Of a DNA stretch of 34,396 nucleotides, positions 1 through 34,396 are shown piece after piece. Each line of letters opens with the position of its first letter. The first letter of the stretch is position 1. A program made the translations under genes and the position numbers. Source of the DNA: Pseudanabaena sp. FACHB-2040 (GTDB lineage Bacteria; Cyanobacteriota; Cyanobacteriia; Phormidesmidales; Phormidesmidaceae); the NCBI RefSeq assembly GCF_014696715.1, contig NZ_JACJQO010000038.1, positions 1 to 34,396 on the forward strand. Reading direction: 5' to 3'. The notes below the pieces were generated by a model, which saw only the letters and a list, made by a program, of their open reading frames with translations, did not search any database and was not told the DNA's origin.

Positions 1-273
1 CCGCTTTATCAGAAGTCGTTATAGTCCTGCTCCTGCAGGAAATCGAGCGGAAGCAGCACTTACTACAGAACCATGGTTTTCAAGTGCATATCTCTAGGTG
101 CAAGATCTGAGTATACCTATTCGTACGCTAACTGCTGACACTCTCTACAGGGTCTGTCTAGACAAACCCTTCCTGCTTGAGAACTATCCGAACCTTCAAC
201 CCTATGAAACTGATCCAATTCCTTTGATTTGGAAAAGGCTCTCTCCCAAGCAAGAGGGCAGACAGGCACAGCG

Positions 274-1365
274 CTAGAACTTGCTAAGCCAGACTTCCAA
301 TGCTGTGTGAACCATAACCTCAAGCTGATTGGACATTTCTGGCTTACGAGCAAGCTTCTTGTATACCTCAAAGGTCATAGCAAGACCTGATTTGTAATGG
401 GAATTTCTCAGGGCTCCACTACGAGTTGTAATGTATTGCTCCTTCCATCCAGGGAAGGTGTCGTACTGCTCCTGAAAAAACTTGCCCTTGGGCAGAACTT
501 TGTTTAGCGGCGGCAGCTTGCCTTCTCTCCACTCATCAACGGTAATAGTTCGTCCAATAGCGCTCGGGACATGAGCCAAATCGCTCGCCGTTACCCAGGC
601 AGTCCACATCCGCATGCGAGCTATTATTTCTTGCCCCCCATGGAGCCTGACGCGGTGGGGCAACCAGAGGAAGAGAGCTATTCCTTTCCATTGGCTGTCG
701 TAGCCCAGTTCAGCACAGAGATGAGAGGTGCTTTTACCGTAGGAAATACTACCGCTGCCTGTCAGCTCCTGCATGCGCCTATCGAAGGTGAGCAGCTTTT
801 CTCTCAGAGCCATGACTCCTGCTCGATCGGTTTCTGAACACTTGGCAAGCATCGTCAGCAGCGACTTAGGCGGAGAAGGCAGATTACGCTCGCTTTGAGT
901 AAGTTGATAGGGAACAGTTGCGTTCCAATTCTCACCGGTTACCAAGTGGTGCAGCTTGAAGGTAAAGCCTGCACCCCACTCGGTGATGTGGAACCTGAGA
1001 AGTTCGATGGTGAGGCGGCTGTATTTGAGGTCAGTATGGTTGTCCTTGTGGAAGGAGGGAGCGATCGCAAGCAAGCGAATCGGCTGAGCATAGTCTGCTA
1101 TCTCCTGAAACGGCTTCTTTTCAAGGACAGCATCAAAGTAGCGAGTTAGCTGCTGAACAACGTAGCGGTCCTCGCAGTTCTTCAGCCCAATGATCGGGAG
1201 CTGACCCGTTTTGGAGACCGCGATCAGGTCACATACCTGGCTATCAATGTAGTACTGCTGCCCAACGACTTTGAGCCCGAGTATCTGAGACAGGTTGCTC
1301 CGAAAGAAGTCCTCCAAGAGGGCTTCACTCTCAAACTTCCACCCCACAGCTATTCTTCTCAGCAT
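274..1365 (-). CDS. NucS/DUF91-like PD-(D/E)XK nuclease homologue with altered catalytic Glu
   Basis: A 363-residue protein. Residues about 44-80 follow the NucS C-terminal/DUF91 nuclease pattern: an Asp (D46, in VCDLIAV), a beta strand where the family has E-x-K, and a QQLTRY motif (Q71 to Y76) like the QxxxY of RecB-type nucleases. Here the E-x-K reads G60-L61-K62 (IIGLKN). The neighbouring paralogue at 1460-2440 has ELK in the same place, so a GAG-to-GGG change seems to have removed the catalytic Glu. The ATG start is supported by a strong AAGGAGG five bases upstream. The remaining ~280 residues have no motif I recognise but align end to end with the paralogue. I infer a DNA-binding or former nuclease protein, probably not catalytic. 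Other PD-(D/E)XK families remain possible. Confidence 0.62.
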   Translation of the reverse strand: MLRRIAVGWKFESEALLEDFFRSNLSQILGLKVVGQQYYIDSQVCDLIAVSKTGQLPIIGLKNCEDRYVVQQLTRYFDAVLEKKPFQEIADYAQPIRLLAIAPSFHKDNHTDLKYSRLTIELLRFHITEWGAGFTFKLHHLVTGENWNATVPYQLTQSERNLPSPPKSLLTMLAKCSETDRAGVMALREKLLTFDRRMQELTGSGSISYGKSTSHLCAELGYDSQWKGIALFLWLPHRVRLHGGQEIIARMRMWTAWVTASDLAHVPSAIGRTITVDEWREGKLPPLNKVLPKGKFFQEQYDTFPGWKEQYITTRSGALRNSHYKSGLAMTFEVYKKLARKPEMSNQLEVMVHTALEVWLSKF

Positions 1366-1370
1366 GCGAG

Positions 1371-1377
1371 CCTCCTT
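1371..1377 (-). promoter_or_regulatory. Strong Shine-Dalgarno for the NucS-like gene
   Basis: AAGGAGG on the minus strand, five bases before the ATG at 1365. It fixes the start of the nuclease-like gene and is one of the few textbook Shine-Dalgarno sites in the window. Confidence 0.75.
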
Positions 1378-1459
1378 TCTCTAGAAGTTCCCATTAGATC
1401 CGAAGCAGCGAAGTTAAGAAATGCCAACCGGCTCAGAAAAATTTGCTTACGTAAAATTC

Positions 1460-2440
1460 CTAGAGCTTATTCAGCCATTTACGCAGTGCAACTTCGACGA
1501 GCCCGTTCAGAGACTCTGGTACGTCGTAATTCTCTAATGAAACCCTCTTATAGCCTCTAAACTGAACAGGAGTCATCGAGCTAGAGCCTAAGCTATGAAT
1601 CAAGTTCTGCCGTGGCCATTTGCTTTTGGGCAGAGCATTCCATTCCTCCTCAAGCCGCATTTTCCCCAGCCCTTCGGGAATGTGGCCTACATGGGTAGGG
1701 ACCCCATTGCTAAGCCACAAGCGTAGTCGGCCTATTCGGTCAGCCTGTCGGATGCTTGGGACTGGCAACCAGAGAAAGAGAATGGGTTTCTGACAGCTGC
1801 GATCAAAACAGATTTCGGCACAAAGCTTCGTTTTGCCCGTACCGTACTGAATCATTTTTGGACTTATAAACTCCTGCATCCGAAGGTGAAAGCTCAGAAT
1901 TTGCTGCCTTGCGGTGAGGAGCGCCTACTGTTCTGCTGCCGAGCAGGTACCCAGCCACGTCAACAGATTTGCTGGCACGTCAGTTACAGCTTCTGGTGGG
2001 CCTACCAGATCGACTTCTTGGTAGGGGATGGGTGTACGCACTGATGGGTAGGTCACATCTTCAAAAGAGAATTCAAGGTAGAACTGATCCTCCTTGAGCA
2101 CCCTAAGTTTGACGAATTCGAAAGACAGCCGACTGAAGTCCCGCTCAATGTGGTTGTGCCGGTGGAAGGTCGGCGCGAGCGCTATCAGTCGAACCGGCTT
2201 TTGGTAGTTAATGACATCTGCGAAGGGTCGTCCTTCGAGCAGGTTGGCATGATACCGAGTGAGCTGCTGAATAATGTAGCGATCTTCAGCGTTCTTAAGC
2301 TCCAAGATGGCAAGTTCATTGTCAGGCGTTAGGGCCAGGATGTCACAAATCTCGCCCATAACAGCATATCGCCGTTCCAACGGCTTAAGTAGAACTCCCA
2401 GCCTTGGGAGGTTTGCCGTAAAGAGGCAATACCGAATTCC
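1460..2440 (-). pseudogene. Nuclease-like paralogue broken by an in-frame TAG and lacking a 5' end
   Basis: This is a paralogue of the gene at 274-1365, about 95 bp away in the same orientation. The reading frame is continuous except for one TAG at 1925-1927. Translated through, CSAAEQ-stop-ALLTAR aligns column for column with CSETDRAGVMALR of the intact copy, so a single nonsense mutation splits it. The N-terminal half keeps the Asp (EICDILAL) and an intact ELK plus QQLTRY, so this copy retains the presumed catalytic residues. Homology continues upstream of the TTG at 2380 (FTANLP matches FRSNLS of the paralogue) with no ATG before a TAA at about 2471-2473, so the 5' end is also eroded. The two halves could be made as separate proteins, but I see no good ribosome site for the second. 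Confidence 0.72.
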
Positions 2441-2661
2441 ATTTGGTACTCTGGAGATGTGTCTACTAGCTTACTACTTCTCTCGTTTCTCTATCATCCA
2501 CTTAGTTATTTCATGGCAGGAACAAAATTGAAGTTATTCCTTTCTAGAGTTCGGTTACGCTTGTATTACGCCTGCCCAGTATACAAATGAGCGTTAGAAC
2601 GTGATAGCGCATACCAACTTGAAAATTAATTGAAGTAACGCATTTTTGGAGAATAGACAGC

Positions 2662-3144
2662 ATGGCAGACCAACACCCTTTGCTTCTACGAGCCGAACAA
2701 ATTGCGGCAAAACTAAACAGCTTCTCTCATCCCTGGAATCCGAACTCTGAATTAACAGGAGCTCAACTAGGAAAGACAGTTGGGCTTCAGCGGACAGGAG
2801 TCAATTTTATCAGAGTTCCTCCCGGCAAAGAATCGTTTATCTATCATTCTCATCATCGTGAAGAAGAATGGATTTATATCCTATCGGGTCATGGTGTTGC
2901 AGAAATTGATGAAGCAGAATTTGAAGTCAACCCAGGAGATTTCATGGGATTTCCTACCCCCTCGGTTGCTCATCATCTCAAAAATACAGGAGATGAGGAT
3001 CTTGTGTATCTGGCTGGAGGAGAAAATTTAGATATCGAAATTGCCGAGTTTCCACGTTTGAAAAAGCGTATGATTCGGCGTGAAGAAGCGATCGACATCT
3101 ATGATTTTTCCGATTCTAAACCCTTTGAGCCCTTGGAAACATGA
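2662..3144 (+). CDS. Small single-domain cupin protein
   Basis: A 160-residue protein with one cupin_2-type beta barrel at about residues 45-120. Cupin motif 1 is visible as H62-S-H64 followed by E68, and motif 2 as the VNPGDFMGFP stretch with H104/H105 and N108. These are the usual metal-binding His/Glu/His set, so it probably binds a divalent metal. Substrate and reaction cannot be read from the sequence. A GGAG lies about ten bases before the ATG. It stands alone, between the decayed nuclease copy and a decayed pentapeptide gene, with divergent sequence upstream, so I expect its own promoter in 2530-2650. Its GC content is lower than that of the FG-GAP and YgiC regions. Confidence 0.75.
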   Translation: MADQHPLLLRAEQIAAKLNSFSHPWNPNSELTGAQLGKTVGLQRTGVNFIRVPPGKESFIYHSHHREEEWIYILSGHGVAEIDEAEFEVNPGDFMGFPTPSVAHHLKNTGDEDLVYLAGGENLDIEIAEFPRLKKRMIRREEAIDIYDFSDSKPFEPLET

Positions 3145-3203
3145 CAATTGGTTTAGCAAAATATTAGCTAGTTACCCTGGTTAACTGACAAAACTAGAAA
3201 ACT

Positions 3204-3510
3204 GGAAGCGGAGCCGATCTCACAGATGCTGACTTCACGGGAGCTAGGCTCAAGAGCACCGACTTCAGGCAAGCATTGCTCATCCGTACTCGCTGGAAAG
3301 GTGCTCAGAAGCTAGGCTAGGTACAGCCTAGGGAAACTTCAACACCTCTAAAATCCGACAGCTCCTGCTGATGGGGAACGATAATGGGCAAGCTTTTGAC
3401 TACCTACTGAACTTACGGGGCATCAATTCTTAGGCCAAGCTGGTACAGACTCAGCTCGAGCAGGCCAACTTAGCGGACACTACGTTATACGGAATCCGAA
3501 ACAAATACTC
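3204..3510 (+). pseudogene. Decayed pentapeptide-repeat protein gene
   Basis: Translation of this strip gives two blocks with the A(D/N)LxX pentapeptide pattern: ADLTDADFTGARLKSTDF at about 3213-3270, and AKLVQTQLEQANLADTTL at about 3434-3487. Between them lies a segment typical of cyanobacterial pentapeptide proteins (KIRQLLLMGNDNGQAFDYLL, then NLRGIN). The blocks lie in different frames and are cut by stops at 3318-3320, 3329-3331 and 3431-3433, so at least one frameshift and one nonsense change are present. The 3' end runs into the IS630 remnant. No start codon is convincing. Pentapeptide proteins form right-handed beta-helices; the function of this one is unknown. Confidence 0.6.
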
Positions 3511-3519
3511 CCTTTATTT

Positions 3520-4219
3520 TCAAGCTGCAACCCACCAGTGAAAATGGGTACGTCCTTGGACTGCTTCAGTCATGCTGGTTAAGGTGATGCAGCGCTGTGC
3601 CAGCACCTCCTCTAGCGGGTCTAGGGTATCAAAAGAGCGATTGACAATCGGCTCATCCACCAGTTCCCACAACCGCTCAGCAGGCTGCAGCTCTGGGGAA
3701 TAGGGCGGTAAAAACACTAGCTCAATGCCCTCTGGCACAGAGAGCTGCTGTGAATGATGCCACCCGGCATTATCGAGCACTAATGCAATGCGATGGGTCG
3801 CACTTGCACCGACCGCCCTTGCAAATTGAGCTAGCGCCAGATTGAACCAAGCTACATTGACCTTGGGCAGAAGCAACCACTCGGTGCGACCACTGACGGG
3901 GTGGACAAAGCCGTAGACGTAGAGCCATTGATAGCGGTGATTGACCCTTGCTAGGGGCCGTTCTCCAATCGGTGCCCACACTTTGCGCACGATCGCTTTA
4001 AGACCAACTCGGTGCTCATCAAAGGCCCACACTTCGACATCACTCTCTTGATGCGACTGCCGTTGCCACTCAATCTGATGCGCTAAGCCCTGCTTGAACG
4101 CGCTTTGGGCTTGAGCATCGGCTTTAGTGTGCCGCGGACGAGGGCGTTGGGGGGGAAAATCTGCACCGCTTGAGGTAATCCCAGCCTCGTTGAGCATGTA
4201 CAGAGGGCAATCCGGTTGT
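3520..4219 (-). pseudogene. IS630-family DDE transposase, 5'-truncated
   Basis: The open part (3520-4197) encodes 225 residues of the catalytic half of an IS630/DDE_3 transposase. The acidic triad is present: D60 in WAFDEHRVG, D142 in VLDNAGWHH and E174 in PPYSPELQPAERLWE. Family members carry an extra N-terminal helix-turn-helix region of roughly 100-130 residues, which is absent. The frame stays open upstream only to the IS1 end at 4220, so the IS1 insertion or an accompanying deletion removed the 5' part. I did not find the missing half on the far side of IS1. The catalytic domain looks undamaged, but without the DNA-binding domain it should be inactive. Confidence 0.75.
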
Positions 4220-4283
4220 GGTAGAACTCCAGAGGTAATGATCGATTTGTTAGGGTAGGAAGGAAGCTATCTACCGGAGAGCA

Positions 4284-4583
4284 ATGCCAACCTGCTCAAA
4301 ATGCAGCTCATCCCGCACGGTTAAGAATGGACGTATCCATACGGGTAAACAACGATTTCTGTGCCGTAACTGCGGCTATCAGTTCGTCGAGCACCCTACC
4401 GATAAGCGAATTGACCAAGCTACTCGGGACTTGGTTGAGCGTCTTCTGCTAGAGCGCCTTTCAATGGCTGGAATTGCCCGAGCAGCATAGGTTTCGGAGC
4501 AATGGCTTCAAGATTACGTTCACCTCAAAGCAGCCCAAACGCCGAAGCAGGCTCAAGTGCAGCCGAAAAAAAGGGGCCTCTAA
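4284..4583 (+). pseudogene. insA: IS1 InsA with in-frame TAG
   Basis: The N-terminal zinc-ribbon and helix-turn-helix protein of IS1. Paired CxxC motifs (CSKCSSS and CRNCGYQF) are followed by the DNA-binding helices. The frame is cut by TAG at 4488-4490, where copy 2 has CAG (Gln); after that it continues in frame to TAA at 4581-4583. A single C-to-T change therefore truncates InsA to 68 residues and also prevents formation of the InsAB' fusion that arises by -1 frameshifting on the A7 run. Copy 2 at 27658 supplies the intact version. Stop readthrough is possible but not indicated. Confidence 0.75.
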
Positions 4584-4993
4584 GCGTGCAGTGTGATGAG
4601 TTGTGGTCATTTGTTGATCGCAAGAGCAATAAGCAGTGGGTTTGGCTAGCCATGGACGCTCAAACCAGAGAAATTATTGGGGCACATGTGGGAGACCGCA
4701 GCCGGAGAAGTGCTCAAAGGTTGTGGGACTCTTTGCCCAAGGTTTACCGGCAGTGCGCTGTTATCTACACTGATGACTGGGAGGCTTATCGAGGTGTGTT
4801 GCCCCAGAAGCGGCATCAAGTGGTGAGCAAAGACAGTGGCAAAACGAGCTATATAGAGCGGTTCAACAACACCTTGAGACAACGAGTCTCACGCTTTGTC
4901 AGGCGTAGCCTTGCGTTTTCGAAGTGCTCGCGCAACCACATCGGCTTGCTGTGGAATTTCATCCATCACTACAACGCATCATTACCTATCTAG
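4502..4993 (+). CDS. insB: IS1 InsB transposase catalytic part, copy 1
   Basis: The catalytic region of the IS1 transposase, normally made as the C-terminal part of InsAB' by -1 slippage on A7 (4566-4572). True InsB coding therefore begins near GPLSVQCDELWSF rather than at the nominal ATG at 4502. Conserved acidic residues are visible in DELWSFVDRK, in YTDDW and in SYIERFNN, matching the D...D...E arrangement of the IS1 family. The stop lies inside the right inverted repeat. The catalytic residues are complete here, in contrast to copy 2, but the partner insA frame has a stop codon, so this copy should not make a functional fusion by itself. Confidence 0.78.
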   Translation: MASRLRSPQSSPNAEAGSSAAEKKGPLSVQCDELWSFVDRKSNKQWVWLAMDAQTREIIGAHVGDRSRRSAQRLWDSLPKVYRQCAVIYTDDWEAYRGVLPQKRHQVVSKDSGKTSYIERFNNTLRQRVSRFVRRSLAFSKCSRNHIGLLWNFIHHYNASLPI

Positions 4994-5000
4994 TACTACC

Positions 5001-5509
5001 CGATCTCGGTTGCCCTGGTTCAAGTCGTTCTGCGCTTTTCTGGTGGTGTGGTGTGGCATAAACCTCCGACTGACCCGACCCCAAACCCTAGGATGGCGGC
5101 CATTTCTCAGCTCATCGTGATGTAATGCTTTCCGTGCTTTAGCCACCCCTCCCCGATGTCGCCCAGCAGTTGGCTTCACCAAATGCCTCTCCCAGAGCAG
5201 CGACCGATGTAGAGGCTTTAAACCACTCAGGCTGCCCTGCTATTGTTCGGCTATGGCCTGCTCTGTTATGGCTAGGAGGCGCTGCTGTTGTTGAACCATC
5301 TGGGCTAGCAGCACAGGACTGATGTTGAGATCTCTAACTGTTCCCTCAAAGCTGGGTCAGTTCAGCAGGCATTGGCCCAGGCAAAAGCCCTAGTCGATAC
5401 CTGGAACGATGCTCTAAACAAGTGTGTGGCCACCGAGCCCGACGAGTAGACACCCCCTAGCTTCACCTTTCAACATGACGGGTTTTGCTTTGGGTCACTG
5501 AGTCGCGAC
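5001..5509. other. Gene-poor stretch with one possible coding scrap
   Basis: No convincing gene. Translation of 5309-5449 (+) gives a 46-residue tail with protein-like composition (SVQQALAQAKALVDTWNDAL, then NKCVATEPDE and a stop) but a TAG immediately precedes it and there is no start. It may be the 3' end of a lost gene. The rest of the stretch shows no family I recognise on either strand. Confidence 0.35.
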
Positions 5510-5559
5510 TTTCTTAGGTAACAGTTTTGTGCTGTTGTACCCTTCTGTTACCTAAGAAA
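5510..5559. repeat. 15-bp perfect inverted repeat with 20-nt spacer
   Basis: TTTCTTAGGTAACAG at 5510-5524 is exactly complementary to CTGTTACCTAAGAAA at 5545-5559. There is no T-run on either side, so it is not a standard intrinsic terminator. It could be a protein-binding palindrome, the paired ends of a degenerate small element, or a bidirectional stop structure between the IS1 region and the FG-GAP gene. A separate 10-bp palindrome (AGTCGCGACT) ends at 5510. Confidence 0.7.
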
Positions 5560-5728
5560 AGCTTGCTCTGCCGCAAAAATGTGGCGTAGAGAGAGCGATC
5601 TGCTGAGCTCTTGCCAATTCAAATGGCTGAGCTCGCAAACTGGCAATCCAATTGGCCACCTGGACCGAATTATCTCTAGGGATACCTGAAGCAGTCCCAC
5701 CTACCAGTAGGCGAAGGACTCTAAGCCA

Positions 5729-5752
5729 GCAGGGAGGATCTCCCCTCCCTGC
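5729..5752 (-). terminator. Hairpin downstream of the FG-GAP gene, terminator-like
   Basis: GCAGGGAGG and CCTCCCTGC form a perfect 9-bp GC-rich stem with a 6-nt loop, 44 bases after the stop of the FG-GAP gene read on the minus strand. No T-tract follows, so intrinsic termination is only a possibility; an mRNA 3'-end stabiliser is equally consistent. Confidence 0.45.
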
Positions 5753-5796
5753 ACGCACTACAAATACACTATCTAGCACTACCCCTCTCTTTACAG

Positions 5797-8700
5797 CTAA
5801 CCAGCCCGGCCTTCTGCTCGGCCCAAGCGGAAGAAGTGTTCCATTCCACTTGAGAAGAGGCCATTATCTACTGCCACCGCTACATCAGAGTTGGCGCTTA
5901 AATAAGCGCCCTCATTAAATAGGGAGCTGGAAATGCGGCCTTCCTTCTGTCCAAAGCTGACGTAGTGCTGGTAGCCTGAAATGAAGCTATCAGCAGCAAC
6001 TGCGCTTGCAACATCCGGGTTTAGTCTCAAATAAAGTGCCTCTTCGTACAGCAGGCCAGCTGACTTACCCTCTTGAGCTCCCCATTCCAAGTAGTGTTCG
6101 AATCCGCTCGTAAAGGCTTTACTGTTAACCGCAGCCTGAACATCTGGATTATTTCTCAGATAGTCTCTTGGGTTGAACAGCTCACTGGCAATTCGGTTCT
6201 CTACATGACCGAACTGAAGATAGTGCATTAGCCCGCTGCTGAAAGTGCCGTTATTGACAGCAGCTTTGATGTCAGGATTGTTTTGTAAGTAGAAAGCTTC
6301 GTTGTAGTAGTTGCTAGGGCTGCGGCCTTCTTTTACTCCATAAAGTAGAAAGTGCTCGAAGCCATAGGCAAAAGTTCCTTGAGCTACGGCTTTGGCAATA
6401 TCAGGATTTGTGCTCAAGTAGTACGTCTCATCAAAGAAAGCTGACATCTTGAGGCCCCCGATTTCGAGAGTCAGGGGCAGGAGGGACCGTCCTTCAGAAG
6501 CTCCATGCTGGCTGTAATGTTGGAAGCCACTAGAAATTACTCCATTATTAACAGCAGCTTTAATATCAGGATTGGCGAGTAGGTAAAGCTCTTCATCAAA
6601 ATCTGGGGGAAGCTCCTCATCGAGAGCCTGGAACTGTACATACTGCTCAAAAGTAAAGACCGGAGAGCGAGGATGTATATTGGTGGCCGTAGGAACTTCG
6701 AAATTGGCAACCCTATATGTTTCACTAGTAGTTGGTTCTTCAGGAAAAAGGACATTCCCAGCTAAATCAGTAATGTCTTGATTATTTGCTAAGTTAAGAC
6801 CGACGGTGCCATTAAGGCTCGCGAGATTGCCACTAAAAACAGTGATGTCATAAGCTGCAGGATTAACCTGAGTAACGTTAGTGATAGTAGCCGTCGTTCC
6901 AGTCACAGCGAAGTCTTCAATACTGACATCCTGAACGTTCCTGTTGAAGAGAGCACGAAAAATCAAGCTGTCAGCAGCAGTAGTTTGGCCAATAGGAGTT
7001 TGCCGAGTGATGCTGGTTAAAGCTGGAGAAGTATCGTTGTCCTTCAAGTTGAGAATGAGGGAATTTGTACCAATTGTGTATACCCCGTTCTCGGTAACTG
7101 AGAGCGTAAGTGTTTCATTACCTTCTACAAGACCGTCATCAGTAGTACTGATAGTAACTCTGACTCTGTCTTGGCCATCTGGAATCTTTACTCTAAGGTG
7201 ATTTCCGTTAAGTGTTCCTGTGTCAAAGTGGTAATCGTTAGGGCTGACTGTACCGTCTATAGTGATAAGGACATCTAAGTCACCCAAACTACCATTGCTA
7301 CGGAGTACAAAAAAGCTAGCACTGCCACCTTCAACAACAGTATCTAATGATCCAAATACTACGTAACTTGTACCAGCTGCACCTTTGCCATCAGGAGTGG
7401 CAAGCGCTACACCAACGATGAAGTCAGCTATGCCATCGCCGTTGATATCACCTGCACCGCTAACGGACATTTGTGAAGAATCAGAACTGTTAATGCCATT
7501 AATGAAAAAGCCATCACTGCCATTGAGCACAGACAAATCGATATAGCTCTTAAAGCCATTCTGACTACCAAAGACAACATAAGCCTGCCCAGCAGTACTG
7601 GGGGTATTACGTCCAACCCCTGGTGCACGAATTATGATGTCATCGATACCATCATTGTTGACATCACCCACAGCACTTATTGCGCGACCCGACTGAGCAA
7701 AACTACTTGTCCCGCCGATAACAAAACCATTTTTGCCGTTTAAGCTGGAAAGCTTGAAGGAATTGCTAAAGCCACTTCGGCTACCAAAAACAACGTAGCT
7801 CGTTCCGGCATCACTTCGACCATTTAGATCTGCGTTGGGTGCACTAATGATGAGATCATCAATACCGTCACCGTTGATATCACCTGCACTACTGACTGAG
7901 CTGCCTAAGCTGTCGTAACTTGAAGTAGCACGCTCAATAAAAAAGCCATTATTGCCGTCGAGAGTAGAAAGGTTGAAGCTACTTCCAAACGAACTCTTCG
8001 ACCCAAACACCACATACCCTGCACCCTTAAGGAAGATGCTACTACCATCGACACCTGGAGCACCAATGATTAGGTCACTGATACCATCGCCGTTGATATC
8101 ACCCGCACTACTGACTGCAGAACCAAAAAGATCTCCCAAAGTAGTTCCATTAATAGCAAACCCATTAGTGCCATCTAGTGTGGCAAGGTTTAGAGAACTA
8201 CCAAGCCCCCCCTTACGGCCAAAGATAATATAGCTTGCTCCCGTGCCGCTATTTGCTTGGCTTGCACCAACGATGAAATCATCAAGGCCATCCCCATTGA
8301 TGTCACCTGCTTTGTTAGCTGAGATTCTAAAGCGACTTGAGCCGTCTCCACCATTAATCAAAAACCCATTTGTACCATCTAGAGAGTTAAGATTGAGCTG
8401 ACTGCTAAAGTCTTTGTCGGACCCAAATACAACATACCCTCGACCAATGTGACGCCTACTACCATTATCAAAGTTAGATTGTTCATTAATGAAGATGTCG
8501 GCAAAACCATCCCCATTGATATCGCCGATTCCGATTGCAACCGATCCCGAGTACCCTGATCCTTTAGTACCATTAATAATAAAGCCATTACTGCCATTTA
8601 ATGATGAAGGATTAAAGGAACTGCCAAATCCTTCATCTGAGCCGAACACGACATAGCTTTGACCAGACCGATAGATATTACTAGGGCTAGCATTTGGGGC

Positions 8701-10758
8701 ACTAATAATAAGGTCGTCGATGCCGTCACCGTTGATATCTCCCGCGCCACTTACTGAAGTACCTAATCGATCTTCACTTTTGATGCCATTAATAGTAAAT
8801 CCGCTAATACTATCTAGATCACCAAGGTTAAGGCTATTGCTCAAAGCAGCTTGAAAGCCCAAGGTAATGCTAACTTTAGGTAGATCATTATCTTCGAAGA
8901 TAAATGTGCCACCTTTATCTTCAGAAATTAGATCATAAGCACTTGGATCACTTAGGGTTAGATTGAGAAACTCGGTAAGTTCGTCTTGAGTGTCATCAGT
9001 AGCTGTGACAATAACCTCTACACTCGTTTGTCCATGAGGAATAGTGGCTATCAGTTGAGTTCCGCTAACAGTCCCTGTGCTGAAGTTGTAGTCAGTAGTG
9101 CTAGCACTACCGCTTAGATCAAAAATGAATTGAAGATCACCATAGGTATCAGTCCCACGCGACAGAGTAAAGCGGCCCGTTTCTGCACCCTCAACTGCTT
9201 TTGTTGCGTTAGCTATAAAGGAAAGGGAAAGTGGTAGTCGTTTTTGCCCAAAAATCACATAACTGTCGCCGGGATAATTGCCTCCACTGGAGCTAGAACT
9301 TGGCGCACCAATAACAATATCGTCAACACCATCGCCGTTGATATCTCCCGCCGCGCTAACAGAGAAACCCGCTAAATCATACTGCTTAACACCTCTAATA
9401 AAAGCACCTTTATCAGCACTTAATTCAGAAAGATTGAAGCTAGAGCCGAAGTTGGTCCCTGAGCCGAAGATGATATAGCTCTCTCCTGCTTGAAACCTAC
9501 CTGCGACTCCACTTGCATGGGGTGCACCGATGATAATGTCATTAAAGCCATCACCATTAATATCCCCTGCGCCACTGACAGCAAAACCACTACGATCCCC
9601 GGAGTCGATTCCATTGAGGACAAAGCCGTTAGTGCCGTCTAGTAAGGCAAGGTTAAGGCTAGCACCAAAGCCATTACGAGAGCCAAAGACGACATAACTC
9701 TCGCCAGCGTTAAGCTTTCCTTGAGGGTCAGCATAGTAGGCACCGATAACTAGATCATCTATACCGTCACCGTTAAAATCTCCTACCGAACTGATAGAAA
9801 AACCTGCTTGGTCCCTACTATCAATGCCATGGATGGCAAAGCCGTTGGTGCCGTTTAACGTAGAAAGGTTTAACTGGGGTTCGGAGAAAGTATCAGACCC
9901 AAAGACAACATAGCTTACGCCAGCCCGATAAACGCCGTTGGGTGAATCACGATCAGCAGCAATAATCAGATCGTCGAAACCATCTCCATTGATATCTCCT
10001 GCCGAACTTACAGCATTTCCTGAGTAGCTCTTGCTCGTCACCCCGTTGATGACGAAGCCATTTTGGCCGTTTAAGTCAGCAAGTTTTAGGCTAGGGGCGA
10101 AGCCAGCTTTAGAGCCAAAAATGAGATAGCTCTCGCCACCAGCAGAAGTGCCGTTGGGATCACCACCATCAGCACCGATGATGAGATCATCAATGCCATC
10201 GCCGTTAAAATCTCCCGCTGATGTAACGGAGGTACCTGAGCGGTCGCTGAGATCTATGCCGTGAATGACGAATCCGTTATCACCATCTAGCGCGGCTAAA
10301 TTCAATCGGGGGCTAAACCCACTGCCGCGGCCAAACACCACATAGGTTCTCCCAGTCATAAAGTTGCCATTCAGACCCTCGGCATAGTACGACCCAATCA
10401 CTAGATCGTCAAAGCCATCTCCATTAAGGTCTCCTGCCCTGCCTACAGCTCTACCTGCACGATCTAGAGAATCAGGGCCAGAGATGACAAAGCCGTTGAT
10501 TCCATTCAGCAAGGTGAGATCGAAGTTCTTGCTAAAGCCAGCGCTAGAGCCAAAAATCACATAGCTCTCACCAGCTCGGTCCTTACCACTAGGATCGGCT
10601 TCAGGTGCGCCAATAATCAGGTCGGCAAAACCGTCGCCATTGATGTCTCCTGCTTCGCTGACTGATTTACCTAACCGGTCTCCGCTTTTGATACCGTTAA
10701 TAATGAAGCCGTTGCTGCCGTCTAAGCTAGCAAGGTTGAGGATAGAGCTCACGCCCAT
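5797..10758 (-). CDS. Giant FG-GAP / Calx-beta protein with C-terminal YLxxNPD repeats
   Basis: A 1653-residue protein, probably exported, although no Sec signal peptide is visible at the N terminus (MGVSSILNLASLDG). Seven FG-GAP repeats (about 65-70 residues each, with calcium-loop motifs of the type DINGDG and a closing SYVVFGS strand) fill about residues 1-490. They are followed by a Calx-beta domain (about 510-625), seven more FG-GAP repeats (about 630-1130), a second Calx-beta domain (about 1140-1240) and a bacterial Ig-like domain (about 1245-1345). Six repeats of about 45 residues of the form YLxxNPDxxxAV...SGxxHYxxxGxxEGR close the protein. FG-GAP heptads fold as integrin-alpha-type propellers. 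I infer a calcium-dependent surface or adhesion protein; the C-terminal repeats may act in secretion. The gene lies 200 bp downstream of the TIGR03032 gene. Confidence 0.85.
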   Translation of the reverse strand: MGVSSILNLASLDGSNGFIINGIKSGDRLGKSVSEAGDINGDGFADLIIGAPEADPSGKDRAGESYVIFGSSAGFSKNFDLTLLNGINGFVISGPDSLDRAGRAVGRAGDLNGDGFDDLVIGSYYAEGLNGNFMTGRTYVVFGRGSGFSPRLNLAALDGDNGFVIHGIDLSDRSGTSVTSAGDFNGDGIDDLIIGADGGDPNGTSAGGESYLIFGSKAGFAPSLKLADLNGQNGFVINGVTSKSYSGNAVSSAGDINGDGFDDLIIAADRDSPNGVYRAGVSYVVFGSDTFSEPQLNLSTLNGTNGFAIHGIDSRDQAGFSISSVGDFNGDGIDDLVIGAYYADPQGKLNAGESYVVFGSRNGFGASLNLALLDGTNGFVLNGIDSGDRSGFAVSGAGDINGDGFNDIIIGAPHASGVAGRFQAGESYIIFGSGTNFGSSFNLSELSADKGAFIRGVKQYDLAGFSVSAAGDINGDGVDDIVIGAPSSSSSGGNYPGDSYVIFGQKRLPLSLSFIANATKAVEGAETGRFTLSRGTDTYGDLQFIFDLSGSASTTDYNFSTGTVSGTQLIATIPHGQTSVEVIVTATDDTQDELTEFLNLTLSDPSAYDLISEDKGGTFIFEDNDLPKVSITLGFQAALSNSLNLGDLDSISGFTINGIKSEDRLGTSVSGAGDINGDGIDDLIISAPNASPSNIYRSGQSYVVFGSDEGFGSSFNPSSLNGSNGFIINGTKGSGYSGSVAIGIGDINGDGFADIFINEQSNFDNGSRRHIGRGYVVFGSDKDFSSQLNLNSLDGTNGFLINGGDGSSRFRISANKAGDINGDGLDDFIVGASQANSGTGASYIIFGRKGGLGSSLNLATLDGTNGFAINGTTLGDLFGSAVSSAGDINGDGISDLIIGAPGVDGSSIFLKGAGYVVFGSKSSFGSSFNLSTLDGNNGFFIERATSSYDSLGSSVSSAGDINGDGIDDLIISAPNADLNGRSDAGTSYVVFGSRSGFSNSFKLSSLNGKNGFVIGGTSSFAQSGRAISAVGDVNNDGIDDIIIRAPGVGRNTPSTAGQAYVVFGSQNGFKSYIDLSVLNGSDGFFINGINSSDSSQMSVSGAGDINGDGIADFIVGVALATPDGKGAAGTSYVVFGSLDTVVEGGSASFFVLRSNGSLGDLDVLITIDGTVSPNDYHFDTGTLNGNHLRVKIPDGQDRVRVTISTTDDGLVEGNETLTLSVTENGVYTIGTNSLILNLKDNDTSPALTSITRQTPIGQTTAADSLIFRALFNRNVQDVSIEDFAVTGTTATITNVTQVNPAAYDITVFSGNLASLNGTVGLNLANNQDITDLAGNVLFPEEPTTSETYRVANFEVPTATNIHPRSPVFTFEQYVQFQALDEELPPDFDEELYLLANPDIKAAVNNGVISSGFQHYSQHGASEGRSLLPLTLEIGGLKMSAFFDETYYLSTNPDIAKAVAQGTFAYGFEHFLLYGVKEGRSPSNYYNEAFYLQNNPDIKAAVNNGTFSSGLMHYLQFGHVENRIASELFNPRDYLRNNPDVQAAVNSKAFTSGFEHYLEWGAQEGKSAGLLYEEALYLRLNPDVASAVAADSFISGYQHYVSFGQKEGRISSSLFNEGAYLSANSDVAVAVDNGLFSSGMEHFFRLGRAEGRAG

Positions 10759-10958
10759 GTTGATGTCATCCCAAATACTTGAGGTGTAAAGGGAGAATGT
10801 CGTCCTGGAAATTACTTAAGTGCTGACGACATCTCAGAAAGTGGAGCAAAAAAGGGGATTGAGTGGGGCAGGGCTCTCGCCCAATGTAACTCTTTTTTCT
10901 ACGTATATCCAGAATGTTTTGAGTACTTTTTGATACACTATGCCGGACTCGCTACTTG

Positions 10959-12029
10959 CTAGCTGCCAACGCGGATAAAGCGCCGAATTTCATCATTACG
11001 AATGCCAATCGCCATCGGTCTCCTGATTCCAGGCAGAATCTGCACGTCGTAAAGCTCTTCAACAACTCCATCAATACGAAGGCTGTGGACAATGTCTCCA
11101 CTGCGCAGGTCGATGACCAGCAGCCCACAACGAGGTTCTGTCGCCTTTTGCAGCAGCAGGTCGTCTAAGGGAAGCCCGGAAAAGGTTTGGTTGTCTCGTG
11201 GTTTGGAAACGCCTGCGATCGCAAACTGGCCGACAAAAGCACAGCCTCTGAGGTAACCAGGGCAAAAAGCAATAGGCTCAAAGCGCCCAGTGTCTAGATC
11301 TACATAGCCAAACTCACCACGGCCAGAGTTGAGCACCCACAGGCGATTCTGGTACCACCGAGGGGAATGGGGCATTGATAGCCCAGTGGCAATCACCTCA
11401 TTCGTTTCAACATCAACAACACAGCCACCATCGGTGCGCTGGTCTCGCCACCCTTCAGCCATGTCGGATTGACTAACGGCCGTCACATACTTCGGCTGGC
11501 CATCTTTGAGGGCAAGGCCATTGAGGTGGCAGCGGTCTTCCGCCGCTAGCTTCGAGATGAAGGGCGGTTGCCAAACGGGCGTAAAACTATCGGTTTCGCT
11601 TGTAGTCGCAAGGCAGCTAAACAGGGTGTTAACGAAGAGGGGGGAGTGTCGGGTCCTGCCTGAACTGTCTTCTATGGGTTGGGCAACGATGTCGTGAACA
11701 TCGAGATCGCCGGTGACGTAGCTTATCTGCGGCACGTAGAGAGCGTCGTAGTCCTGGTAAGTCTGTCCAGGTTCAAGTGCGTTCTCGAATCGCCACAGCT
11801 GGTAAAGCGAGCTCATATAGAGGGAATTGCCAGCAGCGGCCAGGCCCATGCAGCGCTCGAAGGTGCGCTCATTGACCGACAGATTACCGTTTGGCTGCAG
11901 TCCTACGAAGAAGACCTTGCCTGCTTGGTAGGTGGTGAAGACTAACCCGGAGGATTGTTCAGCGAGCCAGGAGGTGAACTGCCGCGAGGTATTGAGACTG
12001 AGTGCTGGTACCGGAGCTGCTTGAATCAT
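10959..12029 (-). CDS. TIGR03032/DUF4915-type protein
   Basis: A 356-residue protein whose whole length matches the TIGR03032 (DUF4915) pattern as I know it: an N-terminal FTSWLAEQSSGLVFTTYQ block, a central VHDI...FVNTLFSCLA block, SPRWYQNRLWVLNSGRGEFG and a C-terminal GLLVIDLRSGDIVHSL block. These features suggest a beta-propeller-like fold. The function of the family is not established; members often occur near or fused to TPR or glycan-related proteins. No signal peptide is seen. The ATG at 12029 lacks a good Shine-Dalgarno, and an in-frame TAA lies 27 bases upstream, so a much longer N terminus is excluded. It is co-oriented with the FG-GAP gene downstream and could share transcription across the 200-bp gap. 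Confidence 0.7.
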   Translation of the reverse strand: MIQAAPVPALSLNTSRQFTSWLAEQSSGLVFTTYQAGKVFFVGLQPNGNLSVNERTFERCMGLAAAGNSLYMSSLYQLWRFENALEPGQTYQDYDALYVPQISYVTGDLDVHDIVAQPIEDSSGRTRHSPLFVNTLFSCLATTSETDSFTPVWQPPFISKLAAEDRCHLNGLALKDGQPKYVTAVSQSDMAEGWRDQRTDGGCVVDVETNEVIATGLSMPHSPRWYQNRLWVLNSGRGEFGYVDLDTGRFEPIAFCPGYLRGCAFVGQFAIAGVSKPRDNQTFSGLPLDDLLLQKATEPRCGLLVIDLRSGDIVHSLRIDGVVEELYDVQILPGIRRPMAIGIRNDEIRRFIRVGS

Positions 12030-12477
12030 GTTGAGATAGGGGAAGGCAAAGAATTAAGTGCCCGCCCTTAGGCTACCCGCCGGAGAGAGTCAACTTCGGT
12101 TTTGCCTAGAGCCTATGGTGCGGGAGCGACAACTGGTGAGGTGTTGGCATCTACTGAGGCATACTTTGCCGGGCCTGCCATTCGAGATCGGTATTGGCTT
12201 TGAGCAGATGCAGGCACGGGTAATGACGAAGATCGCGTTTTCCCAATTGTAGTAAGGGTTTCTAGCTATTCATGTTCCGCTGTGCTCCAGATGATCATGT
12301 AGCGTTTCTTAGGTATGGGGGAGGAATTCCTTATGCCCATCATTCGTGCCGTAACAGACCACTAGCTCTACTGATGCCCCATCTGTTGCTTTGTTCTTTA
12401 AAGTGGCGGCACTCCAACCGACAATCTCTCGGTGGTCGGCGTGCGTTTGGGGTTGTTATGCCGCACTCAGAACTCAA
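12030..12477. other. Stretch without a recognisable gene
   Basis: It lies between the divergent TIGR03032 gene and the small plus-strand ORF at 12478. Short open frames exist on both strands but none has a Shine-Dalgarno site or a recognisable motif. Promoters for both flanking genes would be expected here; I cannot assign -10 or -35 boxes with confidence. Confidence 0.4.
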
Positions 12478-12816
12478 ATGTGGACTACTTACCATTACAC
12501 CTGGGAGCGAATCGATCAAGCAAGCGAAATCTGTCGGAAAGCTGGCGGCAAAGTTCGAAGACGTTTGCTTCGGTCTTTGACCTATGCTATGGGTCACACT
12601 GTTGAGACACTTAGGAGCCTGTATGAGCAAGTTAGCCCGGATGAACGCTTGCGTCCTATAGAGGAGGTGCTCAACCTGTTCTGGTTCAACTCTCTCGATC
12701 TTGATAAGGCTGAGCAAGTATCGAGTGGCAAGCTGCAGCAGATCATGCGAGCTGTCAAAGACCTAGCACCTATGGAGGAGCGAATGCTCTTGCTGTTCCT
12801 GCAGGAGGCTTCTTAG
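12478..12816 (+). CDS. Small hypothetical alpha-helical protein
   Basis: 112 residues from the ATG at 12478. The frame is open further upstream, but that extension (rich in Trp and Cys, with no helix periodicity) looks non-coding. The product appears mostly helical with many charged residues: an N-terminal MWTTYHYTWERIDQASEI region and a C-terminal LAPMEERMLLLFLQEAS helix. No signal peptide or membrane segment is seen. I do not recognise a family. The next gene downstream on the same strand is the WD-like giant, 370 bp away. Real coding is supported only by amino-acid composition, so confidence is moderate. Confidence 0.45.
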   Translation: MWTTYHYTWERIDQASEICRKAGGKVRRRLLRSLTYAMGHTVETLRSLYEQVSPDERLRPIEEVLNLFWFNSLDLDKAEQVSSGKLQQIMRAVKDLAPMEERMLLLFLQEAS

Positions 12817-12999
12817 TGAGCATAGGCATTAAAAATGCTCATGCAGCAGGTGCCGCATAGGCGCAATCTCGTCGCGTAACTGCATGAACGACAACTAGTC
12901 AACATGGAATCAAAAGGTCCATCGCTGTGAAGAACGAGGGAACGCGGGTTCTGGGCAATCGGTACATAGCTGCGCCGTCCAACTCCAGATCAAGATTGA

Positions 13000-13167
13000 G
13001 GAGAAGCGACACAACGTGGTGAGAAACGTCTTTACCAGGTACTTGCGTGCCGCTATGCAGATGAAGCTCTCAATGTAAGGGAGCCTCGTGTAATTAGCGA
13101 TGTCAGCATTTATTTTGGAGCCTATCTTGGATTATTCAGGGATGGCAAACTTGTTTTAGAGCGCTGA
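13000..13167 (+). pseudogene. 3' scrap of an unknown protein gene
   Basis: The 55 codons after a TGA at 12997-12999 read as a plausible protein tail (EKRLYQVLACRYADEALNV, then SDVSIYFGAYLGLFRDGKLVLER) ending in TGA at 13165-13167. There is no start codon, so this is probably the 3' end of a gene whose front is lost. I do not recognise the family. It ends 17 bases before the start used for the WD-like protein, so the two may share a deletion scar. Confidence 0.35.
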
Positions 13168-13184
13168 GGCTGTTTGCCCTACTG

Positions 13185-16115
13185 ATGTGCAGAAGGGTGG
13201 GGCGCAGCGCTAGGAAGAGATTATGCCAGCCAGGCCGGTACAGCCACGCGGAGGCTAATCAGATGAAACGTTACCCTTGTAAACCAGTGCATGACTGCGG
13301 CGCTGATCATCATCGCTATCAACTTTCCTGGAGCTATGCTGCAGCTTTTCTTTGCCAGCGGCAAACACCGAAGGGTCTCGCAGCGAGGAGCAGACGCTAC
13401 CCCTCGATAGGAGTGGGTGCTCTGGTACTAGCCGTGATCACGGGAACAGTAGTATCGCTTTCGTCGAAGGGGGCTGCATCATCAAAGCCTTATAGCTTGC
13501 TGGTCAGCTCAGCAGAAGATATTGAGAGGGAAGCCATCCAGATAGAATCGCAAGCCGTTACCCACGCGGCTGAGCTAGAGCAAAGGGGCATTGCCCTACT
13601 AGGACTAGAAGAGTATCGCTTTCGTGAGCTTGAAACATTGATTCAGGCTCTGGAGCTAGGCTTCCAGTTTAGGGACTTGGTAAGCCAGAGTGACAGCCGG
13701 ACCGATACGCTGACAATGGCTGGCTACCCCTTCTACAGCCCAATGTTGGCACTGAGAAAAGCAGTCAACAGTGTGTCGGTTAAAAACGTATATGACGGCT
13801 CTTTCCAAAGCTTCACGCCTGATGGGCAGGGATTAGTGACTCACCACTCTAGGACCGCGAATGCTCAGCTGTGGAGCTTGCAGGGCGAGTTACTAGCCAG
13901 CTTTGAGGGCGGTTTCAGTGGCTACGACCTCTTCACGCCGGAAGGGCAGAGGATAGTGACCTACAGTTCCAATGTCGAAAAAAGTTGGCTGTGGAGTCTA
14001 CAGGGAGAGGAGCTAGCCAGCTTTGAGGGCCAGGTCCGACGCTTCACGCCAGATGGTCAGGGGTTGGTAAGTGTTTCTCTGGATGACAGGAAGAGTTGGC
14101 TATGGAGTTTGCAGGGGGAAGAGCTAGCCAGCTTTGAGGGCATTTTTCACGGCTTGACGCCAGATGGGCAGGGGTTGGTGACTTTCTCCTACAGGGGCAG
14201 TAGAAGTCGGTTGTGGAGTTTACAAGGAGAGGAACGAGCTAGCTTTGACGGCCTTCTCTCGGCTTTTACGCCGGATGAGCAGGGGTTAGTGACTACCTCT
14301 TATGACGACAGGGAAAGTTGGCTGTGGAGTTTGCAGGGAAGGAAACGAGCCAGCTTTGAGGGCGAGTTCCAAAGCTTCACACCGGATGGGCGGGGATTAT
14401 TGACTTCTTCTGAAGACAGGAGAACTCGGCTGTGGAGTTTTCGGGGAGAGGAGCTAGCCGTCTTGGAGGGTGACTTCCGAGGTTTCACGCCGGATGAGCA
14501 AGGGTTAGTGACGTTCTCCATTAGGGACGGGAGAAGCCGACTGTGGAGTTTGCAGGGAGAGGAGCTAGTCATCCTTGAGGGCTATTTTCGAGACTTCACA
14601 CCAGATGGGCAAGGGTTAATAACTTATTTCTATAACGATGGGAGAAGTCAGCTGTGGAGCTTACAGGGAGAGGGGCAAGCCATCCTTGAGGGCGAATTCC
14701 GAAGCTTTACGCCAGATGAGCAGGGATTAGTAACCTTTTCTAGTGATGGGAGAAGTCGACTGTGGAGCTTGCAAGGAGAGGAGCTAGCCATCTTTGAGGG
14801 TAACTTTCTAGGCTTCACGCCAGATCAGCAGGGATTAGTAACTTACTCTGACTACAAAACTCGGCTATGGAGTTTGCAGGGGGTCGATCGAGGTAGATTT
14901 GACGGACTTTTCAGAGGCTTTATGCCGGATGGGCAGGGGTTAGTCACTTCTCGATTAGGACAGTCTTCCACTTTTTGGGTTTCCTGGAAGACAAATTATT
15001 ACCCTGTCGATGGGAATCTTGCAGGTTTCACGCCAGATGGGCAGGGGTTGGTAACTTTCTCTTCTCGCGACGGGAAAAGTCATCTGTGGAGTTTGCAGGG
15101 AGAGGACCGAGCCAGTTTCGAAGGCGAGTTTCTAGACTTCACACCCGATGGGCAGGAGTTGGTGACGTTCTCTTCTCGCGACGGGAGAAGTCGGCTATGG
15201 AATTTTCAAGGAGAGGAGCGAGTCAGCTTTGAGGGCGTATTCTTAGGTTTTGCGCCGGATGGGCAGAATCTAGTAACGTTCTCTTCCAGAGGAGGGAGAA
15301 GTCGTCTGTGGAGCTTGCAGGGGGAGGAACAAGGCAGCTTTGAGGGCGAGTTCCTAGGCTTCACGCCGGATGGGCAGGGCTTGGTGACTTTCTTTGCTCG
15401 GGACGAGAAAAGTCGGTTATGGAGTTTGCAGGGCGAGGAACAAGGCAGCTTTGAGGGTGAGTTCCTAGACTTCACACCGGATGGACAAGAACTGGCAACT
15501 TACTCGTATAGCGACGGAAGAATTCGGCTGTGGAGTTTGCAAGGAGAGGAACAAGGCAGCTTTGAGGGCGAGTTCCTAGGCTTCGCGCTAGATGGGCAGG
15601 GGTTAGTGACTGTCTCTAATAGCGACGGGAAAGTTCGGCTGTGGAGTTTGCAGGGGGAGGAGCGAGCCAGCTTTGAGGGTGAATTCCTAGGCTTCGCCCC
15701 AGATGAGCAGGGGTTAGTGATCTACTCTGAGATCGATGGGAAAAGCCGGCTGTGGAGTTTGCAGGGGGAGGAGCGAGCCAGCTTTGAGGGCGAGTTTCGA
15801 GGCTTTAGCGCTGACGGAAATATCTTGCTGACAGACTCAGATGACGGCCTTGCCAGATTGTGGTCTTTGTCGGGCGATTTGTTGGCTGAGTATCCAGGGC
15901 AGCTCTATGCTCCCTCTGAGCGCTATGCGAGTAGTCGTATTGATTCAAGTGGAAAATATCTGCTTGTCTCTTTTGACGACAATACTCATCAAGTTTGGCC
16001 GATTGATGGGGGGCTAGATGATCTGCTGCATCGGGGCTGTGATTGGCTTCAGGATTATCTAGCGACTCGTCCTGATGAAGCGATTGCCAAGTCTTGCCAG
16101 CAGCTAAATCGCTAG
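13185..16115 (+). CDS. WD40-like tandem-repeat membrane protein (about 20 units of 37 residues)
   Basis: A 976-residue protein. Residues 1 to about 70 do not resemble a real protein and the true start is uncertain. A single membrane helix (about 73-92, SIGVGALVLAVITGTVVSLS) is followed by a linker containing RELETLIQALELG, typical of the region between ATPase or sensor domains and WD repeats in cyanobacterial WD40 proteins. Then come 19 units of 36-39 residues of consensus F.GFTPDGQGLVTFSS.DGRSRLWSLQGEE.ASFEGE plus one divergent unit, and the tail DDLLHRGCDWLQDYL seen in the same family. The GH dipeptide of canonical WD40 is missing. Units are highly alike at DNA level (about 111 bp period), implying recent expansion or gene conversion. 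I infer a scaffold whose front domain is lost or replaced. Confidence 0.72.
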   Translation: MCRRVGRSARKRLCQPGRYSHAEANQMKRYPCKPVHDCGADHHRYQLSWSYAAAFLCQRQTPKGLAARSRRYPSIGVGALVLAVITGTVVSLSSKGAASSKPYSLLVSSAEDIEREAIQIESQAVTHAAELEQRGIALLGLEEYRFRELETLIQALELGFQFRDLVSQSDSRTDTLTMAGYPFYSPMLALRKAVNSVSVKNVYDGSFQSFTPDGQGLVTHHSRTANAQLWSLQGELLASFEGGFSGYDLFTPEGQRIVTYSSNVEKSWLWSLQGEELASFEGQVRRFTPDGQGLVSVSLDDRKSWLWSLQGEELASFEGIFHGLTPDGQGLVTFSYRGSRSRLWSLQGEERASFDGLLSAFTPDEQGLVTTSYDDRESWLWSLQGRKRASFEGEFQSFTPDGRGLLTSSEDRRTRLWSFRGEELAVLEGDFRGFTPDEQGLVTFSIRDGRSRLWSLQGEELVILEGYFRDFTPDGQGLITYFYNDGRSQLWSLQGEGQAILEGEFRSFTPDEQGLVTFSSDGRSRLWSLQGEELAIFEGNFLGFTPDQQGLVTYSDYKTRLWSLQGVDRGRFDGLFRGFMPDGQGLVTSRLGQSSTFWVSWKTNYYPVDGNLAGFTPDGQGLVTFSSRDGKSHLWSLQGEDRASFEGEFLDFTPDGQELVTFSSRDGRSRLWNFQGEERVSFEGVFLGFAPDGQNLVTFSSRGGRSRLWSLQGEEQGSFEGEFLGFTPDGQGLVTFFARDEKSRLWSLQGEEQGSFEGEFLDFTPDGQELATYSYSDGRIRLWSLQGEEQGSFEGEFLGFALDGQGLVTVSNSDGKVRLWSLQGEERASFEGEFLGFAPDEQGLVIYSEIDGKSRLWSLQGEERASFEGEFRGFSADGNILLTDSDDGLARLWSLSGDLLAEYPGQLYAPSERYASSRIDSSGKYLLVSFDDNTHQVWPIDGGLDDLLHRGCDWLQDYLATRPDEAIAKSCQQLNR

Positions 16116-16125
16116 AAGTAGTAGC

Positions 16126-17391
16126 GTGGCAAATCTAAAGTGTTGGGTGAGAAAACAACGGAGCAGTGCCCTATTTATAGCCCAGCGTTATCCCAAGTTT
16201 TCAATTACAGCCAGTAGTCAAACACTCCGTTGCGTCATTACCTTTGAGGTCCTACCCTATCCCTTTGCACTAGGGCCGGGAACAGGGACTGCGGCGCTGT
16301 TTACGTTCTCGATCGTGCTGAACATGGGCATGAATTGGCGACTCGCGCTAACTGCCGTCTTCGTCGAAGGAGTTCTCTTTACCGCATTGTCGCTCAGTCC
16401 ATTCCGTCGTCATATCATCGATGCAATTCCCGCTTCACTTAAGCAAGCAATGGTTGTTGGTTTAGGTTTGTTTCTCTCCTACATCGCGTTATCTGGCAAT
16501 GTCGCGCCTCCAAGTTTGGGAGCAGGCATCATTGTAACCAGCACTGCAACGACGACTACTTTAGGATCTTTAAAGCAGCCCGCGACCTTGATTGCGATCG
16601 CAGGCATCTTGATAACAGCAATGCTGACGGTTCGACGGGTAAAAGGGGCGCTGTTGCTCGGAATTTTTAGTACAGCAAGCCTCGGTTGGCTCTCTGGTGT
16701 GGCTCCTCTGCCCGAAAAGATTCTGACGATACCTCAGTTGCCGCTCGATCTCGTTGGGCAAGCGATCACGGGAAGTCAATATCTTACCGGGTCACAACTC
16801 GGAAACTTTTTTGCTGCTGTGTTCATGCTGCTGTTTGTTTGTCTTGCAGACACGATTAGTTCGCTCAATGTTTTGGGACAGCAGCTAAACCGTGTGAAGC
16901 CTAATGGAGAACTGCATCGCTCAAAGCAAGCCCTACTCTCGAATTCTCTCAGCACCGTCTCTGGATCGCTCTTCGGCTGTGTGCCAGTAATTCCTTATCT
17001 TGACTCTGCCGCTGGTATCTTTGAGGGTGGACGCAGTGGATTCGTGGCGATCGTCATTGCGATGTTGTTTCTTGTTTCAGCCTGGTTCGCGCCACTGTTT
17101 GCGGCAATTCCTGCGTTTGCGACTGCACCGGTTCTCCTCATGATTGGGGTCTTGATGATGAGTGGTGTCCGCGCGATCGACTGGAATAACTTAGCTGAAG
17201 CCATTCCTGCCTTTCTGGTAATCTTGATTATGCCGCTGACGTTCTCGGTTGCAGATGGGCTGGCAATCGGCTTTATTGCGGATGCTGCGATCAAGATGAC
17301 TCAAGGCAAGAAACAACCCGTGTCGAAATCGAGCTTGACGCTTGCGGGAATTGCAGTCGCTTACTTTCTGCTAACCACTTTGCAGCCTTAA
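16126..17391 (+). CDS. NCS2/AzgA-like purine permease, 5'-truncated and divergent
   Basis: From about residue 44 the protein aligns with AzgA-type NCS2 permeases: YPFALGPGTGTAALFTF (family: PxALAPGMGLNAYFAF), a long run of about 11 hydrophobic helices, SNSLSTVSGSLFGC and the C-terminal LTFSVADGLAIGFI. The first transmembrane helix normally preceding this is missing; the first 43 residues from a GTG at 16126 are unlike any permease, so the 5' end has been replaced. Substrate-site motifs also deviate: CLADTISSL where the family has NLFDTxGTL, and GCVPVIPYLDSAAG for GTSxxTxYIESxxG. Whether it is active is doubtful. It begins ten bases after the WD-like gene, and debris of a transposase follows immediately on the other strand. 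Confidence 0.65.
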   Translation: MANLKCWVRKQRSSALFIAQRYPKFSITASSQTLRCVITFEVLPYPFALGPGTGTAALFTFSIVLNMGMNWRLALTAVFVEGVLFTALSLSPFRRHIIDAIPASLKQAMVVGLGLFLSYIALSGNVAPPSLGAGIIVTSTATTTTLGSLKQPATLIAIAGILITAMLTVRRVKGALLLGIFSTASLGWLSGVAPLPEKILTIPQLPLDLVGQAITGSQYLTGSQLGNFFAAVFMLLFVCLADTISSLNVLGQQLNRVKPNGELHRSKQALLSNSLSTVSGSLFGCVPVIPYLDSAAGIFEGGRSGFVAIVIAMLFLVSAWFAPLFAAIPAFATAPVLLMIGVLMMSGVRAIDWNNLAEAIPAFLVILIMPLTFSVADGLAIGFIADAAIKMTQGKKQPVSKSSLTLAGIAVAYFLLTTLQP

Positions 17392-17400
17392 GATTGTGGA

Positions 17401-17947
17401 TTAAATAAGATGTAATTGGGATTGCGACAGGATACGATGCTGTTGGCGACCGATCAGAGAACGAGGTTCGCGGTGCTGCTCGGTTAACTGGACTGGGGTC
17501 TGTTGCACCGATAAACTGTAAGCTCGACGGCTACTCATATCCACCACCGCAATCACTACAATCTCTAAACCCCGCCGCGTGCGATTGGCACTGGCGTTGT
17601 ACAACCAATCCAAGCCATACGTGGCTTTGCCGCTCTTGTGCACAAACGAGCAGTCCATCACACCGAGTTAAAGGGCAGTGGGTGTAATTGCCTCCTCAAT
17701 CAATCCTGGTTGAATTGGACGAAGTTGAAGGGTTGGCTGTATTGCCGTCGGTTCCGATCGACCAATCGCTATAGCGACTCAAGTTTGTGAAGTTGGCTTT
17801 CCCACAAACCAACAGGATGGTCGGAAATAGACTCAACAGAAACTTTCGTTGCGGTTTGCTAAATGCCCCATTTATACAGATTTCAGTTTTTATGGTGACG
17901 AAATGACAATTACGTAAAGCCTCCGATTCTATCGTCTTTTTTTCCAT
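17401..17947 (-). pseudogene. Decayed DDE transposase (IS4-superfamily, IS701-like)
   Basis: Two frames together resemble a cyanobacterial DDE transposase. The upstream piece reads FSKPQRKFLLSLFPTILL then NFTNLSRYS; the downstream piece reads MDCSFVHKSGKATYGLDWLY followed by GLEIVVIAVVDMSSRRAYSL. Between them the frame must shift: RRQYSQPFNFVQFNQ and LIEEAITPTAL are in other frames, and there is an in-frame TAA before LGVMDCS. So at least two frameshifts and one nonsense change are present. The C-terminal half with the last acidic residue is missing; the remnant ends against the NCS2 permease gene. The assignment to IS701-like is from memory of the family; IS4-superfamily is safer. Confidence 0.6.
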
Positions 17948-18048
17948 TTGGTTATGGGTTAAAGTGTAGCCGCACCGTTAGCTGCCGTTATTCTTACTAG
18001 TACAGCAAAAAATAAGTTTTGCAATAGGTGAAGAGGTAAAACCCCTTC

Positions 18049-18067
18049 TTGGGGGCTTCGCCCCCAA
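18049..18067. repeat. GC-rich hairpin upstream of the PAP/fibrillin gene
   Basis: TTGGGGG at 18049-18055 pairs with CCCCCAA at 18061-18067 around a CTTCG loop. It is nested inside a second inverted pair, TTTTGCAA (18017-18024) and TTGCAAAA (about 18077-18084). G5-CTTCG-C5 hairpins are frequent dispersed palindromes in cyanobacteria. It may act as a transcription stop for minus-strand reading or in the leader of the PAP/fibrillin mRNA. Confidence 0.6.
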
Positions 18068-18118
18068 ACCCCCATGTTGCAAAATTTAGTGTTTGCAACA
18101 CTAGAATTACGAAACACT

Positions 18119-18886
18119 ATGGCTTCCAATACGCTCAGAAATTCTGAAACCTCTAGAAATGTCCTAAAAGACAATCTCCGCGCAGCATTAACAACCCACG
18201 ATGGTGACCCACGCCATCCATCGGTTATCGAAATCATTGAGAACCTTGCAACCCTCAATCCCACCCCTGTCCCCACGCAAACTTCTCAATTGCTGGATGG
18301 AAACTGGCAACTCATTAGTGCCCCCATTTTCCCTGACGGTAAACGTCTGGCAGATGGTACCTACTGCTACACGCTGGGACGGTTGGCGTTCAATATGTTC
18401 CAACCGCAGGATCTAACGGTTGTGATCCAACAGGTTTTTCAACCCGTGCTGCCGATGGAAGAACCCATGCAGCGTACCCATGATATTGTGGTGGATTTTG
18501 TGATCGCCCATCCCAACAACCCATCACTCCGGGGCACAGTGCGTAACCTGGGCATCTGCAAACCTGCTAGTGATACAGTCCTCCAGGTGCAGTTTACAGG
18601 AGGCGTGTTAGAACCTGCCGCTGATACGGATCTGCAACAATGGAACGCAATTTTCGAGAACTCCAAGGCACCGACCCACAGCAGCATAAAGGATTGGGTT
18701 CAGAGCCAACTGCTCAAGCTGATGTTTGGGTTGGTTCCACCAAAAGAAATAAACAAAGAAACAGGACGCATTGAATTTCAGATGCGGCGATCGCCCAAAG
18801 GTTCCCTCACAATCCTGTATTTAGATGAAGAACTACGAATTACCCGAGGGCAACGGGAAACCGTTCTGGTTTGTGAAAGGCGTTAG
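18119..18886 (+). CDS. PAP/fibrillin family protein
   Basis: 255 residues from the ATG at 18119, which starts MASNTLRN; an ATG 45 bases upstream is in frame but lies close to the hairpin. Family hallmarks are LLDGNWQLISAP near the start of the lipocalin-like barrel and the C-terminal GRIEFQMRRSPKGSLTILY then LDEELRITRGQRETVLVCER. PAP/fibrillins are lipid-associated proteins of thylakoids and plastoglobules in plants and cyanobacteria; some help in carotenoid or quinone handling and photoprotection. No membrane helix is seen. It stands between transposase debris and a TrkA-C scrap and appears intact, with its own upstream region. It is strong evidence for a cyanobacterial source. Confidence 0.85.
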   Translation: MASNTLRNSETSRNVLKDNLRAALTTHDGDPRHPSVIEIIENLATLNPTPVPTQTSQLLDGNWQLISAPIFPDGKRLADGTYCYTLGRLAFNMFQPQDLTVVIQQVFQPVLPMEEPMQRTHDIVVDFVIAHPNNPSLRGTVRNLGICKPASDTVLQVQFTGGVLEPAADTDLQQWNAIFENSKAPTHSSIKDWVQSQLLKLMFGLVPPKEINKETGRIEFQMRRSPKGSLTILYLDEELRITRGQRETVLVCERR

Positions 18887-18899
18887 AGAAACAAGACAT

Positions 18900-19130
18900 A
18901 CCAGCCCCAAAATGGCATTTGGTTTCAGGATTATGCTCCTGTCCAGTTCTCTGCTCATAGGCTACCAGCCTCACCCACACTTGAATCTGATGGTCCCCAA
19001 CGGCACCACCCTTTTGGAACCCGATTCTACAGTGTTGGTAGCAACTACGCCCGATTCCCTGCACCCTGTGATTGACTTTCTCCAGGGATGTTCCTCTGTG
19101 CCGCAACATCTCAATGGCAGCAAAAGATGA
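18900..19130 (+). pseudogene. Remnant of a TrkA-C-like (RCK C-terminal) domain
   Basis: In one plus-strand frame the strip ends with HLNLMVPNGTTLLEPDSTV then LVATTPDSLHPVIDFLQG, resembling the end of a TrkA-C/RCK domain from a potassium channel or cation antiporter. Nothing upstream in this frame looks like the rest of such a protein; the frame simply overlaps the end of the PAP/fibrillin gene. I therefore read it as a deletion scar that kept only the last 40-50 codons. It ends within the first codons of the next transporter gene (stop at 19128-19130, start at 19127), an ATGA-type overlap that hints at former translational coupling. Confidence 0.45.
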
Positions 19131-20095
19131 GCCAGACTGAGAAGTTGCAGTCGGCTCTGATTCTCGTTGCCATTGTCATCGGACTGCTGCTGGGACAGAT
19201 TGATTGGGCTGCTGAAAAGGCGTCAGGGTTGATTGTCCCAGCCCTGATGCTAATGCTGTTTGGCATCTTTCTCAATCTTCCCCTCGTCCGGTTGGGGCAG
19301 GCCTTTCAGAACTACCAGGTGCTGGTTTTGAGCCTAGGGGTGAACTTTCTCTGGACACCTGTATTTGCCTGGGGGTTGGGCGCAATCTTTTTGCGCAGCT
19401 CGCCCGACCTCTGGGTTGGGCTGATCATGCTGATGGTCACTCCCTGCACCGACTGGTACCTCGTGTTTACCGGCATTGCCCAGGGCAATACGGCGCTCGC
19501 AGCCGCCCTCCTGCCCTGGAATTTGCTGCTGCAGATGATCCTGCTGCCTATATATCTGCTGGTCTTTGCCGGGCTGTTGATTCAGGTCGATCGGGCACTG
19601 CTGCTGCAAAGCGGTGTTCTGGTTCTGGGGGTACCGATCCTGCTGGCGTTTGTTACCAGGAGAGTGATGCCCCACTTGGGTTCCGGTTGGCGGCAGATTC
19701 CGCTCAAGCTAGCTACCGCTCAGCCGCTCTTTCTCTGGGGCGCAATCGCAGCCATGTTTGCCTCCCAAGGCCAAATCTTGCTGCAGCGGCCTGACCTGTT
19801 GCTGAAAATGCTGCTGCCGATGCTGATTTTCTTTGGCGTGAACTTTTACCTGGGACAGGCCATTGGGCGGGTTTGTCGCTTGAGCTATGAAAATTTGGCC
19901 TGCTTTACCTGTACGACGCTGGCCCGCAACTCGCCAATTGCGCTTGCGATCGCAACTTCAGCTTTTCCCGATCGCCCCTTAATTTCTCTGGCACTGGTGA
20001 TCGGACCTTTAATTGAGCTGCCGGTGCTAGTGCTGGTGTCGCAGCGATTGTTGACGATGCGTTCTTATCGTTCGGCGTCGGGCGCAAACCGATAG
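19127..20095 (+). CDS. ACR3/bile-acid:sodium-symporter-type membrane transporter
   Basis: 322 residues from the ATG at 19127, chosen because MSQTEKLQSALILVAIV starts right before the first membrane helix; an in-frame ATG 39 bases upstream lies within the TrkA-C scrap. About ten hydrophobic helices cover the protein, as in the BART superfamily (ACR3 and BASS). Motifs include LMLMLFGIFLNLPL, VTPCTDWYLVFTGIAQGN (with a Cys in the helix-4 region, as in ACR3, though in a different context) and TTLARNSPIALAIATSAFP. Related proteins are annotated as arsenic-resistance or bile-acid symporter proteins. No arsenic-responsive gene (arsR, arsC) is nearby, so the substrate is uncertain. Confidence 0.7.
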   Translation: MSQTEKLQSALILVAIVIGLLLGQIDWAAEKASGLIVPALMLMLFGIFLNLPLVRLGQAFQNYQVLVLSLGVNFLWTPVFAWGLGAIFLRSSPDLWVGLIMLMVTPCTDWYLVFTGIAQGNTALAAALLPWNLLLQMILLPIYLLVFAGLLIQVDRALLLQSGVLVLGVPILLAFVTRRVMPHLGSGWRQIPLKLATAQPLFLWGAIAAMFASQGQILLQRPDLLLKMLLPMLIFFGVNFYLGQAIGRVCRLSYENLACFTCTTLARNSPIALAIATSAFPDRPLISLALVIGPLIELPVLVLVSQRLLTMRSYRSASGANR

Positions 20096-20161
20096 CCTTC
20101 CAATCCTTCTGCCACCCACGCTGCCCCTATAGCGCTTCACAGCCCCTCTACATCACCTCTA

Positions 20162-20199
20162 AGAGCTGATTTCTAAAGAGAAGCTAAAGCCGAAGAGAC
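20162..20199 (+). repeat. 38-bp imperfect direct repeat, left copy
   Basis: It matches 21584-21621 at 32 of 38 positions in the same orientation; the two copies flank the glycosyltransferase gene. Both copies translate in one frame as LIS(K/R)EKLK-like, so they may be scraps of one lost coding sequence rather than a mobile-element end. Confidence 0.55.
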
Positions 20200-20622
20200 G
20201 CAGGAGAAAGGACTACGAGGTTTACACCGGCTACAGCGAAGGCATGAGTTATGGGGCACTGAGTCACCTAATCCTATATCGTCTAACCGCTTAAGATCCC
20301 GCTTAGAATTAGCTCTAAATTTACAAATAACCTCTCTCTTTAAAGAAACCGCAAAATATTCATCTAAAGCTCGACAATTAGAAAACTATTTGATAGCCTT
20401 TTCAAAGCTAATAGCGTCTTACGTAAGTAATAGAAATGACTGTTTTAGCCGGGTTTCAAGAGCACTAGCTTCCGGTTAAAACCCACACGATTACCTTGTA
20501 GAACAGAGTTGCTGAGGCCTGTCTTAAAGCAGCCTTTTTTAAGAGAGTTTTAGGATTCTCTAAATTCAGTATAGGAATTCTCTAAAAGATTCTGTTCAGA
20601 GTAGTAATTTTGGAAGATTAAC
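20200..20622. other. AT-rich stretch upstream of the glycosyltransferase gene
   Basis: No gene found. It contains a GGGTTT...AAACCC inverted pair near 20450-20485 and a short direct repeat ATTCTCTAAA occurring twice at about 20562 and 20584, in the expected promoter region of the gene at 20623. Its GC content is clearly lower than that of the transporter gene before it. Confidence 0.4.
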
Positions 20623-21579
20623 ATGACTAAAATAGCTTTGCTGATGTGTATCTGCGAAGGCGAACTAGACATTGCCCACGATGCACTGTCTTCCTTTATA
20701 AAATGCTGCCAAGGAGAAATCACTCTATTTCTGGTCGACGACGCCTCCCCCTCTTATGTAGGCCAATCCTTAGCCGATAGATTTATTCAACAAACTGGCA
20801 GTAAGGCTCACTGTTTACGGCTTCCAAAGGCCCTGAAATATAGAGGCAACGCTCAGAGAACATTCCTAGGCTTACAGTCTATTCGCGACGTTGGCAGAGA
20901 CTTTGATTTGGTCGTCAAACTCGATGCTGATGCCCTCGTCGTCCGAGAGGGACTAGAAGAGGAAATGGCAGCTTACTGTACTGATGGGTGTGGCTTATAC
21001 GGAGAAACATTCAATATGCGTCTCTGCGATAGGGTCCTTTTCTCGTCAGACTTACTGCCTTTCGGCTTCAAAAGAAAATCTGTCAATGGCGTGATAGAAC
21101 GTCGTTGGCAGTTGAGCAGAACATTTCCTGTTTGGTGGAGTGACTTTGGTTACAGGGGCATCCGAGGTGGATTTCGATTTAACTGTATCCTTGGTTCTTT
21201 CTGGTTTATGGGATGGAAAACGTTTTGTTCCTTGAGTGATAGAGGGTACTTCAGACGAGATCAAAGTAAGCATGGTTTTGTATTTAACGATGACGTTCTC
21301 TTGACCACGGCAGTTCATGCCCTCAAGCATCCAGTTGTTAATCTGGGCCAACGGTCCTTTAGCTGGAAAGATACGCTCATCATTCACGAAGAAACAGTAC
21401 AGGTAAATGCCTTGTGGTCTCGCAAGCCTTTTGTGATTCACCCTCTAAAAAACACTCCGGTCTCTTGGAGACTGCGTCAGGAATTCAAGATGTTGGCCGC
21501 AGGACAAGGTGACCAGCCCAAAGCACCTCTCAGGGCATACATTGAGGACGTGCAAAAGGCAGGATCCTCAAGTAAGTAA
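20623..21579 (+). CDS. GT-A type glycosyltransferase-like protein
   Basis: A 318-residue soluble protein with a GT-A-like start ([20 protein letters not shown]), VDDAS (D39-D40) after the second strand and a DxD-type motif KLDADAL (D101, D103), as in GT2-like enzymes that bind a metal and a nucleotide sugar. The centre holds an unusual aromatic-rich stretch around [16 protein letters not shown], and a late FNDDVLLT could supply another acidic residue. I infer transfer of a sugar to an unknown acceptor. GGAAG lies about eight bases before the ATG. Flanking 38-bp repeats and an IS5 scrap suggest the gene sits in a mobile or imported segment. Confidence 0.65.
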
Positions 21580-21583
21580 ACTC

Positions 21584-21621
21584 AGAGTTAATTTCTAGAG
21601 AGAAGCTAAAGCTGGAAAGAC
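21584..21621 (+). repeat. 38-bp imperfect direct repeat, right copy
   Basis: The right partner of 20162-20199, starting five bases after the stop codon of the glycosyltransferase gene and running toward the IS5-type fragment. Confidence 0.55.
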
Positions 21622-21650
21622 ATAGAAGCAAGGGTTTCTACACTAACACT

Positions 21651-21854
21651 ATTGATTGTCCAGCAGGTCATCCGCGCAAAGTCGATTTGCGTAAGATTCT
21701 CAACGCCATCTTTTATGTGCAGCGCAGTGGCTGCCAGTGGGAGATGCTGCCGCATGTCTTTCCACCTCACAGCCAGGACTTTTGGTTAGCTGAATCGTTA
21801 CCGACGCTTGGGTTTGCCTCACTCATTTTGATACGGCCAGATCTCACTCTATAG
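21651..21854 (+). pseudogene. IS5-family transposase N-terminal fragment
   Basis: One frame reads [19 protein letters not shown] then [16 protein letters not shown], the conserved N-terminal DUF4096-type segment of IS5-family transposases. About 35 residues later similarity is lost and a TAG closes the frame at 21852-21854; no start codon precedes it. The DDE catalytic part is absent. It is a fragment of under 70 codons, presumably what remains after deletion of most of the element. Confidence 0.7.
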
Positions 21855-21902
21855 CTCGCTCACTCCTCCTATATCGCTCGTCAAATCGCGTCATTGAAAC
21901 GA

Positions 21903-22751
21903 TTAGCCAACAGCAGCGGCAGGCCGCTGGGATGCAGTGTCAAAAATTGGCACCAAGCTATACCCCTCTGGTGTCCACTGCCAAAGTTCTTTCAGCTCTT
22001 TTGACATGGGTTGCTGGCCTAACCCCAGACGGGCCAAAATAACGCGGATAATGACCTGGTTGAAGTGCCTGGGAAATCGATACTGCTCCTGGGCGTGATC
22101 CAGAAAAAAAGTTTTGTAGTAGGTCTTTAAACTACCTTCCAACTGGGAAATTTGCTCCAAAAAGGCCTTAACCTCCCCTAACCGATGCTGATGATTGGCT
22201 AACAGCAGTTCGGCCGCATTGTTGAAATGCATGCCCTCGTCTTTGACCAGATGGTGGCCGATTTTCTGAATATTTGACCCAAAATGTTGGTAATATTCGG
22301 CTAAATCTCGTCGGTAGGAGTAGACGGAGCCAATCTCATCAAACATCAACGTCACCAGCAGCGTAAATTCGTCTTGCAGGGTGATTTGCAGCGGATCAAA
22401 GTCATGAACCCGTTCTGAAAAGCAACGATCCATGTCAGCAAAACTTACCCCTGATAGACCGTGATAGGTGCGTCGCAGGGCTTCGTAGTGCTTCAGTTCG
22501 TCGGCCAGCCAAAGCCTCAGCATGGCTAGAAAGTCTACTGACATGTCTGCCTGGCGCGACATTACATAGTCGTACAATGCCTGGGAGTCTCCCTCCGAGT
22601 AGACATCTCGGCTGAGCAAACTGCAAAAGTTTTGCCAAACCCCATCGGGGGCATGGGCAAAATACTCTTCTGGTATGGAGTGATCAAGGGGGAGAACCTG
22701 ATCTAAAACCCAATGGTTTTGCCCCAGTTTAGGCCTGCATACCACCATCAT
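21903..22751 (-). CDS. Ferritin-like di-iron carboxylate protein, third gene of the YgiB/YgiC-type operon
   Basis: About 282 residues, starting at one of two tandem ATGs at 22751 and 22748 (a GAGG lies just upstream; a GTG at 22760 is also possible). Counted from that GTG, two E-x-x-H motifs are visible, E88-L-K-H91 and E175-G-M-H178, with a lone Glu in DEIGSVYSY (E142) between them, and E56 in a preceding segment. This spacing matches a four-helix ferritin-like di-iron site (Glu; ExxH; Glu; ExxH), as in di-iron oxygenases and desaturase-like proteins. The protein is soluble, and the substrate is unknown. It follows the ATP-grasp gene by about 40 bp on the same strand, so the two are probably co-transcribed. 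I do not recognise a named family. Confidence 0.65.
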   Translation of the reverse strand: MMVVCRPKLGQNHWVLDQVLPLDHSIPEEYFAHAPDGVWQNFCSLLSRDVYSEGDSQALYDYVMSRQADMSVDFLAMLRLWLADELKHYEALRRTYHGLSGVSFADMDRCFSERVHDFDPLQITLQDEFTLLVTLMFDEIGSVYSYRRDLAEYYQHFGSNIQKIGHHLVKDEGMHFNNAAELLLANHQHRLGEVKAFLEQISQLEGSLKTYYKTFFLDHAQEQYRFPRHFNQVIIRVILARLGLGQQPMSKELKELWQWTPEGYSLVPIFDTASQRPAAAVG

Positions 22752-22789
22752 TGACCTCACTCGTAAAAAGACTGCAGCCTGCCCTCGAC

Positions 22790-24136
22790 CTAAACACGGG
22801 CAATATAGAGCCCATCATCGGAGACAACATGGGGAATGATCAGGCAATGGCGGCCTGTAATGCGCGAGGTGTCTCCCCGCAGGATGATGCCCGCTGCCTC
22901 GCCGTTGATGACCCAGCTACCGACCATGTAGTGGTAGCCAAAGGCCTGGGGGAGTTCGATGTAGTCCTGAATGACAAACCCTTCTGAACCGTAGCCCAGG
23001 GTATCCCGTTTTTCCAGTTCACCGACTCCTGTTTCAATTGAGGTGCCCACCCCCTCTAGTCCCAGCATGGGCTTCTTGACGTGCATCTCCAACATCAGCT
23101 TCGTGGCCTCGGGGGAAATATCGCTATCGAAGTAGGTTGCTAACAAATAGGGGCGATAGTCAGAGGCTTTGAACTGGTCCCACATTAGGGCCATGGCCCC
23201 CTTATTAGAGAGCACCTGCTTCCAGAGGGGTTCGAGCACCTTTACGTCTCCGGCCTCTAGGCGACGAACCAGAACAGGCGTTGCTTGGGTGTTGGCCATG
23301 TCGTTTTGAATGTCAGACCAGTCGTAGATTTTCCACAGCACTGGAATGCGATCGTTAACGTGATCGACGAAGTAGCCTTCCTCATCTAGCCCCAGCCCCC
23401 GCTGCACCTCCTGACCCTGCTCATCTTGGAGTCCCCGCAGGTAGACAATTTGGGTGTAGATGCCGCTATCCACCTCGTCGTGGAGGATCTGGATTAGCTG
23501 CATGGCCATTTCTAAATCTTCCTCTAAGTTCTCATCGACCAGGAAGGAGATACCCGTTTGGCGCAGGTTATAGGCATCAGCAATGCGCCGCCATTGACCA
23601 GCCACCATATCCCAAAATTCGTTGAACTGGCTGGCGTCGTTGGGCAGGGGAAACGGGCCGGTCTGGTGGTTGCGCTTGTAGTCAACAAACCAGTTCCACT
23701 GATAAATGGTTTCTGCTCCCAGCAGCGGCGTCTCACCGTTGATCTCGATCAGCTTGATCTGGCCCGCTTCGGTGACTACCAGATCAAATCGGGTGCAGAG
23801 GGAGAGGTCCTCTACCGGGTCGGTGCGATCCCAGCTGGCCTTAATCGCTGGCCAGTAATCGGGACGAATTTTCAAGGTGGCTAAACGCCGATCTACATCC
23901 CCCGGCTGGTGGTCGGTAAAGAACCAGTCTAGAAACTCTACGCACATCTGCCACAGTTGCTCGGTGGCGGCTGCGATCGCAGTTTCTTCCTGCGTATCGA
24001 ACTGCAGGGCAAAGGGCTGGGGTAGGGCCTCTACCCAATACTGCTGCTTTGGATCGCTCAATACCTCAGTTTGGTATGCGTTGGCTTGGATGTGCTCCTG
24101 CCAGTTGCGACGCCGAACTACCTTGAAGGGTCTCAT
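22790..24136 (-). CDS. ygiC-like: Glutathionylspermidine-synthetase-like ATP-grasp ligase (YgiC type)
   Basis: 448 residues covering the GSP_synth (PF03738) ATP-grasp domain, without the amidase half of bifunctional GspSA. Motifs include R116-F-D118 and E131-I-N133-G-E-T-P (matching metal, ATP and glutathione-site residues of the family), the KKPMLGLEG loop, FVIQDYIELPQ and GSWVINGEAAGIILRGDTS near the C terminus. Family enzymes form an amide bond with ATP; the substrates of YgiC-type stand-alone proteins are not established. GGTGGAAAG before the ATG overlaps the end of the upstream lipoprotein gene, with only six bases between that stop and this start. This implies tight translational coupling. 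Confidence 0.85.
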   Translation of the reverse strand: MRPFKVVRRRNWQEHIQANAYQTEVLSDPKQQYWVEALPQPFALQFDTQEETAIAAATEQLWQMCVEFLDWFFTDHQPGDVDRRLATLKIRPDYWPAIKASWDRTDPVEDLSLCTRFDLVVTEAGQIKLIEINGETPLLGAETIYQWNWFVDYKRNHQTGPFPLPNDASQFNEFWDMVAGQWRRIADAYNLRQTGISFLVDENLEEDLEMAMQLIQILHDEVDSGIYTQIVYLRGLQDEQGQEVQRGLGLDEEGYFVDHVNDRIPVLWKIYDWSDIQNDMANTQATPVLVRRLEAGDVKVLEPLWKQVLSNKGAMALMWDQFKASDYRPYLLATYFDSDISPEATKLMLEMHVKKPMLGLEGVGTSIETGVGELEKRDTLGYGSEGFVIQDYIELPQAFGYHYMVGSWVINGEAAGIILRGDTSRITGRHCLIIPHVVSDDGLYIARV

Positions 24137-24142
24137 AAGCGA

Positions 24143-24913
24143 CTACTTTCCACCGGTACCCGTACTTTTGTAGGTTGAGCCAAATCCCTGGCTGCTGCGG
24201 CCGGTAATAGTGCCCCTAGCGGCGGTACCCGTGGGTCGTGTGGGCGCGGCTACGCTGGTGTGACGCGGCACCGACACCGGCCCTGAACCGGTTTGGGGAA
24301 CGGTGCGTCCGAAGGGGGTGACCACCTGCCCTGGCTGACTGCTGCGGAAGACGGTATGGGGTTGATAGACGCTGCGGTTGCTGCCGCCAAAATTGAGATA
24401 GACAAAGCTCGGGGAACCGTAGGGGTAGAGATAGGTGCCGCCATAAGCCGGCCGGTACCCATTGGTTTCAGCATTTGCGGGCGTGGTTTCGCACTGCACC
24501 CCCTCGGCCTGGCAGTCTGCCAGGCTGGAATATACCGGAGCGGTGCGATCGTGTTCCTGCAGGGCCGCCTGCATCTGGGGGCCGCAGTCTTCGACCTGCA
24601 TTACCGGGGGAGCGGGGGGCTGAGCCAGTTGATTCTGCTGGTGGGCCTCAAGTAAGACTTGATATTCTTGCTGCTGTTGGGTAATGTCGGCTTCGCATTG
24701 CTCTGTGGTTTCGTAAAACACCGCCGGAATCGCCTCGTCGGCGTTTTGGTCGGTGATAGTGCTGCTGCCGCTGTTCGATGTTTGGCTAGACGGTCCGCCA
24801 CACCCAGCCAGCAGAGAAGCAAACACCGCCGCCAGAACTAAATTGTTGTGGAGCTGCTGTCGATAGATAGAGCGGATTTGCAGAGGCTGGGAATTGGGTT
24901 TTGGATATGCCAT
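24143..24913 (-). CDS. ygiB-like: DUF1190 lipoprotein (YgiB type)
   Basis: 256 residues. After about 24 residues a hydrophobic stretch ends in the lipobox LLAGC (C38), so it should be a lipoprotein. The mature part contains the Cys-rich spacing of DUF1190 (TTEQCEAD, VEDCGPQM, SLADCQAEGVQCE) and a low-complexity Gly/Ser/Thr/Pro tail with aromatic patches (YLYPYGSPSFVYLNFG). In enterobacteria DUF1190 proteins are encoded next to YgiC-type ligases, as here, which supports both calls. It is the first gene of the operon; the promoter should lie in 24920-25080. Its role is unknown; an envelope protein acting with the ligase is the simplest inference. Confidence 0.8.
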   Translation of the reverse strand: MAYPKPNSQPLQIRSIYRQQLHNNLVLAAVFASLLAGCGGPSSQTSNSGSSTITDQNADEAIPAVFYETTEQCEADITQQQQEYQVLLEAHQQNQLAQPPAPPVMQVEDCGPQMQAALQEHDRTAPVYSSLADCQAEGVQCETTPANAETNGYRPAYGGTYLYPYGSPSFVYLNFGGSNRSVYQPHTVFRSSQPGQVVTPFGRTVPQTGSGPVSVPRHTSVAAPTRPTGTAARGTITGRSSQGFGSTYKSTGTGGK

Positions 24914-25993
24914 AGGGTCTTGCTAGAGCCGTGAGCCGTCATTTAAGCTTTCCCACTATAGCCAGCTTGTTTAACCGGACCAGGCAATAATAGATTCTTG
25001 CAACAAACTCTAAAAGGTAGTTGACAAAACTCTTTCACATTTCTAATGACAAGGGCAAGAACTAGAAATAAATGTCAAGAAGTTCATACCACTCGCTTCA
25101 CTGCTGATGTGTAGTTGCCAGCTTTCAGTTTCTGGGCAACCTTCTTCTCAGGAACAAACCTCCATGAGCTACCGGAATGAAAAAATCGCTGCCAACTACA
25201 TCGCAGAACTTGAGCAAAATGGTGTGAAGCTAAGCATTGTTAGGTTCTCTTGTCTTTCAACTAGAGCACACGCTCCCAACTCCATGGGACAAGTACCAAT
25301 ATCGTCAGTGCTCGACATGCATAAGTGATTGTCTTCTTCTGCCCGGTCTAACAATTTGCTCGGAACGGATTACTGAAAAATCCTGAAGTTGAGCTCAAGG
25401 TTATTTTCAGCCGCTCAAGCGAATCGTTGTGCAGCGTGGGTTAGCTGTGGGGACACTAACCGTAAAGCTAGGCCTTTGGTGCAGCAACGCTAAAGGCTTC
25501 TTCTCTAAAGTACTGCCACCGTACATCCACTCCTAGCTGCCATCGTTGTAGGTGTCAATGCACCACGCCCCATCCGCCTTCCAGAGGCTGTACCTATGGT
25601 GAGCACTTGCGATCGCAACCTGGATCAACTCGACGGGCCACTACAACACCGCAAAACCAACCGCCGCTCAAACTCAAATCGCACTCTGAGTTATCCCTTC
25701 TTTGCGATCGCATCCCAGCCTGAAACCTCCATCCACACTGCACCACTACTGGCAGAAAACTCACCCCTCAGATTGCGACACTCACCTATCGAACTGAATC
25801 ACTCCGCCTCCACTCGCTAGCGAAATAACAGGTTACCTAATACTTAGATACAGATAAATGGATATAGATTGCGGATGTAGACCGCAGATATAGATTTATA
25901 GATATAGTTGCCTAAATGCAGATGCATGAGTGGGGATGGATGATTAAATTTTTAGATATGCATAGAAGAGGAAATTAAAATGAATACATATCA
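24914..25993. other. Long stretch without a convincing gene
   Basis: Short open frames exist (for example around 25107-25328 and 25596-25820) but have no family match or good start. From about 25855 to 25960 there is an AT-rich, quasi-repetitive tract in which GATATAGAT-like units recur, with a small hairpin TGCGG...CCGCA near 25873-25889. The operon promoter for the DUF1190 gene should lie at the left end. Confidence 0.45.
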
Positions 25994-26694
25994 TCATCTC
26001 TTGCCGCTACTGAGAGCCGCGAGTGCCCACACATCAACTTGATTTTTCCTAAAAAAGAAGCTTTTCGTACTACGGTTCTGGGCTGCGCGGATCAGTAGTT
26101 CTGAGTTAGCTCGGCGTAGGTGGGCAAACAACTCGTAGATGTCCCCTTCACGGTCTGCTATCGTGATCACTCTCGTTGCTTTGGGCACTTGTTGCTGCAC
26201 TGCTTCCAGGCTCTCCAACCACCGATAGCTTTCCTTTTCCTCTATTCCTCGCCGTCGATGGGGGCGACAGCTTTGCATATCGCGAGTCCAGCTCTTCTGT
26301 GAAGCACTCCTAACGGCACTCCGGCATCGCTCACACATAGGGCTGTGTGCACTTTGATCCCTTTGCCTGATAGATCACTAATAGGCCCCAATCCACGTGT
26401 ACGGCGCAGTGTCGTGTACACCAGATCGCTCGTGTCTTGGCATACCAGGACCGTTTCGTGGCTACTCAAACGCATCACGGTACTGAGCTGATGGCCACTC
26501 AAAATGTCCTCGGCCTTGATGCGTCGATTGCTCCAGAACTGATACATGCCAGCTAACGCAGCCACATCTTGACTCGCTCCTGGCACGCTCTTATTCGGCT
26601 GCTCGTACAGCGCTTGCACCATTGCGATCAGCCGTTTCGTTAGCCTTGCATCTCCTAGCTCAGTTCCACTCAGCTCCTCTTCTACCCAGCTCAT
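25994..26694 (-). pseudogene. IS4-family (Tn5-like) transposase, frameshifted and 3'-truncated
   Basis: The first frame begins MSWVEEELSGTELGDARLTKRL, as in Tn5-like transposases, and carries the first acidic residue in VLVCQDTSDLVY. After GVPLGVLH the protein continues only in another frame (QKSWTRDMQ... then EKESYRWLESL), so there is a frameshift near 26296. The second Asp is present in VITIADREGDIYEL. The reading ends at 25994 before the YREK-type region with the catalytic Glu, so the 3' third is missing. Two independent lesions make it non-functional. Confidence 0.75.
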
Positions 26695-27200
26695 TCTGCG
26701 CTCCCTTTAGATGCACCAGTTCAGTCCCTTTAACACTCCTGGCTACCCTTTCTGCCACATCTATTTACCCTATTTCTCTTCATATCCTGCAGAAGTTAGG
26801 CAAATTTTTCGGGAGTTGGCTATCTGCTTCTTCCTAATTGCCACTTTTTAATTTCTACTGCTATCCATATCTACGCTCTAGCCACTCTTGCTTCATCTTT
26901 CCTCTGGTGAGGAAATATTGGTGTAGGTTCTAAGTAAATATGCTCTCCGAGTCTGCACTCCAACTCTGTTGCAGATTCGTTACTGTTTTTCAAGGGAAAG
27001 TCTCTCAACAGCTTTCACTGCAACGCCTTCCAGATTTCTCTTACCTAATTTCTCTGATTCACCTTTCTACACACTTCTTCTTTCCTCTTATTTTATTCCT
27101 TATATCTCTTCTCTAAATTTAGATGTCTTGAACTGAGTCTAGACGGTTGGAAGGCTGGAAAGTAGCGCTGAATCTAGCTTTTAAAGGCCTTCAAAGTGTT
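26695..27200. other. Pyrimidine-rich gene-free tract
   Basis: No gene found. From about 26700 to 27120 the plus strand is markedly C+T rich, with many short TCT/CTT runs (such as CTTCTTTCCTCTTATTTTATT). The strand bias begins right at the 5' end of the broken Tn5-like transposase. I see no motif that explains it. Confidence 0.4.
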
Positions 27201-27224
27201 GCGAAATGTGCGTGTAAGGCATAG

Positions 27225-27310
27225 GTCGGGAGGTATGATTGTCACTCACCAAATCGTTGAGGAGCCCGATGTTGGGAAACTTTCACGTCCGGTTCTGTAG
27301 ATCATCGTCG
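27225..27310 (+). ncRNA. Possible group II intron scrap (or other mobile-element RNA)
   Basis: The core GAGGAGCCCGATG...GGGAAACTTTCACGTCCGGTTCTG resembles the GAGCCG...CGUACGGUUCUG hairpin of group II intron domain I. GAGCCcGATG can pair with CGTCCGGTTC apart from one mismatch. No reverse transcriptase ORF or domain V is present, so at most a fragment survives. Similar CGTCCGGTTCT hairpins also occur near other cyanobacterial elements, so the family is not certain. Confidence 0.35.
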
Positions 27311-27376
27311 AGGGCGACCCAGGCGATGAGTTTAACCGAATTATCAAACGTCCTCTCATACCGCCGTTGTTAAAGG

Positions 27377-27593
27377 CTATGTTTTTCCTGCACTCAACAT
27401 CCGTGATGAAATAGAGTGCAATGCGGCCTCTACCATTGCCTGCCAGTCTTCCTGGGTGAATATTTCCGTCAACAGTGACACTGCTTGCTTTCCAGTCAAT
27501 GCGTTCATATTTCTCGGCTCAACAGTTCCTGCCAGGAGCCTATCAATCTTTGCAAGTTGAGTTTCAGTTGAATTGGCTAAATGATGACGAATC
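27377..27593 (-). pseudogene. Hypothetical gene cut by IS1 copy 2 (3' part remains)
   Basis: A minus-strand frame open from the IS1 edge at 27593 to a TAG at 27377-27379 reads as a convincing helical protein tail: HHLANSTETQLAKIDRLLAG, then ALTGKQAVSLLTEIFTQED and AMVEAALHSISSRMLSAG. There is no start; the front would lie beyond the IS1 copy. I could not find its continuation to the right of IS1 at 28375, so insertion was accompanied by rearrangement or the rest has decayed. I do not recognise the family. Confidence 0.5.
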
Positions 27594-27657
27594 GGTAGAA
27601 CTCGAGAGGTAATGATCGATTTGTTAGGGTATTAGCGAAGCGATCTACCGGAGAGCA

Positions 27658-27957
27658 ATGGCAACCTGCTCAAGATGCAGTTCAACCCGCACGGTTAAGA
27701 ACGGCCGTATCCATACTGGAAAGCAACGGTTTCTGTGCCGCAACTGCGGATACCAGTTTGTCGAGCACCCCACCGATAAGCGAATCGACCAAGCGACTCG
27801 GGACTTGGTTGACCGTCTTCTGCTAGAACGTCTCTCAATGGCAGGAATTGCCCGAGCAGCGCAGGTCTCAGAGCAATGGCTCCAAGATTACGTTCACCTC
27901 AAAGCAGCCCAAACTCCGAGACAGGCTCAAGTACGCCCGAAAAAAAGGGGCCTTTAA
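27658..27957 (+). CDS. insA: IS1 InsA, copy 2 (intact)
   Basis: A 99-residue protein with two CxxC pairs (CSRCSSTRT and CRNCGYQF) forming a zinc ribbon, followed by the helix-turn-helix region (LLLERLSMAGIARAAQVSEQ). In IS1 this protein binds the inverted repeats and represses transposition; -1 slippage on the A7 run at 27940-27946 yields the InsAB' transposase. Unlike copy 1 there is no internal stop: CAG replaces the TAG. The start ATG follows the GGAG of CTACCGGAGAGCA by five or so bases. Confidence 0.8.
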   Translation: MATCSRCSSTRTVKNGRIHTGKQRFLCRNCGYQFVEHPTDKRIDQATRDLVDRLLLERLSMAGIARAAQVSEQWLQDYVHLKAAQTPRQAQVRPKKRGL

Positions 27958-28367
27958 GCGTGCAGTGTGATGAGCTGTGGTCTTTCGTTGATCGCAAGGG
28001 CAACAAGCAGTGGGTCTGGCTAGCAATGGATGCTCAAACCAGAGAGATTATTGGGGCCTATGTGGGAGACCGTAGCCGGAGAAGTGCCCAAAGGTTGTGG
28101 GACTCTCTGCCCAAGGTTTATCGGCAGTGTGCTGTTATCTACACCCATGACTGGAAGGCTTACCAAGGTGTGTTGCCCCAGAAGCGGCATCAGGTGGTGA
28201 GTAAGGACAGTGGCAAAACGAGCTACATAGAGCGATTCAACAACACCTTGCGGCAGCGGGTTTCACGCTTTGTGAGGCGCAGCCTTGCCTTCTCGAGAAG
28301 CCTACGCAACCATATTGGCTTGCTGTGGAATTTCATCCACTACTACAATGCATCATTACCTATCTAG
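27876..28367 (+). CDS. insB: IS1 InsB catalytic part, copy 2, with Asp-to-His change
   Basis: The catalytic part of InsAB', normally reached by frameshifting; the nominal ATG at 27876 overlaps insA. The DELWSFVDRK and SYIERFNN motifs are intact, but the middle acidic motif reads YTHDW where copy 1 has YTDDW and the E. coli IS1 protein has YTDGW. The conserved Asp has thus become His by a single GAT-to-CAT change. This should weaken or abolish strand transfer unless the adjacent Asp substitutes. The frame is otherwise complete to the stop inside the right inverted repeat. Confidence 0.75.
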   Translation: MAPRLRSPQSSPNSETGSSTPEKKGPLSVQCDELWSFVDRKGNKQWVWLAMDAQTREIIGAYVGDRSRRSAQRLWDSLPKVYRQCAVIYTHDWKAYQGVLPQKRHQVVSKDSGKTSYIERFNNTLRQRVSRFVRRSLAFSRSLRNHIGLLWNFIHYYNASLPI

Positions 28368-28471
28368 TACTACCAGCAGTTGAATCGATCGTTGCATTCT
28401 CAGAAATTAAAGTGATTGTTCGGAACGTTGCGGGCAAAGGTATCTCTACGAGAGTATCTCATGCTGCTGTA

Positions 28472-29056
28472 TCAGTTCTCTAAAGAATCAAATAACTCTG
28501 GATATTGGTCGGCAAAAATGACTTTGCCGAGAACCCGCCGATGTTGTCCGTCCATGAAAACATGCCGCCAATGTTCATTGTTATCCTGAAAGGCATCTAC
28601 GCGGGGATTGCAACTGTAGTCAAGAAAAGGGGCAATCGCATCAAATAACACGCTCTCATCTCCCGCTTTGTCGCACCGATACTCCACAATCTCAATACTG
28701 CCGTCTGATTGCTGTACACTCCCCAAAGACCACTCTTGCAACGCATCCATTAGGGTCGCAAAACTCCCAGTAGACGGAAGATGACCACCTCGGTAGCATT
28801 TTCTCATCGTCTTAGTTGTGTGGTCGTAGATCGTTGCTGTACCCATTCGTTCAACCATTTCAGGTTGATACAGATGATGAATTGCTGCTAGAGCTGCCGT
28901 AACTTGAGATGCAGGAATACGAACATTGTGAAATGAATAACAAATTAAATACCCCATCGATTTATTTCCCGATTCAATCGCTGGATAATCCCACCATATC
29001 GCAATAATAGGCGCACAAACTGATCTTTTTTTCCATTGGTCAATTTGTTGAGCCAT
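28472..29056 (-). CDS. Hypothetical soluble protein of unknown function
   Basis: 194 residues from an ATG preceded by a very strong GGGGAGGA four bases upstream. The first 33 residues (MAQQIDQWKKRSVCAPII...) look like an extension; the more protein-like core starts at MGYLICYSFHNVRIPASQV, with an internal ATG there. No membrane helix or signal is present. Recurrent features are acidic surface stretches, a SFATLMDALQEWSL helix and a C-terminal HWRHVFMDGQHRRVLGKVIF strand pair. I do not recognise the family with confidence. The gene begins 18 bases from the large hairpin element, so its promoter lies within or beyond that element. Confidence 0.6.
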   Translation of the reverse strand: MAQQIDQWKKRSVCAPIIAIWWDYPAIESGNKSMGYLICYSFHNVRIPASQVTAALAAIHHLYQPEMVERMGTATIYDHTTKTMRKCYRGGHLPSTGSFATLMDALQEWSLGSVQQSDGSIEIVEYRCDKAGDESVLFDAIAPFLDYSCNPRVDAFQDNNEHWRHVFMDGQHRRVLGKVIFADQYPELFDSLEN

Positions 29057-29060
29057 CTTC

Positions 29061-29068
29061 TCCTCCCC
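29061..29068 (-). promoter_or_regulatory. Strong Shine-Dalgarno of the 28472-29056 gene
   Basis: GGGGAGGA on the minus strand, four bases before the ATG at 29056. It supports the upstream ATG over the internal one, and lies just outside the 29074-29178 inverted repeat. Confidence 0.7.
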
Positions 29069-29073
29069 TAAGT

Positions 29074-29178
29074 TCGACTTTATCCATTTGAGCCAAGAAG
29101 GAAAGCAGCAAGCACAATTGGGCTAGAGAGCCTGAGAGACTTGCTGCTTTCCTTTTATGCTCAAATGGATAAAGTCGA
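29074..29178. repeat. 105-bp element made of two 39-bp inverted repeats (MITE-like hairpin)
   Basis: Left arm 29074-29112 and right arm 29140-29178 are complementary at 36 of 39 positions, with a 27-nt spacer. The arms begin TCGACTTTATCCATTTGAGC. TAAGT occurs just outside each end (29069-29073 and 29181-29185), a possible target duplication. It lies between the start of the unknown gene at 28472 and a monooxygenase scrap. A non-autonomous mobile element, or a strong transcription block, would fit. No coding capacity. Confidence 0.75.
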
Positions 29179-29189
29179 GTTAAGTCTAT

Positions 29190-29393
29190 GTGGACTTTCC
29201 TGGTACGGCCTATGCGGAGCCATGGAAGCTCTATGACCTCGAACTCGACGTTTCGCTTGACCGCAACGAGGCCCATGTTTTCCTTCTTGAGGATGGCGAT
29301 ATGTTCGCCGTCCGCCTTGAGGGGGACGTCTGGCGTGTGCTCAGCATAAGCGAACTGGCCAATACTATATTTGGGACAATTCTTGTGGGATAG
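29190..29393 (+). pseudogene. Fragment of an FAD-dependent monooxygenase
   Basis: One frame reads MDFPGTAYAEPWKLYDLELDV, then EAHVFLLEDGDMFAVRLEG and DVWRVLS, the pattern I associate with the substrate-side beta sheet of PF01494-type FAD monooxygenases (…F.P.G.F...R..GG.WRVL). Neither the N-terminal GxGxxG nor the GD motif is present, and the last 16 residues no longer fit. It starts right at the edge of the hairpin element, so a deletion or insertion there removed the front of the gene. The family is inferred from one short stretch. Confidence 0.4.
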
Positions 29394-29426
29394 CCGTCCC
29401 GGCTGTCCAGTCTCCAGCAATCGCGA

Positions 29427-30323
29427 TTACTGGATGCGCTGAATCGAGCTGATGTTGTCTTGCAAGCCTAGACCGCTCAGGTCGCTGTAGCTGCCGGTGC
29501 CTAGGGTACGGCAGTTGCCTCGGTAGCCGACGTCTGAACACAGTTGCCAGGTGCCGCTTTGAATGCGCACCGAGGAGATCTGATCGTTGAGCCCCCGAGG
29601 GATCAGGTCGTGGATCGAGTCAGAGACCGTGATGCTGCTACCACCGTAGTTAACGTCGAGGTACACCGTGATCAAGCTACCGCTAGACCCACTGCTGCCC
29701 GAGCTATCACTGCTGACTAGCTGCATTGAGCTGATGGTGTCTTGCAGCCCCAGGGCGCTGAGGTTGCTGTAGCTGCCGGGGCCTAAGGTTTGGCACCTGC
29801 CCCGGTAGTTTACGTCGGCGCACAGCTGCCAGTTGCCACCATCGATTTGAATCGACGAAATGGTGTCACTGAGCCCGCGGGGGATGAGATTGTTAATGGA
29901 AGTGGTAAAGACGGCATTGTTACCGCTATAGCCAGGGTCTGAATAGACGGTAATGCGGGGGCTAGTGCCGCCGCCGACCGACGGCGTAGTGGTGGTTTCG
30001 GGCTGAATGGAGCTAATGGCATTGGCTAGCCCAAAGGAACCCAACGACGAGTAGTTGCCGGGGCTAAAGGTTTTGCAGTTGCCTCGGGAGCGAAAGTCAG
30101 AGCAGACTTGCCAGGTGCCCGAGACCACAACCATTGATTCGGCGCGATCGTTAAAGCCCTGGTTGTTTAAGTCACGCACCCCAGAGGAAAACGATCGCTG
30201 TTCACCGCTAAAGTCAGGCCCGTCAAATAGAATAATTTGGGTCGTTTGGGCGATCGCGCCGGGCTGAGCCAATAGGGCACCCAGTATGCCAACCACTATC
30301 CACAGCCAAAATGTTTTTTTCAT
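29427..30323 (-). CDS. Secreted protein with three beta/gamma-crystallin domains
   Basis: 298 residues from the ATG at 30323. A signal peptide is clear (MKKTFWLWIVVGILGALLAQ, cleavage likely after PGAIA). Three double-Greek-key domains follow, at about residues 28-107, 122-200 and 212-298, separated by Ser/Gly/Thr-rich linkers. Each has the pattern FxDxxYxGxxxxx...L.DxISSI. Calcium-binding (N/D)(N/D)xx(S/T)S motifs are seen best as NDQISS, with the variants SDTISS, QDTISS and QDNISS. Paired Cys in each domain (WQLCxDxxYRGxCxTL) suggest disulfides outside the cytoplasm. Its role is unknown; calcium-stabilised envelope proteins of this kind are known in bacteria. The frame is open upstream into a cupin remnant. 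Confidence 0.82.
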   Translation of the reverse strand: MKKTFWLWIVVGILGALLAQPGAIAQTTQIILFDGPDFSGEQRSFSSGVRDLNNQGFNDRAESMVVVSGTWQVCSDFRSRGNCKTFSPGNYSSLGSFGLANAISSIQPETTTTPSVGGGTSPRITVYSDPGYSGNNAVFTTSINNLIPRGLSDTISSIQIDGGNWQLCADVNYRGRCQTLGPGSYSNLSALGLQDTISSMQLVSSDSSGSSGSSGSLITVYLDVNYGGSSITVSDSIHDLIPRGLNDQISSVRIQSGTWQLCSDVGYRGNCRTLGTGSYSDLSGLGLQDNISSIQRIQ

Positions 30324-30338
30324 ACTTATATTTATGAG

Positions 30339-30494
30339 CAAGTATGGAATCGAAGTTCTGCCAACAGGCAAGACCGCATGCGCCAAACTGTAACGCAAGT
30401 TGATGTCTTGTTTGTCAGGATGAAGCAGTTCGCGCAGAACAGTTCCATCTCCAGCGATAATTTCTTCACAGTCGTTTAGTTTTTGGATCAGCAT
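30339..30494 (-). pseudogene. N-terminal scrap of a cupin gene fused in frame to the crystallin gene
   Basis: Starting at the ATG at 30494 the reading begins MLIQKLNDCEEIIAGDGTVL, then LHPDKQDINLRYSLAHAVLPVG, the front of a known cyanobacterial cupin protein. About 52 residues later it continues in frame straight into the signal peptide of the crystallin protein, so the rest of the cupin (including the His-rich motif) has been deleted. A hybrid protein could be made from this start, but the signal peptide would then be internal. Confidence 0.6.
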
Positions 30495-30885
30495 AAGTTT
30501 AGGCTTGCAATTGATTGAATACTGTCAGAGGTCAGCAACATCATGACATCTGCATGAGCTAACACGACATCGGGGTGGCGTTGAAGCGCCGTATTATACT
30601 TCATGGCAAACTCATCGCCCAATCGTCGGGGCTGAGCAGTGTACGAATGTCACTGCCAATCGCTTCAATTGCCTTTGGTGTAACAGCTTCACCAGCATGA
30701 AGCAGCTCATCAATTTGGATAATCAATGCTCAGAGTCGATACAACCAGGCAAACTGCTCATGACTAATAACCAGTTGTAGCAATTCACCTCTAGAAACTT
30801 GCCCTCGAACTTGCTCATAGGTAAGGCGCTCAGTACCTAGTAAAAGCTTGTGCAGACGCAGTAGTTTGATTCGTAATACACTCAA
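30488..30885 (-). pseudogene. Conserved hypothetical gene with an in-frame TGA and a frameshift
   Basis: Minus-strand translation gives LRIKLLRLHKLLLGTERLTY, EQVRGQVSRGELLQLVISHE and QFAWLYRL-stop, directly continued in frame by ALIIQIDELLHAGEAVTPKA and IGSDIRTLLSPDD. After a frameshift comes GDEFAMKYNTALQRHPDVVL and LAHADVMMLL. The joined sequence resembles a conserved cyanobacterial hypothetical protein of about 140 residues (LL.LHK.LL..ER..YE..HG.V...QLLQLVI...QFAWL...S.LI.QIDE). The TGA and the frameshift are two separate lesions. The final TGA (30488-30490) overlaps the cupin start ATG at 30494 as ATGCTGA, indicating that the two were once translationally coupled. Confidence 0.65.
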
Positions 30886-30919
30886 GCGTTGATGTTGACT
30901 AATCCGTTATTGAGATGTG

Positions 30920-31657
30920 TTAAGCATAAATCTGTCCTATCCTTCCTTCTTGGTAGTCGTTCATCGCCTGGATAATTTCAGCTTCAGTGTTCATGGCAAA
31001 CGGACCGTAGCGCACAACTGGTTCGTTAAGGGGTACACCTGCAATCAGCAGAAGATCTAGAGGACGCTTTGTTGCCCCTGGTTGCAGTGTGAAGTGAAGG
31101 TAAGTTATCGGCGCACGTGTCTGAATTGTGGCTTTTGCCCCTAACGCTTCTCCCGCAATCACTTGCACTGTCACAGACTTATCTTCGGTTTGAGCTACCG
31201 GAATGTGAGCCGCTGGAATTTCCTGATAGCGGGGCGGCATCATTTTGTCTCGTTGTGGCAGATTGACCCATAGTTGAATGCCGTGGAGCCGTCCATCAGT
31301 TTGGGTAAACATTGACTCCGGCATCTCAGAATGCACAACCCCGGCACCTGCTGTCATCCACTGGACGTCACCCGGATTTAGTAGCCCGGCGTGCCCCGCA
31401 GAATCTTTGTGTTCTAACCGTCCGCCCAAGACATAGCTGACGGTTTCAAAGCCCCGGTGCGGATGATCGGGTGCACCTTTTGCCTGACCCGGCTTTAGAT
31501 TAATCGGACCCAACTCGTCTAGGAGGAGAAACGGGTCAAATTCAGAGAAGCTACTTTTGGGAAAGGGCTGACGTACGAGAAATCCAGCCCCTTCGAGTGT
31601 TTCAACGCTGTTGATTGCTCCGGCAACGGTTCGAGGCGTTTGAGTGGGGACAGTCAT
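30920..31657 (-). CDS. Pirin-family protein with an internal deletion in the C-terminal cupin
   Basis: A 245-residue protein with the pirin N-terminal cupin: H65 and H67 in DHPHRGFETV, and H109 and E111 in VVHSEMPE supply the metal site. The C-terminal half runs ITYLHFTLQPGATKRPLDLLL; in normal pirins (about 280-300 residues) roughly 45-50 residues lie between the QPG and PLDLLL segments. These hold the middle strands of the second barrel and are missing here. The end (NEPVVRYGPFAMNTEAEI) is normal. Bacterial pirins are metal-binding; some have quercetinase activity. GAGG lies about eight bases upstream of the ATG. The deletion keeps the frame, and stability is doubtful. The downstream neighbour is the broken conserved gene. 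Confidence 0.78.
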   Translation of the reverse strand: MTVPTQTPRTVAGAINSVETLEGAGFLVRQPFPKSSFSEFDPFLLLDELGPINLKPGQAKGAPDHPHRGFETVSYVLGGRLEHKDSAGHAGLLNPGDVQWMTAGAGVVHSEMPESMFTQTDGRLHGIQLWVNLPQRDKMMPPRYQEIPAAHIPVAQTEDKSVTVQVIAGEALGAKATIQTRAPITYLHFTLQPGATKRPLDLLLIAGVPLNEPVVRYGPFAMNTEAEIIQAMNDYQEGRIGQIYA

Positions 31658-31763
31658 AGAATTGCCTCTTCAGAACTAGACAAATATATGTATCATTTGA
31701 GCCTGACTCAACTGATGAACCACAGCGTTTTTTTCACAGGACAGGAATCCGGCAGGTCACTGA

Positions 31764-32600
31764 TTATTTCTGCTGAAGAAAGTCCAGCAACACGGGATTG
31801 ACCTGATCAGCATGAGTCCAGTTGATAGCGTGCGGCCCGCCGGGAATGACAACCAGTTGACTGTTTTTGATCAGCTTTGGAAGTCTTGCTGCGGTGGACT
31901 CAAGCGGCAGAATGCGATCGCTATCTCCATGAATAATCAGAGTCGGCACATCAATGCGGGGCAGATCGTCGCGGAAATCGGTGAGCCAGGAAAGGACGCA
32001 ATCCAAAGTTCCTTTCGCAGAAGCCTCTGCTGCCACATTCCAACTGGCTTGAATTGCCTCATTGCTGATGCGATCGCCCAGCAACACGTCCACATTGAAG
32101 AAGCCCTGGAAGAATGTAGAAAAGTAGGCTGGACGGTCTTCAACAATCGCTTTCATAATGCCATCAAAAACGCTTTGATCAACACCCTCTGGATTGTCGT
32201 CTGTCTTTAACAGAAACGGTGGAACGGGAGCCATCAGCACGGCTTTCTGCACCCGCTCTGATCCATATTTGCCAAGATAACGTGTGACTTCACCTGTTCC
32301 CATTGAGAAACCGACCAGCACGGTATTTTGCAAGTCAAGCTTGGTCATGAGTGCATTCAAATCGGCGGCGAAGGTATCGTAGTCATAACCAAACGAGGGT
32401 TGGCTGGAAGCACCGAATCCTCGGCGATCGTAGGTAATTACTCGATATCCTGCATTCAGTAAAACTAAAACCTGCTTCTCCCAGGAATGTCCGTTCAATG
32501 GAAATCCATGAATCAGTACAATCGGTTGTCCTGTCCCAAGATCTTCGTAGTAGAGATCGATGTTTGCAGAGTTTTCTTGACCAACAGTAACGTAAGGCAT
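31764..32600 (-). CDS. Alpha/beta hydrolase, non-heme chloroperoxidase-like
   Basis: 278 residues, full length for the family. The nucleophile elbow is GFSMG with S99, the oxyanion region H31-G32, the catalytic Asp D228 in HGDSDRILP and the His H257 in GGPHAINWTH. The N-terminal LYYEDLGTGQPIVLIHGFPL and YDRRGFGASSQP are characteristic of the haloperoxidase/esterase subgroup. It is a soluble enzyme acting on an unknown ester or peroxyacid. AGGAG lies seven bases before the ATG. It is co-oriented with the pirin and SDR genes, with gaps of about 100 bp, so a common transcript is possible but not compelling. Confidence 0.82.
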   Translation of the reverse strand: MPYVTVGQENSANIDLYYEDLGTGQPIVLIHGFPLNGHSWEKQVLVLLNAGYRVITYDRRGFGASSQPSFGYDYDTFAADLNALMTKLDLQNTVLVGFSMGTGEVTRYLGKYGSERVQKAVLMAPVPPFLLKTDDNPEGVDQSVFDGIMKAIVEDRPAYFSTFFQGFFNVDVLLGDRISNEAIQASWNVAAEASAKGTLDCVLSWLTDFRDDLPRIDVPTLIIHGDSDRILPLESTAARLPKLIKNSQLVVIPGGPHAINWTHADQVNPVLLDFLQQK

Positions 32601-32719
32601 TGCAATCTCCTATGAATGCTGCATTGGATTCTCATCTAATTGACCGAAGTGTAATGAGTTCTAATGCTCGGTTTCTTTCAGATTCTTAAGCAGTTTTTCA
32701 GATTCTTGCGCGATAACCT

Positions 32720-33688
32720 TCAAAACGCAGCGCTGATCAATTCCTCGCTTTTCGCCCAGAGCTGCTTAGCTTTGTTCACGTCAAGCGCATACGATCTGAC
32801 ACCGTCGGCAAATGGGTTGGGTGTGTCATTGATCGGCGCGATCGCACAATCTTCGAGATAATGTCCACCGATCTCGTCTTTATTCGCCACGACTGCTGCC
32901 CAAACCGATGTCGCGGCTGCCTGCGGAAGTTCTTTCAACTCTTTCGGCGGCAGACCCGCTTCGGTGCGCGCTGCGTCAACAGTCTGCAAAAGTCCCTGCA
33001 ACTCCTCCTGCGAGAAATGGCGGGGTAGGTCCGTGAGACTGTTTCCGGGCATCACCGAAGCAGCCCGAATGCCGCGATCACGATGCCGTCTGTCAAACTC
33101 CACAGCGAACAGTGAATTGGCGGTTTTCGATCGGCTATAGGCAACCCATGGATCGTACGCCTGCTGCTCGAAATTCGGATCGTCCAAGTCGATATCGGCA
33201 CCGCGATGCGCGAGCGACGACAGGACGACTAGCCGTCCATTATCGGCGAGCAGCGGCTCGATCCCATTGATCAGGGCGAAATGACCAAGATGGTTAGTTC
33301 CGAACTGGACTTCAAAGCCATCGATCGTCCGACCGAACGGAGTTGCCATAACGCCAGCGTTGGCGATGATGGCATCGAACGATTGACCGTCAGCCAACAG
33401 TTTATCCGCACAGGCACGAACGCTTTGCAAGGATGCCAGATCAAGATTGATCAACTCCAGGCTGCCACCTCCTTGCAAAGCGGCATCACGAACTGATGCA
33501 GTGGCTGGCTCAGCTTTAGCGAGGTTTCTGACCGCGCCGACGACACTAGCCCCGTGAGCGACCAGTGAGCGGGCGGTTTCGAGTCCAATGCCCGACGATG
33601 CACCCGTAATGAGAAATCGCTTTCCCTTGAGATTAATGCCGGAAAGCACCTCGTCGGCGGTCGATTTTGCACTAAATTTTTTAGCCAT
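32720..33688 (-). CDS. Short-chain dehydrogenase/reductase (retinol-dehydrogenase-like)
   Basis: 322 residues with all classical SDR motifs: TGASSGIG (G29-G35) for the cofactor, NAG (110-112), a Ser in VVLSSLAH and the catalytic Y184-x-x-x-K188 in AYSRSKTAN. The NRL-like region AVRNLAKAE suggests NADP preference. The C-terminal insert with SQEELQGLL and LKELPQAAATSVWAA is typical of the retinol-dehydrogenase/WWOX-like subgroup. It oxidises or reduces an unknown alcohol or carbonyl. AAGGAAAAG lies just upstream of the ATG. The neighbourhood also holds two scraps of other SDR genes, indicating repeated turnover of this family here. Confidence 0.85.
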   Translation of the reverse strand: MAKKFSAKSTADEVLSGINLKGKRFLITGASSGIGLETARSLVAHGASVVGAVRNLAKAEPATASVRDAALQGGGSLELINLDLASLQSVRACADKLLADGQSFDAIIANAGVMATPFGRTIDGFEVQFGTNHLGHFALINGIEPLLADNGRLVVLSSLAHRGADIDLDDPNFEQQAYDPWVAYSRSKTANSLFAVEFDRRHRDRGIRAASVMPGNSLTDLPRHFSQEELQGLLQTVDAARTEAGLPPKELKELPQAAATSVWAAVVANKDEIGGHYLEDCAIAPINDTPNPFADGVRSYALDVNKAKQLWAKSEELISAAF

Positions 33689-33735
33689 TTCTTTTCCTTG
33701 CGTTAATTGTGAGTGTAAAAGTTTTGATCTTTCGC

Positions 33736-33843
33736 CTACCCTACGATCGCCGCTCCTAAACCGCGAGAACCACCCGTTACCAGTGCAACTTTGCCTGCAA
33801 GTGTGTCGTCATGATGGACTCCTTCGGATGTATTACTGCTCAA
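33736..33843 (-). pseudogene. N-terminal scrap of a second SDR gene
   Basis: From a TTG at 33843 the frame reads 35 residues, including DDTLAGKVALVTGGSRGLG then AAIV, the Rossmann glycine motif of an SDR. It stops at TAG 33736-33738, just before the leader of the intact SDR gene. The rest of the enzyme is missing. It is not the front half of the C-terminal fragment at 33957, because that fragment lies upstream of it on the same strand. Confidence 0.6.
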
Positions 33844-33956
33844 TCAAACACTGCGTACTACCTGATACTCTTGAGGAACCAACGGCACGGAGAGTGATCG
33901 AGCAGATAATGCAGGTCAATCACCACTTGGCCGCAACGTGTCGCACTGCCGATCGA

Positions 33957-34241
33957 CTATTGCGCTACATACCCGCCATTCACCATCAACGTTGCACCTG
34001 TTGTGAACGATGCCAGGTCAGATGATAAAAACAGGACTGCATTTGCAACTTCAAGCGGTGTTCCAATTCGTCCGATCGGGTGAAGTCCTGTTATGTAAGC
34101 TTCGGCTTCATCCTGCCCACCTGTCGCTGCTTCAAACATATCTGTTTCGATGGCTGCTGGTGCAACGACATTGATGCCAATACCCGCTTTGGCATATTGA
34201 AGCGCAGCAGCTTTTGTTAAGCCTACTACCGCGCAGATCAA
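33957..34241 (-). pseudogene. C-terminal half of a third SDR gene
   Basis: 94 residues corresponding to the second half of an SDR: AVVGLTKAAALQYAKAGI (following where SxxxxxxxxYxxxK would be), INVVAPAAIETDMF, LHPIGRIGTPLEVANAVLF and the usual end SFTTGATLMVNGGY. The Rossmann half with the cofactor motif and the Tyr/Lys pair is missing. It starts inside the last codons of the DJ-1/PfpI gene, so a deletion has joined that gene to the middle of the SDR. It is probably not functional. Confidence 0.7.
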
Positions 34242-34396
34242 ACAGAGCGAAGCAACTTCAGTAACTCTTCCGCTGCGGGTCCTGAAGAGGCCGGATTCTG
34301 GCCGGTCACGAGCCTGCCATCCACTTGGACATAGGGAACCCAGTTGGCGGTTTTGCTGTAGATGCTACCCCGTTCCTTTAGCCGGTCTTCCAACAA
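34238..34396 (-). CDS. DJ-1/PfpI-type glutamine amidotransferase-like protein, 3' end only
   Basis: Minus-strand reading from the window edge gives 52 residues before a TGA: LLEDRLKERGSIYSKTANWV, then PYVQVDGRLVTGQNPASSG and PAAEELLKLL. This is the C-terminal part of a DJ-1/PfpI/type 1 GATase-like protein (family pattern DGRLITGQNPASS). The nucleophilic Cys region lies outside the window. The last residues (RSV) and the stop derive from the junction with the SDR scrap, so the natural end may have been altered by a few codons. Confidence 0.7.
   Translation of the reverse strand: MLEDRLKERGSIYSKTANWVPYVQVDGRLVTGQNPASSGPAAEELLKLLRSV

What the first reader, a model, noticed from the sequence alone, without database searches (positions are those of the whole stretch)
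21903..24913. YgiB/YgiC-type operon extended by a ferritin-like di-iron protein
A DUF1190 lipoprotein (lipobox LLAGC) and a stand-alone ATP-grasp glutathionylspermidine-synthetase-like ligase are six bases apart, as in the enterobacterial ygiB-ygiC pair. They are followed at about 40 bp by a soluble protein with two ExxH motifs and an intervening Glu, i.e. a four-helix di-iron site. Neither the ligase substrate nor the lipoprotein role is known in general. The third gene suggests an oxidation or hydroxylation step linked to peptide/amine ligation at the envelope, and might point to an undescribed three-component pathway.
Basis: partly seen in the sequence, partly recalled or inferred. Interest (0 to 1): 0.68.

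Follow-up and report, generated by a model that had tools for sequence, protein, structure and literature searches.

The report
Tail-modifying three-gene cassette in cyanobacteria
Three neighbouring cyanobacterial genes encode a membrane-anchored protein with an unusually conserved end, an enzyme of a kind that joins amines to peptide ends, and a probable two-iron oxidising enzyme, and together they look like a small kit for chemically altering that protein's tail.

Summary
A DUF1190 lipoprotein (24143-24913), a YgiC-type GSP_synth ligase six bases on (22790-24136) and a protein with two ExxH motifs 38 bases on (21903-22751) form one block. The third protein (here DI) matches no Pfam or NCBIfam family. 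Its six predicted metal ligands are invariant, also against three Pseudomonas homologues (23-28% identity), and its model resembles di-metal oxidases. The block recurs in seven cyanobacterial families: 32 of 34 DI genomes have the ligase beside DI, 31 the lipoprotein too. The interpretation needs changing. What these ligases share is a neighbour, usually upstream, ending in a Gly/Ser-rich tail with an aromatic-Gly motif: DUF1190 proteins (E. coli YgiB, YjfM) and others without a DUF1190 match. It stands beside 34 of 38 ligases without DI; only 6 of about 1,450 other ORFs have such a tail. In DI cassettes the tail always ends in Gly-Lys (32 of 32); elsewhere none ends in Lys (0 of 34). Most likely the tail is the ligase's substrate and DI oxidises the terminal Lys or the attached amine. 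Linkage, motif and tail are shown; ligation and oxidation are inferred. DI-linked ligases group together, so the Lys/DI association counts as one evolutionary event.

The parts
24143..24913 (-). DUF1190 lipoprotein (YgiB/YjfM-like), 256 aa, lipobox Cys38, four Cys (73, 110, 134, 141) invariant in 18 aligned members
24146..24217 (-). Conserved C-terminal tail RGTITGRSSQGFGSTYKSTGTGGK-COOH: proposed ligase recognition site and substrate; terminal Lys codon 24146-24148
24137..24142 (-). 6-base spacer between lipoprotein and ligase
22790..24136 (-). GSP_synth ATP-grasp ligase, 448 aa, relative of E. coli YgiC and YjfC
22752..22789 (-). 38-base spacer between ligase and DI
21903..22751 (-). DI: ferritin-like, predicted di-metal carboxylate oxidase, 282 aa, no named family
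22593..22595 (-). E53 codon, predicted metal ligand
22488..22499 (-). E85xxH88 codons, predicted metal ligands
22335..22337 (-). E139 codon, predicted metal ligand
22227..22238 (-). E172xxH175 codons, predicted metal ligands

Best explanation
The three genes are a protein-modification cassette. The DUF1190 lipoprotein carries the substrate: its constrained C-terminal tail (in the window ..GRSSQGFGSTYKSTGTGGK-COOH). The ATP-grasp ligase activates the tail's terminal carboxylate with ATP and joins an amine to it, as YgiC and YjfC are reported to join spermidine to peptides. DI then uses O2 at a two-metal site, with electrons from a general donor such as rubredoxin or ferredoxin, to oxidise the tail end: most likely the invariant terminal lysine, otherwise the attached amine. 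This would happen in the cytosol before export, after which the protein sits in a membrane by its lipid or N-terminal helix. Shown: gene order and its conservation, the metal-ligand pattern, ligase homology, tail conservation, and the tail shared among ligase partners. Inferred: that the tail is modified, the amine, and the reaction and substrate of DI.
For: Linkage: of 34 DI genomes (31 of 388, plus L007, L009, L012), 32 have the ligase beside DI and 31 the lipoprotein too; nothing further is widely shared. Ligase: profile matches YgiC 7uk8 at 2.4e-50 and YjfC at 5.9e-48. Tail: lipoprotein residues 236-256 are 72.5% identical pairwise against 39.5% for 40-235 (18 members). Tail rule ([GS][FYW][GS] in the last 45 residues and at least 40% G+S in the last 20) met beside 34 of 38 ligases without DI; of ten such partners outside annotated DUF1190 that I scanned, nine have no DUF1190 match at E 0.01. 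Of 1,499 ORFs of 100 or more codons in the loci 57 meet the rule, only 6 not being ligase partners. Rule written, then tested on 18 later loci: met in 16. The bifunctional E. coli gss, whose substrate is free glutathione, has no such neighbour on either side. DI and Lys: 32 of 32 tails in DI cassettes end in Gly-Lys, with AAA 21, AAG 11 and three stop codons in use, so the residue is selected; 0 of 34 others end in Lys. Redox role: a Pseudomonas tremae plasmid has two DI homologues in a row near a rubredoxin gene (PF00301, 1.2e-19) and a saccharopine-dehydrogenase C-terminal domain. Chemical precedent: spermidine is joined to the C-terminal Gly of SUMO (PMC12270671, abstract and passages).
Against: No modification has been observed. 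Ligase and DI show no export signal to the eye (no predictor was run) while the lipoprotein does, so modification must precede export. Of 18 aligned lipoproteins only 10 match a simple lipobox pattern; others have a looser one or an N-terminal helix. DI-linked ligases lie together on one side of a 100/100 branch, so DI and terminal Lys may coincide through one ancestry. In four genomes DI is split by frameshifts (G275, G255, G078, G091), in three of them beside an intact ligase and tail, so DI may be dispensable (or these are sequencing errors). DI relatives exist without ligase or lipoprotein (G182, Pseudomonas and Bradyrhizobium plasmids), so the ancestral DI substrate need not be this tail. 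The tail could be a docking or sorting signal.
Confidence: 0.5

Rival explanations
1. The ligase and DI make a small molecule (a peptide- or amino-acid-polyamine conjugate that DI hydroxylates or N-oxygenates); the lipoprotein is only its binding protein or sensor at the envelope. This is.
For: YgiC and YjfC are named peptide-spermidine ligases. The two Pseudomonas DI loci opened carry a saccharopine-dehydrogenase-type protein, one of them also a GNAT acetyltransferase and an EamA transporter, which look like small-molecule metabolism. PspA/DUF1190 operons have been linked to polyamine metabolism (PMC11237479, section 19).
Against: It does not explain why dissimilar neighbours of these ligases share a C-terminal tail and little else, nor why the last residue of the lipoprotein is under selection.
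Confidence: 0.2
2. The tail is a docking or sorting signal that brings the lipoprotein and ligase together; it is not modified, and the ligase works on glutathione or cell-wall peptides.
For: The tail is Gly/Ser-rich and looks unstructured; shared tails can be recognition sites. The bifunctional Gsp ligase works on free glutathione (general knowledge).
Against: Constraint is strongest at the very carboxyl end of DI-cassette tails (Lys at the last and Gly at the last-but-one position in 32 of 32), which is where this enzyme class forms its bond. E. coli YgiB and YjfM end in Gly-Gly, as glutathione ends in Gly.
Confidence: 0.18
3. DI is a rubrerythrin-like peroxidase or iron-handling protein that protects the cell or the ligase; its place in the operon reflects co-regulation only.
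For: Ferritin-like ligand pattern; weak Rubrerythrin matches in 2 of 20 members and in two of the three Pseudomonas homologues scanned.
Against: Foldseek and VIA list desaturases, RNR R2, R2lox and azoxy-synthase-type enzymes first. Linkage to one ligase group is near absolute, unexpected for a general stress protein.
Confidence: 0.12

Closest known systems
E. coli ygiB-ygiC and yjfM-yjfC (DUF1190 protein plus peptide-spermidine ligase)
   Same: Order lipoprotein then ligase, short spacing, ligase homology over the whole length, lipoprotein tail with an aromatic-Gly motif ending in Gly-Gly.
   Different: The cyanobacterial set has DI as third gene and a tail ending in Gly-Lys; it lacks the PspA, DUF350, DUF2170 and DUF2491 genes seen beside yjfM-yjfC. 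The window ligase has 448 residues; by CDS length YgiC has 386 and YjfC 387.
Acyl-ACP desaturases, ribonucleotide reductase R2, R2lox, azoxy synthase VlmB (ferritin-like di-metal oxidases)
   Same: Predicted fold (VIA Z 15.2 to 2uw1, 237 aligned, rmsd 4.2; Z 13.9 to VlmB 8wvr, 233 aligned, rmsd 4.4) and the E..ExxH..E..ExxH ligand pattern (their ligands recalled).
   Different: About 10-12% identity to these; P0001 matched no family model, other members only weakly.
Glutathionylspermidine synthetase/amidase (Gsp, E. coli gss) and trypanothione synthetase
   Same: ATP-grasp ligase domain.
   Different: The window ligase aligns to the synthetase part only (2io7 residues 268-615); gss has no tailed neighbour on either side.
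PspA-linked polyamine operons (Ravi et al. 2024, PMC11237479)
   Same: They include DUF1190, called a metal-chelating lipoprotein there, and the GSP-type ATP-grasp ligase; section 19 and passages read.
   Different: No di-iron third gene and no C-terminal tail in the section and passages read.
SUMO- and ubiquitin-spermidine conjugation (PMC12270671)
   Same: An amine joined to a protein C-terminal Gly carboxylate (abstract and passages read).
   Different: Made by E1/E2 enzymes of eukaryotes, not by an ATP-grasp ligase.

Membership tests
YgiB/YgiC-type pair (DUF1190 + GSP_synth) | Lipoprotein matches DUF1190 above Pfam's gathering score | tested here: met
   30.5 bits against cut-off 22
YgiB/YgiC-type pair (DUF1190 + GSP_synth) | Stand-alone GSP_synth ligase homologous to YgiC over its length | tested here: met
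   PF03738 7.6e-61 over 1-371/371; A3 profile against 7uk8 2.4e-50 over 1-438
YgiB/YgiC-type pair (DUF1190 + GSP_synth) | Adjacent, same strand | tested here: met
   6-base gap
YgiB/YgiC-type pair (DUF1190 + GSP_synth) | Peptide-spermidine ligase activity | not testable with these tools
   Named so for YgiC and YjfC
yjf/PspA operon | PspA, DUF2170, DUF350 or DUF2491 genes in the operon | tested here: not met
   Among 23 loci with flanks of unequal length, no family beyond the three genes recurred in more than 3, apart from ORFs in other frames of the three genes
Ferritin-like di-metal carboxylate oxidases | Six ligands: E, ExxH, E, ExxH | tested here: met
   Invariant in 20 members plus 3 Pseudomonas homologues; a partial Bradyrhizobium homologue was left out
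Ferritin-like di-metal carboxylate oxidases | Four-helix bundle fold that brings the ligands together | tested here: inconclusive
   Ligands on four separate helices; best of five models pLDDT 77.7, the others 69.7 to 46.9.
Ferritin-like di-metal carboxylate oxidases | Binds two metals and reacts with O2 | not testable with these tools
   needs protein
Acyl-ACP desaturase (PF03405 FA_desaturase_2) | The window protein matches the family model | tested here: not met
   P0001 none up to E 1; 3 of 20 members match weakly, best E 0.0018, cut-offs not shown in that tally
Aldehyde-deformylating oxygenase (PF11266) | Match to the family model | tested here: not met
   Not among the families matched by any of 20 members; local profile-profile probability 1.8% though both ExxH pairs align, global alignment failed
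Rubrerythrin (PF02915) | The window protein matches the family model | tested here: not met
   P0001 none; 2 of 20 members weakly, best E 0.0055
Bifunctional Gsp synthetase/amidase | N-terminal amidase domain fused to the ligase | tested here: not met
   448 aa, no amidase hit in Pfam; matches positions 248-616 of 619 of the bifunctional NCBIfam model only

The most novel reading that the evidence does not exclude
Stand-alone GSP_synth ligases across bacteria, including E. coli YgiC and YjfC, are modifiers of protein C-termini whose dedicated substrates are the tailed lipoproteins encoded next door (DUF1190 and other families). One cyanobacterial group added a di-iron enzyme that oxidises a terminal lysine evolved for it, giving a bacterial lipoprotein with an amidated, oxidised C-terminal lysine: a new post-translational modification and a new di-metal oxidase family.
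Probability: 0.3. Interest if true: 0.87.

Novelty: new variant of a known kind. Interest (0 to 1): 0.72.

Why it matters
YgiC and YjfC have been given an activity (2023 paper, seen only as a citation), but in what I could read neither a natural substrate for them nor a tested function for DUF1190 is stated. If the tail is the substrate, both questions become a simple experiment in E. coli K-12: compare the C-terminal peptide of YgiB or YjfM with and without the ligase gene. The cyanobacterial cassette adds a di-metal enzyme family without a name and points to lysine or polyamine oxidation on an envelope protein, a kind of bacterial protein modification I found no description of in ten paper searches.

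Tried and rejected
Extended operon: no further gene recurs beside the block. Defence system: no PADLOC match for the three proteins. Phage origin: no match to DI in the phage collection. DI as ADO, desaturase or rubrerythrin: not supported at family level. PDB search with the DI profile found nothing convincing, best a designed di-iron protein at E 0.017. P0003 has no match in the PDB at E 0.1 or, by tblastn, in plasmids at E 0.01. The saccharopine-dehydrogenase-like proteins beside Pseudomonas DI matched no NCBIfam model, so a lysine substrate there is a guess; only 3 of 17 plasmid records with a DI homologue were opened (two Pseudomonas with it, one Bradyrhizobium without). Iyer 2009, Pederick 2023 and Li 2019 are not held. 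That nothing is in print about the third gene or the tail therefore rests only on paper searches. Passages of PMC10948618 and PMC12096838 added nothing on it.

Limits of the counts. Ligase loci outside cyanobacteria were chosen by hand: 12 of 151 plasmid records plus three E. coli loci (gss is the contrast and not among the 38). The tail rule was written; the 18 later loci test it, but many are relatives of the first set and two (L164, L165) are DI cassettes. The four misses among the 38 are L121 (Azospirillum, no tailed neighbour), L154 (same tail with Met for the aromatic), L099 and L166 (ligase fragments). L161, L163 and L171 are counted as met although their ligase is in pieces. In L118 another gene lies between tail protein and ligase; in L119, L168 and L170 the tailed gene is downstream. 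Among DI cassettes L091 (G221) has a truncated ligase and no lipoprotein, L093 fails the rule by composition but ends GAGGK, and in L095 lipoprotein, ligase and DI are all in pieces. The control ORFs include frames that are probably not genes. Missing a Pfam match does not prove that two partners are unrelated. Two DI genomes are unlinked: G182 (a remote DI) and L012 (an N-terminally cut DI, Limnofasciculus). The DI/ligase co-occurrence value (1e-30) ignores phylogeny.
Full report
WHAT IS THERE. On the minus strand the window carries a DUF1190 lipoprotein (24143-24913, PF06693 5.3e-07), a GSP_synth ligase (22790-24136, PF03738 7.6e-61) and a 282-residue protein without any Pfam or NCBIfam match (21903-22751), here called DI. 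Gaps are 6 and 38 bases. The ligase's nearest solved relatives are E. coli YgiC and YjfC, which RefSeq names peptide--spermidine ligases. The window lies in a 6.28-Mb genome; the closest loci are labelled Leptolyngbya or Nodosilinea.

THE THIRD PROTEIN. DI has the pattern E53-x31-E85xxH88 ... E139-x32-E172xxH175. These six residues, and an Asp before three of the Glu (D84, D138, D171), are invariant in 20 cyanobacterial members down to 42% identity and in three Pseudomonas homologues at 23-28%; a partial Bradyrhizobium homologue was left out. The best of five models (mean pLDDT 77.7, pTM 0.80; the others 69.7 to 46.9) is all helical, with the ligands on four separate helices. Foldseek finds no match at or below 1e-3; its first 50 rows include a phenylacetic-acid-degradation-like protein (4mud), acyl-ACP desaturases, RNR R2, VlmB, R2lox and ADO. 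VIA-align gives Z 15.2 to a desaturase (237 aligned, rmsd 4.2), and all 50 listed entries are desaturases, RNR R2 or R2-like proteins, or VlmB-type enzymes. The tool warns that helical bundles can reach Z 13-14 by chance, so this is support, not proof. Weak sequence matches point the same way: FA_desaturase_2 in 3 of 20 members, best 0.0018; Rubrerythrin in 2 of 20, best 0.0055.

LINKAGE. The DI profile finds matches in 31 of 388 genomes of the class, in 17 of 159 genera and seven families. GSP_synth is in 49 of 388; 30 of the 31 DI genomes have it. In 32 DI lies directly behind the ligase, or what is left of it, on the same strand; in 31 the lipoprotein is in front (for G338 and G251). Exceptions: G182 (remote DI; no ligase among the ORFs listed beside it), L012 (cut DI on a 4.7-kb contig) and G221 (broken ligase, lipoprotein missing). 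One genome has a second, partly decayed copy of the cassette behind the first (L085). No other gene family recurs around the block.

THE TAIL. The lipoprotein's last 21 residues are far more conserved (72.5% mean pairwise identity) than residues 40-235 (39.5%; 18 members). E. coli YgiB and YjfM, and DUF1190 proteins of Rhizobium, Sulfitobacter, Asticcacaulis and Vibrio, have an equivalent tail with RGGFG-like motifs; four of these six end in Gly-Gly, the others in Cys-Gly and Gly-Ser. Ligases without an annotated DUF1190 neighbour also stand beside a lipoprotein or anchored protein with such a tail: Bacillus (L122), Acinetobacter (L123) and many cyanobacteria. Of ten of these partners scanned, nine have no DUF1190 match at E 0.01 and one (L163) just passes the cut-off. 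I then fixed a rule: [GS][FYW][GS] within the last 45 residues and at least 40% Gly+Ser in the last 20. In 18 loci fetched afterwards it held in 16. Over all 38 stand-alone ligase loci without DI it held in 34; one miss (L154) has the same tail with Met for the aromatic, two are ligase fragments (L099, L166) and one (Azospirillum L121) lacks it. Of 1,499 distinct ORFs of at least 100 codons in the loci, 57 meet the rule and 6 of these are not ligase partners. The bifunctional gss of E. coli, which uses glutathione, has no such neighbour on either side. The simplest reading is that the ligase recognises, and most likely acts on, the C-terminus of the neighbouring protein.

LYSINE AND DI. All 32 readable tails from DI cassettes (31 genomes) end in Gly-Lys; the Lys codon is AAA in 21 and AAG in 11, followed by three different stop codons, so the residue and not the DNA is conserved. 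None of the 34 tails beside DI-free ligases ends in Lys. A tree of 65 ligases puts the 30 DI-linked ones together on one side of a branch with support 100/100, so the association counts as one event, however long kept. DI homologues occur in 17 plasmid records; in the two Pseudomonas records opened they sit with a saccharopine-dehydrogenase-type protein, once with two DI copies and a rubredoxin; the Bradyrhizobium one does not. Rubredoxin is a usual electron donor for di-iron enzymes, and saccharopine dehydrogenases act on a lysine derivative (both general knowledge), but that family is broad and no NCBIfam model matched.

MECHANISM. Shown: a conserved three-gene block; a ligase homologous to YgiC/YjfC; invariant di-metal ligand residues in DI; a selected C-terminal tail shared by neighbours of these ligases; a terminal Lys found only with DI in the loci examined. 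Inferred: the ligase amidates the tail's carboxylate with an amine such as spermidine; DI oxidises the terminal Lys or the attached amine; both act before export. Spermidine joined to the C-terminal Gly of SUMO (PMC12270671) shows that such a bond exists in proteins. Weak points: no direct evidence of modification, one evolutionary origin, DI frameshifts in four genomes, a lipobox in only 10 of 18 lipoproteins by a simple pattern, and the need for cytosolic modification of an exported protein.

KNOWN AND NEW. The ligase and DUF1190 pair is known, and Ravi et al. 2024 place it in PspA operons (section 19 read). I saw no description of DI or of the tail in ten paper searches; the most relevant earlier papers (Iyer 2009, Pederick 2023, Li 2019) were not readable here, so the tail idea may have been voiced before. 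Verdict: a real, widespread variant of a known pair with an unnamed di-metal enzyme, and a testable proposal for the natural substrate of this ligase class.

Noticed in passing
window 21618-21851 (+): Reads like the N-terminal part of an IS5-type transposase (recalled, not tested) and ends in a stop; with IS elements on the other side it suggests the block lies in a mobile-element-rich stretch.
   Followed up: partly
window 25994-26694 (-) and 27658-28367 (+): Transposase pieces: Tnp_DNA_bind PF14706 (2.7e-18) in 26242-26694 and an IS1-type pair (PF03811, PF03400).
   Followed up: partly
window 29427-30494 (-): Protein with three beta/gamma-crystallin stretches (PF00030, 1.1e-50), uncommon in cyanobacteria to my knowledge.
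   Followed up: no
window 5797-10758 (-): 1653-residue protein with 13 FG-GAP repeat stretches (PF01839, 4.3e-105).
   Followed up: no
own genome G000: No aldehyde-deformylating oxygenase (PF11266) found, although 74 of 77 genomes searched have it.
   Followed up: no
L114 6293-9169 (P. tremae plasmid) and L115 6441-9968 (P. aeruginosa plasmid): Distant DI homologues in a different gene group: saccharopine-dehydrogenase-type protein with DI (two copies in L114), then a small protein and rubredoxin (L114) or EamA transporter and GNAT (L115). Function unknown; L115 lies beside Tn3-type transposases.
   Followed up: partly
L100, L101, L102, L154, L155: Cyanobacterial partners of about 390-510 residues, larger than DUF1190, carry the same kind of C-terminal tail beside a divergent GSP_synth; L155 has two such reading frames in a row.
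   Followed up: partly
L085 330-6677: A second cassette behind the first: its ligase is in pieces and its lipoprotein frame short, while its DI is open and its tail still ends in GGK.
   Followed up: no
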